Notes under the pieces: model-generated
What the model saw: the letters and a program-made list of their open reading frames with translations, nothing else
Told to the model about the DNA's origin: nothing
The model's database searches: none
Assembly (NCBI RefSeq): GCF_030294985.1
Contig: NZ_AP024718.1
Location: 372,001-436,000, forward strand
DNA length: 64,000 bases
Direction: 5' to 3'
From: Methylomarinovum tepidoasis
GTDB taxonomy: Bacteria > Pseudomonadota > Gammaproteobacteria > Methylococcales > Methylothermaceae
Position numbers and translations under genes: made by a program
Part shown: piece by piece, positions 1-64,000 of the stretch
How the letters are laid out: each line of letters begins with the position of its first letter
Position numbering within the stretch: position 1 is the stretch's first letter

Positions 1-1597
1 ACGCCTCCAGGGGCGACAGGTCCTCGTCCTCGTGGCCGAGGGCGAACTGGCGGGCGGCGTTGACCAGTTCCTTGAGGTTCTCCACCCGCACCTCGCCCTG
101 ATCGCCCTTTTCCCTGGCGTAGTGGGCCAGCAGCCCCGTTCCCTCCACCACCTGCCTGACCTGATCCGGCAGGGACAGAGCGGCGGTGGCTGCGTCGAGG
201 GCATCGACCAGCTGCAGGAATTTCCCCAGGGCGTTGCGGGCCCGGGCCGGCAGGTCATGGGAGCGGCACAGGGATTCGGCGGCCCGCCACAGGGAGAGGC
301 CCTGGGCGCGGGCGTGTTCGCGCACCGCATCGAGGGTGCGGGGGCCGATGCCGCGGGTGGGCAGGTTCACCACTCGTTCGAAGGAGGGATCGTCGTCGCG
401 GCTGGCGAGCAGGCGCAGATAGGCCAGGGCGCTCTTGATCTCGGCGCGCTCGAAGAAGCGCAGGCCGCCATAGACCCGGTAGGGGATGCCGGCGGCGAGC
501 AGTTGTTCCTCGAACAGGCGCGACTGGGCGTTGGAACGGTAGAGGATCGCCGCCTCGCTGCCGCGGCGGCCGGATTCCAGCCACTGCTGGATGCGGCCGA
601 CGACGAAACGGGCCTCGTCGAGGTCGTTGAAGGCGGCATAGACCGAAATCGGCTCGCCCCTGGCGCCGGCGGTCCACAGCTTCTTGCCCAGGCGACCGGC
701 ATTATGGGCGATGAGGGCGTTGGCGGCATCGAGAATATGGCCGGTGGAACGGTAGTTCTGCTCCAGCCGCACCAGGCGGTGACCGGGGCAGTCGGCCTGG
801 AAGCGGCGGATGTTCTCGACCCGGGCCCCGCGCCAGCCGTAGATGGACTGGTCGTCGTCGCCGACCACGAACAGGTTGTCGCGCGTCTCGGTCAGCAGGC
901 GCAGCCAGGCGTACTGGATGGTGTTGGTGTCCTGGAATTCGTCCACCAGCACGTGGCCGAAGCGACGGCGGTAGTGTTCCAGCAGCGACGGGCGGTCGCG
1001 CAGCAGCTCGTGGGCCCGCAGCAGCAGCTCGCCGAAGTCCACCAGACCGGCGCGCCGGCACTGGCGCTCGTATTCCTGGTAGATGTCGAGCATCTGGCGC
1101 TCGAACAGGTCGCCGGCGACGATGTGCTCGGGGCGGCGGCCTTCGTCCTTCTGGGCGTTGATGTACCACTGGATCTGCCGCGGCGGCCAGCGGCCCTCGT
1201 CCAGCTTCATTTCCCGCAGGATGCGGCGGATCAGGCGGTACTGGTCGTCGCTGTCGAGCACCTGGAAGCCGTCGGGCAGGCCGGCCTCGGCGGCGTGGCG
1301 GCGCAGCAGGCGGTGGGCGAGGCCGTGGAAGGTGCCCAGCCACATGCCGCGGGTGTCGATGCCCAGCAGGTCCTCCACCCGGCCGCGCATCTCCCGCGCC
1401 GCCTTGTTGGTGAAGGTGACCGCCATCAAGGCGTGGGGGCGCATGCCCTCCACCTGCATCAGCCAGGCCAGACGGTGGACCAGCACCCGGGTCTTGCCGC
1501 TGCCGGCGCCGGCCAGCACCAACACCGGCTGCAGGGGGGCGGAGACGGCTTCGCGCTGGGCGTCGTTGAGGGGATCGAGGATTGCGGTGATGTCCAT
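1..1597 (-). CDS. uvrD: ATP-dependent DNA helicase UvrD/PcrA (C-terminus outside window)
   Basis: Superfamily 1A 3'-5' DNA helicase used in mismatch and nucleotide-excision repair. About 532 residues are visible from the start at 1597 (MDITAILDPLND). Motif I reads VLAGAGSGKT, motif II VDEFQDTN, motif III GDDDQSIYGWRGA and motif IV LEQNYRS, all in the usual order. The family is about 720 residues long, so the missing part is the C-terminal 2B/2A end. It is transcribed away from the DUF2892 gene, with 83 bp between the two starts. UvrD and Rep/PcrA are hard to separate from motifs alone. The N-terminal DxLNDxQREAV pattern favours UvrD. Confidence 0.93.
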   Translation of the reverse strand, partial: MDITAILDPLNDAQREAVSAPLQPVLVLAGAGSGKTRVLVHRLAWLMQVEGMRPHALMAVTFTNKAAREMRGRVEDLLGIDTRGMWLGTFHGLAHRLLRRHAAEAGLPDGFQVLDSDDQYRLIRRILREMKLDEGRWPPRQIQWYINAQKDEGRRPEHIVAGDLFERQMLDIYQEYERQCRRAGLVDFGELLLRAHELLRDRPSLLEHYRRRFGHVLVDEFQDTNTIQYAWLRLLTETRDNLFVVGDDDQSIYGWRGARVENIRRFQADCPGHRLVRLEQNYRSTGHILDAANALIAHNAGRLGKKLWTAGARGEPISVYAAFNDLDEARFVVGRIQQWLESGRRGSEAAILYRSNAQSRLFEEQLLAAGIPYRVYGGLRFFERAEIKSALAYLRLLASRDDDPSFERVVNLPTRGIGPRTLDAVREHARAQGLSLWRAAESLCRSHDLPARARNALGKFLQLVDALDAATAALSLPDQVRQVVEGTGLLAHYAREKGDQGEVRVENLKELVNAARQFALGHEDEDLSPLEA

Positions 1598-1680
1598 GGC
1601 ACCTTATTTTACCGGATCGGTCCCCCACCATTTGCGATATACTAGCGGGCAGTTTCACAACCGCTTGTGGAGGCACCGCT

Positions 1681-2013
1681 ATGGAATTCGATTTCAAGCG
1701 CATGTTCCAGTACGAACGCAACGTCGGCGACCGGGACCGCCAGATCCGCTACGGCGTCGGCGCCCTGTCCATCCTGATCTCGCTGTTTCTGGGCAGCATC
1801 CCGCTGCTGCTGCTGGGCATCGGCCTGCTGGCATCCGGCTTCACCCGCTTCTGCCCGATCTACGCCGCGATGGGCAAGAGCACCCTGCCGCCGTGCTGCG
1901 CCGGCAAGATGAAAGAGGAAGAGTCCCACGGCTGCTGCGGCGGCGAGGAAAAGAAAGCCGAAGCCGGTCAGCACGGCTGCTGCGGCGGCGAAGGCCACGG
2001 ACACGCCCACTGA
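1681..2013 (+). CDS. DUF2892 (YgaP-type) membrane protein with Cys/His-rich tail
   Basis: 110 residues. The N-terminal half carries the DUF2892 signature (ERNVGDRDRQIRYGVG) followed by a hydrophobic hairpin at about residues 26-58, so it should sit in the inner membrane. The C-terminal ~45 residues are unusual: PPCCAGK, then two copies of HGCCGGE separated by a charged linker, then GHGHAH. Repeated CC and His pairs suggest binding of a soft metal such as Cu, Zn or Ni, but that is inference. A strong ribosome site (GTGGAGG) precedes the ATG. A TATACT -10-like hexamer lies at 1638-1643, with no clear -35. It is a single gene, with a CBS protein downstream in the same direction. Confidence 0.8.
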   Translation: MEFDFKRMFQYERNVGDRDRQIRYGVGALSILISLFLGSIPLLLLGIGLLASGFTRFCPIYAAMGKSTLPPCCAGKMKEEESHGCCGGEEKKAEAGQHGCCGGEGHGHAH

Positions 2014-2103
2014 CCCCATCCTCCGCGCAGGGACGCGCGCCTTCCTCATTCCCCGCCTCGACTATACTTGTTCCCGACAAACTGGGAACGAGGTCATACT
2101 TCC

Positions 2104-2520
2104 ATGCGCATCGGCGACATCATGGCCCGCCCCGTCAAGGCGGTGGACATGGACGCAAGCCTGCGTCTGATCAAGGGCATCCTGGAAAATTCCGGCTTTC
2201 ATCATCTGCCGGTGGTGGAGGGCAAGCGCCTGGTCGGCCTCATCACCGACCGGGACGTCTCCCACATGATCAGCCCCTACGTCGGCACCCCGTCGGAAAC
2301 CGAACGCGACCGGGAAACCCTGAAAAAGCGCGCCCACCAGATCATGCGCCGCGATCCGCCCTGCGTGCGCCCGGAAACCTACATCGACGCCGCCATCGCC
2401 CTGCTGCTGGAATACAAGCTCACCGCCCTGCCGGTGGTCAACCGCCACCGGGTGCTCAAGGGCATCGTCACCTGGCGCGATCTGCTGCGCCACCAGTTAG
2501 ATCAGTCGCGGCGCCGATAG
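2104..2520 (+). CDS. CBS-domain protein
   Basis: 138 residues made almost entirely of two CBS motifs. The first runs from MRIGDIMARPVKAVD to LVGLITDRDVS, and the second from ImRRDPPCVRPE to LKGIVTWRDLL. CBS pairs usually bind adenosyl nucleotides and regulate a partner, and no partner domain is fused here. I chose the ATG at 2104 because CBS homology begins immediately. The upstream in-frame TTG at 2068 overlaps a TATACT -10-like element (2063-2068) and is unlikely to be translated. The 3' end overlaps the end of the convergent fxsA gene by 19 bp. Confidence 0.8.
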   Translation: MRIGDIMARPVKAVDMDASLRLIKGILENSGFHHLPVVEGKRLVGLITDRDVSHMISPYVGTPSETERDRETLKKRAHQIMRRDPPCVRPETYIDAAIALLLEYKLTALPVVNRHRVLKGIVTWRDLLRHQLDQSRRR

Positions 2521-2939
2521 TCCCCCTCGATCACCGTCGGCCCCCGGCCACCCGCGCCCTGCCCGGAGGGCGGGCGCTGAATCAGCCAGCGCTTGAGCAC
2601 GTATTGGGCGATGCGCCGCCGGGTCGTCGGCAGCAGGCACAGAAAACCCAGAAAGTCGGTGAAAAAACCCGGCGTCAGCAGCAGCGCCCCGCCCACCAAC
2701 AGAATCGGGCCCTCGACGATCTCCAGAGCCGGAATCTTGCCCTGGGCCAGGGACTGCTGCAGCCGGAACCAGGTATGGAAGCCCTCGATGCGCAGCAACC
2801 AAGCCCCCAGCACGGCGGTAAACACCACCATGGCGATGGTGGGAATGGGGCCGATGATACCGCCGATCACCAGCAGCAGATAGATCTCGATCAGCGGGAC
2901 GATGAGAAAGACGAGGAAAAGCAGGCGGAAGGGATTCAT
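2502..2939 (-). CDS. fxsA: FxsA family inner-membrane protein
   Basis: 145 residues beginning MNPFRLLFLVFLIVPLIEIY, the hallmark FxsA N-terminus with the invariant P-x-x-E in the first helix. Three further hydrophobic stretches follow (residues ~23-50 and ~75-110), then a basic cytoplasmic tail ending GDYRRRD. In E. coli FxsA antagonises phage T7 F-exclusion when overproduced; its normal role is unknown. The ORF extends upstream to 3002, but homology starts at the ATG at 2939. It diverges from cutA with 53 bp between starts, and converges on the CBS gene with a 19-bp overlap. Confidence 0.85.
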   Translation of the reverse strand: MNPFRLLFLVFLIVPLIEIYLLLVIGGIIGPIPTIAMVVFTAVLGAWLLRIEGFHTWFRLQQSLAQGKIPALEIVEGPILLVGGALLLTPGFFTDFLGFLCLLPTTRRRIAQYVLKRWLIQRPPSGQGAGGRGPTVIEGDYRRRD

Positions 2940-2992
2940 GATTTTAAGTATGATGATGCGGTTGTCGTTCGATCCATTATGACATTTTCCCC

Positions 2993-3319
2993 ATGCCCAC
3001 ACACTACCGCATCGTTCTGTGCACCTGCCCCGATCCGGACACCGCCACCGGGCTGGCCCGCCGGCTCGTGGAAGAACGGCTGGCCGCCTGCGTCAACGTC
3101 GTCCCCGGGCTGACCTCGGTCTACGCCTGGCAGGGCAGGATCGAAACCGACCGCGAAGTCCTGCTGCTGGCCAAGACCCGCGCCGACCACTTCGAGGCCC
3201 TGGCCGACTGTCTCCGCCGCCATCATCCTTATGAACTTCCGGAAATCGTCGCGGTCCCCATCGAACAGGGCGATTCCCCTTATCTGCAATGGATCGATTC
3301 ATGGCTCGACGCTTCCTGA
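2993..3319 (+). CDS. cutA: Divalent-cation tolerance protein CutA
   Basis: 108 residues, the normal CutA1 length. The sequence has the family's LCTCPDPDTATGLARRLVEERLAA-type start, the ACVNVVPGLTSVYAWQG core and the HPYELPEI signature. CutA1 forms very stable trimers related to PII proteins. It was linked to copper tolerance in E. coli, but its biochemical role is unsettled. It overlaps the start of dsbD by 19 bp, the same cutA-dsbD order as in E. coli, so the two are probably co-transcribed. Confidence 0.92.
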   Translation: MPTHYRIVLCTCPDPDTATGLARRLVEERLAACVNVVPGLTSVYAWQGRIETDREVLLLAKTRADHFEALADCLRRHHPYELPEIVAVPIEQGDSPYLQWIDSWLDAS

Positions 3320-5112
3320 TTCTGCTGCTGTTTCTGGCGCCGCCGCTGCTACAGGCGGCCAACCCGCTGGAAAAGTTGGGCTTAAGTCTGTTCCAGGACG
3401 CGCTGCTGCCGGCGGACGAAGCCTTCCGCCTGCAGGCCGAGGTGCACGACCCGGATACCGTCGTCCTGCGCTGGCAGATCGCCGACGGCTACTATCTCTA
3501 CCGCGACCGGCTTCGCGCCGAGTCGCAGACCCCGGCGGTCGCCCTCGGCCCGCTGCGGCTGCCGCCCGGCCTCCCCAAGACCGATCCTGAATTCGGCAGC
3601 GTGGAAATCTATCACGGCCAGGTGGCAGGCATCCTGCCGCTGCGGCAACGCCCGCCGGACGGCACCGCGTTGACGCTCAAAGTCCACTATCAAGGCTGCG
3701 CCGAAAAGGGCATCTGCTACCCGCCCATCGTCAAGACCGTGCGTCTGACCCTGCCGCCGCTGCCCCAGACCGCACCGGCCACCACCACCCCCGATACGGC
3801 CGCCCCGCTGGCGGAGCAGGACCGCATCGCCCGCGCCATCGGCAACCAGAGCTTCTGGCTGACCCTGGCGAGCTTCCTCGGCTTCGGCATCCTGCTGGCG
3901 TTCACCCCCTGCTGCTTTCCGATGCTGCCGATCCTGTCGGGCATCATCGTCGGCCACGGCCACCGCATCACCACCGCGCGGGCGTTCCTCCTGTCGCTGA
4001 CCTACGTGCTGGCCTCGGCCCTGACCTACACCGCCTTCGGGGTGCTGGCGGGCCTGTTCGGCGCCAATCTGCAGGCGGCCTTCCAGCATCCCTGGGTCAT
4101 CGCCGCCTTCGCCGCCCTGTTCGTGGCCCTGGCCCTATCCATGTTCGGCCTCTACGAACTGCAGATGCCCGCCAGCTGGCAGACCCGCCTCAGCCGCCTC
4201 CAGGGTCACGGCGGCAGCCTGGTCAACGCGGCGGTGATGGGGGTGCTGTCGGCCCTGATCGTCGGCCCCTGCGTCGCCGCCCCTTTGGCCGGGGCGCTGA
4301 TCTACATCGGCCAAACCGGCGACGCCCTGCTGGGCGGCGCGGCCTTGTTCGCCATGGGGCTGGGCATGGGGTTGCCCCTGCTGGCGGTCGGCACCTCGGC
4401 CGGCCGCCTGCTGCCCAAAGCGGGGCTGTGGATGAACACGGTCAAGGCGGTGTTCGGGGTGGTGATGCTGGGGGTGGCGATCTGGATGCTGGAGCGCATC
4501 CTGCCGCCGGCGCTCACCCTGCTGCTGTGGGCGCTGTGGCTGATCGTGCCGGCCATTTACCTGGGCGCCGCCACACCGCTGCCGGAGACGGCTTCCCACA
4601 GCCGCCGGTTGGGAAAGGCCCTGGGCGTGGTGATGCTGACCTACGGCATCCTGCTGCTGGTGGGGCTGGCCGCCGGCAGCCGCGACGTCTTCCAACCCCT
4701 CAAGGGGCTGACGGTCCAGGCCGGGATGCCGGCGGCCGCCCCCCTGCAGCCGCAGACCGTCGCCTCGCCCGCCGAACTCGACCGCGCCCTGACCCAAGCC
4801 CGGGGCCACTGGACGATGCTCGATTTCTATGCCGACTGGTGCATCTCCTGCAAGGAGCTGGAGCACCAGACTTTCACCGATCCCGGCGTCCGCCGGGCCC
4901 TCGCCCCCCTGAAGCTGCTCAAGGCCGACGTCACCGCCGACAGCGAAGCCCAGCGGCGCCTGCTGCGGCGGTTCGACCTCGTCGGCCCGCCGGCGTTGAT
5001 CTTTTTCGATCCCCAGGGGCGCGAATGCCGCGCGGCGCGGCTGGTCGGCTACGTCGATGCGGAGGCCTTCCTGCGTCATCTGCAGAGTCTGCCCCGGCGC
5101 TGCCCCGCCTGA
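3301..5112 (+). CDS. dsbD: Thiol:disulfide interchange protein DsbD
   Basis: 603 residues. A signal peptide ([17 protein letters not shown]) is followed by the periplasmic alpha domain with its Cys pair in [11 protein letters not shown]. An eight-helix membrane domain (residues ~180-440) contains [10 protein letters not shown] and the second Cys in [13 protein letters not shown]-terminal thioredoxin-like gamma domain carries [10 protein letters not shown]. All three redox pairs are present, so electrons can pass from cytoplasmic thioredoxin to periplasmic DsbC/cytochrome c maturation partners. I prefer the ATG at 3301; an in-frame ATG at 3289 would add MDRF. Translation probably couples to cutA. 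Repeat element 1 follows 31 bp after the stop. Confidence 0.95.
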
Positions 5113-5143
5113 GGGAGCAGGATTTCTTAAATTTATCCCAGCC

Positions 5144-5253
5144 GAGGCGGGAGGCAGGTGGTCTGATTCGAAAGCCTCGCCGGCAGGGAGGCCGGCGTGG
5201 AGCCTACAGGGACGTATTGACGGCGTCTTTCGAAGCAGACCCCCTGCCTCCTC
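5144..5253. repeat. Large palindromic element 1 (divergent subtype)
   Basis: A ~110-bp imperfect palindrome in the dsbD-aroQ gap. The outer arms (5144-5174 and 5227-5253) pair over about 24 positions with two mismatches. Inside are a CGCCGGC...GCCGGCG hairpin (from about 5178) and then a core reading CTACAGGGACGTATTGACGG. This core corresponds position by position to the CCAGGGATGGATTCACGG core of the other four copies, but differs at several bases. No T-tract follows the stem, so it is not a standard intrinsic terminator. The remainder of the gap, up to the aroQ start, shows nothing else. Confidence 0.75.
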
Positions 5254-5339
5254 AGCCCTTACCCGAGCAACCGCCGTTCTGGACAAAATCCAGCCATTTC
5301 TGCACAATAACCCGGCTTTTTCCACCTTTTCCTCACACG

Positions 5340-5783
5340 ATGGCGCGCATTTCCGTTCTCAACGGCCCCAATCTCAACCTCCTCGGCACCCGCGAACCAG
5401 AGGTTTACGGCACCACCACCCTGGCTGACATCGAACGGCGCCTGCGCGAACAGGCCCGGCGTCAGGGGCACGACCTGGACTTCCAGCAGAGCAACGCCGA
5501 ACACGTTCTGGTGGAAACCATCCACGAGGCCTGGCGCCGTCAGGTCGCCTTCATCCTCATCAATCCGGGCGCCTTCACCCACACCAGCGTGGCCCTGCGC
5601 GACGCCTTTCTGGCGACCCGCATACCCTTCATCGAGGTGCACCTCTCCAACGTCCACGCCCGCGAACCGTTCCGGCATCACTCCTACCTGTCCGACATCG
5701 CCCAAGGCGTCATCTGCGGGCTGGGGGCCCTGGGATACGAACTTGCGTTGCAAGCCGCCATTCACCACATCCGCGAGACCTGA
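5340..5783 (+). CDS. aroQ: Type II 3-dehydroquinate dehydratase
   Basis: 147 residues, the normal length for the dodecameric type II enzyme. It converts 3-dehydroquinate to 3-dehydroshikimate in the shikimate pathway. The signature [19 protein letters not shown] is at the N-terminus, containing the catalytic Arg and Tyr. [26 protein letters not shown] and FRHHSYLS supply the substrate-binding and catalytic His residues. The ATG at 5340 is the only start that fits. It is followed after 4 bp by accB, the aroQ-accB-accC order common in gammaproteobacteria. Confidence 0.96.
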
Positions 5784-5787
5784 GGTT

Positions 5788-6255
5788 ATGGACATTAGAA
5801 AAATTAAAAAACTGCTCGAACTGCTCGAAGACACCAGCATCGCCGAAATCGAGATCCACGAGGGGGAGGAGTCGGTCCGCATCACCCGCGTCAGCCAGAC
5901 CCAGCAGACCGTGGTCCAGGTGCCGGCGCCCGAGATCCAGCCGCCCCCGCAGCCGGCCCAGCCGCCCACCCCGGCGGCAGAGGCCCCGGCCGCCGAAGCC
6001 GCCGGCGAGGAGGAACTGAAGGGCCACATCGTCCGCTCCCCCATGGTCGGCACCTTCTACCGTGCTCCCGCCCCCGGGGCCAAACCCTTCGTCGAGGTGG
6101 GCCAGCACGTCAACGTCGGCGACACCCTGTGCATCATCGAGGCGATGAAGATCCTCAACCAGATCGAGGCGGACAAATCCGGCGTCGTCACCAAGATCCT
6201 GGTGGAGGACGGCCAGCCGGTGGAGTACAACCAGCCGTTGTTCGTGATCGAATAA
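5788..6255 (+). CDS. accB: Acetyl-CoA carboxylase biotin carboxyl carrier protein
   Basis: 155 residues. The N-terminal segment [20 protein letters not shown] is followed by a flexible Pro/Ala-rich linker (residues ~45-72). The C-terminal biotinyl domain has the biotinylated lysine in [17 protein letters not shown] and the thumb region [20 protein letters not shown]. It carries the carboxyl group between AccC and the AccAD carboxyltransferase in fatty-acid synthesis. The ATG at 5788 follows a GAGGTT ribosome site only 4 bp after aroQ. accC begins 7 bp downstream. Confidence 0.97.
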
Positions 6256-6262
6256 GACAGGG

Positions 6263-7618
6263 ATGCCCAACATGCTCGACAAGATCGTCATCGCCAACCG
6301 GGGCGAGATCGCCCTGCGCATCCTGCGCGCCTGCCGCGAACTGGGGGTGCGCGCCGTCGCCGTCCACTCCGAGGCCGACCGCGACCTCAAGCACGTGCTC
6401 ATGGCCGACGAGTCGGTGTGCATCGGCCCGCCGCCGTCCTCCGACAGCTATCTCAATATCCCCGCCATCATCAGCGCCGCCGAGGTCACCGATGCGGTCG
6501 CCATCCATCCCGGCTACGGCTTTCTCGCCGAAAACGCCGATTTCGCCGAACGGGTGATCCAGAGCGGCTTCATCTTCATCGGCCCGCGGCCGGAAACCAT
6601 CCGCCTGATGGGGGACAAGATCTCCGCCAAGGAGGCCATGAAGCGGGCCGGGGTGCCCTGCGTGCCCGGCTCCGACGGCCCCCTGAGCGACGACCTGGAC
6701 GAGAACCTGCGCCTGGCGCGGGAAATCGGCTTCCCGGTCATCGTCAAGGCGGCCGCCGGCGGCGGGGGACGCGGCATGCGGGTGGTGCACTCGGAGGCGG
6801 CGCTCGCCAACGCCATCACCATCACCCGCAGCGAGGCCCGCACCGCCTTCGGCAGCGATGAGCTCTACATGGAGAAATTCCTGGAGAAGCCACGCCACAT
6901 CGAGATCCAGGTGCTGGCCGACAGCCACGGCAACGTCATCCACCTGGGGGAACGCGACTGCTCCATGCAGCGCCGCCACCAGAAGGTCATCGAGGAGGCC
7001 CCGGCCCCGGGCATCACCGAAGACCAGCGCCGCTTCATCGGCGAGCGCTGCGTCGAAGCCTGCCGGGAGATCGGCTACCTGGGGGCCGGCACTTTCGAGT
7101 TCCTGTACGAGGACGGGGAGTTCTACTTCATCGAGATGAACACCCGCATCCAGGTGGAACATCCGGTCACCGAGATGGTCACCGGGGTGGACCTGATCAA
7201 GGAACAATTGCGCATCGCGGCAGGCGAACCTTTGTCCTACGCCCAGGAAGACATCGTCATCCGCGGCCACGCGGTGGAATGCCGCGTCAACGCCGAGGAT
7301 CCGGAAACCTTCATGCCATCCCCCGGCCCCATCGAGCAGCTGCACGTGCCCGGCGGCCCCGGCATCCGGGTGGACACCCACATCTACGCCGGCTACAAGG
7401 TGCCGCCCTATTACGACTCGATGATCGGCAAGTTCATCGCCCACGGCGAAACCCGCGACAGCGCCCTGGCGCGGATGCGCACGGCCCTGAGCGAAACCAT
7501 CGTCACCGGCATCAAGACCAACGTCCCGCTGCTGGCGCGCATCGTCAGTGACAGCGGTTTCCGCGCCGGCGGCCAGACCATCCACTATCTGGAAGACCTG
7601 CTCGGCTTGCGGGAATGA
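6263..7618 (+). CDS. accC: Acetyl-CoA carboxylase biotin carboxylase subunit
   Basis: 451 residues, standard length. It performs ATP-dependent carboxylation of biotin on AccB. The N-terminus [20 protein letters not shown], the glycine-rich ATP loop [11 protein letters not shown], the metal-binding [20 protein letters not shown] and the [20 protein letters not shown]-type segment are all present. The ATG at 6263 sits close to a CAGGG ribosome site. The ATG at 6272 (MLDKIV) matches most homologues equally well. Palindromic element 2 starts 12 bp after the stop. Confidence 0.97.
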
Positions 7619-7629
7619 TGAGAATCCTC

Positions 7630-7733
7630 AGGCGGCGGGAGACGGTCTGCAGGGCGTACTCGGCCTGGACGGCCGAGTATCGAGCGTCCAGGGATGGATT
7701 CACAGCGTCCCCGCAGACCGTCTCCCGCCGCCT
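7630..7733. repeat. Large palindromic element 2
   Basis: A 104-bp element in the accC-prmA gap. The outer arms 7630-7650 and 7713-7733 are perfectly complementary over 21 bp. Inside are a 9-bp hairpin (TACTCGGCC-TGGAC-GGCCGAGTA, 7657-7679) and then the core TCCAGGGATGGATTCACAGC before CGTCCCC. No T-run follows. Short ORFs crossing it on both strands are by-products of the palindrome, not genes. The prmA start lies 41 bp beyond the element. Confidence 0.85.
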
Positions 7734-7774
7734 GCGACCCTGTGGTTGGATTAAACATACGGAACGGAACCACG

Positions 7775-8644
7775 ATGGCCTGGCGTCAGCTCTCCTTCAC
7801 CCTGCCACAAGCGCTGGCCGATGAGGTCAGTGACCGTCTGGACCTGCTCGGCGCCCAGGCGGTCACCTTCTCCGAGGGCGACGACGAGGAACTGTTCGAG
7901 CCGCTGCCGGGCGAAACCCCGCTATGGCAGCAGACCCGCGCCACCGCCCTGTTCGATCCGGACACCGACACCCACGCCATCGCCGACCGGCTCCAGGCCG
8001 AATTCCCCCAGCTCCAGGACTGGCTCCACGAAACCCTGGCCGACCAGCCCTGGGAACGGGCCTGGCTGGAACACTTCCAACCGCTGAATTTCGGCCGCCT
8101 GTGGGTCTGTCCCAGCGGCCAGACCCCATCCGATCCAGACGCCGTCTGCCTGACCCTCGACCCCGGCCTGGCCTTCGGCACCGGCACCCACCCCACCACA
8201 GCCCTGTGCCTGGAATGGCTCGCCGAGGCGCCGCTGGCCGGCAAAACCGTGATCGACTACGGTTGCGGCTCCGGCATCCTCGCCATCGCCGCCCTACTGC
8301 TGGGGGCCGAGCGGGCCGTCGCCTGCGACATCGATCCCCAGGCCCTGAGCGCCACCTGCGACAACGCCCTCAAGAACCGGGTCGCCGACCGCCTGCACTG
8401 CTGCGACCCCGACCGGATGCTCATGGAAGCGGCCGACATCGTCATCGCCAACATCCTCGCCGGCCCGCTGGTGGAACTCGCCCCCCGCCTGACGGCCCTG
8501 ACCAAAAGCGGCGGCCGGCTGGTGCTCTCCGGCGTGCTCGAAAGCCAGCTGCCGGCGGTGAGGCAGGCTTACCGGGAACACTTCGACTTCGACATACCGG
8601 CGGTGCTGGAAGGCTGGGGACGGCTGCACGGTCTAAAATACTAA
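7775..8644 (+). CDS. prmA: Ribosomal protein L11 methyltransferase
   Basis: 289 residues. This SAM-dependent enzyme trimethylates ribosomal protein L11. The N-terminal substrate-recognition domain (MAWRQLSFTLPQALADEVSD) is followed by a Rossmann-fold domain with LDPGLAFGTGTHPTTALCLE and VIDYGCGSGILAIAALLLGA (SAM motif I) and the DIVIANILAGPL motif. I chose the ATG at 7775; the longer frame from 7694 runs into the palindromic repeat. It follows accC, as in many gammaproteobacteria. Confidence 0.95.
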   Translation: MAWRQLSFTLPQALADEVSDRLDLLGAQAVTFSEGDDEELFEPLPGETPLWQQTRATALFDPDTDTHAIADRLQAEFPQLQDWLHETLADQPWERAWLEHFQPLNFGRLWVCPSGQTPSDPDAVCLTLDPGLAFGTGTHPTTALCLEWLAEAPLAGKTVIDYGCGSGILAIAALLLGAERAVACDIDPQALSATCDNALKNRVADRLHCCDPDRMLMEAADIVIANILAGPLVELAPRLTALTKSGGRLVLSGVLESQLPAVRQAYREHFDFDIPAVLEGWGRLHGLKY

Positions 8645-8766
8645 CGTACTTCCACTGCACCCAGGGGGGACGGTCTATCGCATCGAGGCCCAGTGGCTAC
8701 CTGCTGGAATTGCCGGAGCCGGGCCGCGCCCAGGAAACGACGGTGGAAATTGCGGAGGAAACCCCG

Positions 8767-9273
8767 ATGAAGGAATCCCCCCTGCCCGAGGCCGAAGACG
8801 CCGCCCCCTCCGGCGGCGGCCACTGGTACTGGTTTGCTGCCGTGCTCGGCGTGCTGCTGCTGGTCCAGATCTTCCTGGCCGCGAAAGACCGGCTGGCGCA
8901 GATCCCGCAGCTGCGCCCCGTGCTGGAAACCCTCTGCCACGGCCTCGGCTGCCGGCTGCCGCCCTTCCGCAGCCTGAACGAAATCCAGGTGGTGGACCGT
9001 GCCCTCTATCCCGCCAGGGACCGGGCCGACGCGTACGATTTCCATCTGGTCATCGTCAACCAGACGCCCTACCCCCAGCCTTATCCGCTCCTGAAACTGA
9101 CCCTGACCGCCCTGGACGGCACCCCCATCGCCGCCCGCATCTTCAAACCGGAGGAATACTTGAAGACCCGCAATCCACCCCTGATGCCTCCTTACCGGAT
9201 GATCTTCGTCGAACTGCGACTGGCCGCCCCCAAACGGGAGGTGGGCGGCTTCCAATTCGAGCTTCTGTCATGA
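8767..9273 (+). CDS. DUF3426 membrane-anchored protein lacking the usual zinc ribbon
   Basis: 168 residues. A short acidic N-terminus leads to one transmembrane helix (residues ~20-42, WYWFAAVLGVLLLVQIFLA). After it comes a periplasmic DUF3426 domain with the family features CHGLGCRLPPFR, a beta-sandwich with NQTPYPQPYPLLKLTL, and RIFKPEEYL. Most DUF3426 proteins begin with a CxxC...CxxC zinc ribbon (MJ0042 type). None is seen in any frame between prmA and this ATG. The ATG at 8767 has a good GGAGGAAA ribosome site. Its stop overlaps the ATG of the rlmI remnant (ATGA), so the two were once translationally coupled. Function unknown. Confidence 0.75.
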   Translation: MKESPLPEAEDAAPSGGGHWYWFAAVLGVLLLVQIFLAAKDRLAQIPQLRPVLETLCHGLGCRLPPFRSLNEIQVVDRALYPARDRADAYDFHLVIVNQTPYPQPYPLLKLTLTALDGTPIAARIFKPEEYLKTRNPPLMPPYRMIFVELRLAAPKREVGGFQFELLS

Positions 9274-9389
9274 CCCTGCCCAACCTGCGCCTCAAACGCT
9301 ACGAAGACCACCGTCTGCACCAGAGCCATCTGTGGGTGTTCAGTACGAGGTGGACATCCGCGCCGCATGATGGCGGGATAGCGGGGTGA
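9270..9389 (+). pseudogene. 5' remnant of an RlmI-type 23S rRNA methyltransferase gene
   Basis: The ATG overlaps the DUF3426 stop by 4 nt. Its first ~25 codons read MTLPNLRLKRYEDHRLHQSH, then LWVFS, the PUA-domain start of RlmI-like (class I SAM-dependent) m5C methyltransferases. At about 9346 one base appears lost: in the +1 frame the text continues EVDIRA as expected. Homology then stops at ~9368 and no methyltransferase domain follows. The unshifted frame ends after 39 codons. The remaining ~80 bp up to the tRNA terminator holds a hairpin (GGGCC-GGAA-GGCCC) and nothing coding. It is a truncated gene; identification from ~30 residues is moderate. Confidence 0.6.
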
Positions 9390-9445
9390 GTCCGAAGTGC
9401 GGTTACCTGGGCCGGAAGGCCCGGTAAAGACGGGATTACAGGCAC

Positions 9446-9471
9446 AAAAAAGCCGGATTCAGAAAACCGGC
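9446..9471 (-). terminator. Intrinsic terminator of tRNA-Ser
   Basis: Read on the minus strand, GCCGG-TTTTCTGAAT-CCGGC is followed by TTTTTTG, 13 nt beyond the CCA end of the tRNA. Confidence 0.75.
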
Positions 9472-9483
9472 GTTTCTGTGTTT

Positions 9484-9574
<91 letters not shown>

Positions 9575-9616
9575 GAGAACTATGCTATTTTACACGACCG
9601 GGTCGAAATTTTCCTC

Positions 9617-11248
9617 TCAGTTCTCCACCAGGCTCAATGCCACGGCCTTCTCGGCCGCTTCCTCGCCGAGGGCACGGAGGACCTCGCCGTCGCGGCGGTA
9701 AAGATCAGGACGGAACTCGACCTGCCCTTCCGCATCGACGGCAGCGGTCAGATACAACAGATAGATGGGCATCGGCCGCTCCAGCACGATGGGCCGGGTT
9801 TCTCCCTGCGCCAGCAGAGCTTCGATCCGCTGCCGGTCCCAGCCGGGGCCGTTGGCGTGCAACAGCGCCTGCGCCAGTTCCAGGGCGTGGGCGACCCGGA
9901 CGCAACCGTGGCTGAAAGCGCGGCGGGGTTTGTGGAACAGCGCCTGGCTGGGAGTGTCGTGCAGATAGACGTGGTAACGGTTGGGGAACATGAACTTGAC
10001 CCGCCCCAGGGCGTTGTCCGGGCCGGGGCGCTGGCGCAGGATATAGGGAAAGTTCCGCGGTGTGATCGCGGTCCAGTCCACGGTCGCAGGATCCACCACC
10101 TGGCCGTCCGGGGTGAGCAGATCCATGTGGTGACGCTGGAGAAATCCGGCAGGATCCTGCACCAGCCTGGGCGCCAGCTCCCGGCGGGCGATGCTGCGGG
10201 GTACGGTCCAGGTGGGGTTGAACACCAAATACGTGATGCGGTCGTGAAAGATGGGGGTGGGGAAGCGGGGGCGGCCGACCTGCACCGCAGCCTGCCAGAT
10301 CGTGCGGCCGCCTTCGATCCACCGCAATCGGAAAGCGGGCACCTCAACCCGCAGATAGGTCCGTGGCAGGGCGTAATGCAGCCAGCGCAGACGCTCCAGG
10401 TTCACCCGCAGTTGGGCGGCGCGCCGCCCGGCCGGCACGTTCAGAGCCTGGCGGGTGCGGCGTCCGACCACACCGTCCGCCTCGAGGAAATGCCGGGTCT
10501 GGAAGCGCCTGACCGCCGCTTCCAAAGCTTCATCGAAAAGGGAATCCTCTCCAGCGTCCCCCGGCGCCAGATCCCCGCTCACAATCAGCCGCCGGCGCAG
10601 GATCGCCACCCGCTCACCGCGCTCCCCGAGCCGCAGGGACTTTCCCGGCGGCAGCGCCGGCCAGCCTCCCTGGCGGGCGAGGCGGCGATAGCGGAGAAAC
10701 GCTTCACGCAGCGCGGCATAACCGCCCGTCGGCAGCAATTCCTGCAGATAGGCGCTGATCTCCCCCTGCGCCAGCACGGCGGTCAAACGGGCCGGACTTA
10801 AGGGCAGGGACACCCGGGGCGCGAAGTTCCAGCCGGGAAACAACCGCCCGGGATCGGCCTTTCCCGTCGCCAGATGCAGCGCCAGGGTCAGAAAGGCGTC
10901 GGTCGCCAGCAGCTCGCGGTCCAGCGGCGCCAGTTTTCCTTGCGCCAGGCGGGTGCGGTGGTAGTCGTCGGGGTTCAGCCCCTCGTCCCCGGCCCGCTCG
11001 ATCCATGCCCGCAAGGCCCGCAACATCTGCGGCCGGTCCCAGAACGGCCGGAAGCCGGCCTGCTCGTAGACCGCCGTCAGCAATTGCGGCTCGGTCACCC
11101 GCTCGCTGGCGACCTGGAGAATATGGTCACCGGCCACCAGCTCGAAACGCTGCTCGATGGTTGCCGGGGACAACCCGCCCAGGGCCGTACCGGCCAGCAG
11201 CCAGAGAAAGCAACCCCAAGCGCTTGCACTTCGAAACAAATCCGTCAT
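9617..11248 (-). CDS. Murein L,D-transpeptidase (YcbB/LdtD type)
   Basis: 543 residues from the ATG at 11248 (MTDLFRSASAWG); an upstream alternative start at 11272 would add 8. There is an N-terminal signal peptide (residues ~5-25), then a scaffold region, and a peptidoglycan-binding domain with DGVVGRRTRQALN. The C-terminal YkuD catalytic domain carries FSHGCVRVAHALELA, which holds the active-site Cys and conserved His/Arg. It should form 3-3 crosslinks in periplasmic peptidoglycan. It diverges from a Tat-exported DUF882 protein, a pairing (ycbB-ycbK) also found in E. coli. Confidence 0.9.
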   Translation of the reverse strand: MTDLFRSASAWGCFLWLLAGTALGGLSPATIEQRFELVAGDHILQVASERVTEPQLLTAVYEQAGFRPFWDRPQMLRALRAWIERAGDEGLNPDDYHRTRLAQGKLAPLDRELLATDAFLTLALHLATGKADPGRLFPGWNFAPRVSLPLSPARLTAVLAQGEISAYLQELLPTGGYAALREAFLRYRRLARQGGWPALPPGKSLRLGERGERVAILRRRLIVSGDLAPGDAGEDSLFDEALEAAVRRFQTRHFLEADGVVGRRTRQALNVPAGRRAAQLRVNLERLRWLHYALPRTYLRVEVPAFRLRWIEGGRTIWQAAVQVGRPRFPTPIFHDRITYLVFNPTWTVPRSIARRELAPRLVQDPAGFLQRHHMDLLTPDGQVVDPATVDWTAITPRNFPYILRQRPGPDNALGRVKFMFPNRYHVYLHDTPSQALFHKPRRAFSHGCVRVAHALELAQALLHANGPGWDRQRIEALLAQGETRPIVLERPMPIYLLYLTAAVDAEGQVEFRPDLYRRDGEVLRALGEEAAEKAVALSLVEN

Positions 11249-11292
11249 ACTCAGAAATGGAAATTTCGTCACACTTCCTCGACCTTCGATCC

Positions 11293-11859
11293 ATGAAGCA
11301 CAGCCTCCGTTCGCGACCGAACCCTTCCCGGCGCCGGTTTCTGACTGGCATGGCCGCCGGCGCCGTCACCCTTGCCGCCCTGCGCCCGGCCCGCGCCCGT
11401 AGCGCCAAACCCCGGGAACTGGCGTTCTTCCACCTGCACACGGAAGAACGCCTGCGGGTGGAATACCACGACGGCCATCGCTATCTGCCCGACGCCCTGG
11501 GGGAGATCAGCCACTTTCTGCGCGATTTCCGCACCGGCGAGGTCCACGCCATCGACCCGGGGGTGCTGGACATCCTTCACGCCCTGCAGCAGGGGACCGC
11601 CAGCGGCGACCGTCCCTTCCACATCATTTCCGCCTACCGCTCCCCGGCCACCAACGCCATGTTACGCAAACGCAGCAAGGGCGTCGCCAAACACAGCTAT
11701 CACATGCAGGGCCGCGCCATCGACATCCGCCTGCCGGGGGTGGCGCTTCATCACCTCTACCGCGCTGCCCTGGCTTTGAAGCGCGGGGGCGTAGGGCTCT
11801 ACACCCAGTCCAACTTCATCCATGTGGACACCGGCCGGGTGCGGACCTGGGGCGCTTGA
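11293..11859 (+). CDS. Tat-exported DUF882 / YcbK-like M15 peptidase-fold protein
   Basis: 188 residues. The N-terminus has a twin-arginine signal (PSRRRFLTGMAAGAV, residues ~11-35). The mature part is a DUF882 (peptidase M15-like) domain with the zinc-site pattern SAYRSPATN, KHSYHMQGRAIDIRLPG and NFIHVDTGRVRTW. That gives two His and one Asp as in D-Ala-D-Ala carboxypeptidases. It probably acts on peptidoglycan in the periplasm, but its activity is unproven. It is divergent from the L,D-transpeptidase gene with 44 bp between starts. Confidence 0.88.
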   Translation: MKHSLRSRPNPSRRRFLTGMAAGAVTLAALRPARARSAKPRELAFFHLHTEERLRVEYHDGHRYLPDALGEISHFLRDFRTGEVHAIDPGVLDILHALQQGTASGDRPFHIISAYRSPATNAMLRKRSKGVAKHSYHMQGRAIDIRLPGVALHHLYRAALALKRGGVGLYTQSNFIHVDTGRVRTWGA

Positions 11860-11872
11860 GGGCCGCCAACGC

Positions 11873-12328
11873 TCACGACTCCGCCAACGGTTCCACTTCC
11901 AGCACCAGTCCCCGCACCCGGCGCACCTTCACCGCTGTGCCTCGGTCCAGGGGGCGGCGGGCCACCGCCGGCCACAGGGAACCGACCACATAGACCTCCC
12001 CGCGGCCGTGCTGCGGGATCGGAGTGCGCACCTCCCCCACTTCACCCACCAGTGCCTGCAAGCGCCGGTTGAGCAGGGGCCGACTGCTTTTGAGCGGGCG
12101 ACGCCGCAGGCGCCACACCGCTACGGCGATGCTGGCCACGGAAAGGACGGCGAAGGCCCCGAGCTGGTACTGCCACACCGGAGTCAGCAGCGACACCAGC
12201 CCGGTCAACAGCGCCGCCACCCCGAACCAGAGGAAGAACTCCCCCGGAATCAGGATCTCCAACAGCACCAGCAGCAGCGCCAGGCTGGCCCAGAACCAGA
12301 AGTTCCACAGGGGCAGCTGCCAGCTCAT
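11873..12328 (-). CDS. NfeD-like membrane protein
   Basis: 151 residues. Three or four hydrophobic segments fill residues ~8-75 (including LVLLEILIPGEFFLWFGVAA, the short-NfeD signature). A C-terminal OB-fold follows, with VGEVGEVRTPIPQHGRGEVYV. Short NfeD proteins pair with SPFH/stomatin proteins in membrane microdomains. Here the ATG overlaps the stop of the SPFH gene by 4 bp, so the pair is an operon. Confidence 0.88.
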   Translation of the reverse strand: MSWQLPLWNFWFWASLALLLVLLEILIPGEFFLWFGVAALLTGLVSLLTPVWQYQLGAFAVLSVASIAVAVWRLRRRPLKSSRPLLNRRLQALVGEVGEVRTPIPQHGRGEVYVVGSLWPAVARRPLDRGTAVKVRRVRGLVLEVEPLAES

Positions 12329-13275
12329 CGGCGGCTACCGAAAGGGGGTGGTTCCGGTTCCTCCCGCTTCTCCTGGCCCAGCGCTTCCTTGGCCAGTTCG
12401 GCGACCCCGGCGATGGAACCGATGACCCCGGAGGCCTCCAGCGGCATCATGATCAGCTTCTGGTTATCGGCGACAGCGATGTCCTTGAGGGCCTCCACGT
12501 ACTTCTGGGCCACGAAGTAGTTGATCGCCTGTACGTCACCCTTGGCGATGGCCTGGGACACCATCATGGTCGCCTTGGCCTCGGCCTGGGCCAAGCGCTC
12601 GCGGGCCTCGGCCTCGCGGAAGGCCGCTTCCTTCTCGCCCTCGGCCTGGAGAATGGCGGCCTGTTTTTCCCCTTCCGCCTTGAGGATTTCCGCCTGCCGC
12701 TGGCCCTCGGCCTCGAGAATCTGGGCCCGCTTCTCACGCTCGGCCTTCATCTGCCGGGCCATGGCGTCCACCAGGTCCTTGGGCGGGGTGATGTCCTTGA
12801 TCTCGACGCGGGTGATCTTGACCCCCCAGTTCATGGTGGCGTCGTTGACCACGGTCAGCAGGCGCTCGTTGATGGCGTCGCGGTTGGACAGCAGCTCGTC
12901 CAGGTCCATCGCCCCCATCACGGTGCGGATGTTGGTCATGGCGAGATTGAGGATGGCCAGCTCCAGGTTGTTGACCTCGTAGGCGGAGCGAGCCGCGTCG
13001 AGCACCTGGTAGAACACCACACCGTCCACCTGGACCATGGCGTTGTCCTTGGTGATGACCTCCTGGCTGGGGATGTCGAGCACCTGCTCCATCATGTTGA
13101 CCTTGCGTCCGACCCGTTCCACGAAGGGCACGATCAGATGCAAGCCGGGCGAAAGGGTGCGGGTGTACTGGCCGAAGCGTTCCAGGGTGTATTCCCAACC
13201 CTGGGGCACCAGCTTGACGCCGGCGAAGATGATGGCCGCCGCCACGAGCAGCAGCACGATGAAAAACGTGGACAT
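12325..13275 (-). CDS. SPFH/Band 7 (stomatin-like, QmcA-type) protein
   Basis: 316 residues. One N-terminal membrane helix (STFFIVLLLVAAAIIFAGVK) is followed by the SPFH domain (LVPQGWEYTLERFGQYTRTL, IPSQEVITKDNAMVQVDGVV). Then comes a long Ala/Glu-rich coiled coil (residues ~195-260) with repeated QAEILKAEGEKQAA-type units. The conserved end reads PLEASGVIGSIAGVAEL. Such proteins scaffold membrane domains and often modulate proteases. The ATG at 13275 sits 5 nt after GGGAGG, better than the GTG two codons upstream. It is coupled to the NfeD gene. Confidence 0.92.
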   Translation of the reverse strand: MSTFFIVLLLVAAAIIFAGVKLVPQGWEYTLERFGQYTRTLSPGLHLIVPFVERVGRKVNMMEQVLDIPSQEVITKDNAMVQVDGVVFYQVLDAARSAYEVNNLELAILNLAMTNIRTVMGAMDLDELLSNRDAINERLLTVVNDATMNWGVKITRVEIKDITPPKDLVDAMARQMKAEREKRAQILEAEGQRQAEILKAEGEKQAAILQAEGEKEAAFREAEARERLAQAEAKATMMVSQAIAKGDVQAINYFVAQKYVEALKDIAVADNQKLIMMPLEASGVIGSIAGVAELAKEALGQEKREEPEPPPFGSRR

Positions 13276-13361
13276 GGGCACCTCCCGTCGGGACTGTCGG
13301 ATTTGCAGGCCGGTTCGCCTGCTCCTCTCAAATATAGCCCGTTTCGGAAAGGCCAGGGACT

Positions 13362-13550
13362 TCAGTCGCTTTTGGAATCCTGGCGGTCGGTCTCGGCGAA
13401 GTGACGCAGCAGGAATTCCTCGTCCGCCGGCGACAGGTCGAAGCGGCGGGCCGCCTCCTGCACGGTCCTGGCCGAATGGTCCTGCTGCTCCGCCAGCCAG
13501 CGGACGGCTTTGCGCAGGTTCTCGCCCTCGGGCAGCAAACCGTTTGGCAT
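13362..13550 (-). CDS. Small conserved protein of unknown function, coupled to cupin
   Basis: 62 residues (MPNGLLPEGENLRKAVRWLA...). No family with a known role is recognised. The sequence is highly charged and predicted all-helical, without membrane segments or Cys. Its ATG overlaps the cupin stop in a TGATG arrangement, so translation is almost certainly coupled. The regular codon use and the tight coupling are the reasons for calling it real. It might act with the cupin protein. Confidence 0.65.
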   Translation of the reverse strand: MPNGLLPEGENLRKAVRWLAEQQDHSARTVQEAARRFDLSPADEEFLLRHFAETDRQDSKSD

Positions 13551-13810
13551 CAGCCGAAGGTGTAATGCTTGCGAATCCGCTTGTGCACCTTCCAGACGCA
13601 GTCCAGTCCCTTGGGACAGGTGACCAGATCGCCGGGGCCGATCTTGACGGTCTGGTCGCCGGCCTCGATGGTCACCTCGCCCTCCAGCACCAGGAAGGTT
13701 TCCCGTTCGTTATAGTGCCAGGGGAATTCGGACGGTTCCTTCTCCCAGACGGGACACTGCTGCATGGCGGCGGTTTCCTGGGGAGAGGGTTTGCGGACTT
13801 CGATTTTCAT
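13550..13810 (-). CDS. Small cupin-domain protein (cupin_3/DUF861 type)
   Basis: 86 residues starting MKIEVRKPSPQET. The single cupin barrel shows WHYNERETFLVLEGEVTI and a second motif IGPGDLVTCPKGLDCVWKV; the WxxxxxxFxYxF-type ending is replaced by RIRKHYTFG. The metal-ligand set looks incomplete relative to dioxygenase cupins, so it may bind a small molecule rather than act as an enzyme. The ATG at 13810 follows GAGGAGGTG. Palindromic element 3 lies 35 bp upstream. Confidence 0.8.
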   Translation of the reverse strand: MKIEVRKPSPQETAAMQQCPVWEKEPSEFPWHYNERETFLVLEGEVTIEAGDQTVKIGPGDLVTCPKGLDCVWKVHKRIRKHYTFG

Positions 13811-13845
13811 AAGTTCACCTCCTCTTCGTGACATGGTTCTAGTAG

Positions 13846-13945
13846 CGCCGGGAGGACGTGTATGGGGATGTCAGCGGCCCGGATGGCCGCTGTCAAGCCC
13901 TCCAGGGATGGATTCACGGCGTTCCCCATACACGTCCTCCCGGCG
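13846..13945. repeat. Large palindromic element 3
   Basis: A 100-bp element between metH and the cupin gene. The outer arms (13846-13868 and 13923-13945) are complementary over 23 bp without mismatch. The inner hairpin is TCAGCGGCC-CGGAT-GGCCGCTG-like, with one mismatch in 11 pairs. The core CCAGGGATGGATTCACGGCG (from about 13902) is on the plus strand, opposite to the direction of both flanking genes. It lies 18 bp past the metH stop codon. Confidence 0.85.
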
Positions 13946-13963
13946 TCTTCCTGGAACAGCGCT

Positions 13964-17632
<3,669 letters not shown>

Positions 17633-17774
17633 GGTCGATCGCGGTCTTGTATGGATGGAACCGGGGAACTTTACCACGGGTTTTCGGGAGGATTGCCTCA
17701 ATTTTTACCGGCAGTTTTGCGATAATGACAACGGTTTGCACAACCAAAAGAACGATCCAGCCAGGAGAACTACC

Positions 17775-18212
17775 ATGCACAAACCCATCAGTCTCGTCTT
17801 ACTCGCCGCCCTTCTGGGCATCGCCAGCGTGAGCCAGGCGGTTACGATCCGCAAACAGGCCGCCGCCGCCGACAAGAGCGACCGCAATCCGGTCTGTCTT
17901 CAGGACGCCAAGCCCATCCTGGGCAAATGGACCCTGGTGGAAGTCGCCCCCCGGGCGACCGGTCAGCGCATCGCCGAGAACCGCACCTGGGATTTCCGTC
18001 CTGACGGCACCCTGGTGACTTCCGGCTACAACCGCCACTTCAAACGCAACGACACCCAGACCTTCCACTACGAGATCGAAAACTGCATGATCGTCAGCGA
18101 TGTGCCCGGCCGTCCCGGCAAGAAGCTGCGTTACCGGGTCTACGACCTGCAGAACGACCGCATGGTTCTGCAGGGCGGTGTCGAAGGTTTCTACTTCTTC
18201 AAGCGTCAATAA
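17775..18212 (+). CDS. Exported lipocalin-like protein of unknown function
   Basis: 145 residues. A Sec signal peptide (residues 1-22, ending VSQA-VTIRK) is followed by a small domain. Features such as PILGKWTLVEVAP, WDFRPDGTLVTSGY, QTFHYEIENCMIV and DRMVLQGGVEGFYFFKR recall lipocalin-like DUF folds that begin with a GxW motif. The domain contains two Cys residues (NPVCLQD and IENCMIV) that could form a disulfide. A GGAGAAC ribosome site precedes the ATG. The next gene starts 27 bp downstream, so they are probably an operon. Function unknown. Confidence 0.75.
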   Translation: MHKPISLVLLAALLGIASVSQAVTIRKQAAAADKSDRNPVCLQDAKPILGKWTLVEVAPRATGQRIAENRTWDFRPDGTLVTSGYNRHFKRNDTQTFHYEIENCMIVSDVPGRPGKKLRYRVYDLQNDRMVLQGGVEGFYFFKRQ

Positions 18213-18239
18213 CCTTTTCCAGTCTGGGAGGCTACAACC

Positions 18240-18836
18240 ATGTCCAACGAAACCGAAACGCTTCAGAGCAAGTACAAAAGCGATCTCATCATGTGGGCCG
18301 GGATCGGCGTGGTGAGCGTCATCTTCATCGTCATCTTCTCGGTCTTCACCACCACCTCGCCCATCGACCTGGCCAAGAAGATCCTCAGCGCCATCCTGAT
18401 CATGTTCCTGCCCGGTTACGTGATCGTCAAACTGTATCTGGACGATCTCAAACTGAGCCGGAACCCGGCGGTGGACAAGTTCATCCTCTCCTTCGGCCTG
18501 TCGATGGTGACGGTGCAGTCGCTGTCGTTTCTGGTCAACTACTTCGCCGTCTATGGCGAAAACCTGGACCAGGAAGTGAGGATTCAGGTCGAGAACCTGA
18601 TCCCACCGATGATCGTGACCCTGGTGATCGCCACTGCCGTGGGCCTGAAGTTCTTCTCGAACAAGATCGCCGCCCAGTGGGAGAAGCTCAACGGCTGGTT
18701 CCAAGCCAAAATGGGCGAGATGGGTTCAACCCTGCTGCTGGTACTCGCCACCGCCCTGGCCCTGGCCACGCTGCTGGGCATTCTGCGGTTGACCCTCTAC
18801 ATCGCCATGAAGGTCATGGGGATCCAACCCTACTGA
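18240..18836 (+). CDS. Five-helix inner-membrane protein, unknown function
   Basis: 198 residues with hydrophobic segments at about 18-40, 46-66, 82-104, 117-138 and 163-190. The SAILIMFLPGYVIVKLYL segment resembles the LPGY motif of DUF1616-type membrane proteins, but I would not assign the family firmly. A GGGAGG ribosome site precedes the ATG. It is probably co-transcribed with the exported lipocalin-like protein upstream and ends at a clear terminator (18865-18891). Confidence 0.75.
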   Translation: MSNETETLQSKYKSDLIMWAGIGVVSVIFIVIFSVFTTTSPIDLAKKILSAILIMFLPGYVIVKLYLDDLKLSRNPAVDKFILSFGLSMVTVQSLSFLVNYFAVYGENLDQEVRIQVENLIPPMIVTLVIATAVGLKFFSNKIAAQWEKLNGWFQAKMGEMGSTLLLVLATALALATLLGILRLTLYIAMKVMGIQPY

Positions 18837-18864
18837 GCTTTCCAAACTACTTTGGAACCAGAAC

Positions 18865-18891
18865 AGGCGGGCCTGCAGGCCCGCCTTTTTC
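18865..18891 (+). terminator. Intrinsic terminator
   Basis: AGGCGGGCC-TGCA-GGCCCGCCT followed by TTTTC, 29 bp after the stop of the five-helix membrane protein gene. Confidence 0.9.
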
Positions 18892-18934
18892 ATTCTCCAG
18901 TACAGCCAGCCTACAATACTGGCGATTCGTGGAT

Positions 18935-18948
18935 TTGATCCACATCAA
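18935..18948 (+). promoter_or_regulatory. FNR/Anr binding site (perfect consensus)
   Basis: TTGATCCACATCAA matches the FNR box TTGAT-N4-ATCAA at every position. Its centre (18941.5) lies about 41 bp upstream of the start predicted from the TATAAT at 18970-18975. That is the class II activator position. Confidence 0.75.
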
Positions 18949-18969
18949 AACGCCGACCGGCCAAGATCC

Positions 18970-18975
18970 TATAAT
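18970..18975 (+). promoter_or_regulatory. -10 element of FNR-dependent promoter
   Basis: A consensus TATAAT with no recognisable -35 hexamer, as expected for a class II FNR promoter. The predicted start is about 18982. Confidence 0.7.
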
Positions 18976-18981
18976 TGGAGC

Positions 18982-19047
18982 CAGACGTGTTGCAGCCATC
19001 GTGACGGGGTGGATTTGAAGGCGGTCAGAGACTGTGGCCGCCTTTTC
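18982..19047 (+). ncRNA. Candidate FNR-activated small RNA
   Basis: The transcript predicted from the FNR promoter is only about 65 nt long. It begins near GCCAGACGTGTTGCAGCC and ends in a terminator hairpin (AAGGCGGTCA, loop, TGGCCGCCTT at 19018-19044, then TTTTC). It contains no convincing ORF: the only coding gene beyond is rplI on the other strand. The unpaired 5' ~35 nt could base-pair with mRNAs. The arrangement resembles E. coli FnrS (an FNR-induced sRNA), but I see no sequence match to it. This is inference from promoter and terminator; expression is untested. Confidence 0.55.
19018..19046 (+). terminator. Terminator of the candidate small RNA
   Basis: AAGGCGG...CCGCCTT stem, extended by U-G, C-G and A-U pairs, with a 7-nt loop and TTTT. 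Confidence 0.75.
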
Positions 19048-19052
19048 TGTAC

Positions 19053-19082
19053 AAAAAAGGCGGATCTTGCGATCCGCCTTTT
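19053..19082. terminator. Bidirectional terminator downstream of rplI
   Basis: AAAAAAGGCGGATC-TTGC-GATCCGCCTTTT works in both directions. It closes the rpsF operon on the minus strand and backs up the small-RNA terminator on the plus strand. Confidence 0.9.
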
Positions 19083-19104
19083 CGCTTCCGGATACCGGGG
19101 AGGC

Positions 19105-19554
19105 TCAGGCTTCCGGCTGCACCACCACTTTGACGGTGGCGGTAACGTCCGGATGGAGCCGCAGCTCCACCTCGTATTCGCCGGTCTGGCGCAGCGGCCC
19201 TTCCGGCAGCAGCACCTCCTGACGCGATACCGACACCCCGGCGGCGGTGATGGCCTCGGCCAGATTCTGGGTGCCGATGGAACCGTAGAGCTTGCCTTCC
19301 GGACCTGCCTTCTGGGTGATGACCACCTCCAACTCGGCCAGTTTTTCGGCCCGCTCCCGGGCCGCTTGCAACGCCTCGGCGGCCTTGCGTTCCAGTTCCG
19401 CCCGGCGCTGCTCGAACTCGGCAATGCGCTCGGGCGTGGCCCGTACGGCCTTGCCCTGGGGAATCAGGTAGTTGCGGGCATAGCCGGGCTTGACGTCAAC
19501 CCGGTCGCCCAGATCGCCCAGATTGGCGATTTTTTCAAGCAGAATCACTTCCAT
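19105..19554 (-). CDS. rplI: 50S ribosomal protein L9
   Basis: 149 residues with the L9 N-terminal rRNA-binding domain ([20 protein letters not shown], then [16 protein letters not shown]). A long connecting helix rich in Ala/Glu/Arg (residues ~50-80) follows, and then the C-terminal domain ([15 protein letters not shown]). It is the last gene of the rpsF-rpsR-DUF2232-rplI operon and ends at a bidirectional terminator. Confidence 0.98.
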
Positions 19555-19580
19555 GGGTCTTGTACCTCGAAGTCAATGAA

Positions 19581-20480
19581 TTATTCAGCCGGCAAAAAAC
19601 GGCTGCGCCAGTCGAACCAGGCATCGCTCAGGCCCACCAGCGCCAGCGGCAGGAAAACGTGGGGCACCAGCGCCATCAGAATGTAAAGGCCATAGAGCCA
19701 ACCGCGCATGTTGCGGGCGGCGAGGATGGCGTGCAGGACGGCGACGCCGGCGAACACGTAGAGGACGAAAAGCACGATCCCTACGTTCACCAGCACCTCG
19801 TGCAGCTTGCCGTCGGCAAACGTCCCCAGCACCACCAGGGCGAGCGTGAACCAGGCCAGGGAGGGGCGCAAGCGCAACGTCAGAAATTCCCGGCGGAAAC
19901 CACCGGGATTGTAGAGCAGCGCCTGCCACCAGCGTCCCCAGATCAAACTCAGGGCCAGACTGGAAACCATCCCGGCCGCCATGATGCCGGTCATGTAACG
20001 AGTCATGGTCACCAGCTGCGGCTGCCACAAAGCGGTGTCGACACCGGCCTGGCGCCAGACCGGCCCGAACACGGCCTGGAGGCGCTGATACCAGAAATCC
20101 GCCGGATCGCTCACAACGGCGTACACCAGAATCACCCCGGCCATGCCGATCACCGTCAGCAGGGCCAGCGTCAGCCCCAGGTCGCGGCTCAGGCGCAGAA
20201 ACAGGGCCGTCCCCCACACCGGCAGCCACAGCAGCAGACCGTAGGCGGCGGGAAAGATGAAATTCCCCAACACGATGGCCCCTAAAAGCCCTGCGGCCAG
20301 ACCTGCCGCCAGCAGGGTGTTGAGCCCTTCGCGCCAGCCCAGACGCAGGGTCACCAGCGCCACCACCGCCGCCGCCAGCAAGCTCAGGGGCGGAAACAGC
20401 AGCGACAGCATCAGGGCGGTCGCTGCCACCGCGATGGCCTGCATCCGGCCCTGCATGATGAAGCTGGCGAGAAAGCGCAT
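19581..20480 (-). CDS. DUF2232 family membrane protein
   Basis: 299 residues with about eight hydrophobic helices, in the pattern of the DUF2232/YybS family that gammaproteobacteria often insert between rpsR and rplI. Features include LFPPLSLLAAAVVALVTLR near the N-terminus and an arginine-flanked cytoplasmic loop around residue 190. The ATG at 20480 is chosen over the GTG two codons upstream. The family may belong to ECF-transporter-like membrane components, but its function is not established. The position inside a ribosomal-protein operon is conserved. Confidence 0.82.
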   Translation of the reverse strand: MRFLASFIMQGRMQAIAVAATALMLSLLFPPLSLLAAAVVALVTLRLGWREGLNTLLAAGLAAGLLGAIVLGNFIFPAAYGLLLWLPVWGTALFLRLSRDLGLTLALLTVIGMAGVILVYAVVSDPADFWYQRLQAVFGPVWRQAGVDTALWQPQLVTMTRYMTGIMAAGMVSSLALSLIWGRWWQALLYNPGGFRREFLTLRLRPSLAWFTLALVVLGTFADGKLHEVLVNVGIVLFVLYVFAGVAVLHAILAARNMRGWLYGLYILMALVPHVFLPLALVGLSDAWFDWRSRFLPAE

Positions 20481-20500
20481 CGACACTGCCGCAGGCTGGC

Positions 20501-20728
20501 TTACTTGTGGGCGTCACAATACGGCAGCAGCGCTAGATAGCGGGCCCTTTTGATGGCCTTGGCGAGCTGCCTTTGATACTTGGCGCTGGTACCGGTGATG
20601 CGGCTGGGGACGATCTTGCCGGTCTCGGTGATGTATTCCTTCAGGGTGTCGAGATCCTTGTAGTCGATCTCCTTGACTCCCTCCGCGGTGAAGCGGCAGT
20701 ACTTACGGCGTCGGATGAAACGTGCCAT
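20501..20728 (-). CDS. rpsR: 30S ribosomal protein S18
   Basis: 75 residues, standard size. Diagnostic segments are [35 protein letters not shown] and [17 protein letters not shown]. It pairs with S6 on the 30S platform, and rpsF lies 19 bp upstream in the same operon. Confidence 0.98.
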
Positions 20729-20747
20729 GGTTTACCTCGTGTTCGAT

Positions 20748-21167
20748 TCAGGATTCGCTGGGTTCGCCTGCGGGGGCTTTGGCCTCGGCCGGCTTCTCTT
20801 CGGCCGAAGACGGCGAAGATGCGGGCCGGCGCTCGGCCGCCTCGGCTTCCTTGGGTCTAGCCATCGGCGACGGTTCGGTGACCGCCTCGTCGCGCTGGAT
20901 GATCAGCTCGCGCAGAATGGCGTCGTTGAAGCGGAAATGGCTCTGCAGCTCGGCGATGGTTTCCTGATCGCACTCGATGTTCATCAGGATGTAATGGGCC
21001 TTGTGCAGCTTTTGGATCGAATAGGCCAACTGACGCCGGCCCCAGTCTTCCAGCCGGTGGATCTTGCCGCCCTTGTCCTCGATCATGGCGCGGTAGCGCT
21101 CGAGCATGGCGGGCACCTGCGGACTCTGGTCCGGATGGACCAGGAACACGATTTCGTAGTGTCGCAT
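20748..21167 (-). CDS. rpsF: 30S ribosomal protein S6 with extended tail
   Basis: 139 residues. The S6 fold occupies residues 1-100 ([20 protein letters not shown], then [11 protein letters not shown]-like sequence and [10 protein letters not shown]). A further ~38 residues rich in Ala, Glu, Pro and Ser follow ([20 protein letters not shown]). The Glu-rich tail recalls that of E. coli S6, which is modified by RimK with added glutamates, but here it is longer and ends ES rather than in poly-Glu. It is the first gene of the operon. Confidence 0.97.
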
Positions 21168-21219
21168 AATGGCTCCTTACGGTTTGAACAGCTTTCTACC
21201 CGATGTAGTAAAGCAAGGA

Positions 21220-21237
21220 GCGAATGGGAACATTCGC
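21220..21237 (-). promoter_or_regulatory. Hairpin in rpsF leader
   Basis: Minus-strand GCGAATG-TTCC-CATTCGC lies between the promoter and the rpsF start, in a ~75-nt leader. Many bacteria carry an S6:S18-binding leader here. I do not see enough of that motif to call it, so this is a hairpin with a suggestive position. Confidence 0.4.
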
Positions 21238-21252
21238 CGTGATAAACGGTTA

Positions 21253-21281
21253 ATTGTAGCCGCTTGAGGACAGGGAAACAA
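21253..21281 (-). promoter_or_regulatory. Sigma70 promoter of the rpsF operon
   Basis: On the minus strand, TTGTTT (-35) is separated by 17 bp from TACAAT (-10), giving a start about 80 nt before the rpsF ATG. Confidence 0.65.
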
Positions 21282-21358
21282 TGGCCGGAAAGTCCCATCA
21301 TCCATCTGCCGGAGGGGGCTGGGAAGGGGCTGCCGGAAACTGACAGACGCCAGGCACC

Positions 21359-22594
21359 TCAGCGCCGGCAGGCTCCCTGATAGAGGATTACAGGCTCGAC
21401 GGCCTCGAAACGGCACGAAAACCCGTGAGGAATGAGATAGGACTGGCCGCAGCGCAACGAAATCCTCCCCCGGCTCCAGGTGATCTGGCATCGGCCTTCG
21501 AGCACGATGCCGAGGCGCAGGGCTCCCGAGGCGTCGAAAACGTCTCCGCCAGCCAGCTCGATACGGCTGAGGCGAAACTCGTCCACCGGGACTTCATAGA
21601 CGGCCTCCATGCCGTGCGACACCGGCCGCAGGATTTCCGCCGGCCGCCCCTCGAACCTGACGATCTCCAGCAGCGCCGGCACGTCCACGTGCTTGGGGGT
21701 CAAACCGCCGCGCAGGACATTGTTGGAGTTGGCCATGATCTCCACCCCCACTCCCTGCAGGTAGGCGTGGAGTTCGCCGGCGGCCTGAAAGATCGCATCC
21801 CCCGGCCGCAGACGGAGAAAGTTGAGCAGGAAGATGGAAAACAGCCCCCGGTCGTGATGGCCCGCCTGGGAGTAAAGTTCATCGGCCCACAGGAACCAGA
21901 ATTCCCGCTGTTCTTTCGACCACGGGCCTTCCCGCTGCAGCCGCTGCAGCACCGGCCCGAGCAGGGCGTCCACTTCGGCCTGGGGCAAGGTCATCAGCGT
22001 CTCGTAGAAGCGCCTCAGGCCGCATTCCCGCAGCCGCCGCAGCAATCCCGCCCATTCGGGAATGCGCGCCAGTTCCGCCTCGATCTCCGCCTCGGGGCGA
22101 AAGCCCTTGAGGGCATAGAAGGGCGTCAGGGCGCTCAGAAGTTCCGGCTTGTGGTTGCGGTCGCGGTAATTGCGCCGGGGCGAATCCAGCGGGACGCCCT
22201 GCGCCTCCTCCCGCGCGTAGCCGGCCTCCGCCTGCCGCCTGTCGGGATGCACCTGGATCGACAACGGCCGGGCCGCCGCCAGGATCTTGAGCAGAAACGG
22301 CAGCTGGCCATGATACTTGTCGGCCAGCTCCCCCAGCAATTGCGTCGGTGCGGCGGCCAGCAGCCGGTCCAGCGGCACCTTGACGCCATCGATCACCGCC
22401 TGGGCCGGCAGATCGGGATGGGCCCCGATCCACAGTTCGGCGAAGGGTTTGCGCTCGGGATTGGGGATTCCCAGCAGCCGGGGGATGTAGTCGGGATCCC
22501 CCCAGGCGTAGTGCTGCACCCCGCAGAACAGGGGCAACGGGGCCGGATCACGGCGGAAAGCGGTGATCGCCCGCTCGATTCGGTCCTGCATCAT
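21359..22594 (-). CDS. manA: Type I mannose-6-phosphate isomerase
   Basis: 411 residues. It interconverts fructose-6-P and mannose-6-P to feed GDP-mannose and polysaccharide synthesis. Zinc-site and family motifs are CGVQHYAWGDPDYIP, KPFAELWIGAHP, LSIQVHPDR (Gln and His ligands), NHKPELL (Glu/His) and an arginine region near GGLTPKHVD. The C-terminal cupin barrel ends GHFLIP-like (SYLIPHGFSCRFEA). The first ATG (22594) is followed by a second in-frame ATG. It lies downstream of ftsZ, the place where many gammaproteobacteria have lpxC. Confidence 0.92.
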   Translation of the reverse strand: MMQDRIERAITAFRRDPAPLPLFCGVQHYAWGDPDYIPRLLGIPNPERKPFAELWIGAHPDLPAQAVIDGVKVPLDRLLAAAPTQLLGELADKYHGQLPFLLKILAAARPLSIQVHPDRRQAEAGYAREEAQGVPLDSPRRNYRDRNHKPELLSALTPFYALKGFRPEAEIEAELARIPEWAGLLRRLRECGLRRFYETLMTLPQAEVDALLGPVLQRLQREGPWSKEQREFWFLWADELYSQAGHHDRGLFSIFLLNFLRLRPGDAIFQAAGELHAYLQGVGVEIMANSNNVLRGGLTPKHVDVPALLEIVRFEGRPAEILRPVSHGMEAVYEVPVDEFRLSRIELAGGDVFDASGALRLGIVLEGRCQITWSRGRISLRCGQSYLIPHGFSCRFEAVEPVILYQGACRR

Positions 22595-22614
22595 GGCGCT
22601 CCAGCTTTGGTATA

Positions 22615-22636
22615 GGAGGCCCCGGCCGGGGCCTCC
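22615..22636. terminator. Strong hairpin between ftsZ and manA
   Basis: GGAGGCCCCGG-CCGGGGCCTCC is a perfect 11-bp palindrome, 10 bp after the ftsZ stop. No T-tract follows on either strand, so it may act as an mRNA-end stabiliser or a weak terminator rather than a full stop. Confidence 0.5.
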
Positions 22637-22645
22637 GTATGCCCG

Positions 22646-23812
22646 TCAGTCCGCCTGCCGGCGCAGGAAGGCGGGAATGTCGAGGTAGTCGAGATCGTCC
22701 TCCTGGGCGGCCGGCGTGCCGCTCGGCACGTTGAGCTTGCGCACCCGTTCCGGCTGGCGCCGGATCACCGCCGGGCGGTCGAGCTCCTCGTAGTCCACCT
22801 CGCCATCGGCCTTCTTTTCCACCAGCCGCACCGGCGGTTCGGCCGCGCTGCGACCGCCTTCCAAGCCGGTGGCCACCACGGTGACGCGGATCTCGTCCTG
22901 CAGCTCCGGATCGATGACGGTGCCGACGACCACCACCGCATCCTCGGAGGCGAACTCCTTGACCGTATTGCCGACGATGTCGAACTCGCCGATGGACAGG
23001 TCCAGACCGCCGGTGATGTTGACCAGGATGCCCTTGGCGCCCTGGAGGTTGATGTCCTCCAGCAGGGGGCTGGCGATGGCGCTTTCGGCCGCCTTGCGGG
23101 CCCGCTCCTCACCGCTGGCGCTGCCGGTGCCCATCATCGCCATGCCCATCTCCGACATCACGGTGCGCACGTCGGCGAAGTCCACGTTGATGAGGCCGGG
23201 ACGGGTGATGAGCTCGGCGATCCCCTGCACCGCCCCCAGCAGCACGTCGTTAGCGGCGGCGAAGGCCTGCAACAGCGACGCCTGGCTGCCGAGCACCGGC
23301 AGCAGCTTCTCGTTGGGGATGGTTATGAGGGAATCGACGTAGCGGCTCAGTTCCTCGATGCCCTGCTCGGCGATGGCGCGGCGCTTGTTGCCCTCGAAGG
23401 GGAACGGCTTGGTCACCACGGCCACCGTCAGCACGCCCATGTCCTTGGCGATCTCAGCGAACACCGGCGCCGCACCGGTGCCGGTGCCGCCGCCCATGCC
23501 AGCGGTCAGGAACACCATGTCGGCCCCCTGGATGAGCTCCTGGATGCGGTCACGGTCGTCCATCGCCGCCTGCTTGCCCACTTCCGGGTTGGCCCCGGCG
23601 CCCAGCCCCTTGGTCAGTTCGGCGCCGATCTGCAGCACGTGCTTGGCCGCCGACTTGCGCAGGGCCTGGGCGTCGGTGTTGGCACAGATGAACTCGACCC
23701 CCTCGATGTTGCTGTTGACCATGTGGTCCACCGCATTGCTGCCACCGCCACCGATGCCGATCACCTTGATGACGGCGTTCTGCCCGTAATCGTCCACCAT
23801 TTCAAATTTCAT
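22646..23812 (-). CDS. ftsZ: Cell division GTPase FtsZ
   Basis: 388 residues from the ATG at 23812 (MKFEMVDDYGQNAVIKVIGI). The frame stays open upstream through ftsA, but that part is out of frame with ftsA and not coding. The tubulin signature GGGTGTGAAPV, the T7 loop region NVDFADVRTVM and the C-terminal FtsA/ZipA-binding tail DYLDIPAFLRRQ are present. It forms the division ring. It is the last gene of the dcw cluster, 47 bp after ftsA. Confidence 0.98.
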   Translation of the reverse strand: MKFEMVDDYGQNAVIKVIGIGGGGSNAVDHMVNSNIEGVEFICANTDAQALRKSAAKHVLQIGAELTKGLGAGANPEVGKQAAMDDRDRIQELIQGADMVFLTAGMGGGTGTGAAPVFAEIAKDMGVLTVAVVTKPFPFEGNKRRAIAEQGIEELSRYVDSLITIPNEKLLPVLGSQASLLQAFAAANDVLLGAVQGIAELITRPGLINVDFADVRTVMSEMGMAMMGTGSASGEERARKAAESAIASPLLEDINLQGAKGILVNITGGLDLSIGEFDIVGNTVKEFASEDAVVVVGTVIDPELQDEIRVTVVATGLEGGRSAAEPPVRLVEKKADGEVDYEELDRPAVIRRQPERVRKLNVPSGTPAAQEDDLDYLDIPAFLRRQAD

Positions 23813-23859
23813 GGTATTGCTCCTCTCCTCTAGGCTTGTTTTCGACACGACAAAAATCG

Positions 23860-25095
23860 TCAAAAATTCCCCTGAAACCATCTGCACATTCGCCGCCACA
23901 GCGCCCGCAGGCCGGAAACCTCGTCGTCCAGCCCCGGCAGCCGCTGATGCTGGCGGCCGAACAGCAGCAGCCCCACACCGGTGGCATAGGCGGGATTGCG
24001 GATCACATCGGTGAGCCCGGTGACGTGGCGCGGCATTCCTAACCGCACCGGCATGTGGAAGATTTCCTCCGCCAGTTCCACCAAGCCCGCCAGCTTGGCG
24101 CTGCCGCCGGTGAGCACCACCCCACCGGGAATCAGATCCTCGAAGCCGCTGCGGCGCAGCTCGGCCTGGATCAGCATCAGCAGCTCCTCGCAGCGGGGCT
24201 CGACGATCTCGGCCAGGTTGTGGCGCGAGATCCGCCGCGGCGGGCGGTCGCCGATGCTGGGCACTTCGATCACGTCGTCGATGTCCGCCAGCTGGGTCAA
24301 GGCGCAGGCGTGTTCGATCTTGATGCGTTCGGCGTGATGGGTCGGGGTGCGCAGGGCGACGGCGATGTCGTTGCTGATCTGGTCCCCGGCGATGGGGATC
24401 ACCGCGGTGTGGCGAATGGCGCCGTCGGTGTAGATGGCGATGTCGGTGGTGCCGCCGCCGATGTCCACCAGGCACACGCCGAGGTGGCGTTCGTCCTCGC
24501 TCAGCACCGCATGGGCCGAGGCCAGCTGTTCGAGGATGATGTCCTCCACCTCCAGACCGCAGCGGCGCACGCATTTGACGATGTTCTGGGCCGCGCTCAC
24601 CGCCCCGGTGACGATGTGGACCTTGGCCTCCAGGCGGATGCCGGCCATGCCCACCGGCTCTTTGATGCCGGTCTGGCTGTCGATGATGTATTCCTGGGGC
24701 AGGACGTGGAGCAACTTTTGGTCTGCGGGGATCGCCACCGCCTTGGCGGAATCGAGCACCCGCTCCACATCGGCTGGCGTCACCTCTTTGTCCTTGATGG
24801 CGACGATGCCGTGGGAATTGAGACTACGGATGTGGCTGCCGGCGATGCCGACATAGACCGAATGAATCTGGAACCCGGCCATCAATTCGGCCTCCTCCAC
24901 CGCCCGCTGGATCGCCTGGACCGTGGACTCGAGGTTGACCACCACCCCCTTCTTGAGGCCGGTGGAGGGATGGGTGCCGATGCCGACGATCTCGATCTCG
25001 TCCTCTTCGGGATTGTATTCGCCGACGATGGCGGCCACCTTGGAGGTGCCGATGTCGAGGCCGACGAGGATGTTCTGGTCTTTGCGTTTAGCCAT
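23860..25095 (-). CDS. ftsA: Cell division protein FtsA
   Basis: 411 residues. An actin-like ATPase that tethers FtsZ to the membrane. It has the phosphate-1 motif LVGLDIGTSKVAAIVGE, the SHI/1C domain (residues ~85-165), VCLVDIGGGTTDIAIY (phosphate 2) and GGVVLTGGSAKLAGL (adenosine motif). The C-terminal amphipathic membrane helix is RALWRRMCRWFQGNF. The start overlaps the end of ftsQ by 8 bp. Confidence 0.97.
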   Translation of the reverse strand: MAKRKDQNILVGLDIGTSKVAAIVGEYNPEEDEIEIVGIGTHPSTGLKKGVVVNLESTVQAIQRAVEEAELMAGFQIHSVYVGIAGSHIRSLNSHGIVAIKDKEVTPADVERVLDSAKAVAIPADQKLLHVLPQEYIIDSQTGIKEPVGMAGIRLEAKVHIVTGAVSAAQNIVKCVRRCGLEVEDIILEQLASAHAVLSEDERHLGVCLVDIGGGTTDIAIYTDGAIRHTAVIPIAGDQISNDIAVALRTPTHHAERIKIEHACALTQLADIDDVIEVPSIGDRPPRRISRHNLAEIVEPRCEELLMLIQAELRRSGFEDLIPGGVVLTGGSAKLAGLVELAEEIFHMPVRLGMPRHVTGLTDVIRNPAYATGVGLLLFGRQHQRLPGLDDEVSGLRALWRRMCRWFQGNF

Positions 25096-25807
25096 GCTGC
25101 GCTTGCGTGTGTTTCACTTCGGTGGCGGGCTCGCGCAGGCGGAGCGCGAAGCCATGGTTGTAACGAGCGTCCACGTAGCCGATGCGGCGGCGGACGTCCG
25201 CCGTCAGCTGCCCCAGCGCCCGCGCCACCCCTTCGAAGGCGGCCTCGGGACGCACCCGGCCGAGCACCAGGGTCATCCCCTCGCGGGTTTCCAGGCGCCA
25301 GCTGCGGCGCGAATCCACCTGCAGGCGGACGATGTGCCAGCCCAGGGGCGCCAGGGCTGCGCCCATGCAGCGGTAGGCGGTCAGCAGGCGGGATTCGTAG
25401 CCTTCCGGGCCGCTCAGCAGGGGGAGACCGGCATACTCGCGGACGTCGTCGGCCGGAGTGAACTTCTCTCCTCGGGCATTGAGCAGGGAGGCATTCCCCC
25501 AGCGTACCACAGGGCGCTGCTCCCGCAGCTCGATCTGAAAGGTCCGGGGCCAGATCCGCTCGGCCCGCGCCGCCGCCACCCAGGGAAGCCGGCGCACGGC
25601 AGCGGCCACAGCGGTCAGATCCGTCCCCCAGTAACCGCGCAGGTGCGGAACGACGGCCTCCTTCAGCGCCGCCATGCGGACGTGACGCAGCGGACCGACG
25701 ATCCGCACCTGGGGCGGTCCACTGTCCATTTCCCGCATTCGTTCCACCATGGCTCCCATCATACCGATCAATGCCAGCCCCCACAGGACCGTTTTAGCGC
25801 GCGACAC
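25088..25807 (-). CDS. ftsQ: Cell division protein FtsQ
   Basis: 239 residues. One N-terminal membrane helix (AKTVLWGLALIGMMGAMV) is followed by a periplasmic POTRA domain (VRIVGPLRHVRMAALKEAVV, then LPWVAAARAERIWPRTFQIEL). The beta domain ends with IGYVDARYNHGFALRL. The cytoplasmic N-terminus is very short. It overlaps ddl by 14 bp and ftsA by 8 bp. Confidence 0.93.
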   Translation of the reverse strand: MSRAKTVLWGLALIGMMGAMVERMREMDSGPPQVRIVGPLRHVRMAALKEAVVPHLRGYWGTDLTAVAAAVRRLPWVAAARAERIWPRTFQIELREQRPVVRWGNASLLNARGEKFTPADDVREYAGLPLLSGPEGYESRLLTAYRCMGAALAPLGWHIVRLQVDSRRSWRLETREGMTLVLGRVRPEAAFEGVARALGQLTADVRRRIGYVDARYNHGFALRLREPATEVKHTQAQHG

Positions 25808-26717
25808 TGGTTTCCAGAATACGCCATACCAAACGCTCGAAATCCAGACCGGCCGCCTGCGCCGCCATCGGCACCAGGCTGTGGTCGGTCATTCCCGGCA
25901 CGGTGTTGACCTCGATCAGCCACGGCCGCCCCTGACGGTCGCGGAACAGGTCCACCCGAGCCCAGCCGCTGACCCGCAACACCTCGCAGGCCCGAGCGGC
26001 CAGTTGCTGCAGCGCCCGCTCCCCGGCCAGGGGCAAACCGCAAGGACACAGATAGCGGGTGTCGTCGGCCCGGTACTTGGCCTCGAAGTCATAGAAGGCC
26101 CGCGGCGTTTCCAAACGGATCAGAGGCAGCATTTCGCCCTGCAGCATCGCCGCGGTATATTCCTCGCCGTCGATCCATGCCTCGGCCATCACCGGACCGT
26201 AGTCCCGGGCCGCTTCCCAGGCGGCCGCCAGTTCCGCCGCCGTCTCCACCTTGCTCATGCCGATGCTGGAGCCTTCCAGAATCGGTTTGACGATCAGCGG
26301 GAAACCCAGGCGGTCGGCACACGCCGCCAGATCGCCCGCCTCCCGGAGCACCACCCAGTCCGGCGTGGGCAGCCCGGCCCCGCGCCAGCACAGCTTGGTG
26401 GCCAGCTTGTCCATGCTCAAAGCCGATCCCAGCACGCCGCTGCCGGTATAGGGCAGCCCCAACGCCTCCAGCAATCCCTGCAGCACCCCGTCCTCGCCGC
26501 CGCGGCCGTGAACCAGGTTGAAGACCCGGTCGAAGCCCTTGCCGCCCAGGGCCGCCAACGGCCGGTTGCCGATGTCCACCGCGACGGCGTCCACCCCCTG
26601 GCGCTGCAGGGCTGCGGTCACCGCCCGGCCGCCGGTAAGAGAAATCTCCCGCTCGGCGCTGGTGCCGCCCATGGCCACCGCCACTTTGCCGAATTGCCGG
26701 GGATCGTCGATCTTCAT
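25794..26717 (-). CDS. ddl: D-alanine--D-alanine ligase
   Basis: 307 residues from the ATG at 26717. It makes D-Ala-D-Ala for the UDP-MurNAc pentapeptide. It has VAVAMGGTSAEREISLTGG, NLVHGRGGEDGVLQG, the ATP-grasp loop KPILEGSSIGMSKV and the metal-binding end VNTVPGMTDHSLVP. It overlaps murB by 4 bp and ftsQ by 14 bp. Confidence 0.97.
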   Translation of the reverse strand: MKIDDPRQFGKVAVAMGGTSAEREISLTGGRAVTAALQRQGVDAVAVDIGNRPLAALGGKGFDRVFNLVHGRGGEDGVLQGLLEALGLPYTGSGVLGSALSMDKLATKLCWRGAGLPTPDWVVLREAGDLAACADRLGFPLIVKPILEGSSIGMSKVETAAELAAAWEAARDYGPVMAEAWIDGEEYTAAMLQGEMLPLIRLETPRAFYDFEAKYRADDTRYLCPCGLPLAGERALQQLAARACEVLRVSGWARVDLFRDRQGRPWLIEVNTVPGMTDHSLVPMAAQAAGLDFERLVWRILETSVAR

Positions 26718-27619
26718 GGGGCGACTCCGATGATGCGCACCTCCAGCTCCAGGAGGATGCCGAAGCGGGCCTCGACCTCGGCCCGGGCCAGCTCGATCAG
26801 ATGCTCGATGTCGGCGGCGGTGGCGGTGCCGGTGTTGATGATGAAATTGGCGTGCTGCTGCGAGATCCTGGCACCGCCGATCTGCCGCCCCTTCAGGCCG
26901 CAGGCTTCGATCAGGCGGGCCGCATGGTCTCCGGGCGGATTCTTGAACACCGAGCCGCAATTGGGCCAGCGGGTCGGCTGGGTGCGGTTGCGGCGCGCCA
27001 GCAGCTCGCGGATACGGTGCTGGCCTGCGCCGATGTCGCCGCGCTGCAACTTCAGCCAAGCCCCCAGGAACCATTCCCCCGGCGGCCCCTCGACCTGGCG
27101 GTAACCGACCCGGTATTCCCGCGGGCTGCGGCGGTGAACCCGGCCGCGGCGGTCGAGCGTCTCCACCTCGTCCACCCACACCCAGGTCTCGCCGCCGAAG
27201 GCGCCAGCGTTCATCGCCAGGGCGCCCCCGAAGGTGCCCGGAATGCCGGCGAGGAACTCGGTCCCCCCCAGGCCGTGCAAGCTGCAGAAGCGGGCCACGT
27301 GGGCGCAGGGCACCCCGGCCTCCACGTACACCCGCCCGTCGGCCTCCAAACGCATGTCGCCCAGCCGTTTGGCGGTGACGATCACCGTCCCCGGCACGCC
27401 GCCGTCGCGCACCAGCACGTTGCTGCCCAGACCCAACCAGGTCAGGGGTTCGTCCGGGGGCAGCTGCCGCAGGAAGCGGATCAGGTCGTCACGGTCCGCC
27501 GGCTTGAACAGGCATTCTGCCGGCCCGCCCACCCGCCAGGTGGTGAAGGGCGCGAGCGGCACCCGGTATTCCAGGGTCCCCCGCAATTCGGCAAGGGCTG
27601 CCCGGGCGACCGCGTTCAT
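26714..27619 (-). CDS. murB: UDP-N-acetylenolpyruvoylglucosamine reductase
   Basis: 301 residues, FAD-dependent. It has [47 protein letters not shown] and the catalytic region [30 protein letters not shown] with the downstream Glu region follows. The lengths and motifs resemble type II (short) MurB. The ATG overlaps the murC stop by 4 bp. Confidence 0.96.
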
Positions 27620-29064
27620 GACCAGATCTCCTGCAATCGTGACGCCAGACGGCCGATGCTGCCCGCCCCCAGGGTCAGGACCACGTCCCCCGCCCGCAGC
27701 CGGGATTCGAGAACCGCCGGCACCTCCGCCAGATCCGCCACCTCGATGACCGTCTGCCCGGCCTCCCGCAGGGCCTGTGCCAGCGCCTCGCTGTCGGCGC
27801 CGGGACGAGGCGCCTCGCCCGCCGCATAGACCGGCAGCAACAGCAGCGCGTCCACATCGGCGAGCACGCGCACGAAATCGTCGAACAGCTCCGCGGTACG
27901 GCTGTAGCGGTGGGGTTGGAACACCAACACCTGGCGCCGCTGCGGCCACGCCTGGCGGGCGGCCATCAGAGTCGCCTCCAGTTCCCGCGGATGATGGCCG
28001 TAATCGTCCACCAGCACGATCTCCCCGCCTTTCCAGGGCAGATGAGCCACCTGGAAACGCCGGCCGATACCGGCGAACCCCGCCAGGGCCTTTTGGATCG
28101 CCGCGGCGCCGACCCCCAGTTCCAGGGCGATGGCGATGGCGGCCAGGGCATTGAGCAGATTGTGGCGGCCGGGCAGGTTGAGCTCCACCGGCAGCGGCCG
28201 CGCCAGCCCCCGGCCCTCGACCACGAAGCGGGTCTTCAGCCCCGACGGCTCGATCCGGCGAGCACGCAGGTCGGCCTGGGGATGGCAGCCGTAGGTCAGC
28301 ACCGGCTTGTGGATCTGCGGCAGGATCTCCGCCACCCCCGGATCGTCCAGACACATCACCGCCAGACCATAGAACGGCAGCTGATGGAGAAATGCCACGA
28401 AGGTGTCCTGCAGCCGCCGCCAGTCGCCCCCGTAGGTGCCCATGTGGTCGCGGTCGACGTTGGTCACCACCGCCATGATCGGCGCCAGATGGAGGAAGGA
28501 AGCGTCGCTCTCGTCGGCCTCCGCCACCAGATAAGGGCTGGTGCCGAGCCCGGCATTGCTGCCGGCGCTGTTGAGACGGCCGCCGATGACGAAGGTGGGA
28601 TCCAGCCCGCCTTCGGCCAGGATGCTGGCCACCAGGCTGGTGGTGGTGGTCTTGCCGTGGGTGCCGGCGATGGCGACGCCGAAGCGGAAGCGCATCAGCT
28701 CGGCGAGCATCTCCGCCCGCGAGATCACCGGAATCCGGCGGCGGCGGGCCTCGGCCCATTCGGGATTGGCCGGATCCACCGCGCTCGAAACCACCACCAC
28801 GTCGGCGCCGACGACCTGGGCGGCGTCGTGCCCCACCTTCACCGCGACACCGAGGCTGCGCAGGCGCTGTAGCACCAGGCTGTCGCGGACGTCGGAGCCG
28901 GACACCCGGTAACCAAGATTGGCCAGCACTTCGGCGATGCCGCTCATGCCGACCCCGCCGATGCCGATGAAATGGATGCGGCCGATGGTCGCCATACGCT
29001 GCCGCACCGCATCGTTGCCGGCCGCCAATGGCCGGGCTTCAGGAACTTGGATTTTGGGTACCAT
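27616..29064 (-). CDS. murC: UDP-N-acetylmuramate--L-alanine ligase
   Basis: 482 residues. [20 protein letters not shown] is the N-terminal Rossmann motif, [13 protein letters not shown] the ATP P-loop and [15 protein letters not shown] the Mur ligase C-terminal motif. The N-terminal ~25 residues ([14 protein letters not shown]) precede the conserved fold. The start overlaps the 3' end of murG by 26 bp. Confidence 0.97.
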
Positions 29065-30103
29065 CGATCTCTCCCAGACAAATTCGGGCCACGGTTTCAG
29101 TGGCGTCCAGACGGGCGGCGCGGCGCGCGGCGGCGCCCATCGCCCGCAGCCTCTGCGGCGCGCCCACCAACTCGGCGAGGGTCTGCGCCAGGCGGGCCGG
29201 GGTGAGCCGGTCCTGGGGCAGCAGCCGCGCCGCCCCGCGCTGCACCAAGTATTCGGCGTTGCGAGTCTGATGGTCGTCGATGGCGTGGGGATAGGGCACC
29301 AACACTCCCGCCACCCCGGCGGCCGCCAGCTCGCTCACGGTCATCGCCCCGGCGCGGCAGACCGCAAGATCCGCCCACCGCCACGCCGCCGCCATGTCGT
29401 CGATGAATTCGCTCACCCTGGCTGCGACGCCAGCCTGGCGGTAGGCGGCCAAGACCGCCGCCGCGTTCCCCCGGCCGCACTGGTGCCACACCTGCAGCGG
29501 CGACGAAACCCGGGCCAGCGCCCGGGGGACCACCTCGTTGAGGGTCTGCGCCCCCAGGCTGCCGCCGACCACCAGCAATCGCAGCGGGCCGTCGTGGGCC
29601 GGCTTCGGCCCCAGGGCGGCGATCTCACAGCGCAGCGGATTGCCGGTCCAGCAGGGTTTCAGGTCGTCGGCGAAGGTGCCCGGAAAGCCCTCCAGCACCC
29701 GTTTCGCCCAGGGCGCCAGCCAGCGGTTGGTGGTGCCGGGCACCCGGTTCTGCTCGTGGATCACCAGCGGGATTCCCTGCAGCCGGGCCATCAGCCCACC
29801 GGGGCCGGCAGCATACCCTCCCATCCCCAGCACCACCTGGGGACGGCGGCGGCGCAACACCCGCCCGGCCTGCCACAGGGCCCGCAGCAGCATCGCCGGC
29901 GCGCGCGCCAGCCTGCCCGCGCCCTTGCCCCGCAAGCCGCCGACAGCGATGGCGTCCAGGGGGAAACCGGCGGCGGGCACCACCCGGTGCTCCAGCCCCC
30001 GCGCGCCGCCCATCCACACCACCTCGTGACCGTGGTCGCGCAGCCACTCGGCCACCGCCAGGGCCGGAAACACATGACCGCCGGTGCCGCCGGCGAGAAT
30101 CAT
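29039..30103 (-). CDS. murG: UDP-GlcNAc transferase for lipid II
   Basis: 354 residues from the ATG at 30103 ([20 protein letters not shown]). It adds GlcNAc to lipid I at the cytoplasmic membrane face. G-loop motifs [11 protein letters not shown] and [16 protein letters not shown], and [16 protein letters not shown] with its sugar-nucleotide-binding region, are present. The ATG overlaps the ftsW stop as TGATG. A GTG three codons upstream is an alternative start. Confidence 0.96.
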
Positions 30104-31266
30104 CACCTGCGCCACGGCTTCCTCCCGGGCGTCGCCGCCAGCGTTTCCCGCGCCTCGGCATACACCCGCTGCACCAGCCCCAGGGCCACCAGGTCGCACA
30201 ACAGAGCACTGCCGCCGTAACTGACCAGAGGCAGCGGCAATCCCTTGGTGGGCAGGACGCCGAGGTTGACCCCCATGTTGATGAGCGCCGTCAGCCCCAG
30301 CAGCAGACCGATGCCGTAGGCCAGCCAGGCGCCGAAGGCCTCACCGGCGCGGGCGGCCAGTTCGGCGGTGCGGAAGATACGCCACAGCAACGCTCCGAAG
30401 GCGACCAGGATCCCCGCCACGCCGATCCAACCCAGCTCCTCGCCGATCACCGCGAGGATGAAATCGGTGTGCCCCTCGGGCAGATAGAACATCTTCTGGA
30501 CGCTGTTGCCCAGGCCGACGCCGAAAGGCCCGCCCCGGCCAAAGGCGACCAGCGCCTGCACCAGCTGATACCCTTCGTCACGCGCATGGGCCCAGGGATC
30601 GAGAAAACCGATCACCCGCCGCATGCGATAAGGCTCGAAGATCACCAGCAACACCGCACCGACGCCCACCAGGGCGAACAGGCCCAGCACCGGCAGGAGG
30701 CGGGCGCCGGCCAGGAACAACAGGGCGGTGGCGGCCGCCAGCAGCACGGCGGCGGCGCCGAAATCCGGCTCCCACAGCAGCAGCCCCACCCCCACCCCCA
30801 GCAGCACCAGGGGGCGCAGCAGCGCCAGGGACTCGCGCCGCAACGCCTCGCCGTGGCGCACCAGATAACCGGCCAGATAGATCATCGCCACCAGCTTGAA
30901 CGGCGCCGACACCTGCAGCCGCGTGATTCCCAAGTCGAGCCAGCGGGTGCTGCCCTTGACCGTCACCCCGATTCCTGGCAGCTTCACCGCCACCAGCGCC
31001 GCCAGACCGAGCAGCAGCCACAGCGGCCCGGTCCGCTGCCAGAAACGCAGCGGGCAGCGCCACACCCCCCAGGCCAGCGCCACTCCCAGCCCCAGATGCA
31101 GCGCCTGTCGCACGGCGAAATCCAGCCCCCCGCCGTGCAGGTGAACCGAAGCCGAGGTCATCATCACCAGCCCCAGTCCGGTCAGCGCCGCGCTGAGCGC
31201 CAGCAACGGCCCGTCGCAGGCAGGGGCGGCGCGGGGGGAGATCAGGGTCACGCTGCCGACTGCCAT
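30103..31266 (-). CDS. ftsW: Lipid II polymerase FtsW (SEDS family)
   Basis: 387 residues with about ten hydrophobic helices. Diagnostic SEDS motifs are KGSTRWLDLGITRLQ, KLVAMIYLAGYLVRH, GNSVQKMFYLPEGHTDFI and LPTKGLPLPLVSYGGSAL. It polymerises septal peptidoglycan with FtsI. The ATG at 31266 lies 19 bp inside the end of murD. The frame is open further upstream but carries murD in another frame. Confidence 0.96.
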   Translation of the reverse strand: MAVGSVTLISPRAAPACDGPLLALSAALTGLGLVMMTSASVHLHGGGLDFAVRQALHLGLGVALAWGVWRCPLRFWQRTGPLWLLLGLAALVAVKLPGIGVTVKGSTRWLDLGITRLQVSAPFKLVAMIYLAGYLVRHGEALRRESLALLRPLVLLGVGVGLLLWEPDFGAAAVLLAAATALLFLAGARLLPVLGLFALVGVGAVLLVIFEPYRMRRVIGFLDPWAHARDEGYQLVQALVAFGRGGPFGVGLGNSVQKMFYLPEGHTDFILAVIGEELGWIGVAGILVAFGALLWRIFRTAELAARAGEAFGAWLAYGIGLLLGLTALINMGVNLGVLPTKGLPLPLVSYGGSALLCDLVALGLVQRVYAEARETLAATPGRKPWRR

Positions 31267-32600
31267 CGCTGCACCAACGCAGTAAAGTGATCGCCACGGG
31301 CCTGATAGTCGCGGAACTGGTCGAAGCTGGCGCAGGCCGGCGACAGCAGCACCGTATCGCTGGCGCAGGCCTGACGCCGCGCCGCCGCCACCGCCTGATC
31401 CAGATCCTCCACCAATTCCACTGGAACCGCCGGCGCCAGGGCATCCGCCAGGCGCTGGCGGTCGCGGCCGTAGAGGATGGCCACCTTCACCTTGCCAGCG
31501 GCTGCGGCGCGCAGCGGGGTGAAATCCGCCCCCTTGCCGTCGCCGCCAGCGATCAGCACGATCGGCCCCGCCAGGCCGGCGATGGCCGCCTCGGTGGCGC
31601 CGACGTTGGTACCCTTGGAGTCGTTGATCCAGGTCACACCGTCGATCTCGGCCACCGTCTGCATCCGGTGCGGCAGACCGGCAAAGCCGCGCAGGGCGGT
31701 CAACGCCGCCTCCCTGGGGAGTCCCGCCGCTTCCGCCAATGCCAGCGCCGCCAGAGCGTTGGCCAGGTTGTGACGCCCGCGCAGGGGGATCTCCGTCGCC
31801 GCCAGCAGCGGTTCGCCGCGGCAGGCCAGCCAGGTCTGCCCCCCGTGGGACTGGAGGTGCCAGTCGGCCCCGGCATCGAGGCCGAATCGCACCAGCCGCT
31901 GCGGCTGCCGTCCGGCCAGCTGCATCACCTGACTGTCGTCGGCGTTGACCACCCGCCACCGGCTCCAGCGCAGCAAGCGGCCCTTGGCGGCGGTATAGGC
32001 GGCGAAATCGCGGTGATGGTCCAGATGGTCGGGACTGAGGTTGAGCACCGCGCCCGCCAGCGGCCGCAGATAACGGCTGCGTTCCAGCTGAAAGCTCGAC
32101 AGCTCGAGTACGTATAGCTGACACGCATCGTCCAGCAATTCAAGCGCCGGCACCCCCAGATTGCCGCCGGCCCGTACCTGCAGACCGGAAGCGGCGGCCA
32201 TCTCCGCCACCAGGGTGGTGACCGTGCTCTTGCCGTTCGAGCCGGTGACCGCCACCACCGGCGCGGCGGCGGCCACGGCGAACAAATCGACGTCGCTCAC
32301 CAGGGCGACGCCGCGTTCCAGAGTGGCGCGGATCTCGGGACGGTCCAGCGGCACGCCGGGGCTGACCACCAGATGGGTGGCCCAGCTCAGGATGCTTGCC
32401 GAAAGGCCGCCGGTGAACACGCTGACGCCGGACAGCCGACGCACACTTTCAAGCCCGGGCGGCCGGTCACGGGTGTCCGCCGCCAGACAGTCGATGCCGC
32501 GGGCGTGCAGGTGACGCACCACCGACACGCCGGTGCGGCCCAGGCCCACCACCGCCACCCGCGGTTCACTCCCCAGCAAGGTGTCCAGTCCGGTCATCAC
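31248..32600 (-). CDS. murD: UDP-MurNAc-L-Ala--D-Glu ligase
   Basis: 450 residues. VAVVGLGRTGVSVVRHL is the N-terminal motif, AVTGSNGKSTVTTLVAEM the P-loop, LELSSFQLE and LNLSPDHLDHH the central motifs, and WINDSKGTNVGATEAAI the C-terminal domain. It overlaps ftsW by 19 bp and follows mraY by 3 bp. Confidence 0.97.
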   Translation of the reverse strand: MMTGLDTLLGSEPRVAVVGLGRTGVSVVRHLHARGIDCLAADTRDRPPGLESVRRLSGVSVFTGGLSASILSWATHLVVSPGVPLDRPEIRATLERGVALVSDVDLFAVAAAAPVVAVTGSNGKSTVTTLVAEMAAASGLQVRAGGNLGVPALELLDDACQLYVLELSSFQLERSRYLRPLAGAVLNLSPDHLDHHRDFAAYTAAKGRLLRWSRWRVVNADDSQVMQLAGRQPQRLVRFGLDAGADWHLQSHGGQTWLACRGEPLLAATEIPLRGRHNLANALAALALAEAAGLPREAALTALRGFAGLPHRMQTVAEIDGVTWINDSKGTNVGATEAAIAGLAGPIVLIAGGDGKGADFTPLRAAAAGKVKVAILYGRDRQRLADALAPAVPVELVEDLDQAVAAARRQACASDTVLLSPACASFDQFRDYQARGDHFTALVQRWQSAA

Positions 32601-32603
32601 GGC

Positions 32604-33680
32604 TCACCTCAGTTTCAGCGTTGCCAGTCCGATCAGCACCAGGATCACGGTGATGATCCAGAAGCGCACGATCACCTTGGGCTCGGGCCAGCCCTTGAGT
32701 TCGAAATGATGATGCAGCGGCGCCATGCGGAAGATGCGCCGTCCGGTGAGCTTGAAGGAAGCCACCTGGAGGATGACCGACACCGTCTCCATCACGAACA
32801 CCCCGCCCATGATCATGAGCACGATTTCCTGACGCACCAGCACCGCCAGGATGCCCAGCGCCGCTCCCAGGGCCAGGGCACCGATATCGCCCATGAACAC
32901 CTGGGCCGGATAGGCGTTGAACCACAGAAACCCCAACCCCGCCCCCACCAGGGCGCCGCAGAAAACCACCAGCTCACCGACCCCCGGTATGTACGGCACT
33001 GCCAGATAGTCGGCGAAATGGCTGTGGCCGGAAACGTAAGCGAACACCCCCAGGGCCCCGCCCACCAGCACCGTGGGCAGGATGGCCAGGCCGTCGAGAC
33101 CGTCGGTGAGGTTGACCGCATTGCTGGTGCCGACCACCACCAGGCAGGTGATCGGCACGTATCCCCAACCCAGATCCAAACGGATGTCCTTGAAGAAAGG
33201 CACGATGTAGGTCCATTCCGCCGGCACCTGGGCGCTGCGATAGAGGAAAACCGCCGCCGCCAGCGCCACCACCGTCTGCCAGAACAGCTTCTGGCGTGCC
33301 GAGATCCCCTTGCTGTTGCCCAGCACCAGCTTCCTGTAGTCGTCGACAAAACCGATGACCCCGTAGGCCAGGGTCACCCCCAGCACCACCCAGACGAAGC
33401 GGTTGGCGAGATCGGCCCACAACAACGTGGTCACGGTGACCGCGATCAGGATCAGCAGCCCCCCCATGGTGGGCGTGCCGGCCTTGCTCAGATGACTCTG
33501 AGGGCCGTCGTCGCGGACCGGCTGACCGTAGCGCCCCAGGCGGCGGATCAATGACGGGCCGATGAGGAAGGACAGGATCAGCGCCGTCAGCACCGCCACG
33601 ATGGCCCGCAGGGTCAGATATTGGAAGACCCGGAACGGTCCGTACCAGTCGCTCAGCCATTGGGTCAGGTCGTACAGCAT
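32604..33680 (-). CDS. mraY: Phospho-MurNAc-pentapeptide transferase
   Basis: 358 residues with about ten membrane helices. It makes lipid I. The signatures include [30 protein letters not shown] (DDxxK active site), [16 protein letters not shown] and [35 protein letters not shown] is the conserved histidine motif. The start ATG touches the murF stop at 33680. Confidence 0.98.
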
Positions 33681-35029
33681 CAGGCGGCCTCCAGCGCGCG
33701 GACCACGTGTTCCAATCCCTGGCTGCGGGAACCCTTGACCAGAATCCGGGCGCCGCTGTGCAGATGTTTGAGCGCCGCCTCGATCAGCGCATCACGGGAG
33801 GAAAACCACTGCCCCCCGCCGCCGAAGCTGGCCACCGCTGCCTTGGCGTCCTCTCCTACGGCGAGCAGATAGGCGACCCGGTGGCGGCGCGCCAGCCGCC
33901 CCGCCTGGCGATGCCAATAGGCGCTTTCCGGTCCCAGCTCGCCGAAAGCGCCGAGGACCACCCACGGTTCCCCACCCAGCGCCGTCAGGGTTTCCAAACC
34001 GGCAGCGAAGGAAACCGGATTGGCGTTGTAGCAGTCGTCGAGCAGCCAAGCGCCCTCCCGGGCGGGCAACGGCCGCAGGCGGCCAGGCACCGGGCGCAAG
34101 CCTTCCAGACCGACGCGGATGGCTTCCGGATCGCCTCCGGCCGCCAGGGCGGCGGCGATCGCGGCCAGCGCGTTGGCGACATTGTGGCGTCCGGCCAACG
34201 CCAGATCCAGGGAGAAGCGCTGTCCCAGTGCCTCGACCTCGAAGCGGTTGTGAAAGCGGCCGGCGGCGAACGCCAGCGGCGCCACCTCGACAGCGCGGAC
34301 GTCGGCCTTGCCGAAGCCGAAGCTGAGAACCCGCCGCCCTCCGCTCAGGCGCCGCCACAGCTCGAAGAAGGAATCGTCGGCGTTGAGCACCGCAGTCCCA
34401 TCGGACGGCAGCGCGGTCAGCAGCTCCCCCTTGGTGCGGGCGACCCCTTCGAGGGAACCGAAACCCGCCAGATGGGCCGGCGCTGCCTGGGTGATGACGC
34501 CGACGTCGGGTTCCGCCAGGCCGGCGCAGTAACCGATCTCACCGGGATGGTTGGCCCCCATCTCCACCACCGCATGGCACTGCGCCGCCGTCAGCCGCAG
34601 CAGGGTCAGGGGCACGCCGATGTCGTTGTTGAGGTTTCCGTGGGTTTTGAGCACCGCTGGTTCCCCGCCCAAGGCGGCGGCGATCATTTCCTTTACCGTG
34701 GTCTTGCCGTTGCTGCCGGTGACCCCGATCACCCGCCCTTGGAAGATGCGGCGGCGCCAGTGGCGCGCCAACTGCCCCAAAGCCATGCGGGTGTCGGGCA
34801 CCTGCAGCTGCGGCAATCCACAGTCCACCGGCCGGGAGACCAGGGCGGCGGAGGCCCCGGCGGCGGCCGCCTGAGGGAGAAAGTCGTGGCCGTCGAAACG
34901 CCCGCCCCGCAGGGCGACGTACAAAGCCCCGCGCAGCGGCCGACGGGTGTCGGTGCCGACACCTTCGAAGCCCGCATCCTCTCCCAAAAGCCGTCCCCCG
35001 AGCACTGGGGCCACTTCGCTCAAACGCAT
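33680..35029 (-). CDS. murF: UDP-MurNAc-tripeptide--D-Ala-D-Ala ligase
   Basis: 449 residues from the ATG at 35029 ([16 protein letters not shown]), which overlaps the end of murE by 10 bp. [33 protein letters not shown] (P-loop), [16 protein letters not shown] and [19 protein letters not shown] define the family. It adds the D-Ala-D-Ala made by Ddl in the same cluster. Confidence 0.97.
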
Positions 35030-36459
35030 GTCGCCTCCTCTGCCAAACGGTTCTGAATCCATTCGCGGTCGCTGAAGGGCAGGCGGCGGCCAGCGATTTC
35101 CTGCCAGGTTTCGTGGCCCTTGCCGGCCACCAGCACCACATCGCCCTCGCCGGCTTCGGCCAGGGCCCGGTCGATGGCCTCCCCCCGGTCGCGAACGATG
35201 CGGGGTGGACGCGCCATGCCGGCGGCGATGGCGGCGACGATCGCCGCGCCGTCCTCGGTGCGCGGATTGTCGTCGGTGAGGATCACCTCGTCGGCCAGAC
35301 GCTCGGCGATGCGCCCCATCAGCGGCCGCTTGCCGCGGTCGCGGTCGCCCCCGCAGCCGAACACTACCCACAACCGCCCACGGCAGTGGCGCCGCAGACT
35401 GGTCAGCGCCATCTCCAGCGCCGCCGGGGTGTGGGCGTAGTCCACCACCACCAGGGGACGGCCCGGGGCCCGGAATCGTTCCATCCGCCCCGGCACCGGC
35501 GCAAGCCGCCCCAGGGCTGCGACGGCCCGGGGCAGCGGCCATCCCTGCGCCAGCAGCAGCGCCAGCACCGCCAGCGCGTTCTCCAGGTTGCCTTCCCCCA
35601 GCAGCCCTACCTGGGCCGGATGCGACGCTCCCTGGAAGACCGCTTCGAATTCGATTCCCTCGGGAGCGAAACGGACCTGCCGGGCCTCGACCACGGGAAA
35701 CTCCACCGCCGGCCGGGTGCGCCAGGCATAACCGACGACCTTTCCCTCACACGCTTCCCGCATCGCCGGCCAGACGGGATCGTCGAGATTGATGACCGCC
35801 GCCTGCAATCCCGGCCATGCCAGCAGGCGGCGTTTGGCGGCGGCATAGCGCCGGAGGTCGCCGTGATAGTCGAGATGGTCGCGGCTGAGGTTGGTCCACA
35901 CCGCCGCATCGAAGGCCACCTCCGCCACCCGGCCCTGATCGAGGGCGTGGGAGGAAACCTCCATCGCCACTGTGGTCACGCCGGCGTCCCGCAGCGCCGC
36001 CAAGCGGCGCTGGGTGGCGATCGCCGGGGCGGTGGTGTGGGCGGTGGGATGCAGGCTTCCGGGCCGGCCCCAGCCCAGGGTGCCCATCACCGCCCCGCCG
36101 AGCACCTGGGCCAGATAGAAACTGCAGGAAGTCTTGCCGTTGGTGCCGGTGACGCCGATGATCTCCATCCCCCGGCTGGGATGGCCGTAGAAGCGGGCCG
36201 CCAGCGCTTTGATGCGGCGGCCGAGCCCGGCCACCGCCACCGCTGGGATCGGAAGCGGCGGCACGGCGTCGCCGGGTTCGTGGAGCACCACCACCGCCCC
36301 GTTTGCCGCAGCCTCGGCGGCGAAATCCAGCCCATGACGCCGCCGTCCCGGCAGGGCGATGAAGGCGTCACCGGGCCGTACCTCGGCGACGTGTTCCGCC
36401 AACCCGGTGATCTCGACGTCCGGCCCGGCGACGTCGGGCAGCCAGTCGCGCAGCCGCAT
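35020..36459 (-). CDS. murE: UDP-MurNAc-dipeptide--meso-diaminopimelate ligase
   Basis: 479 residues. The P-loop GVTGTNGKTSCSFYLAQ is followed by LSRDHLDYHGDLRRYAAAKR and VVDYAHTPAALEMAL. The substrate-selecting loop TDDNPRTEDG contains the DNPR motif specific for meso-diaminopimelate rather than lysine. The ATG at 36459 overlaps the ftsI stop as TGATG. Confidence 0.97.
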   Translation of the reverse strand: MRLRDWLPDVAGPDVEITGLAEHVAEVRPGDAFIALPGRRRHGLDFAAEAAANGAVVVLHEPGDAVPPLPIPAVAVAGLGRRIKALAARFYGHPSRGMEIIGVTGTNGKTSCSFYLAQVLGGAVMGTLGWGRPGSLHPTAHTTAPAIATQRRLAALRDAGVTTVAMEVSSHALDQGRVAEVAFDAAVWTNLSRDHLDYHGDLRRYAAAKRRLLAWPGLQAAVINLDDPVWPAMREACEGKVVGYAWRTRPAVEFPVVEARQVRFAPEGIEFEAVFQGASHPAQVGLLGEGNLENALAVLALLLAQGWPLPRAVAALGRLAPVPGRMERFRAPGRPLVVVDYAHTPAALEMALTSLRRHCRGRLWVVFGCGGDRDRGKRPLMGRIAERLADEVILTDDNPRTEDGAAIVAAIAAGMARPPRIVRDRGEAIDRALAEAGEGDVVLVAGKGHETWQEIAGRRLPFSDREWIQNRLAEEATCV

Positions 36460-38174
36460 CAGAGTCGTCCTCCCGCGCGCGCCAGCAGCGGCGGCGCCGC
36501 CGGAACCTCGTCCGGAGGAATGCCGAGCAGGCGCAGCGCCAGCCCCATCACCCGGGAGAACACCGGCGCTGCCACTTGGCCGCCGTAATATTCCTTGCCC
36601 CGGGGTTCCTCGATCACCACCGCCAGCACCAGCCTGGGAGCGCTGGCCGGGGCCATGCCAACGAACAGAGCGCGGTAGCGGTCCTTGGCGTAACCGCCGG
36701 GAACGGCCACCTTGGCGGTCCCGGTCTTGCCGGCGACCCGGTAGCCGGGCACCCGGGCCCGGCGGGCGGTCCCCTGCGGGGTCACCACCCCTTCGAGCAT
36801 GCGGCGCACCTGCCGCGCTGTTCCGGCGGGTAGAACCCGGCACGCCTGCGGATCCGTGGTGCGGGGCAGCAGGGTGAGGGAATGGAGCACGCCGTCGTCG
36901 GCCAGCGCCGTGTAGGCGCGCGCCAGTTGCAAGGTGGAGACGTTGAGGCCGTAGCCGAACGCCAGGGTGGCTTGTTCGAAGCGCCCTAGACCGCGGGCCA
37001 CCGGCACGAAACCACCCGCCTCGCCGGGAAATTCGATGCCGCAGGATTCGCCGAAGCCGAAATCGCGCAGGCACGCGGTGAAGCGGCCGGGCGACAGACG
37101 CAGAGCCACCTGGGTAATGCCGACGTTGCTGGACTTGACCAGAATGCCGGTCAGATCGAGGACGTCGTGACGGTGGTGGTCGCGCACCACATGACGCCCC
37201 ACCCGCAGCCAGCCCGGAGCGGTGTCGATGCGCTCGCCGATGCGGGCGACCCCTTCGCGCAGGGCGCAGGCCATGGCGAAGGGTTTGAGGGTGGAGCCGG
37301 GCTCGAACACGTCGGTGACCGCCCGGTTGCGCCAAGCGGCGCGGCGGCGGCCGTCGCGCAGATTCGGGTTGAAGGTGGGCTGGTTGGCCAGCGCCAGCAC
37401 CTCGCCGGTCCTGGCATCGAGCAGAACCAGCATGCCCGCCTTGGCGTGGTGACGAGCCACGGCGCGCTTCAGTTCCAAATAGGCCCAGTACTGCAACCGC
37501 CGGTCGATGCTCAGGCGGACGTCATGTCCCGGCCGCGGCGCCTGCAGGCTCTCCACCGCCTCGATCAACCGCCCCTTGCGGTCACGGATGACCCGCACCC
37601 GCCCCGCCATGCCGGTCAGCTGGGTGTCGAAGCGGCGTTCCAGTCCCTCCTGACCGTGCTGGTCGATGTCGGTGAAGCCCAGCAGATGGGCCGTCACCTC
37701 GGCGGCCGGATAGTAACGCCGGAATTCAGGACGCAGGAACAGACCGTCGAGATCGAGGGCCAGAACCCGTTCCGCCAGCGCCGGGGCCAGCTGGCGTTTG
37801 AGGTAGAGGAACGCTTGCCGACGGTGGGTCTCGATCTTGTCTTCCAAATCCTGCGGCCGCATCCCCAACAACCGGGCGAGCCGGTGCAGCTGACCGGGTT
37901 CGGCGTGGAAGCGACGCGGATTGATGCACACCGCCTTGACCGGGGCGCTGAGCGCCAGCGGCACCCCTTGGCGGTCCAGCAGCCGCCCGCGGTGGGCCGG
38001 CAGAACCGCGGTGCGGATCTGCTGGCGGTCGCCGTAGCGGCGGTAGAAATCCCGCGCCCACACCTGGATGTAGAAGGCCCGCGCCAGAAGGCCGGCCAGC
38101 GCCAGGCCGAAGGTGCCCAGCAGCAGGTAGCGGCGCCAGGGAGCGACCAGGATTTGGGCGGCCCGGGCGCTCAT
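36459..38174 (-). CDS. ftsI: Septal peptidoglycan transpeptidase FtsI (PBP3)
   Basis: 571 residues, class B PBP. A cytoplasmic start, one membrane helix (residues ~16-38), the dimerisation/pedestal domain (RGRLLDRQGVPLALS) and the transpeptidase domain appear in order. Active-site motifs are SxxK in FEPGSTLKPFAMA, SxN in VKSSNVGITQVAL and KTG in YRVAGKTGTAKVAV. It overlaps ftsL by 4 bp and is the partner of FtsW, encoded in the same operon. Confidence 0.96.
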   Translation of the reverse strand: MSARAAQILVAPWRRYLLLGTFGLALAGLLARAFYIQVWARDFYRRYGDRQQIRTAVLPAHRGRLLDRQGVPLALSAPVKAVCINPRRFHAEPGQLHRLARLLGMRPQDLEDKIETHRRQAFLYLKRQLAPALAERVLALDLDGLFLRPEFRRYYPAAEVTAHLLGFTDIDQHGQEGLERRFDTQLTGMAGRVRVIRDRKGRLIEAVESLQAPRPGHDVRLSIDRRLQYWAYLELKRAVARHHAKAGMLVLLDARTGEVLALANQPTFNPNLRDGRRRAAWRNRAVTDVFEPGSTLKPFAMACALREGVARIGERIDTAPGWLRVGRHVVRDHHRHDVLDLTGILVKSSNVGITQVALRLSPGRFTACLRDFGFGESCGIEFPGEAGGFVPVARGLGRFEQATLAFGYGLNVSTLQLARAYTALADDGVLHSLTLLPRTTDPQACRVLPAGTARQVRRMLEGVVTPQGTARRARVPGYRVAGKTGTAKVAVPGGYAKDRYRALFVGMAPASAPRLVLAVVIEEPRGKEYYGGQVAAPVFSRVMGLALRLLGIPPDEVPAAPPLLARAGGRL

Positions 38175-38446
38175 CGTCTCGGCACCGTCAGATAGACGAT
38201 GGCGTCCGCTTCCGGCGCCACCATGTCGAGACGCTGCTGCGCCAGGTGTTCGATGCGGGCCGGATCGGCCCAGACGTGCTCCTCCAGCAACAACTGCTCC
38301 CGCTCCACCGCCAGGGCGTCGAGGCGGCGGGTCAGGCGCTGGATTTCATTGAACAGCATGCGGCTGCGGTACTTGCCGTAAACTACCCCTATCGCCGATA
38401 CGATCACCGCCAACCCCAGAATCCCTGTCAATAAGGCCAGCTTCAT
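38171..38446 (-). CDS. ftsL: Cell division protein FtsL
   Basis: 91 residues. A membrane helix (KLALLTGILGLAVIVSAIGV) is followed by a leucine-zipper-like coiled coil (residues ~30-60). The WADPARIEHLAQQRLDMVAP motif is typical of FtsL. It bridges FtsB/FtsQ to FtsWI. Its ends overlap rsmH and ftsI by 4 bp each, as expected for this cluster. Confidence 0.93.
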   Translation of the reverse strand: MKLALLTGILGLAVIVSAIGVVYGKYRSRMLFNEIQRLTRRLDALAVEREQLLLEEHVWADPARIEHLAQQRLDMVAPEADAIVYLTVPRR

Positions 38447-39372
38447 CGACGTTCGGCGACGCGCAGAACGGCGCTTCGGGCCCGCGGGTTGCGGGCGATT
38501 TCCAGGGCGTCCGGACGACGCTTGCCCAGATCCCGCAGCGGCAGGTCAGGTTCGGAAACCGCCACCGGCAGCTTGCGGGGCAGCGGTGCCGGACGGGAAT
38601 GGCGGCGGATGAAGCGCTTGACGATGCGGTCCTCGAGGGAATGGAAGGCGATGACGACCAGCCGGCCGCCGGGCGCCAGCACTTCCAGGGACTGGGCGAG
38701 GGCCGCCTCCAGCGCCTCCAGCTCGCGGTTGACGTGGATGCGGATCGCCTGGAAGGTCCGGGTCGCCGGATGCTTGTGGCGCTCCCGCCGCGGGACGGCG
38801 CGCTCGACCAACTCCGCCAGCTGGCGGGTGGTCCGAAGCGGCGCTTCCACCCTCGCCCTGACGATGGCGCGGGCGATGCGGCGGGCGTAGCGTTCCTCGC
38901 CGTAGCGATGGATGACGTCGGCCAGCTCGCGCTCGTCGGCCTGCGCCAGCCACTCGGCGGCCGAAAGCCCCACGGTGGGGTTCATGCGCATGTCCAGCGG
39001 CCCTTCCTGCAGGAAGGCGAAGCCGCGGGCGGCGGTGTCCAGCTGCGGGGACGACACGCCCAGATCCAGCAACATGCCGGCCACGCGGCCGCAGAGGCCG
39101 GCCTCCCGCACCACCGCGCCGAGGTCGCGGAAATCCGCCTGCACCAGGGTGAAACGGGGGTCCCGGCGCAGCCGTTCCGCCTCGGCGGAAGCGACGGCGT
39201 CCGGGTCTTTGTCGAGGGCGACAAGGCGCCCTTCGGGTCCCAGCCGTTCAAGCATCGCCCGACTGTGCCCCCCCCGGCCGAAGGTGCAGTCGAGATAGAC
39301 GCCGCCAGGCACGAGCGCCAACCCGCCCAGGGCGGCCTCGAGCATGACCGGCAGGTGTACCATCGCATCCAT
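38443..39372 (-). CDS. rsmH: 16S rRNA (cytosine-1402-N4) methyltransferase
   Basis: 309 residues from the ATG at 39372 (MDAMVHLPVMLEAAL); a second in-frame ATG at 39363 is equally possible. It has YLDCTFGRGGHSRAML (SAM motif I), VAGMLLDLGVSSPQLD and GFAFLQEGPLDMRM. HKHPATRTFQAIRIHVNREL and VVIAFHSLEDRIVKRFI follow. It starts 2 bp after the mraZ stop. Confidence 0.97.
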   Translation of the reverse strand: MDAMVHLPVMLEAALGGLALVPGGVYLDCTFGRGGHSRAMLERLGPEGRLVALDKDPDAVASAEAERLRRDPRFTLVQADFRDLGAVVREAGLCGRVAGMLLDLGVSSPQLDTAARGFAFLQEGPLDMRMNPTVGLSAAEWLAQADERELADVIHRYGEERYARRIARAIVRARVEAPLRTTRQLAELVERAVPRRERHKHPATRTFQAIRIHVNRELEALEAALAQSLEVLAPGGRLVVIAFHSLEDRIVKRFIRRHSRPAPLPRKLPVAVSEPDLPLRDLGKRRPDALEIARNPRARSAVLRVAERR

Positions 39373-39374
39373 CG

Positions 39375-39833
39375 TCAAAGTTGCAAGTCATTCAAATCGG
39401 GGGAAGCGGCCAGATCTTCCAGGCTCTCTTCTTCCATCCACACATTGCGGCGCACGTCCCAGGCTTCCTCGTCCCAGATCTCGAACTTGGCGCCCACGCC
39501 GACCAGGGCCACGCTCTTGGTCAGATTGGCGTATTTACGCAGCGGCGTGGACAACAGGAAACGTCCCTGGCCATCCAGCTCCCCCTCCTGGGCATGCCCG
39601 ATCAGCAGGCGCTGCAGACGCCGGGAACGGCGGTTCAGGCTGGGCAACGCCAACAGCTGACGCTCCAGCGCCTGCCACTGGCGCCAGGGGTACAGCCACA
39701 AACAACGGTTGTCGATGGCGATGGTGGCCACCAGACGCACGTCACCGAGCTCCGCCCGGTGGCAGGCCGGAATCGCCACCCGGCCTTTGCTGTCCAGATT
39801 CAGGATATGGATGCCGCGGAACGGATTCCCCAC
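39375..39833 (-). CDS. mraZ: Transcriptional regulator MraZ
   Basis: 152 residues from a GTG at 39833. Two AbrB-like MraZ motifs occur, FRGIHILNLDSKGRVAIPA near the N-terminus and GHAQEGELDGQGRFLLSTPL in the middle (DxxGRxxxP-type). MraZ binds GTGGGN repeats and represses its own dcw operon. An ATG-started frame extends to 39884, but it runs through the -10 element, so it cannot be the start. A TTG at 39845 is another possibility. The chosen GTG lies inside the third operator box. Confidence 0.85.
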   Translation of the reverse strand: MGNPFRGIHILNLDSKGRVAIPACHRAELGDVRLVATIAIDNRCLWLYPWRQWQALERQLLALPSLNRRSRRLQRLLIGHAQEGELDGQGRFLLSTPLRKYANLTKSVALVGVGAKFEIWDEEAWDVRRNVWMEEESLEDLAASPDLNDLQL

Positions 39834-39853
39834 TGGCCTGCACAATTCCCCAC
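39828..39853 (-). promoter_or_regulatory. MraZ operator (three 10-bp-spaced boxes)
   Basis: On the minus strand, GTGGGG-AATT-GTGCAG-GCCA-GTGGGG gives three hexamers exactly 10 bp apart, the arrangement bound by the MraZ ring. The middle box is degenerate. The third box contains the likely mraZ start codon. Confidence 0.75.
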
Positions 39854-39864
39854 GCGTTGTGGGC

Positions 39865-39894
39865 ACTATAAAGAAGCCGCTCACCTTTCGTCAA
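39865..39894 (-). promoter_or_regulatory. Sigma70 promoter of the dcw cluster
   Basis: TTGACG (-35) is 18 bp from TATAGT (-10) on the minus strand, placing the start about 25-30 nt before the mraZ GTG and just upstream of the MraZ boxes. Confidence 0.8.
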
Positions 39895-40035
39895 GCATGA
39901 CCGAAAAGCGACAAAGATCGGGAAAATCACGATAGCTGCAGGGCCGGAAAACGGCCTCTCTACGGGAAATCTCAGCCGCCCGGTGGCAGCTTCAGGCTCC
40001 CGGACCGGTGGCGTTCGTTTTTTGCGACCGGGCTC

Positions 40036-40629
40036 TCAGTCCGCAGCTACGTGCTGCTGCCGATACCCCAGAACCACCACCAGGAACGCGGCGAAATCGT
40101 AGAGGGAATGCACCAGGACCGGCACCAGCAGGTTGCCGTCACTCACCTGCAACAGCCAGCCGAGATAGATGCCGGTCAGCATCGCCAGAACGGTGTAAAG
40201 CAGCGTCACCGAATGCGCCAGCCCGAACAGCACGTTGCTGAGCAGCAGGGCCGGCCACGGCCCCCACCGGGATTCGAACCAGGGCTGCAGCACCCCCCGG
40301 AACAGCGCCTCCTCACAGATTCCCGCCAGGGCCGCCACGTAGGCCAGCTCATGCCAGCGGCACCGAGCCAGCAGCGGTCCCAGGGTCTCCAGCAACATCC
40401 GCTTGATGCGCTCCATCTGGGGGATTTCCAGCCGGTAGGCGACGCCGAAGAACACCAGCAGCGGCAGCGTGCCCAGCAGCCCCAGGCTCAACGCCCTTCC
40501 CTGCCAGCGCAGGCCCGCCAAAGGATTGCGGTCGAGCCACCAGCCCAGCAGCAACGCCACCACCAACAGCCCGCCTTCGAACACGGTGGCGAGGGCCAGG
40601 AAACGGCCTTTGCTCAACGGCTCAGCCAT
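40036..40629 (-). CDS. CAAX protease / CPBP-family membrane protein
   Basis: 197 residues with about five hydrophobic helices. The CPBP metalloprotease motifs are AGICEEALFRGVLQPW (EExxxR), SNVLFGLAHS (FxxxH) and VPVLVHSLYDF (HxxxD/N). The cellular substrate is unknown; family members include prenyl-protein proteases and bacteriocin-immunity proteins. The ATG at 40629 lies inside the end of the SPOR gene (16-bp overlap), so the two are co-expressed. Confidence 0.85.
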   Translation of the reverse strand: MAEPLSKGRFLALATVFEGGLLVVALLLGWWLDRNPLAGLRWQGRALSLGLLGTLPLLVFFGVAYRLEIPQMERIKRMLLETLGPLLARCRWHELAYVAALAGICEEALFRGVLQPWFESRWGPWPALLLSNVLFGLAHSVTLLYTVLAMLTGIYLGWLLQVSDGNLLVPVLVHSLYDFAAFLVVVLGYRQQHVAAD

Positions 40630-41462
40630 GCCGATTCCAGCTTCAGGGTTCGTTTCAGGTGAGCGGCCTCGCGTTTGGCCGCCTGCTGGCTCGGGAACGG
40701 GCCGACCCGCAGCCGATACCAGCGTTTGCCCTTGATCGTGACCGCATGGATTTCCGCCCTGACACCCTTGTCGAGGTAACGCTGGCGCAGCTTCTCCGCC
40801 GCCTGACGGTCGCCCAGGGAGGCGATCACCACGTACCAGCCGGCGGCAGGCTTCTTCGCGGCCGGGTGCGGCTTGGCCGCCGCTGCAACCTGTTGGCGAC
40901 CTGCTTTCGCGGCTTTCAGGGATCCTTCCAGTTGCTCGAGGCGTGGGGAAAGCTCCTGCAACCCGGTTTCCAGCTTCGCTACCCGCGCCTTGAGATCCGC
41001 CAGCGCGCTCTCGTCGACCGCCGCAGGCGTCTGGCTTTGCCGGGCCAGTTCGTCGAGACGGGCGTTCAACTGGGCGATCTCGGAGCGCAAGGCCGCCTCG
41101 TCGGTCACCGGGGCTTCCACCTGCTCCTCCAGTAGGGCGACCGATTCCTGCAGCTGTTCGACCCGGTCGCCCTGACGCAGCAGCAACACCCAGAGAATCA
41201 GCACCAGCACCAGCGCGGCGCCGCCCAGACCGACCGCGACCCACAGCAGCCTGTCGTCGCCGCCACCGGCCGAAGGCGGCGGGCGCCGGGCGGTGAACAC
41301 GTCATCCCCGGCCTTTCCCGGACGCTGGGAGGAGAGGCTCAGGCTGTCGTCCTCCGGCTCCCAGTCGTCGCCTTCCGCCGCCTGCCGTTCCTGACGCTTG
41401 CGCGTCACCTGGCGCAGACGTTCATCGAAATCGGCGCGAATGTCTTCACTGTCGTCGCTCAT
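40614..41462 (-). CDS. SPOR-domain membrane protein with coiled coil
   Basis: 282 residues. An acidic cytoplasmic N-terminus (residues 1-70) is followed by one membrane helix (LLWVAVGLGGAALVLVLILW). A coiled coil follows at ~100-190 (ELQESVALLEEQVE-type heptads), and then a C-terminal SPOR domain (GWYVVIASLGDRQAAEKLRQ, RVGPFPSQQAA). SPOR domains bind denuded glycan strands at the division septum, so a septal role is likely. Its operon partner is a CAAX-protease-like protein. Confidence 0.85.
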   Translation of the reverse strand: MSDDSEDIRADFDERLRQVTRKRQERQAAEGDDWEPEDDSLSLSSQRPGKAGDDVFTARRPPPSAGGGDDRLLWVAVGLGGAALVLVLILWVLLLRQGDRVEQLQESVALLEEQVEAPVTDEAALRSEIAQLNARLDELARQSQTPAAVDESALADLKARVAKLETGLQELSPRLEQLEGSLKAAKAGRQQVAAAAKPHPAAKKPAAGWYVVIASLGDRQAAEKLRQRYLDKGVRAEIHAVTIKGKRWYRLRVGPFPSQQAAKREAAHLKRTLKLESAWLSR

Positions 41463-41617
41463 GCTGCCCTCTCCTGTCCGCTATCTGGCGCAAACATAAC
41501 ACAACCGCGACCGTCCCAAAACCTCGCCCCCGATTGCGCCCGAAGCCCGCCGGCAAGCGTCGAGAGGGGTGCAGGCAACGGCCGCCGGGCTTGTATAATG
41601 AGCTTTTTGCCCACGCT

Positions 41618-43162
41618 ATGTCCACGTTACCCAAAGGCATCGTCGCCGCCGGCCATCCCGACACCGCCGCGGCGGCGACCGAGATCCTCGCCACCGGCGG
41701 CAACGCCTTCGACGCGGTGGTGGCTGCCCACCTGGCCGCCTGCGTTGTCGAGCCGGTACTGGCCTCCCTCGGCGGCGGCGGCTATCTGCTCAGTCACGAC
41801 GGCCATCAGACCAGATTGTTCGATTTCTTCGTCCAGACCCCGGGGCGCAAACGCCCGCCGGAGGAGGTCGAATTCTTCCCCATCCACGCCGATTTCGGCA
41901 CCACCCGCCAGGAATTTCACATCGGCCGCGGTGCCATCGCCACCCCGGGCGTGGTCCGGGGACTGTGGCAGATCCAGCGGCGCTTGGGCCGGCTGCCGAT
42001 GACGGAGGTGGCACGTCCGGCCATCGATCTGGCGCGCCACGGGGTCGTGGTCAATGACTTCCAGGCCTACATCTTCGACATCGTCTCCCCCATCTACCGG
42101 GCCCAGTCGGAAACCTTCGCCACCTACCGAAGCCCGAAGCATCCGGACAGGCTGGTGCAGGCAGGGGAACGGTTGCGCCAACCACGCCTGGCCGACACCA
42201 TCGAGGCGCTGGCCCGCGAGGGGGAAGTGCTGTTCTACGAGGGCGAGATCGCCGCCGCCGTCGCCGCGCTGTGTGCCGAAGGCGGGCTGTTGACCCGGGC
42301 CGATCTGGAGACCTATCCCGTCATCGAACGCCGGCCCCTGTGGCTGCGTTACCGCGACGCCGAAATCCTCACCAACCCCCCGCCCAGCTCCGGTGGCATC
42401 CTCATCGCCTTCTCCCTCGAATTGCTGTCTCATTTCGATTTGCACGCCCTGCGCTTCGGCGGTCCGGAACATGCCGGTCTGCTGACCGCGGTTCAGGATC
42501 TGACCCGGCAGGTCCGCCGCGACCTCGACCTGGACGACACCCGTCCGGGACGCAGGCCAGCGCTGCTGGCACCAACGGTCCTGACCCGTTACCTGGACCA
42601 GCTGGCCCATCATCCCCTCTGTCGCCGCGGCACCACCCACATCAGCGTCATGGATGCGGAAGGCAACTGTGCCAGCCTCACCACCAGCAACGGGGAAGGC
42701 TGCGGCTGGCTGATCCCGGGCACCGGCATCATGCTCAACAACATGCTCGGTGAGGCCGACCTCAACCCCCACGGTTTCTTCCAGTGGCCGTGCGACACCC
42801 GCATGACCTCGATGATGGCCCCCTCCCTGGCACGCCTGCCCGGGTGCACCGTGGCCCTCGGCTCGGGTGGCTCCAACCGGCTCAGGACCGCGATCCTGCA
42901 GGTGCTGGTCAACCTGATCGACTTCCGGATGCCTCTGGCGGAAGCGGTCGCCGCCCCACGCCTGCATCTGGAGGAGGGCGTCGTCAACCTGGAACCGGGT
43001 TTCGAGGAAACCGCCGTGGCCCGGCTGGCGTCCAACTACGCAGTCAAAGCCTGGCCAGCCCCCAACCTGTTCTTCGGCGGCGTCCATGCGGTCGCCCGCG
43101 GCCCCGAAGAATTCGAAGGGACCGGCGATCCGCGCCGCGGCGGCGTGTGCCGCCGGGTATGA
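41618..43162 (+). CDS. Gamma-glutamyltransferase family protein, without signal peptide
   Basis: 514 residues from the ATG at 41618. The Ntn-hydrolase fold is recognisable by HPDTAAAATEILATGGNAFD, VVEPVLASLGGGGYLL and the self-cleavage/catalytic Thr segment RRGTTHISVMDAEGNCASLT. NNMLGEADLNP and the glycine-rich VALGSGGSNRLRTAIL follow. Classical periplasmic GGTs are ~580 residues with a signal peptide; this one starts directly in the mature domain, so it is probably cytoplasmic. Substrate unknown (glutathione or another gamma-glutamyl compound). A TATAAT at 41594-41599 could be its -10. Confidence 0.85.
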   Translation: MSTLPKGIVAAGHPDTAAAATEILATGGNAFDAVVAAHLAACVVEPVLASLGGGGYLLSHDGHQTRLFDFFVQTPGRKRPPEEVEFFPIHADFGTTRQEFHIGRGAIATPGVVRGLWQIQRRLGRLPMTEVARPAIDLARHGVVVNDFQAYIFDIVSPIYRAQSETFATYRSPKHPDRLVQAGERLRQPRLADTIEALAREGEVLFYEGEIAAAVAALCAEGGLLTRADLETYPVIERRPLWLRYRDAEILTNPPPSSGGILIAFSLELLSHFDLHALRFGGPEHAGLLTAVQDLTRQVRRDLDLDDTRPGRRPALLAPTVLTRYLDQLAHHPLCRRGTTHISVMDAEGNCASLTTSNGEGCGWLIPGTGIMLNNMLGEADLNPHGFFQWPCDTRMTSMMAPSLARLPGCTVALGSGGSNRLRTAILQVLVNLIDFRMPLAEAVAAPRLHLEEGVVNLEPGFEETAVARLASNYAVKAWPAPNLFFGGVHAVARGPEEFEGTGDPRRGGVCRRV

Positions 43163-43206
43163 GCAGGCGTGATAGAATTCCTGAACTTTAAGGACATAAC
43201 CTGCAC

Positions 43207-44250
43207 ATGAGCCAACCACGCAAGGCAGTCGCCCTCATTTCCGGTGGCCTCGATTCCATGCTCGCCGCCCGGGTGATCATGGAACAGGGAATCCACGTGG
43301 AGGGCATCAATTTCTTCACCGGATTCTGCGTCGAGGGCCACACCCACGCGATCCGCAAGCGCGATCAGAAAAAACCCAAGCGCAACAACGCGCTGTGGGT
43401 GGCCGAGCAGTTGGGAATCAAGCTTCACATCATCGACATCATCGAGGAATACAAGGATGTGCTGATCAACCCCAAGCACGGCTACGGCGCCAATCTCAAT
43501 CCCTGCCTCGACTGCAAGATCTTCATGGTCGGCAAGGCTTATCAGTGGATGCGGGAAAACGGCTTCGACTTCATCATCACCGGCGAGGTGGTCGGCCAGC
43601 GTCCCAAATCCCAGCGCAAGGACACCATGCCGGTGGTGGCGCGCGAATCTGGGGTCGGCGACCTGCTGCTGCGCCCCCTGTGCGCCAAGAATCTGCCGCC
43701 CACCAAGCCGGAGCGGGAAGGCTGGGTGGACCGGGAAAAGCTCTACGATTTCTCCGGTCGGACCCGCAAGCCGCAGATGGCGCTGGCCAGGAAGTTCGGT
43801 CTGGTGGATTACGCCCAGCCCGCCGGCGGCTGCTGCTTCCTCACCGACGAGAACTATTCGCGCAAGCTCGCCGATCTGTGGCAGGCCCGCGGCCGGCGCG
43901 ATTACGAACTGGACGACATCATGCTGCTGAAGGTGGGACGCCACCTCCGCCCCCGCCCTCACTTCAAGCTCATCGTCGCCCGCGAGGAGGGGGAGGGCCG
44001 CTTCCTGCAAGGGTACAAAAACCGCTTCGTCCACCTGTTCCCCACCAGCCATTCCGGCCCCCTGACCCTGATCGACGGCCAACCCAGCGACGAGGACCTG
44101 GAACTGGCGGCCCGGATCGTGGCCCGCTACAGCCAGGGGCGCAACGCCGATCAGGTGACGGTCAAGGCGGTCATGCCCGGCGGAGAGGAAAAGGAATTCA
44201 CCGCAGCCCCCCTCAAGCCCCACGAAATTCCACCGGAGTGGGTGTTGTGA
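43207..44250 (+). CDS. PP-loop ATPase (thiouridylase/ThiI-like), role unassigned
   Basis: 347 residues. The N-terminal adenylating PP-loop is AVALISGGLDSMLAARV, and the nearby motif LNPCLDCKIFMVGKA has paired Cys. GGCCFLTDENYSRKL contributes another Cys pair. The C-terminal ~120 residues (DIMLLKVGRHLRP, HFKLIVAREEGEGR) form a separate conserved domain. The pattern matches a group related to MnmA/ThiI tRNA thiolation enzymes. It is not MnmA itself, and I do not know its substrate. The stop overlaps the GTG start of a TusA-like sulfur carrier, so it very likely takes sulfur from that protein. Confidence 0.75.
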   Translation: MSQPRKAVALISGGLDSMLAARVIMEQGIHVEGINFFTGFCVEGHTHAIRKRDQKKPKRNNALWVAEQLGIKLHIIDIIEEYKDVLINPKHGYGANLNPCLDCKIFMVGKAYQWMRENGFDFIITGEVVGQRPKSQRKDTMPVVARESGVGDLLLRPLCAKNLPPTKPEREGWVDREKLYDFSGRTRKPQMALARKFGLVDYAQPAGGCCFLTDENYSRKLADLWQARGRRDYELDDIMLLKVGRHLRPRPHFKLIVAREEGEGRFLQGYKNRFVHLFPTSHSGPLTLIDGQPSDEDLELAARIVARYSQGRNADQVTVKAVMPGGEEKEFTAAPLKPHEIPPEWVL

Positions 44251-44477
44251 GCCGGGAAAGCATCGATGCCAGGGGGCTTTTGTGCCCGCTGCCGGTGATC
44301 CGCCTCCAGGAGGCGGTCCGGGATTTTCCCCCGGGAACCGAAGTGGAGGTGATCGGCACCGATCCCGGCGTCCTTCACGACATTCCCGCCTGGTGCCGGG
44401 TCCACGGCCACCGGGTCGTGAAGACCGAGAAGGGCAGGGACGAATATAGGATCGTCCTGATCGTGGGAGAACAATGA
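44247..44477 (+). CDS. TusA-like sulfur carrier protein
   Basis: 76 residues from a GTG at 44247 that overlaps the upstream stop (GTGA). The fold begins SIDARGLLCPLPVIRLQEAV with the CPxP motif whose first Cys carries persulfide sulfur in TusA/SirA proteins. It then continues GTEVEVIGTDPGVLHDIPAW. Because it is translationally coupled to a PP-loop ATPase, it probably acts as that enzyme's dedicated sulfur donor. Palindromic element 4 begins 22 bp after the stop. Confidence 0.88.
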   Translation: MSRESIDARGLLCPLPVIRLQEAVRDFPPGTEVEVIGTDPGVLHDIPAWCRVHGHRVVKTEKGRDEYRIVLIVGEQ

Positions 44478-44499
44478 AGCGATTGTCGGCTTCAAGCAC

Positions 44500-44601
44500 G
44501 GCATCGGAGGATGGACCGCGGGGCGTACGCGGCCTGGACGGCCGCGTATCGAGCGCCCAGGGAAGGGTTCACCGCGTCCCCGTGGTCCGTCCTCCGATGC
44601 C
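44500..44601. repeat. Large palindromic element 4
   Basis: A 102-bp element just after the TusA-like gene. The outer arms 44500-44523 and 44578-44601 pair over 24 positions. The only two non-Watson-Crick positions (44512/44589 and 44518/44583) would be U-G and G-U wobbles in plus-strand RNA. The inner hairpin is TACGCGGCC-TGGAC-GGCCGCGTA. The core is GCCCAGGGAAGGGTTCACCG, a variant of the family core. Confidence 0.85.
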
Positions 44602-44654
44602 ACCCTCCCCATCCCGAACCGTCCAGATTGACATGGGGAAGTATGCCAGCTCGT

Positions 44655-44757
44655 CGGGGCCGGGAGCCGGTCTTCAGGGACGCTGTGGATCCATCCCTGG
44701 ACGCTTGAACGCGGCCATCCAGGCCGCGTACACCCTGAAGACCGGCTCCCGGCCCCG
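44655..44757. repeat. Large palindromic element 5 (inverted orientation)
   Basis: A 103-bp element 53 bp after element 4, with the core on the minus strand. The outer arms 44655-44679 and 44733-44757 are perfectly complementary over 25 bp. On the minus strand the inner hairpin TACGCGGCC-TGGAT-GGCCGCGTT is followed by the core TCCAGGGATGGATCCACAGC. It ends 21 bp before the CDF start codon. With element 4 it fills the 301-bp gap between the TusA-like gene and the CDF gene; nothing else is seen in that gap apart from an isolated TTGACA. Confidence 0.85.
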
Positions 44758-44778
44758 ATCAGACGCCGGTAGTACATC

Positions 44779-45978
44779 ATGAACACCACCGACCTGCGCC
44801 AACAGCAGTCCCGCGCCAAACGCCGGGTCACCCTGGTGGGAGCGCTGGTCAACCTGCTGCTCGGAATCGGCAAGATCGCCGCCGGTTTCTATGGCCGCTC
44901 CCAGGCACTGATCGCCGACGGCATCCATTCCCTCTCCGATCTGCTGACCGACGTCCTGGTGCTGGCGACCCTGCGTATCGCCGGCCAGGCGGCCGACGAA
45001 TCCCACCCTTACGGTCACGCCCGCTTCGAAACCATCGCCACGGTGCTGCTGGGGCTGGCGCTCATTGGCGTCGCCGGCGGGGTGGTGTGGGACGCGGCCC
45101 AGCGGCTCCAGGGGGAAGCCCCCCTGTGGCATCCCAACATCTGGGCCCTGGCGGCGGCGGCGGTGTCGATCCTGGCCAAGGAAGCCCTGTACCACTATAC
45201 CCGCCACGTGGCCCTCAAGACCCGCTCGCGCCTGCTCCAGGCCAACGCCTGGCACCACCGCTCCGACGCCATCTCTTCGGTGGTGGTTCTGGCCGGGGTG
45301 GCGGGCGTACTGTACGGCTATCACTTCGCCGACGCGGTGGCCGCCATCGTCGTCGGCCTGCTGATCGCCAAGATCGGTTTCGGCCTGGTGATCGAAAGCA
45401 CCCGCGAACTGGTGGACACCGCCCTGCCCGCCCACAAGGTCAAGGCCATCGAGGCGGCCATCCGCGACACCGAAGGGGTGCGCTCCCTGCACTCGCTGCG
45501 GACCCGGCAGATGGGCGGCGAGGCCCTGGTGGACGTCCACATCCAGGTACCACCGAACATCTCCGTCTCCGAGGGCCACGCCATCGCCGACAAGGTGCGC
45601 GACCGCCTGCTGCAGGAATTCGAGGACATCACCGACGTGACCGTCCACATCGACGCCGAACGCGATATCGACCAGCCTGCCATGAGGCTGCCCCTGCGGC
45701 GCGAGGTGGTCGAGCGCCTGTGCCGGGCCTGGCGTCATCTGCCCTATGCCGACCGGATCCAACGCATCCAGCTGCACTATCTCGGCGGCAAGGTTCACGT
45801 GGAGATCCATCTGCCGGTGCAACTGATCCAGAAGGGTGCCGACCCACAAAAGATCGCGGCGGAATTGCGCGCGGCGGTCAAACCCTTTAACTTTATCGGT
45901 TCGGTTCAGGTCCATTTCACGGCCGAACCGCCTGGCCGCACCAATACGGTGCATGATGCACCGTTTGTGTGCAACTGA
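44779..45978 (+). CDS. Cation diffusion facilitator (CDF) metal exporter
   Basis: 399 residues. Six membrane helices lie in residues ~20-215. The metal-site motif is ALIADGIHSLSDLLTDV in helix 2 (HxxxD) with its partner NAWHHRSDAISSVVVLA in helix 5 (HxxxD), and HPYGHARFE lies between. The cytoplasmic C-terminal ferredoxin-like domain (HSLRTRQMGGEALVDVHIQV) is followed by an extra ~110 residues, so the protein is longer than FieF (300). It is predicted to export Zn, Fe or Mn. Its 3' end contains the NtrC enhancers for glnA. Confidence 0.9.
   Translation: MNTTDLRQQQSRAKRRVTLVGALVNLLLGIGKIAAGFYGRSQALIADGIHSLSDLLTDVLVLATLRIAGQAADESHPYGHARFETIATVLLGLALIGVAGGVVWDAAQRLQGEAPLWHPNIWALAAAAVSILAKEALYHYTRHVALKTRSRLLQANAWHHRSDAISSVVVLAGVAGVLYGYHFADAVAAIVVGLLIAKIGFGLVIESTRELVDTALPAHKVKAIEAAIRDTEGVRSLHSLRTRQMGGEALVDVHIQVPPNISVSEGHAIADKVRDRLLQEFEDITDVTVHIDAERDIDQPAMRLPLRREVVERLCRAWRHLPYADRIQRIQLHYLGGKVHVEIHLPVQLIQKGADPQKIAAELRAAVKPFNFIGSVQVHFTAEPPGRTNTVHDAPFVCN
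45937..45953 (+). promoter_or_regulatory. NtrC binding site 1 for glnA
   Basis: CGCACC-AATAC-GGTGCA matches TGCACC-N5-GGTGCA at 11 of 12 defined positions. It lies inside the last codons of the CDF gene, centred about 104 bp upstream of the predicted sigma54 start. Confidence 0.75.
45957..45973 (+). promoter_or_regulatory. NtrC binding site 2 for glnA
   Basis: TGCACC-GTTTG-TGTGCA has one mismatch. Its centre is exactly 20 bp from site 1, two helical turns, as expected for cooperative NtrC dimers. Confidence 0.72.
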
Positions 45979-46022
45979 GCGAGACGGTTTTTTCCAGGCC
46001 GGCCGCCAGCGTATGCTTTAAC

Positions 46023-46038
46023 TGGTATGGTGTCTGCT
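46023..46038 (+). promoter_or_regulatory. Sigma54 promoter of glnA
   Basis: TGGTATGGTGTCTGCT fits TGGYAYRN4TTGCW with one mismatch and exact GG-N10-GC spacing. The predicted start is about 46049, 33 nt before the ATG. Confidence 0.75.
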
Positions 46039-46052
46039 AAAGACACCTTTTG
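46029..46052 (+). terminator. Terminator of CDF gene overlapping the glnA promoter
   Basis: GGTGTCT-GCTAA-AGACACC followed by TTTTGTTG. The stem covers the -12 GC of the sigma54 promoter. Confidence 0.7.
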
Positions 46053-46081
46053 TTGTCTTTTCATTCCAACGAGGTAACCCA

Positions 46082-47491
46082 ATGTCCGTGGACAAGGTAT
46101 TCGAAATCATCAAAGAAAAAGAAATCGAGTTCGTCGATCTGCGCTTCGCCGACACCAAAGGCAAGGAACAGCACGTCACGGTTCCGGCCCACACCATCGA
46201 CGAAGACTTCTTCGAAAACGGCAAGATGTTCGACGGTTCGTCCATCGCCGGCTGGAAGGGAATCCAGGAATCGGACATGATCCTGATGCCCGATCCCGAC
46301 ACCGCCTTCGAGGATCCCTTCTTCGAATCCCCCACCCTGGTGCTGCGCTGCGACATCGTCGAGCCCAGCACCGGCGAAGGCTACGAACGCTGCCCCCGGT
46401 CGGTGGCCAAGCGCGCCGAAGCCTACATGAAGTCCACCGGCATCGCCGACACCGCCCTGTTCGGCCCGGAAAACGAATTCTTCATCTTCGACGACGTACG
46501 CTGGGGCGCCGATATCCACCGCTGCTTCTACGAAGTGGATTCCGAGGAAGCCAGCTGGAACACCGAAAAGGTCTACGAAGGCGGCAACATCGGTCACCGT
46601 CCCGGCCCCAAGGGCGGCTATTTCCCGGTGCCGCCGGTGGATCAGCTCCAGGACGTGCGCTCGGCCATGTGCGAAACTCTGGAGGAAATCGGCCTCAAGA
46701 CCGAAGTGCACCACCACGAAGTGGCCACCGCGGGCCAGTGCGAGATCGGCGTCGCTTGCAACACCCTGGTGAAGAAGGCCGACGAGGTGCTGATCCTCAA
46801 GTACGTGGTGATGAACGTGGCCCATGCCTTTGGCAAGACCGCCACCTTCATGCCCAAGCCCCTGGTGGGCGACAACGGCAACGGCATGCACGTGCATCAG
46901 TCCCTGGCCAAGGACGGAAAGAACCTGTTCACCGGCGACCTGTACGGGGGTCTTTCGGAAACCGCTCTCTACTACATCGGCGGCATCCTCAAGCACGCCC
47001 GCGCCATCAACGCCTTCACCAACGCCTCCACCAACAGCTACAAGCGTCTGGTGCCGGGCTTCGAAGCACCGGTAATGCTGGCCTACTCGGCCCGTAACCG
47101 TTCCGCCTCCATCCGCGTGCCCTTCATCGCCAATCCCAAGGCCCGCCGCATCGAGGTGCGCTTCCCCGACTCCACCGCCAACCCGTACCTGGCCTTCTCC
47201 GCCATGCTGATGGCCGGCCTAGACGGCATCCTCAACAAGATCCATCCCGGCGATGCCATGGACAAGAACCTCTACGACCTGCCGCCGGAAGAGGAAGCCA
47301 ACATCCCCAAGGTGTGCTTCTCCTTCGACGAGGCCCTCAAGGCGCTGGACGAGGACCGGGATTTCCTGAAGGCCGGCGGCGTCTTCACCGACGACATGAT
47401 CGATGCCTACATCGAACTGAAGATGGAGGAAGTCACCCGCCTGCGGATGAGCACCCATCCGGTCGAGTTCGACATGTACTACAGCCTGTAA
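46082..47491 (+). CDS. glnA: Glutamine synthetase type I
   Basis: 469 residues, the GSI-beta length. It makes glutamine from glutamate, ammonium and ATP. Motifs include [30 protein letters not shown] and [42 protein letters not shown] and the adenylylation site [10 protein letters not shown] (the Tyr targeted by GlnE) follow. Expression should be NtrC/sigma54-controlled from the promoter at 46023. Confidence 0.98.
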
Positions 47492-47515
47492 GGCTAAAAC
47501 CAGCACCGGAACCGG

Positions 47516-47539
47516 ACACCCCGCCACGTGGCGGGGTGT
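47516..47539. terminator. Terminator between glnA and the diguanylate cyclase gene
   Basis: ACACCCCGCCAC-GTGGCGGGGTGT is a perfect 12-bp stem with CTTCGTTT beyond it. It sits between two convergent genes. Confidence 0.75.
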
Positions 47540-47546
47540 CTTCGTT

Positions 47547-48566
47547 TCAGCCCTCGCAAAGCCGCCAGCAGCGCCGCCCGTCCGCCTTGGCCCGGTACAG
47601 GGCCTGGTCGGCACGCCGCAGCAACCCGGCGGCATCGGCACCGTGCTCGGGATAACGGGCGATCCCGATACTCAATCCCACATGCTGCTCCGGCGGCACC
47701 GCCTCGGCCACCGTCTCGATCAGATCGGCCGCAAGCCGTGCATCGTCTTCGGGCGACGGTATGCTGCCGACGACGGCGACGAACTCGTCCCCTCCGAGGC
47801 GCACCAGCAGATCCCCCCGCCGCAGCCGGTGCCGCAGCACGGCGGCGACCTGTATCAGCAACCGGTCCCCGGCGATATGGCCGAAACGGTCGTTGATCCC
47901 CTTGAAACCGTCCAGATCCATCATGAACAGTGCCAGCGGGCGGGATTTGCGCCGCGCCTTGGCCAGGACCCGGGGCAGATAGACTTCCAGATACCGGCGG
48001 TTGGGCAGGCCGGTCAAAGGGTCGCGGTAGGCCAGCGCCGCGATCCGCCGCAGCCGGCAGTTGCGCCGTTGCAGATCCGCCCTGCGCGCCAGCGCTGCTT
48101 CCACCTCCTCCGGCAGATCCGCCAGCAGGGCCTGCCTTTCCGGGGTGAAGAAGTCCGCCGCCCGGGCATAGAACTCCATCACGCCGTACAACTCCCTCTC
48201 GAGGGTCAGCGGCAGCGCGCAAGCGGAGGAAAATCCCGCCACCGCCGCCCGGGGCGGAAGAGCGTCCCCCGGCCCGTGCCACTGGGGCGTGCCGGTCGTC
48301 ACCGCCCGGCTTGCCAACACCGGCATCCCGATGTCGGGACACGGCCAGGCCTGAGTCAGCAGAGAAGCCGGTCGGGCGGCCGCCGCCACCGGCTTCAGCC
48401 GCGACCGCCGCCGCAGGCCGATCCAGGCCAGCTGGATTTCCCCGGTTGCCACCGCCGCATCGCAGATCTGCTGCCACAGTTCAGTTTCACTGCGAAACCG
48501 CGACAGCGCTTTCTGTATTTCCAGGCGCATCCGATAGAAGGCGATGAGGCCGGTGGTATCGCTCAT
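47547..48566 (-). CDS. Diguanylate cyclase with N-terminal GAF-like domain
   Basis: 339 residues. A GAF-like sensor fills residues ~15-165 (LWQQICDAAVATGEIQLAW; AVAGFSSACALPLTLERELYG). The GGDEF domain starts at ALAYRDPLTGLPNRRYLEVY, with the active site LLVRLGGDEFVAVVG and GLSIGIARYPEHG. An intact GGDEF signature predicts cyclic-di-GMP synthesis. No EAL domain is present. The ATG overlaps the stop of the upstream LuxR-type regulator by 4 bp, so the two form an operon. Confidence 0.88.
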   Translation of the reverse strand: MSDTTGLIAFYRMRLEIQKALSRFRSETELWQQICDAAVATGEIQLAWIGLRRRSRLKPVAAAARPASLLTQAWPCPDIGMPVLASRAVTTGTPQWHGPGDALPPRAAVAGFSSACALPLTLERELYGVMEFYARAADFFTPERQALLADLPEEVEAALARRADLQRRNCRLRRIAALAYRDPLTGLPNRRYLEVYLPRVLAKARRKSRPLALFMMDLDGFKGINDRFGHIAGDRLLIQVAAVLRHRLRRGDLLVRLGGDEFVAVVGSIPSPEDDARLAADLIETVAEAVPPEQHVGLSIGIARYPEHGADAAGLLRRADQALYRAKADGRRCWRLCEG

Positions 48567-49522
48567 AAGCGGAAAAACCTCCGCAACTCGCTTTTGGAGT
48601 GGATGTCGAGCTTGCGATAAATGTGGTTGACGTGGTTGGTGACCGTGGAGGGCGAAATGCCCAGGTCCCGCCCTACCTCTTTGTAAGTCCAGCCCTGGCT
48701 GAGGAGGAACGCCACCCGGCTCTCCGACACGCTCAGCACGTCAAGATGGTTCATGCGCCGCCCCCGCAGGAAAATCAGATCGTTCGGCAACGTGGAGGCA
48801 TCGAAGTACAGGTGATCGATGAAGAAACTTTTGCGTCCCGCAGCGACAGCCTGCAGCACCGCCTCCGGCACGTGGGGGCCTTGCCACCCCGGCCACACCT
48901 CCCGCAGGAACGGCGCCAGGGCGAGAGATGCGTGATGGATGATTCCCTGACGGTCCATCACGGCGGTGACGCTCTGGTTGTCGCTGCCGGTTTCCTCGGC
49001 CAGAAGGGCCTGAAACAGCTTCAGCCGGTAAGCGGTCAGCAGATGCGGCGTCAGCGTCTGTTTGATCTGTCGGTCCCGCTCGGTGAAGGGCGGGTCATGC
49101 CGGTCACGATAGAAGGCGATGAAGGAGTACAGCCCCAGGTCCTTATGGACCAGTGCCGTGGCGGCGGCATGGACGACTCCGTAATGACGACCGAATTCCC
49201 GGTAGATGCGCAACTGCAGCAACTCCTCCAGGGAATGAAGGTCGCTCATCAGATACGTGCGCCCGGGATTCGCGACGATGGCCTCGTAAAGCCGGTCATC
49301 CTCGGCATAGGGATAATAGTGCTCCAAAACATCCGCAGGCAGATTGTGAAAATGGGCCGAATGCGGCATCCGGGTTTCCGCTTCCCCCTCGATCCACAAC
49401 CCAGCGTTGAAGGGCAACACCTGACTGACGCAGGCGAATGCCGCCGTCTTGAAACGCCCTAGCGGAACCGTCTCGACGAGGCCATAGATCGACTGGATCT
49501 GCTGATTGATGGCTGCATCCAT
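48563..49522 (-). CDS. LuxR-family transcriptional regulator
   Basis: 319 residues from the ATG at 49522 (a GTG three codons upstream is possible). The first ~240 residues are an undefined, probably sensory, helical/alpha-beta region. The C-terminal ~60 residues are a GerE-type HTH: LSVSESRVAFLLSQGWTYKE, DLGISPSTVTNHVNHIYRKL. No receiver domain or autoinducer-binding signature is apparent, so the signal is unknown. It is co-transcribed with a diguanylate cyclase and divergent from a secreted TPR protein. Confidence 0.8.
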   Translation of the reverse strand: MDAAINQQIQSIYGLVETVPLGRFKTAAFACVSQVLPFNAGLWIEGEAETRMPHSAHFHNLPADVLEHYYPYAEDDRLYEAIVANPGRTYLMSDLHSLEELLQLRIYREFGRHYGVVHAAATALVHKDLGLYSFIAFYRDRHDPPFTERDRQIKQTLTPHLLTAYRLKLFQALLAEETGSDNQSVTAVMDRQGIIHHASLALAPFLREVWPGWQGPHVPEAVLQAVAAGRKSFFIDHLYFDASTLPNDLIFLRGRRMNHLDVLSVSESRVAFLLSQGWTYKEVGRDLGISPSTVTNHVNHIYRKLDIHSKSELRRFFRL

Positions 49523-49678
49523 GAAAAACACTCGCGACTTTCGGAAAACATTCTTGGCATCCGTCCCATCTTCTCACAATGGGTTAAAACGACCCATTCC
49601 CATTGTCACCTGTCTTCATTCGGCAAAATTCCTTATAATCTGTTGCTTCGATGCAAAAACAATTGTTTTGGAGCAACA

Positions 49679-50320
49679 ATGAAACCTGTCTCCATGCTCC
49701 GTACCGCACTGTTGGTCCTGCTGTTGGCCGTCCCCTTCCAGGCGTTCGCGGTTTCGGCCGACCGTATTGGGGCCCGCTGGGACGAAATCACCTACCACTG
49801 GCCCAAGGCCCGGCGTGAGGCCGGCCTGACCCGCCTGCTGGCGGAAATCCGCGCCCTGCGCCAACGACAGCCGGATCAGGCCGATCTTCTCATCTGGGAA
49901 GCGATCGTCACCGTCAGCCGCGCGAGCCTGTCCCCGAACCTGTCCGTTCTCGGGCAACTGAAGCAGACCCGCAAGCTGCTGGAGCAGGCCATCGCCCTCG
50001 ACCCCCGGGCCCTCGACGGAGCGGCTTATCTGACCCTGGCCTGCCTGTATTACAAGCTCCCGGGCTGGCCGCTGTCCTTCGGCGACCGCCACAAGGCGGA
50101 AATCTATTTCCGCAAGGCCCTGGCGCTGAATCCGGACGGCATCGAAACCCATTACTACTACGCCCGCTATCTTCACGACCGCGGCGAGACCGCAGCCGCC
50201 CGGGCCCATTTCGAAAAGGTACTCCAGCTTTCCGGCGATCCCGACCAGCCCTATCTCGCACAGCGCCTGAAACGCAAAGCCGCCCAAAAGCTGGGCCGGC
50301 TGCTCGCATCCCGCAGCTGA
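49679..50320 (+). CDS. Exported TPR-repeat protein
   Basis: 213 residues from the ATG at 49679 (MKPVSMLRTALLVLLLAVP). The signal peptide is cleaved near AFAVSA. The mature part is helical with TPR-like repeats (LLEQAIALDPRALDGAAYLT, AEIYFRKALALNPDGIETHY, ARAHFEKVLQLSG). It is probably a periplasmic protein-interaction module, with unknown partner. A TATAAT-like element lies near 49633. It is divergent from the LuxR/diguanylate cyclase operon and ends at a strong terminator. Confidence 0.8.
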   Translation: MKPVSMLRTALLVLLLAVPFQAFAVSADRIGARWDEITYHWPKARREAGLTRLLAEIRALRQRQPDQADLLIWEAIVTVSRASLSPNLSVLGQLKQTRKLLEQAIALDPRALDGAAYLTLACLYYKLPGWPLSFGDRHKAEIYFRKALALNPDGIETHYYYARYLHDRGETAAARAHFEKVLQLSGDPDQPYLAQRLKRKAAQKLGRLLASRS

Positions 50321-50334
50321 ACCCAGATACGAAA

Positions 50335-50364
50335 ACGGCGCGGAACCGTCAGATTCCGCGCCGT
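50335..50364. terminator. Terminator between TPR gene and porin gene
   Basis: ACGGCGCGGAA-CCGTCAG-ATTCCGCGCCGT-type stem followed by CGTCTTTC, between convergent genes. Confidence 0.7.
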
Positions 50365-50391
50365 CGTCTTTCTCCGCCGCGCAGCGGAGAT

Positions 50392-51672
50392 TCAGAACAT
50401 CACCACCGCATCCACGGCGAACAGCAGCTGGTCGTCCTGGCTGCCATCATCAAAGGGCTTGGTGTTTTCCGCCCAGTCGTAGCGGACTTCGGGGCGGATC
50501 TTGGCCCAGTGGGTGGGCTTGAAGTTGACCCCGAAAGTCATTTCGTAGAAGTTGGCGGATTTTCCGGGCCGTACTCCCTGACCACCATAGAGGCTGGAGA
50601 CGCGCATTCCGCCCTCGTCCCGGAACCACTCCATGCGGGTGCCGAGCGAGAACATGTCGTTGACGTCATAGGTCAGATAGCCGTTGACGCCATACCAATG
50701 GGCGTCGTCATCGGTACCCGGCAGGTCTTCCCAACCGTGGTCGTGCTGCAGGGTGAAGTGCAGCGCGTCGGTGACATCGTAGTTCAACACGATGCTATAG
50801 AGGGAACGATCCTGATCGTCCAGATTGTCGTGGTAACCGGCCACGGTCCCGGTGATCGCCGTCAGGGCCACCGACAGGGCACCCGCCCCCTCGACGCCGT
50901 TGTCCCAGTTCAGGCCGCCGATGAAATTCCAGGCATCGTCGATATCGGCGGTGAAGCTGTCCCAGCCGTTGACCGCACCGACGGTGATGCTCAGATTGTT
51001 GATGAGCGGCATGGAGAACAGTGCCCCGGTGTGGGTGAAGGGTTCGCCGTACTGCATGGTATAGGCGTGGGAATAGAAGAAGTTGTCCGGCGCGGTGACC
51101 ACCTCATTGCCAATGATGGTGTAGAAGTGCCCCAGTTTGGCGGTGATGCCGTTCAGCACCGGCGCGTACACTTCCAGATAAGCCTGCGGCAGGGCCATCT
51201 TGTTGAGATTGTGCATCGCATCGGTGTTCCCGACCCATTTCTGCTTGCCGGCGTCGGAAATTTCCAGACCGAGCGCCTGGGTGAAAGGTGAGTCGGTGCC
51301 GTACATGAAGTCCACCCGGCCACCGAGGTCCCAACCGCCGTCGGTGCTGACCGCGCGTTCGACGAACAGGTTGATCTGATTCAGCATCACGTGGTCGTAA
51401 CGATAGTTGAAGGTGACCGGATCGTTGAGATCGTTGCGCGGATCTTCGAAGTTGTGGGTATAGCCGAAGTTGATCCAGCCGCCGGCACGCAGTCCCAGCG
51501 ATTTCATGAACTGGGTTTCATTGATGTCGTAGCCGGTCAGGGCCTCGACCACACCGTCGGCGCTGTGAATCCGCTCCGGAATGACACCTTCCGTCAGTTC
51601 ATGGGCGCCGGCGCCGGTGGCGGCAGCCAGGGCGATGGCCAGAACGGTAGGCTTGAAGACAGGTTTGTTCAT
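50392..51672 (-). CDS. Outer-membrane beta-barrel porin (BBP2-type)
   Basis: 426 residues with a signal peptide (KPTVLAIALAAATGAGA). There are alternating amphipathic strands throughout, ending in the terminal phenylalanine strand LLFAVDAVVMF. Segments such as GWINFGYTHNFEDPRN, GGRVDFMYGTDSPF, YLEVYAPVLNGITAKLGHFY and FYEMTFGVNFKP are typical of the BBP2/OmpL-like putative porins. It lies 82 bp downstream of amt on the same strand, so it may serve nitrogen-compound entry; that is inference. No -10/-35 pair is obvious in the gap. Confidence 0.82.
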   Translation of the reverse strand: MNKPVFKPTVLAIALAAATGAGAHELTEGVIPERIHSADGVVEALTGYDINETQFMKSLGLRAGGWINFGYTHNFEDPRNDLNDPVTFNYRYDHVMLNQINLFVERAVSTDGGWDLGGRVDFMYGTDSPFTQALGLEISDAGKQKWVGNTDAMHNLNKMALPQAYLEVYAPVLNGITAKLGHFYTIIGNEVVTAPDNFFYSHAYTMQYGEPFTHTGALFSMPLINNLSITVGAVNGWDSFTADIDDAWNFIGGLNWDNGVEGAGALSVALTAITGTVAGYHDNLDDQDRSLYSIVLNYDVTDALHFTLQHDHGWEDLPGTDDDAHWYGVNGYLTYDVNDMFSLGTRMEWFRDEGGMRVSSLYGGQGVRPGKSANFYEMTFGVNFKPTHWAKIRPEVRYDWAENTKPFDDGSQDDQLLFAVDAVVMF

Positions 51673-51690
51673 CGCTTGATCCTCTCGATT

Positions 51691-51759
51691 GTTGAGTTTT
51701 TACAACTTTATGTTGCTTTTTGGCAAATAAGAATACCAGCCGAATGCCCAAAACTCAAC
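51691..51759. repeat. Inverted repeat across the amt-porin junction
   Basis: GTTGAGTTTT (51691-51700) and AAAACTCAAC (51750-51759) are exact complements flanking 49 bp. They span the amt stop codon and the leader of the porin gene. A nested GTTG...CAAC pairing is also possible. It could set differential expression of the two genes. Confidence 0.45.
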
Positions 51760-53005
51760 GTCCGCTGCCGGTGAATTCTGGATAGGCCTCCATACCGCAC
51801 TCGGCGTAGTCGGCGCCGTTGTATTCGTCTTCGGGACTGAGACGGATGCCGACGGTCAGCTTGAGCACATACCAGAAGATGAAGCTGGCGGCGAAAACCC
51901 AGGCGAAGATGGTCACGATGCCGATCAGCTGGGCACTCAGCTTGGCATCGGGATTGGACAGGCACACCGCCAGCAGCCCCCAGATGCCAACCACGCCGTG
52001 CACCGACAGCGCCCCGACCGGATCGTCGATGCGCAGCTTGTCGAACCCCATGATCGAGAACACCACGATGACGCCACCGACGGCGCCGACGATCGTCGCC
52101 AGCAGCGGAGCGGGCGTGAGCGGTTCGGCGGTGATCGCCACCAGCCCGGCCAGGGCGCCGTTGAGCATCATGGTCAGGTCCACCTTGCCAAACAGAAGCC
52201 GATCGGTCAGCAGCGCCGCCACGGCGCCGCCGGCAGCCGCCATGTTGGTGTTGACGATCACCCGGGCCACGGCGTTGGCCTCCTCGACGTTGGAAACCTT
52301 CAGCTCCGAACCGCCGTTGAAACCGAACCAGCCCAGCCATAGAATGAAGGTCCCCAGGGCCGCCAGGGGCAGGTTGCACCCCGGAATGGGGTGGATCTCA
52401 CCTTCAGGACCGTACTTGCCGCGGCGCGGTCCCAGCAGCAACACCCCCGCCAGAGCCGCGGTCGCCCCGCACAGATGCACCACCCCGGAACCGGCGAAAT
52501 CCAGGAAACCGAGTTCGTCCAGAAAACCGCCGCCCCACTTCCAGTAGCCCTGCAGCGGATAGATGAAACCGGTCATCACCACGGCGAACAGCAGGAAGGC
52601 GCCGAGCTTCATGCGCTCGGCCACCGCTCCCGAGACGATGGACATGGCGGTGGCGACGAAGACGACCTGGAAGAAGAAGTCGGCCATCACCGAATAGTAG
52701 ACCTCGCCATTGCTCTTGAGCACTTCGTCGAGGGTGTGGTCCTCGCCGATCAGAAAACCGATGCCGGGCCAGACCGAATTGACCGCCGCATCGGGATACA
52801 TGAGCTTGTAGCCGATCAGCAGGTACATGATGCAGGCGATGGCATAGAGGGCCACGTTCTTGGTCAGGATCTCAACCGTGTTCTTGGCCCGCACCAGCCC
52901 GGCCTCGAGCATGGCGAAGCCGGCGGCCATCCACATGACCAGCGCCCCCATGACCAGAAAATAAAACGTATCGAGCGCGTAGCTGACTTCTATCACTTTC
53001 TCCAT
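51755..53005 (-). CDS. amt: Ammonium transporter Amt
   Basis: 416 residues with eleven hydrophobic helices. Conserved Amt segments are MWMAAGFAMLEAGLVRAKNT, the pore-His region LDFAGSGVVHLCGATAALAG and LGWFGFNGGSELKVS. VHGVVGIWGLLAVCL contains the second pore His. It moves ammonium across the inner membrane and is blocked by the uridylylation-controlled PII protein encoded 49 bp upstream. It is co-transcribed with glnK from a sigma54 promoter. Confidence 0.95.
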   Translation of the reverse strand: MEKVIEVSYALDTFYFLVMGALVMWMAAGFAMLEAGLVRAKNTVEILTKNVALYAIACIMYLLIGYKLMYPDAAVNSVWPGIGFLIGEDHTLDEVLKSNGEVYYSVMADFFFQVVFVATAMSIVSGAVAERMKLGAFLLFAVVMTGFIYPLQGYWKWGGGFLDELGFLDFAGSGVVHLCGATAALAGVLLLGPRRGKYGPEGEIHPIPGCNLPLAALGTFILWLGWFGFNGGSELKVSNVEEANAVARVIVNTNMAAAGGAVAALLTDRLLFGKVDLTMMLNGALAGLVAITAEPLTPAPLLATIVGAVGGVIVVFSIMGFDKLRIDDPVGALSVHGVVGIWGLLAVCLSNPDAKLSAQLIGIVTIFAWVFAASFIFWYVLKLTVGIRLSPEDEYNGADYAECGMEAYPEFTGSGR

Positions 53006-53053
53006 TTTCTTCTCCTGATGTTTGATGCTTTATACGAGTACGCCGCTCGCCCC

Positions 53054-53448
<395 letters not shown>

Positions 53449-53500
53449 TAGAAAAACGGTCACGTTGCGCGTGCGCCGCCACCCTCCCGGCGCGCCCGCA

Positions 53501-53517
53501 TGCACCGATCCGGTGCA
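53501..53517. promoter_or_regulatory. NtrC binding site, perfect palindrome
   Basis: TGCACC-GATCC-GGTGCA matches the NtrC consensus at every defined position. It lies about 87 bp upstream of the glnK sigma54 start and also 67 bp upstream of the ntrB start codon, so it may control both directions. Confidence 0.82.
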
Positions 53518-53555
53518 TGCGGACCTTCCGTCCGCCCCGTTATGCTGAAAAATAT

Positions 53556-53571
53556 AGGCATTGCCTTTGCT
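53556..53571 (+). promoter_or_regulatory. Possible sigma54 promoter of ntrBC
   Basis: AGGCATTGCCTTTGCT has GG-N10-GC spacing and two mismatches to consensus. The implied start would fall almost on the ntrB ATG at 53584. Confidence 0.35.
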
Positions 53572-53583
53572 TCTTATTTTCAT

Positions 53584-54651
53584 ATGAACCAGGAAAACCT
53601 TTATCGCCAGATTCTGGACAACCTCGCCAATGCGGTGCTGCTGTTCGACCGCGGGCTGCGGCTGCGCTTCCTCAACCCGGCCGGGGAAATGCTGCTCGAC
53701 ACCAGCGCCGTCAAGGCGCTCGGCCAACCGGCCACCGCCCTGTTCGGCGCCCTGGGACAGCATCTTGCCCGGAACCTGGGCACGACCCTCCAGACCGGTG
53801 CGCCGCTGGTCGAACGCCAGCTGCCGCTCCAGCTGGGGGAACGCACCCGGATGGTGCATTGCGCCATCACCCCCGTGTTCGAAGGGGACACGGTCGCGGC
53901 CGCCATCGTCGAGATCGAACCGGTGGAAAATTACAGCCACCTTTCCCGCGACCACCAGGCCCAACACCAGCAGGCCGCCGTCAACCAACTGCTGCGGGGG
54001 CTCGCCCACGAGATCAAGAATCCGCTCGGCGGCCTGCGGGGCGCCGCCCAGCTCCTCGCCCAGGAACTGGACACTCCCCAGCTGCGCGAATACACCGACG
54101 TCATCCTCCAGGAGGCCGACCGCCTCGGCGCCCTGATCGACCGCCTGCTGGCCCCCCACCGGCCACCCCGGAAACAGCCCCTCAACATCCATCAGGTATT
54201 GGAGCGGGTCCGCCAGCTGCTGGCGGCCGAATATCCGGCGTTGGCGTTCCACTGCGACTACGATCCCAGCCTGCCCCGCCTGGAAGGGGACTTCGACCAG
54301 CTCATCCAGGTGTTTCTGAACCTCGTCCGCAACGCCGCCCAGGCCGTGGCAGGCGAAGGGGAAGTCAGACTGCGGACCCGCATCGAACACCGCCTGACCA
54401 TCCGCGGCCGGATGCACCGCCTGGTGCTGCGCGTCGACATTGCCGACAACGGCCCCGGCATCCCCGCCGAATTGGGCGAGCGGATCTTCTATCCCATGAT
54501 CACCGGTAAGGCGGAGGGCACCGGCCTGGGGTTGTCGATCGCCCAGACCCTAGTCACCCGCCATGGCGGCCTGATCGAATACCGATCCCGCCCTGGCGAT
54601 ACCTGTTTTTCCGTCTATCTGCCCCTGGAGGATTCCTCCCGTGAGCCGTGA
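53584..54651 (+). CDS. ntrB: Nitrogen regulation sensor histidine kinase/phosphatase NtrB
   Basis: 355 residues. The N-terminal PAS domain (ILDNLANAVLLFDRGLRLRF, LNPAGEMLLDTS) is followed by the H-box LLRGLAHEIKNPLGGLRGAA with the phospho-His. The HATPase domain contains N-box FLNLVRNAAQAV, G1 DNGPGIPAE and G2 GTGLGLSIAQTLV. It phosphorylates NtrC when PII is uridylylated. No ribosome-binding site is visible before the ATG at 53584. The alternative in-frame ATG at 53541 has none either. It overlaps ntrC by 11 bp. Confidence 0.93.
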   Translation: MNQENLYRQILDNLANAVLLFDRGLRLRFLNPAGEMLLDTSAVKALGQPATALFGALGQHLARNLGTTLQTGAPLVERQLPLQLGERTRMVHCAITPVFEGDTVAAAIVEIEPVENYSHLSRDHQAQHQQAAVNQLLRGLAHEIKNPLGGLRGAAQLLAQELDTPQLREYTDVILQEADRLGALIDRLLAPHRPPRKQPLNIHQVLERVRQLLAAEYPALAFHCDYDPSLPRLEGDFDQLIQVFLNLVRNAAQAVAGEGEVRLRTRIEHRLTIRGRMHRLVLRVDIADNGPGIPAELGERIFYPMITGKAEGTGLGLSIAQTLVTRHGGLIEYRSRPGDTCFSVYLPLEDSSREP

Positions 54652-56056
54652 AATCTGGATCATCGACGACGATCAGTCGATCCGTTGGGTACTGGAAAAA
54701 GCCCTGAGCAAGGCAGGCTTCCGGGTCTGCCTCTTTGCCGAGGCCTCGGAGCCCGAACGCCTGCTGCGCCACACCCGCCCCGACGTCCTGCTGACCGACA
54801 TCCGCATGCCGGGCACGGACGGCCTGACGCTGCTGCGGCAGATCCGGCAGCGCCACCCGCAACTGCCGGTCATCGTCATGACCGCCCATTCCGATCTCGA
54901 CAGCGCCGTCGCCGCCCTCCACGGCGGGGCCTTCGAATACCTGCCCAAGCCTTTCGACCTCGACGAGATGGTGCAGGTGGTCCGGCGCGCCTGTCAGGAA
55001 CCCGGCCTCGGAGAAACCTCCCCACCGCCGGAGGCCGACGCCCCGGAAATCATCGGCGCCGCGCCCGCGATGCAGGCCGTCTTCCGCGCAATCGGCCGGC
55101 TGGCGCGCTCGCCGGTCACCGTACTGATCACCGGCGAATCCGGCACCGGCAAGGAGCTGGTGGCGCGGGCGCTGCACCGTCACAGTCCCCGCGCCGGCGG
55201 ACCGTTCATCGCCCTCAACATGGCGGCCATCCCCAAGGATCTGCTGGAATCGGAACTGTTCGGCCATGAGAAGGGCGCCTTCACCGGCGCCGACCAGCGC
55301 CGCAGCGGCCGCTTCGAACAGGCCCACGGCGGCACCCTGTTCCTCGACGAAATCGGCGACATGCCCGCCGAGCTGCAGACCCGCCTGCTGCGCGTCCTGG
55401 CCGAAGGGGAATTCTATCCTCTCGGGGCCCACACCCCCCGCAAGGTGGACGTGCGCATCATCGCCGCCACCCATCAGAATCTGGAGACCCTGGTCGCCGA
55501 GGGACGCTTCCGCGAAGACCTTTACCACCGCCTCAACGTCATCCGCATCCCCCTGCCGCCCCTGCGGCAGCGCCGCGAGGACATCCCCGCCCTGCTGCAC
55601 CATTTCCTCAAGCGCGCGGCCACGGAACTGCAGACCGAACCCAAAACCCTGCGCCCGGACGTGGAAACCTTCCTGAGCCGGCTGGACTGGCCCGGCAACG
55701 TGCGTCAGCTGGAAAACCTGTGCCGCTGGCTGACCGTGATGGCGCCGGGCAACGTAGTCCACATGGAGGACCTGCCGCCGGAACTGCGCCGGCCCGCAGA
55801 ACCCGCCGCCGAAACTGCGCCCACCACCGACCGCTGGACCGAGGCATTGGCCTGCTGGACCGAGCAGGCGCTGGCCGAGGGGCACCCCAACATCGCCAAG
55901 GAAGCGATCGCCGAAGCGGAACGCATCCTCATCCGCACCGCCCTGCACCATACCCGCGGGCGCCGCCAGGACGCCGCCCGGCTCCTCGGCTACGGCCGCA
56001 ACACCCTGACCCGGAAAATCAACGAACTGGGGCTGGACGAAACAAGCGATGCCTGA
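54641..56056 (+). CDS. ntrC: Nitrogen response regulator NtrC (sigma54 activator)
   Basis: 471 residues from a GTG at 54641 overlapping ntrB. The receiver domain has IIDDDQSIRW and the phospho-Asp in VLLTDIRMPGTDG. The AAA+ domain has Walker A ITGESGTGKELVA, the sigma54-contacting ESELFGHEKGAFTGA loop and Walker B GGTLFLDEIGDMP. The C-terminal Fis-type HTH is GRRQDAARLLGYGRNTLTRK. It should activate the sigma54 promoters listed here (glnA, glnK, nirB, nasA, narK). Confidence 0.96.
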   Translation: MSREIWIIDDDQSIRWVLEKALSKAGFRVCLFAEASEPERLLRHTRPDVLLTDIRMPGTDGLTLLRQIRQRHPQLPVIVMTAHSDLDSAVAALHGGAFEYLPKPFDLDEMVQVVRRACQEPGLGETSPPPEADAPEIIGAAPAMQAVFRAIGRLARSPVTVLITGESGTGKELVARALHRHSPRAGGPFIALNMAAIPKDLLESELFGHEKGAFTGADQRRSGRFEQAHGGTLFLDEIGDMPAELQTRLLRVLAEGEFYPLGAHTPRKVDVRIIAATHQNLETLVAEGRFREDLYHRLNVIRIPLPPLRQRREDIPALLHHFLKRAATELQTEPKTLRPDVETFLSRLDWPGNVRQLENLCRWLTVMAPGNVVHMEDLPPELRRPAEPAAETAPTTDRWTEALACWTEQALAEGHPNIAKEAIAEAERILIRTALHHTRGRRQDAARLLGYGRNTLTRKINELGLDETSDA

Positions 56057-56080
56057 ATGGGTGCATCCGTCCGCCACGAC

Positions 56081-56097
56081 TGCACCCATATGAGGCA
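56081..56097 (+). promoter_or_regulatory. Candidate NtrC site upstream of nirB
   Basis: TGCACC-CATAT-GAGGCA matches 10 of 12 consensus positions, centred ~75 bp before the predicted nirB start. An additional GGTGCA half-site lies at 56060-56065. Confidence 0.5.
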
Positions 56098-56137
56098 CGG
56101 AAGATCTCCCGCCCGCACAGACACCAGCCAAACAACA

Positions 56138-56153
56138 TGGCACATATTTTGCT
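56138..56153 (+). promoter_or_regulatory. Sigma54 promoter of nirBD-phzF
   Basis: TGGCACATATTTTGCT matches the consensus TGGYAYRN4TTGCW at every position. The predicted start is ~56164, about 31 nt before the nirB ATG. Confidence 0.85.
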
Positions 56154-56194
56154 CAGACTATGCTTGGCAGCTAATTACCCAGAGAGAACGAGCA

Positions 56195-58747
56195 ATGCAG
56201 CGCAAAAAACTGGTCATCATCGGCAACGGCATGGTCGGCCACCATTTTGTCGAAACCCTGGTGCAAAGCCCTGCCGCTCAGAGCTTCGACATCACCGTCT
56301 TCGGTGAGGAACCTCGTCCAGCCTATGATCGCGTCCATTTGACTTCCTGGTTCGAAACCCGCAACCCGGAGGCGCTCAGCTTGGCGTCCCTGGATTTCTA
56401 CCGGACGCACGGTATCGACCTCCACCTGGGCGACAAGGCGATCAGCATCGACCGCACCCACAAGATCGTGCGCTCGGAGAAGGGCATCGAGGTAGCCTAC
56501 GATATTCTGGTGTTGGCCACCGGTTCCTACCCCTTCGTGCCGCCGATCCCGGGCCACAACCAGGAATACTGTTTCGTCTACCGCACCATCGAGGACCTGG
56601 AGGCCATTACCCAAGCGGCCGGGGAAAGTCGGATCGGTACTGTGGTCGGGGGTGGCCTGCTGGGGCTGGAGGCCGCCAAAGCGCTACAAGACCTTGGGTT
56701 GGAAACCCATGTGGTGGAATTCGCTCCCCGCCTGATGGCGGTGCAGCTGGACGAGGACGGCGGCGCCATGCTACAGCGCAAGATCGAGGCTCTGGGAGTC
56801 GGGATCCATACCGGCAAGAACACCCGCAACATCACTCCCGGTAAATTCCAACGCCTGAAGATGGAATTCACCGACGGCGACGCCCTGGAAACCGACCTGA
56901 TCGTGTTCTCCGCCGGCATCCGCCCCCGCGACGAACTGGCGCGCCAGACCGGCCTGGAGGTAGGGGACCGGGGCGGCATCGTCATCGACGATCAGTGCCG
57001 CACCTCCGATCCCGACATTTTCGCCATCGGCGAATGCGCCCTGTGGCACGGGCAGATCTTCGGCCTGGTCGCCCCCGGTTACCAGATGGCCCGGGTGGTG
57101 GCGGACCTGCTGAGTGGCAGGGAAGCGGCCTTTACCGGCGCGGACCTCTCCACCAAGCTCAAGCTCATGGGCGTCGAGGTGGGCACCATCGGCGACTCCC
57201 ATGGCCGTACGCCGGGAGCCCACAGCTATGTGTACAAGAACGAAGCCGATGAAGTTTACAAGCGCCTGATCGTCAGTCAGGACAACCACAAGTTGCTGGG
57301 GGCAGTGCTGGTGGGCGATTCCAGCACCTACGACACCCTGCTGCAGTACTACCAGAACGGCATCGACCTGCCCCAGCCGCCCGACGCCCTGATCCTGCCG
57401 AACACCGAAGCGGCACCCACCGGTCTCGGCCCTGACGCCCTGCCGGAAAGCGCCACCCTCTGTTCCTGTCACAACGTGACCAAGGGCCAGGTCGTGGAAC
57501 TGATCGACCAGGGGGTGGCGGCCCTGGCCGACATCAAAGCCGAGACCAAGGCTTCCACCGGCTGCGGCGGCTGTGCCGGTCTGCTCAAGTCGGTGGTGGA
57601 TGCGGAACTGGCCAGGCGCGGCATCGAGGTCAACAAGGATCTCTGCGAGCATTTCCCTTACAGCCGTCAGGAGCTGTACCACATCATCCGCGTCGAGCAG
57701 ATCCGCACCTTCGACGAACTGCTGGAAAAGCACGGCAAAGGACTGGGCTGCGACATCTGCAAGCCGGCGGTGGCCTCGATCCTGGCCTCCTACTGGAACG
57801 ATTACGTCCTTTCGGACAAATACTTCAAACTCCAGGACACCAACGACTACCGCCTTGCCAACCTGCAGAAGGATGGTACCTATTCGGTGGTGCCACGTAT
57901 TCCCGGCGGCGAAATCACCCCGGAGAAGCTCATCGTTCTCGGCGAGGTGGCCCGAAAATACAAGCTCTATACCAAGATCACCGGCGGCCAGCGCATCGAC
58001 CTGTTCGGCGCCCGCCTGGAGCAGCTGCCCCACATCTGGCAGGAGCTGATCGATGCCGGCTTCGAGAGCGGCCACGCCTACGCCAAGGCGGTGCGCACGG
58101 TCAAGTCCTGCGTCGGTTCCACCTGGTGCCGCTACGGGGTCCAGGACAGCGTGGGCATGGCCATCTTCCTGGAAAACCGCTACAAGGGCATCCGCGCCCC
58201 CCACAAGATCAAGATGGCGGTCTCCGGCTGCACCCGCGAGTGCGCCGAGGCCCAATGCAAGGACATCGGCGTCATCGCCACCGAGAAGGGCTGGAACCTG
58301 TACCTGTGCGGCAACGGCGGCATGAAGCCGCGCCACGCGGACCTGTTCGCCACCGATCTGGACGACGAAACCCTGGTCAGGATCATCGATCGCTTCCTGG
58401 CCTTCTACATCCGCACCGCCGACCGCCTCCAACGCACCGCCGCCTGGATGGAGAACTTGGAAGGCGGTCTCGACTATCTCAGGGCAGTCATCGTCGACAA
58501 CAAGCTGGGCATCTGCGCCGAACTGGAACGACAGATCCAGCACCTGGTAGAAACCTACGAGTGCGAATGGAAAAAGACCTTGGAGAACGAGGAGATCCTG
58601 AAAAAACGTTTCCGCTTCTTCGTCAACGCCGAAGGCAGCGACGACAATGTGGTCTTCATCGAGGAACGCGGCCAGATCCGCCCGGCGACGCTGGAGGAAA
58701 AGCGCCGCATCAAAGGCATTCCCATCGAACTGGAAAAGGCTTCTTGA
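56195..58747 (+). CDS. nirB: Assimilatory nitrite reductase large subunit
   Basis: 850 residues from the ATG at 56195 (MQRKKLVIIGNGMVGHHFVE). The frame is open to 56057, but that part holds the sigma54 promoter. Domains in order are: FAD/NAD(P)H oxidoreductase (GNGMVGHHF; VVGGGLLGLEAAKAL); a BFD-like [2Fe-2S] domain (LCSCHNVTKGQVVEL, TGCGGCAG); a ferredoxin-like half-domain; and the siroheme/[4Fe-4S] domain with VKSCVGSTWCRYG and SGCTRECAEAQCKD. It reduces nitrite to ammonium in the cytoplasm with NirD. Confidence 0.96.
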   Translation: MQRKKLVIIGNGMVGHHFVETLVQSPAAQSFDITVFGEEPRPAYDRVHLTSWFETRNPEALSLASLDFYRTHGIDLHLGDKAISIDRTHKIVRSEKGIEVAYDILVLATGSYPFVPPIPGHNQEYCFVYRTIEDLEAITQAAGESRIGTVVGGGLLGLEAAKALQDLGLETHVVEFAPRLMAVQLDEDGGAMLQRKIEALGVGIHTGKNTRNITPGKFQRLKMEFTDGDALETDLIVFSAGIRPRDELARQTGLEVGDRGGIVIDDQCRTSDPDIFAIGECALWHGQIFGLVAPGYQMARVVADLLSGREAAFTGADLSTKLKLMGVEVGTIGDSHGRTPGAHSYVYKNEADEVYKRLIVSQDNHKLLGAVLVGDSSTYDTLLQYYQNGIDLPQPPDALILPNTEAAPTGLGPDALPESATLCSCHNVTKGQVVELIDQGVAALADIKAETKASTGCGGCAGLLKSVVDAELARRGIEVNKDLCEHFPYSRQELYHIIRVEQIRTFDELLEKHGKGLGCDICKPAVASILASYWNDYVLSDKYFKLQDTNDYRLANLQKDGTYSVVPRIPGGEITPEKLIVLGEVARKYKLYTKITGGQRIDLFGARLEQLPHIWQELIDAGFESGHAYAKAVRTVKSCVGSTWCRYGVQDSVGMAIFLENRYKGIRAPHKIKMAVSGCTRECAEAQCKDIGVIATEKGWNLYLCGNGGMKPRHADLFATDLDDETLVRIIDRFLAFYIRTADRLQRTAAWMENLEGGLDYLRAVIVDNKLGICAELERQIQHLVETYECEWKKTLENEEILKKRFRFFVNAEGSDDNVVFIEERGQIRPATLEEKRRIKGIPIELEKAS

Positions 58748-58750
58748 AAC

Positions 58751-59116
58751 ATGACCGTAACCACGATGACCGAAACCTGGATCGACGTCTGCCGCGTCGA
58801 AGACCTGGAACCGGACGCCGGCATTTGCGCCCTGGTCGAGGGGCACCAGGTCGCCATCTTCTATCTGCCCAAGCTGGAGGAAGTGTTCGCCATCGGCAAC
58901 TACGATCCCTTCAGCCATGCCAACGTGCTGTCGCGGGGGCTGACCGGTGACATCGGCGGCGAGCCGGTGGTCGCCTCCCCCGTTTACAAGCAGCACTTCA
59001 ACCTCAGGACCGGCCGCTGCCTCGAGGACAAATCGATCTCGGTACCCTGTTACCCGGCGCGCATCACCAAAGGCCGGGTCCAGATCCAACTGTCTGCCCA
59101 GGGAGATCCAGTATGA
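58751..59116 (+). CDS. nirD: Nitrite reductase small subunit
   Basis: 121 residues, Rieske-fold NirD. Characteristic text is WIDVCRVEDLEPDAGICALV, then FAIGNYDPFSHANVLSRGLTG and PVYKQHFNLRTGRC. The Rieske Cys/His ligands are absent, as is normal for NirD, which carries no cluster. It begins 3 bp after nirB. Its stop overlaps the ATG of the PhzF-like gene (ATGA), so all three are one transcription-translation unit. Confidence 0.95.
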   Translation: MTVTTMTETWIDVCRVEDLEPDAGICALVEGHQVAIFYLPKLEEVFAIGNYDPFSHANVLSRGLTGDIGGEPVVASPVYKQHFNLRTGRCLEDKSISVPCYPARITKGRVQIQLSAQGDPV

Positions 59117-60027
59117 CCCGACAGAGCTATTACATTGCCGACGCCTTCACCAGCCAGCCGTTCAGCGGCGCCCAGATCGGCGTATTCCCCAATGCCGAAG
59201 GCATCAACGAACGGCAGATGTTGCAACTGGCCGGCGAACTCAACCTGCCCCAGACCATTTTCCTGCAACCGGGCGGCGAGGAGGCCACCTGGCGGGCCCG
59301 GATCTTCAACCCCCGGCGGGAGATGAACTTCGCCGCCCAGGCCATCGTCGCCGCCGGTTACGTGCTCGACCACATCGGCAGCGTCGGCTACGAAGACGAC
59401 AGCAGCACCTGCAGCATCGCCACCCGCCGCGGGGTACTGCCGCTGTACTTCATCCGCGACAAGGACGAACTGAAACTGGTGACCTTCGCCATGACCGTGG
59501 AGCCGGTGGTCGACCGCTTCGCCCCGACCACGGAAGAGCTGGCCCCAATGCTGGGACTGCAAACCCAAGACATCGAAACCCAGCGCTTCACGCCCCGCAT
59601 CGCTTCCACCGGCCGGCCGTTCTTGATCGTGCCGCTCAGAGACAGCGAGGCGGTGCGCCGGGCCTGCTTCGACTTCAAGGCCTGGGCGCAGTCCACCGCC
59701 CCGGCGACCGCCGCCCAGGAAATTCTGTTGTTCAGCGCCCGCACCCGTCGTCCTGACGTCGATTTCCACGCCCGTTTCGTCGGCCCGGAAATCGGCCCCA
59801 GGGAAGATCCTCCCGTGGGGGCGGGGATGCCGGCCTTCTGCGGCTATCTCTGCTCCCACGAGCATATCCGCAAAGGGACCTATGTCTTCACCGTCGAACG
59901 CGGTGTCGAAGGCACCCGCCGCAGTTTGCTCAGCCTGGAGATGGATCACCGCGGCCGCGACCGCTTGAACCTGCGCATCGGCGGCGAGGCGATCATCACG
60001 GCCGAAGGCGGCATTCGCACACCCTGA
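59113..60027 (+). CDS. PhzF-family isomerase-like protein coupled to nirBD
   Basis: 304 residues of the PhzF/DAP-epimerase-like fold. The start is YYIADAFTSQPFSGAQIGVF, with the NPF-type motif replaced by PFSGAQIGVF. ARIFNPRREMNFAAQAIVAA follows, where PhzF has the (E)xxFAGHxT active-site Glu and His. Here the sequence is PRREMNFAAQA, with Glu present but GH replaced by AQ. The C-terminal half has DVDFHARFVGPEIGPREDPP and the mirrored motif AFCGYLCSH. The altered active site makes a different or non-catalytic role likely. It is translationally coupled to nirD, an unusual neighbour. Function not known. Confidence 0.75.
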   Translation: MTRQSYYIADAFTSQPFSGAQIGVFPNAEGINERQMLQLAGELNLPQTIFLQPGGEEATWRARIFNPRREMNFAAQAIVAAGYVLDHIGSVGYEDDSSTCSIATRRGVLPLYFIRDKDELKLVTFAMTVEPVVDRFAPTTEELAPMLGLQTQDIETQRFTPRIASTGRPFLIVPLRDSEAVRRACFDFKAWAQSTAPATAAQEILLFSARTRRPDVDFHARFVGPEIGPREDPPVGAGMPAFCGYLCSHEHIRKGTYVFTVERGVEGTRRSLLSLEMDHRGRDRLNLRIGGEAIITAEGGIRTP

Positions 60028-60052
60028 TCTGAAAGCGATCGTGTATCGCCGA

Positions 60053-60072
60053 ACCGGCCAGGGAGGGCCGGT
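60053..60072. terminator. Hairpin between phzF-like gene and nasA
   Basis: ACCGGCC-AGGGAG-GGCCGGT is a 7-bp GC-rich stem between convergent genes. It touches the nasA stop codon and lacks a T-tract, so it is a weak terminator candidate. Confidence 0.4.
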
Positions 60073-62696
60073 CACTGCCCTCGCAGCAGTGCCTCCAGTT
60101 CCGGCCGACAGGCCCCGCACTTGCCTCCGGCACCCAGCAACCGGCCCAGCGCCTCCAAATCCTCCGCCCCTTGGTCCAGCGCCCGGCGCACCATCGCCTC
60201 GGTCACCTGAAAACAGGCACAGACGGTATTTTCAGCGCCAGCCTCTTCCACCAGGGCCACAATTCCAGCCCGCTGTCCGGCATCCAGATGATCCTGCTGC
60301 ATCCACTCGATCAGGGGACGGCGGGCCGGTAGACGGGGGTCGGGACCCAGGCACAGGCAGGCTTCCAGATGGTTGTCCCGCAGCAGCGCGCCACGGTAAC
60401 ACCTCTGACGGGTGTCGCGGTATTCCACCCATTCCCCTTCCCCCAGCCACCGTTCCCAGTCGGGCACCGGACCACTGCCGGCCAGTTCGTAACGCCAGAT
60501 TCCGGGCGCGGCCCGCAGGCGGCACCAGTAGCTCGGGGCGATTTCCGCCGCCGGCAGCGCCTTACGGCAGAGGACGAAGGCGTACCAGTCGCAAGCAAAA
60601 GGACGAATGGCGGCCGGGGCGTGTTTGGATTCCGGCTGGCCGGAAACCGGATCGATCACCGGCGGAACCAGGTCGTTGACCCAGGCACGGGCGGCGAAGG
60701 CTCCGTTCCAGTGCATGGGGACGAACAGACTGCCGCGGCGCTGGCGGTAGGAACAACGCACCCGCACCACGATGGCCCCACCCGTAGGCCCGGCCACTTC
60801 CGCCAGGCCGCCGTCTTCAAGGCCAAAGGCGGCGGCGTCGTGGGGATTGACTTCCACGAACGGCTCCGGATCGTGGCCGCTGAGGCTGGGGACGGCGCCG
60901 GTACGGGTCAGGGTGTGCCAGTGGTCGCGGACCCGGCCGCTGTTGAGGACGAAGGGCAACGACCGGGCGGCTGGATGGACCGGCGGCCGCGGGGTGACCG
61001 CCACGAACCGCGCCCGGCCGTCGGGGGTGGGAAAGCGGCGGTCCACGAACAAACGCAGGGTCCCCCGGGGGTTTTCCGCCGTCACCGGCCAGGCAAGGGG
61101 TTTCAAGCGCTCGTAGCGCTCGTCCGAAAGGTCGGCAAGGGCGCTGAGATCGAACAAGCGCCGACCTCGATTCAAAGCCGACAGGGCGGCGTGCTCGCGG
61201 AAGATCGCCGCCGGACCGTTGTAGGCGAAAGCCGAGCCGAACCCCATGGCCCGCGCCACCTGGCAGACGATCCACCAATCCGGGCGGGCTTCCCCCGGTG
61301 GCGGACGCAAAGGACGCTGGCGAGAGATGAGACGGACGGAATTGGTCACGGTGCCATCCTTTTCGCCCCAGGTGGCCGCCGGCAGCAAAACATCCGCCAG
61401 ACGGGCGGTGTCGCTGTTGGCGACACAGTCGGACACCACCACGAAGCAATCCCTCAGGGCCCGGCGCACCTTGCCGGCTTCCGGCAGGCTGACCGCCGGG
61501 TTGGTAGCCATGATCCACAGCGCCTTGATCCGGCCTCCGGCCACGGCATCGAACAGCTCTACCGCCTTGAGGCCGGGCCGCTGCGGCATGGCGGGGGCAT
61601 TCCAGAAATCCTGCACCTGCCGCCGTGCCTCGGGATCTTCGATCTCCCTGTGGGCCGCGAGCTGGTTGGCCAGCCCGCCCACCTCACGACCGCCCATGGC
61701 ATTGGGCTGGCCGGTGAGGGACAGGGGAGTCGCCCCTGGTCGGCCGATGCGCCCGGTCGCCAGATGGCAGTTGATTAGGGCGTTGATCTTGTCGGTGCCG
61801 CTGGAGGATTGTCCCAATCCCTGGGAATAGCAGCTCACCACCCGCCCAGTGGCGGCGAAGCGTTGATAGAAACGGCGCACGTCCCCGGCTGAAAGCTCGC
61901 AACGCCAAGCCACGGCGTCGATGTCCGGCGCCGACTTCCGGGCGGCGGCCAGGGCCGCCTCCAGTCCCGCCGTATGGCGGGCGACGAAATCCCGGTCCAT
62001 CGCGTCCTGCTCGGCCAGATAGACCAGCAGACCATTCCACAACACCGCATCGCTGCCCGGCGCCAGGGCCAGGTGCAGATCGGCGCTGGAGGCGGTGTAG
62101 GTGCGACGCGGATCGATGGCCACCACATACAAATCGGGATTGCGCTCGCGGGCCGCCTGCAGGCGGCGGAACAGCACCGGATGGCACCAGGCCGTATTGC
62201 TGCCGGCCAGCACCACCATTTCCGCCTGTTCGATATCCTCATAGCAGCCCGGCACCAGGTCCTCACCGAAGGCCCGCTTGTGGGCCGCCACCGCCGAGGA
62301 CATGCACAGGCGCGAATTGGTGTCGATGTTGGCCGAGCCGATGAAGCCCTTCATCAGCTTGTTGGCCACGTAGTAATCCTCGGTCAGCAGCTGTCCCGAG
62401 ACGTAAAAGGCCACGCTGTCGGGTCCGTGACGAGTGATGGCTGCCCGGAAGCGTTCCGCCACGGTAGCGACCGCCTGGCCCCAGGAAACCCGCCGCCCGC
62501 CGACATGGGGATACAGCAGGCGGTCAGGCAGCTCCAGGGTCTCGGCCAGGGCCGTACCCTTGGAGCACAGACGGCCCAGATTGGCGGGGTGATCGTCCAG
62601 GCCCGAAACGGTGACCGAAGCGGTGGTCCATTCCAGCTGCACGCCACAACCGACGCCGCAGTAGGGGCAGGTGGTGAAAACAGATGATGAATCCAT
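60072..62696 (-). CDS. nasA: Assimilatory nitrate reductase catalytic subunit
   Basis: 874 residues. The N-terminal [4Fe-4S] motif TTCPYCGVGCGVQLE is completed by LGRLCSKGTAL. The Mo-bis-MGD domains contain NIDTNSRLCMSSAVAAHKRA with the Mo-Cys ligand, plus GSNTAWCHPVLFRR and the C-terminal MGD-binding barrel (VLNSGRVRDHWHTLTRTG). The last ~60 residues are a BFD-like [2Fe-2S] domain (VCACFQVTEAMVRRAL, GGKCGACRPEL). It reduces nitrate to nitrite for NirBD. No separate electron-transfer subunit gene is seen in the window. Confidence 0.95.
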   Translation of the reverse strand: MDSSSVFTTCPYCGVGCGVQLEWTTASVTVSGLDDHPANLGRLCSKGTALAETLELPDRLLYPHVGGRRVSWGQAVATVAERFRAAITRHGPDSVAFYVSGQLLTEDYYVANKLMKGFIGSANIDTNSRLCMSSAVAAHKRAFGEDLVPGCYEDIEQAEMVVLAGSNTAWCHPVLFRRLQAARERNPDLYVVAIDPRRTYTASSADLHLALAPGSDAVLWNGLLVYLAEQDAMDRDFVARHTAGLEAALAAARKSAPDIDAVAWRCELSAGDVRRFYQRFAATGRVVSCYSQGLGQSSSGTDKINALINCHLATGRIGRPGATPLSLTGQPNAMGGREVGGLANQLAAHREIEDPEARRQVQDFWNAPAMPQRPGLKAVELFDAVAGGRIKALWIMATNPAVSLPEAGKVRRALRDCFVVVSDCVANSDTARLADVLLPAATWGEKDGTVTNSVRLISRQRPLRPPPGEARPDWWIVCQVARAMGFGSAFAYNGPAAIFREHAALSALNRGRRLFDLSALADLSDERYERLKPLAWPVTAENPRGTLRLFVDRRFPTPDGRARFVAVTPRPPVHPAARSLPFVLNSGRVRDHWHTLTRTGAVPSLSGHDPEPFVEVNPHDAAAFGLEDGGLAEVAGPTGGAIVVRVRCSYRQRRGSLFVPMHWNGAFAARAWVNDLVPPVIDPVSGQPESKHAPAAIRPFACDWYAFVLCRKALPAAEIAPSYWCRLRAAPGIWRYELAGSGPVPDWERWLGEGEWVEYRDTRQRCYRGALLRDNHLEACLCLGPDPRLPARRPLIEWMQQDHLDAGQRAGIVALVEEAGAENTVCACFQVTEAMVRRALDQGAEDLEALGRLLGAGGKCGACRPELEALLRGQ

Positions 62697-62731
62697 GAAG
62701 TGACCATGATCCTGATTCCGGAAAAAATATT

Positions 62732-62747
62732 AGCATAATTCATGCCA
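62732..62747 (-). promoter_or_regulatory. Sigma54 promoter of nasA
   Basis: Minus-strand TGGCATGAATTATGCT has GG-N10-GC spacing and a single mismatch to TGGYAYRN4TTGCW. The predicted start is about 62721. Confidence 0.72.
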
Positions 62748-62796
62748 GATATTGGAATTCCATGTGTTTTCCCGGCGGGAACCGACCACCCCCCTG

Positions 62797-62813
62797 CGCA
62801 CCAAAGCGGTGCG
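62797..62813. promoter_or_regulatory. Shared NtrC binding site between nasA and narK
   Basis: CGCACC-AAAGC-GGTGCG matches the ten central positions of the NtrC palindrome. A further GCACC half-site starts at 62820, 22 bp from the first. The centre is ~84 bp from the nasA start and ~107 bp from the narK start. The rest of this 247-bp gap holds only the two promoters and leaders. Confidence 0.7.
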
Positions 62814-62885
62814 AATTGCGCACCGTGGCGAACGGTGGCTGACACGATCCCGCTCCCTGCAATCATTCCATGAACCACAAGAAAC

Positions 62886-62901
62886 TGGCATAGATAATGC
62901 T
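62886..62901 (+). promoter_or_regulatory. Sigma54 promoter of the NarK-type transporter gene
   Basis: TGGCATAGATAATGCT has GG-N10-GC spacing and one mismatch. The predicted start is ~62912, about 32 nt before the ATG. Confidence 0.72.
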
Positions 62902-62943
62902 CATAAACCTATGACGACCCAACTCATGCAAGGGAGCCTTTCC

Positions 62944-64000
62944 ATGTCCGAGCGTTTCCAGCTGTTCTCCTTCCACGGCAGGATGCGCATCCTGCATCTG
63001 ACCTGGCTGGCGTTTTTCATCAGCTTCTTCGTCTGGTTCAACCACGCTCCGCTGATGGCCTCCATCCGCGAGGACTTCGGCCTAACCCCGCAACAGGTCA
63101 AGACCCTGCTGATTCTCAACGTCGCCATGACCATCCCGGCGCGCATCGTCATCGGCATGCTGGTGGACCATTTCGGCCCCAGAAGGATTTATTCCAGCCT
63201 GTTGATCCTGTCGAGCTTTTTCTGCTTTGCCTTCGCCTTGGCGCGAAGCTACGAGCAACTGGCGCTGACCCGCTTTCTACTGGGTTTCGTGGGCGCCGGG
63301 TTCGTCATCGGCATCCGTATGATCAGCGAATGGTTTCCAGCCCGTGAGGTGGGGCTGGCCGAGGGCATCTACGGCGGCTGGGGCAACTTCGGCTCGGCGG
63401 CCGCGGCCATGACCCTGCCTTCGCTGGCCCTGCTGTACGGCGGGGAAGCCGGCTGGCGCTACGCCATCGCCACCACCGGCGTCATCGCCCTGGTCTACGG
63501 CATGATTTACTTTTTCTCGGTCTCCGACACCCCCAGGGGCTCGACCTATTTCCGCCCCAAAAAGGCCGGCGCCATGGAGGTCAGCTCCGTGGGGGACTTT
63601 TTCTTCTATGTGCTGATGAACCTCCCCCTGTACCTGGCTTTGGGGCTCCTGATCTGGAAGCTCACCCATCTGGGCCTGTTCACGGTGATGACCGCCAACG
63701 TCCTGTATATCGTGCTGAGTCTGATGTACACCTACCAAATCTATCACGCCGTCCGCGTCAACCACCGGGTTTTCCGCGAACCGGTGCCGCCCCTGGACCG
63801 CTATAAGTTCAAGCAGGTGGCGATCCTGAACCTGGCCTACTTCATCTCCTTCGGCTCCGAATTGGCGGTGGTGTCGATGCTGCCCCTGTTTTTCAAGGAC
63901 ACTTTCGGCGTCAACCAGGTGCTGGCGGGGATGCTGGCCTCAGGATTCGCCTTCATGAACCTGGTGGCCCGTCCCAGCGGCGGCCTCATCAGCGACAACT
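62944..64000 (+). CDS. narK: NarK/NasA-type nitrate/nitrite MFS transporter (C-terminus outside window)
   Basis: 352 residues are visible. An MFS protein with the NNP-family text HLTWLAFFISFFVWFNHAPL in helix 1, the first signature arginine in IPARIVIGMLVDHFGPRR and LGFVGAGFVIGIRMISEWFP. The nitrate-signature segment is EGIYGGWGNFGSAAAAMTLP, with the second half beginning at LAYFISFGSELAVVSMLPLF. It imports nitrate for NasA. A GGGAG ribosome site lies upstream of the ATG at 62944. It is divergent from nasA, with a shared enhancer. Confidence 0.93.
   Translation, partial: MSERFQLFSFHGRMRILHLTWLAFFISFFVWFNHAPLMASIREDFGLTPQQVKTLLILNVAMTIPARIVIGMLVDHFGPRRIYSSLLILSSFFCFAFALARSYEQLALTRFLLGFVGAGFVIGIRMISEWFPAREVGLAEGIYGGWGNFGSAAAAMTLPSLALLYGGEAGWRYAIATTGVIALVYGMIYFFSVSDTPRGSTYFRPKKAGAMEVSSVGDFFFYVLMNLPLYLALGLLIWKLTHLGLFTVMTANVLYIVLSLMYTYQIYHAVRVNHRVFREPVPPLDRYKFKQVAILNLAYFISFGSELAVVSMLPLFFKDTFGVNQVLAGMLASGFAFMNLVARPSGGLISDN

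What the first reader, a model, noticed from the sequence alone, without database searches (positions are those of the whole stretch)
18935..19047. Candidate anaerobically induced small RNA under a perfect class II FNR promoter
A flawless FNR box (TTGATCCACATCAA) is centred ~41 bp upstream of the start predicted from a consensus TATAAT. Transcription from it would make only ~65 nt before a good terminator, with no ORF. The region lies between two complete operons. It is functionally analogous to E. coli FnrS, but I see no sequence similarity, so it could be a new oxygen-responsive regulatory RNA. Possible targets include the nitrate/nitrite genes and aerobic respiratory genes elsewhere.
Basis: partly seen in the sequence, partly recalled or inferred. 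Interest (0 to 1): 0.7.

Follow-up and report, generated by a model that had tools for sequence, protein, structure and literature searches.

The report
Low-oxygen small RNA in a methanotroph
A hot-vent methane-eating bacterium carries what looks like a short RNA gene switched on when oxygen runs out, and its loop matches the start of the genes for one subunit of the methane-oxidising enzyme, so it may help the cell retune that enzyme at low oxygen.

Summary
The window lies in Methylomarinovum tepidoasis IN45. A perfect FNR box (18935-18948) sits 21 bp before TATAAT (18970-18975); with A18983 as +1 it is centred at -41.5 (class II). A ~64-66 nt RNA without ATG ends at a terminator (19020-19046). 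The whole unit recurs beside rplI in M. caldicuralii IT-9, next to a different upstream gene, with exact spacing and an unchanged 25-nt 5' block. Eight other congeners and ~190 further Methylococcales lack it, and no Rfam family matches. An FNR with the cluster cysteines is encoded. New lead: the RNA's first hairpin (UGUUGCAGCCAUC) is complementary over 11, 11 and 13 nt to the start codons of three of the four pmoC copies, in both species; pmoC3 ranks first of 826 sampled start regions. The fourth pmoC escapes by synonymous codons and has its own class II FNR box. Best reading: an FNR-activated, FnrS-like but unrelated small RNA that shuts pmoC1-3 at low oxygen while FNR turns on pmoC4. Transcription and pairing are not shown. 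mlaF is an equally strong predicted target. IT-9 lacks nitrate genes yet keeps the RNA, which argues against them as main targets.

The parts
18935..18948 (+). FNR box TTGATCCACATCAA, centred at -41.5 from A18983 (class II position)
   Evidence: conserved as TTGATCCACGTCAA in M. caldicuralii IT-9
18949..18969 (+). 21-bp spacer between box and -10; same length in IT-9, sequence diverged (6/21 changes)
18970..18975 (+). -10 element TATAAT
   Evidence: identical in IT-9
18983..19048 (+). predicted small RNA (about 64-66 nt), no ATG
   Evidence: 4/66 changes in IT-9
18988..19000 (+). predicted pairing site UGUUGCAGCCAUC (5' arm and loop of hairpin 1), complementary to the start codons of pmoC1, pmoC2 (11 nt) and pmoC3 (13 nt); inside a 25-nt block unchanged in IT-9
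19020..19046 (+). intrinsic terminator GGCGGTCA-GAGACTG-TGGCCGCC-TTTT; in IT-9 the outer pair is lost and the stem is 7 bp
19054..19083 (.). second, bidirectional terminator (rplI side) that would stop read-through at about 105 nt
18240..18836 (+). upstream neighbour, membrane protein (weak DUF1616 match) with its own terminator at 18865-18886; not the neighbour in IT-9
19105..19554 (-). convergent neighbour rplI (ribosomal protein L9)

Best explanation
The locus is a small-RNA gene whose class II promoter is switched on by FNR when oxygen is scarce. The ~65-nt RNA has a first hairpin whose loop and 5' arm (UGUUGCAGCCAUC) pair with the start codon and first codons (AUGGCUGCAAC) of pmoC in both pmoCAB operons and of the single pmoC3, blocking translation initiation of a subunit of the oxygen-consuming particulate methane monooxygenase. 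The fourth pmoC (pmoC4) has synonymous codons that escape pairing and its own class II FNR box, so FNR would change which PmoC is made: directly up for pmoC4, through the RNA down for the others. mlaF is a likely second target. Shown: the sequence elements, their recurrence in IT-9, the complementarity. Inferred: transcription, FNR dependence, pairing in the cell, direction of the effect.
For: Promoter: box, spacing and TATAAT; the only such site in the genome. FNR: orthologue in all 10 congeneric genomes with CxxC-x5-C and the later Cys. Unit: whole gene recurs in IT-9 with a different upstream gene; spacer diverges faster than the RNA (6/21 v 4/66, Fisher p=0.011) while its length is kept. 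Target: the three longest complementarities among 826 gene starts are pmoC3, pmoC1 and pmoC2; after accessibility correction pmoC3 is first among them (-12.7 kcal/mol) and pmoC2 in the top ten, pmoC1 at -7.3; in IT-9 pmoC1/2 rank 3-4 of 467 and pmoC3 scores -12.0. Of 100,000 dinucleotide shuffles, 0.22% reach 11 nt with either pmoC start and 8 reach 13 nt with pmoC3. pmoC4 ranks 287 of 828 and carries an FNR box 22 bp from a -10-like hexamer, conserved in G003, G004, G009. In 824 kb sampled, this locus and pmoC4 are the only two places with FNR box plus -10-like hexamer.
Against: No transcript data. The two species are 92.9% identical overall (PMC10950024), so 94% identity of the RNA is not by itself constraint, and only one relative has it. 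The pmoC start sequence is older than the RNA (G002, G005, G006, G007 have it without the RNA), so the match could be luck: genome-wide about one gene would match 11 nt by chance. The sample was not blind (some stretches were chosen to hold pmoC). mlaF pairs as well as pmoC3. Opening the sRNA hairpin costs 5-6 kcal/mol. The U tail is short, the terminator is weaker in IT-9, Hfq was not found in the sampled DNA (not searched genome-wide). The FNR recognition helix has Ala where E. coli has Glu209.
Confidence: 0.42

Rival explanations
1. A genuine FNR-activated small RNA, but pmoC is not its target: the match to ATGGCTGCAAC is chance, and it acts on mlaF, other mRNAs, or a protein.
For: mlaF pairs over 13 nt in IN45 and 14 bp (with G-U) in IT-9, and the mlaF starts of congeners without the RNA that could be read do not match. 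pmoC starts were complementary before the RNA existed. About 0.8 genes are expected to match 11 nt by chance (own estimate).
Against: The top three complementarities in 826 gene starts are all pmoC, a priori the most oxygen-relevant genes of a methanotroph; the 13-nt pairing is kept in both species; the one pmoC that escapes is the one with an FNR promoter.
Confidence: 0.35
2. Not a functional regulator: an FNR-driven short transcript without trans-acting role (promoter debris, or a transcript that only insulates the convergent rplI terminator).
For: Present in only 2 of 10 congeneric genomes; RNA identity near the genome average; modest folding z-scores (-1.8, -1.05).
Against: Promoter elements and spacing kept while the spacer drifts; a 25-nt invariant block holds the predicted pairing site; terminator directly after the body.
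Confidence: 0.15
3. The FNR-like box is not used, or is used by another CRP/FNR protein, so the RNA is constitutive or absent.
For: FNR of this genus has Ala at the position of E. coli Glu209; a second, CRP-like protein exists.
Against: The same TTGAT-N4-RTCAA box stands at class II spacing before pmoC4 in four species with this FNR; the other inverted repeat (GTGGAT-TTG-ATCCAC) is not kept in IT-9.
Confidence: 0.08

Closest known systems
FnrS of Escherichia coli and other enterobacteria
   Same: FNR class II site at -41.5 (PMC3032703), short RNA from its own promoter; represses genes for aerobic functions (PMC8139620)
   Different: No sequence or Rfam similarity; other neighbours; predicted seed pairs at pmoC and mlaF starts; Hfq dependence unknown
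Gonococcal FnrS, the FNR-induced small RNA of Neisseria gonorrhoeae
   Same: Unrelated RNA with class II FNR promoter and terminator, regarded as functional equivalent of enterobacterial FnrS (PMC3032703)
   Different: Different lineage; similarity not tested here; transcript proven there, not here
PaiI of Pseudomonas aeruginosa and DenR of Paracoccus denitrificans
   Same: Small RNAs of low-oxygen metabolism in respiring bacteria
   Different: PaiI depends on NarXL with ANR probably indirect, DenR acts on denitrification (PMC8139620); here a direct FNR site, kept in a species without denitrification
Oxygen-dependent exchange of pmoCAB operons in Methylacidiphilum fumariolicum SolV
   Same: Isoforms of the methane monooxygenase exchanged with oxygen supply (PMC3404531)
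   Different: Whole operons at transcript level, mechanism unknown; no small RNA described

Membership tests
FnrS (enterobacterial sRNA family) | Sequence/structure homology to FnrS | tested here: not met
   No Rfam family at gathering threshold, and none resembling FnrS at E up to 10
FnrS (enterobacterial sRNA family) | FNR class II site centred at -41.5 | tested here: met
   Sequence layout with assumed +1 A18983; the start site itself is predicted
FnrS (enterobacterial sRNA family) | Hfq-dependent repression of aerobic-function mRNAs | not testable with these tools
   Only complementarity computed; Hfq not searched genome-wide
FNR-activated trans-acting small RNAs (functional class) | Oxygen-sensing FNR encoded (4 Cys ligands, HTH) | tested here: met
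   (best NCBIfam match is the Fnr model, 204 bits, below its cut-off of 228)
FNR-activated trans-acting small RNAs (functional class) | Non-coding, short, own promoter and intrinsic terminator | tested here: met
   no ATG in 18976-19050
FNR-activated trans-acting small RNAs (functional class) | Low-oxygen, FNR-dependent transcription | not testable with these tools
   No expression data
FNR-activated trans-acting small RNAs (functional class) | Pairing region complementary to translation start of target mRNAs | tested here: inconclusive
   11-13 nt with pmoC1-3 and mlaF starts in both species; chance not excluded
Neisseria FNR-induced sRNA (gonococcal FnrS) | Sequence homology | not tested
   Not compared directly; no matching Rfam family was found

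The most novel reading that the evidence does not exclude
FNR runs a subunit switch in the particulate methane monooxygenase: it activates pmoC4 directly and represses pmoC1-3 through this small RNA, the two arms being kept apart by synonymous codons at the pmoC start. To my knowledge and in the papers searched, that would be the first small RNA known to act on methane monooxygenase, and it would give a function to the extra pmoC copies.
Probability: 0.3. Interest if true: 0.78.

Novelty: new member of a known kind. Interest (0 to 1): 0.6.

Why it matters
Methane oxidation by pMMO needs oxygen, yet methanotrophs thrive at oxic-anoxic boundaries. In the papers searched no small RNA acting on pmo genes was found. 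The role of extra pmoC copies is an open question, with several hypotheses listed for this very family (PMC4688376). If right, the finding makes both directly testable by two plasmids and a reporter, and shows that FnrS-like regulation has arisen independently in another lineage.

Tried and rejected
Wider homologues: blastn over 61 genomes, a two-sequence covariance model over 201 genomes of the order, plasmids and viral contigs; only IT-9 is real; the weaker hits (up to 27 bits) have no FNR box and lie mostly in coding DNA. Nitrate genes as targets: not supported, because IT-9 has none. The second identical FNR box in the genome (60320) is inside pqqB coding sequence and was set aside. An alternative inverted repeat GTGGAT-TTG-ATCCAC overlapping the box is not kept in IT-9. 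Small ORF: no ATG. Antisense to rplI: two terminators precede it. A first gene caller picked wrong frames and was replaced. Plain duplex energies were uninformative because they allow long gapped duplexes. The PmoC query was a composite of two copies; it was used only to find loci.

Full report
What is there. If A18983 is +1 the box is centred exactly at -41.5. The combination of a perfect box and TATAAT at 19-23 bp is expected about 0.0001 times in this genome and occurs once. A second terminator at 19054-19083 belongs to rplI and stops read-through.

Where it is. The genome's contigs (2,421,873 and 20,514 bases) equal the published sizes of Methylomarinovum tepidoasis IN45, a moderately thermophilic deep-sea methanotroph; the relative that carries the same unit (G003, 2,694,844 bases) equals M. 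caldicuralii IT-9 (PMC10950024). IN45 grows at 1% O2 and partly denitrifies; IT-9 has no nitrate assimilation, denitrification or hemerythrin genes (same paper).

Conservation. In IT-9 the box (one change, ATCAA to GTCAA), the exact 21-bp spacing, TATAAT, the RNA and its terminator lie beside rplI as in IN45, but the gene on the other side is a long-chain acyl-CoA ligase whose TGA stop falls inside the FNR box, instead of a DUF1616-like membrane protein. Changes: box 1/14, spacer 6/21, -10 0/6, RNA 4/66 (spacer v RNA p=0.011). The first 25 nt around the start and hairpin 1 are unchanged. Caution: the species are 92.9% identical overall, so the RNA is not conserved beyond average; the case rests on the pattern, not on the level. 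Of the other eight congeners, the seven in which rplI was found have other genes there, and none has the RNA anywhere by this search. Over 201 genomes of the order a covariance model finds only these two (102 bits; next 27).

The regulator. All ten genomes of the genus encode an FNR. The IN45 protein keeps C-x2-C-x5-C and the fourth Cys, so oxygen sensing is expected. Its recognition helix reads LALATVSR where other Methylococcales have ETVSR, i.e. Ala for Glu209. The box nevertheless looks functional in this genus, because TTGAT-N4-RTCAA stands at class II spacing before one pmoC gene in four species.

What it probably acts on. A pattern search with the reverse complement of the hairpin-1 region led to pmoC. 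IN45 has four pmoC copies: two pmoCAB operons, a single pmoC3 and a single pmoC4 before an rpoH-like gene. pmoC1 and pmoC2 begin ATGGCTGCAACG (11 nt Watson-Crick, 12 with G-U) and pmoC3 begins gATGGCTGCAACA (13 nt), all pairing with UGUUGCAGCCAUC at 18988-19000; the same holds in IT-9. pmoC4 encodes the same first residues, MAAT, with GCA GCT in place of GCT GCA and does not pair (-1.5 and 0 kcal/mol). Among 826 gene starts from about a third of the genome, the three longest complementarities are these three pmoC genes; with accessibility, pmoC3 is first of the 826 (-12.7), pmoC2 about tenth (-8.4), pmoC1 -7.3 and pmoC4 287th of 828. In IT-9 pmoC1/2 are third and fourth of 467 and pmoC3 scores -12.0. 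Shuffling the RNA 100,000 times gave an 11-nt match to either pmoC start in 0.22% and a 13-nt match to pmoC3 in 8 cases. In 824 kb, only this locus and pmoC4 have an FNR box with a -10-like hexamer at class II distance.

Weak points of the target claim. The sample was not blind. pmoC starts in congeners without the RNA have the same sequence, so the target is older than the RNA. mlaF (hand-added from a genome-wide search) pairs equally well, -13.3 and -13.1 in the two species; the mlaF starts of the species without the RNA that could be read do not match. About one chance 11-nt match per genome is expected. None of this is expression evidence.

Physiology. pmoA mRNA falls sharply under oxygen limitation in Methylomicrobium album (PMC9241951), and in Methylacidiphilum the pmoCAB operons are exchanged with oxygen supply (PMC3404531). 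A low-oxygen RNA acting on pmoC is therefore plausible but not demanded. The role of extra pmoC copies has been open (PMC4688376).

Comparison. It works like FnrS, whose E. coli promoter is also class II at -41.5 (PMC3032703), but it is not a member of that family. The gonococcal RNA is the precedent for an independent equivalent. No small RNA of methane monooxygenase was found in the papers searched.

Verdict. Small RNA gene under FNR: likely (about 0.75-0.8). Pairing with pmoC1-3 as its main work: about 0.4. Switch between pmoC copies: about 0.3.

Noticed in passing
L238/L144 (G000:C1:1764629-1764714), L239, L240, L244: The single pmoC4 before an rpoH-like gene has an FNR box 83-85 bp before its ATG with class II spacing to a -10-like hexamer, in IN45, IT-9, G004 and G009; no other pmoC copy examined has one.
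   Followed up: partly
L147, L146, L148, L197: FNR of this genus has Ala at the position of E. coli Glu209 in the recognition helix (LALATVSR), unlike the other Methylococcales examined (ETVSR).
   Followed up: partly
L124-L127, L130: In other Methylococcales a class II FNR promoter with TATAAT stands before bacteriohemerythrin genes (Pfam hemerythrin checked for L124 only).
   Followed up: partly
L131:1501-1640 (G190:C2:3660590): Another FNR box + TATAAT followed by about 90 nt without ORF and a strong terminator: a second, unrelated FNR small-RNA candidate in another methanotroph, with an anti-Shine-Dalgarno stretch ACTCCTC.
   Followed up: no
L333:1480-1530, L330: mlaF start codons of IN45 and IT-9 are complementary to the RNA over 13-14 bp, but not in the congeners lacking the RNA whose mlaF start could be read.
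   Followed up: partly
L033:1326-1345: In IT-9 the TGA stop of the upstream acyl-CoA ligase gene lies inside the FNR box, marking a rearrangement breakpoint right at the promoter.
   Followed up: partly
window 18865-18886: Perfect bidirectional GC-rich terminator hairpin after the upstream DUF1616-like gene, so read-through into the small RNA is unlikely in IN45.
   Followed up: no
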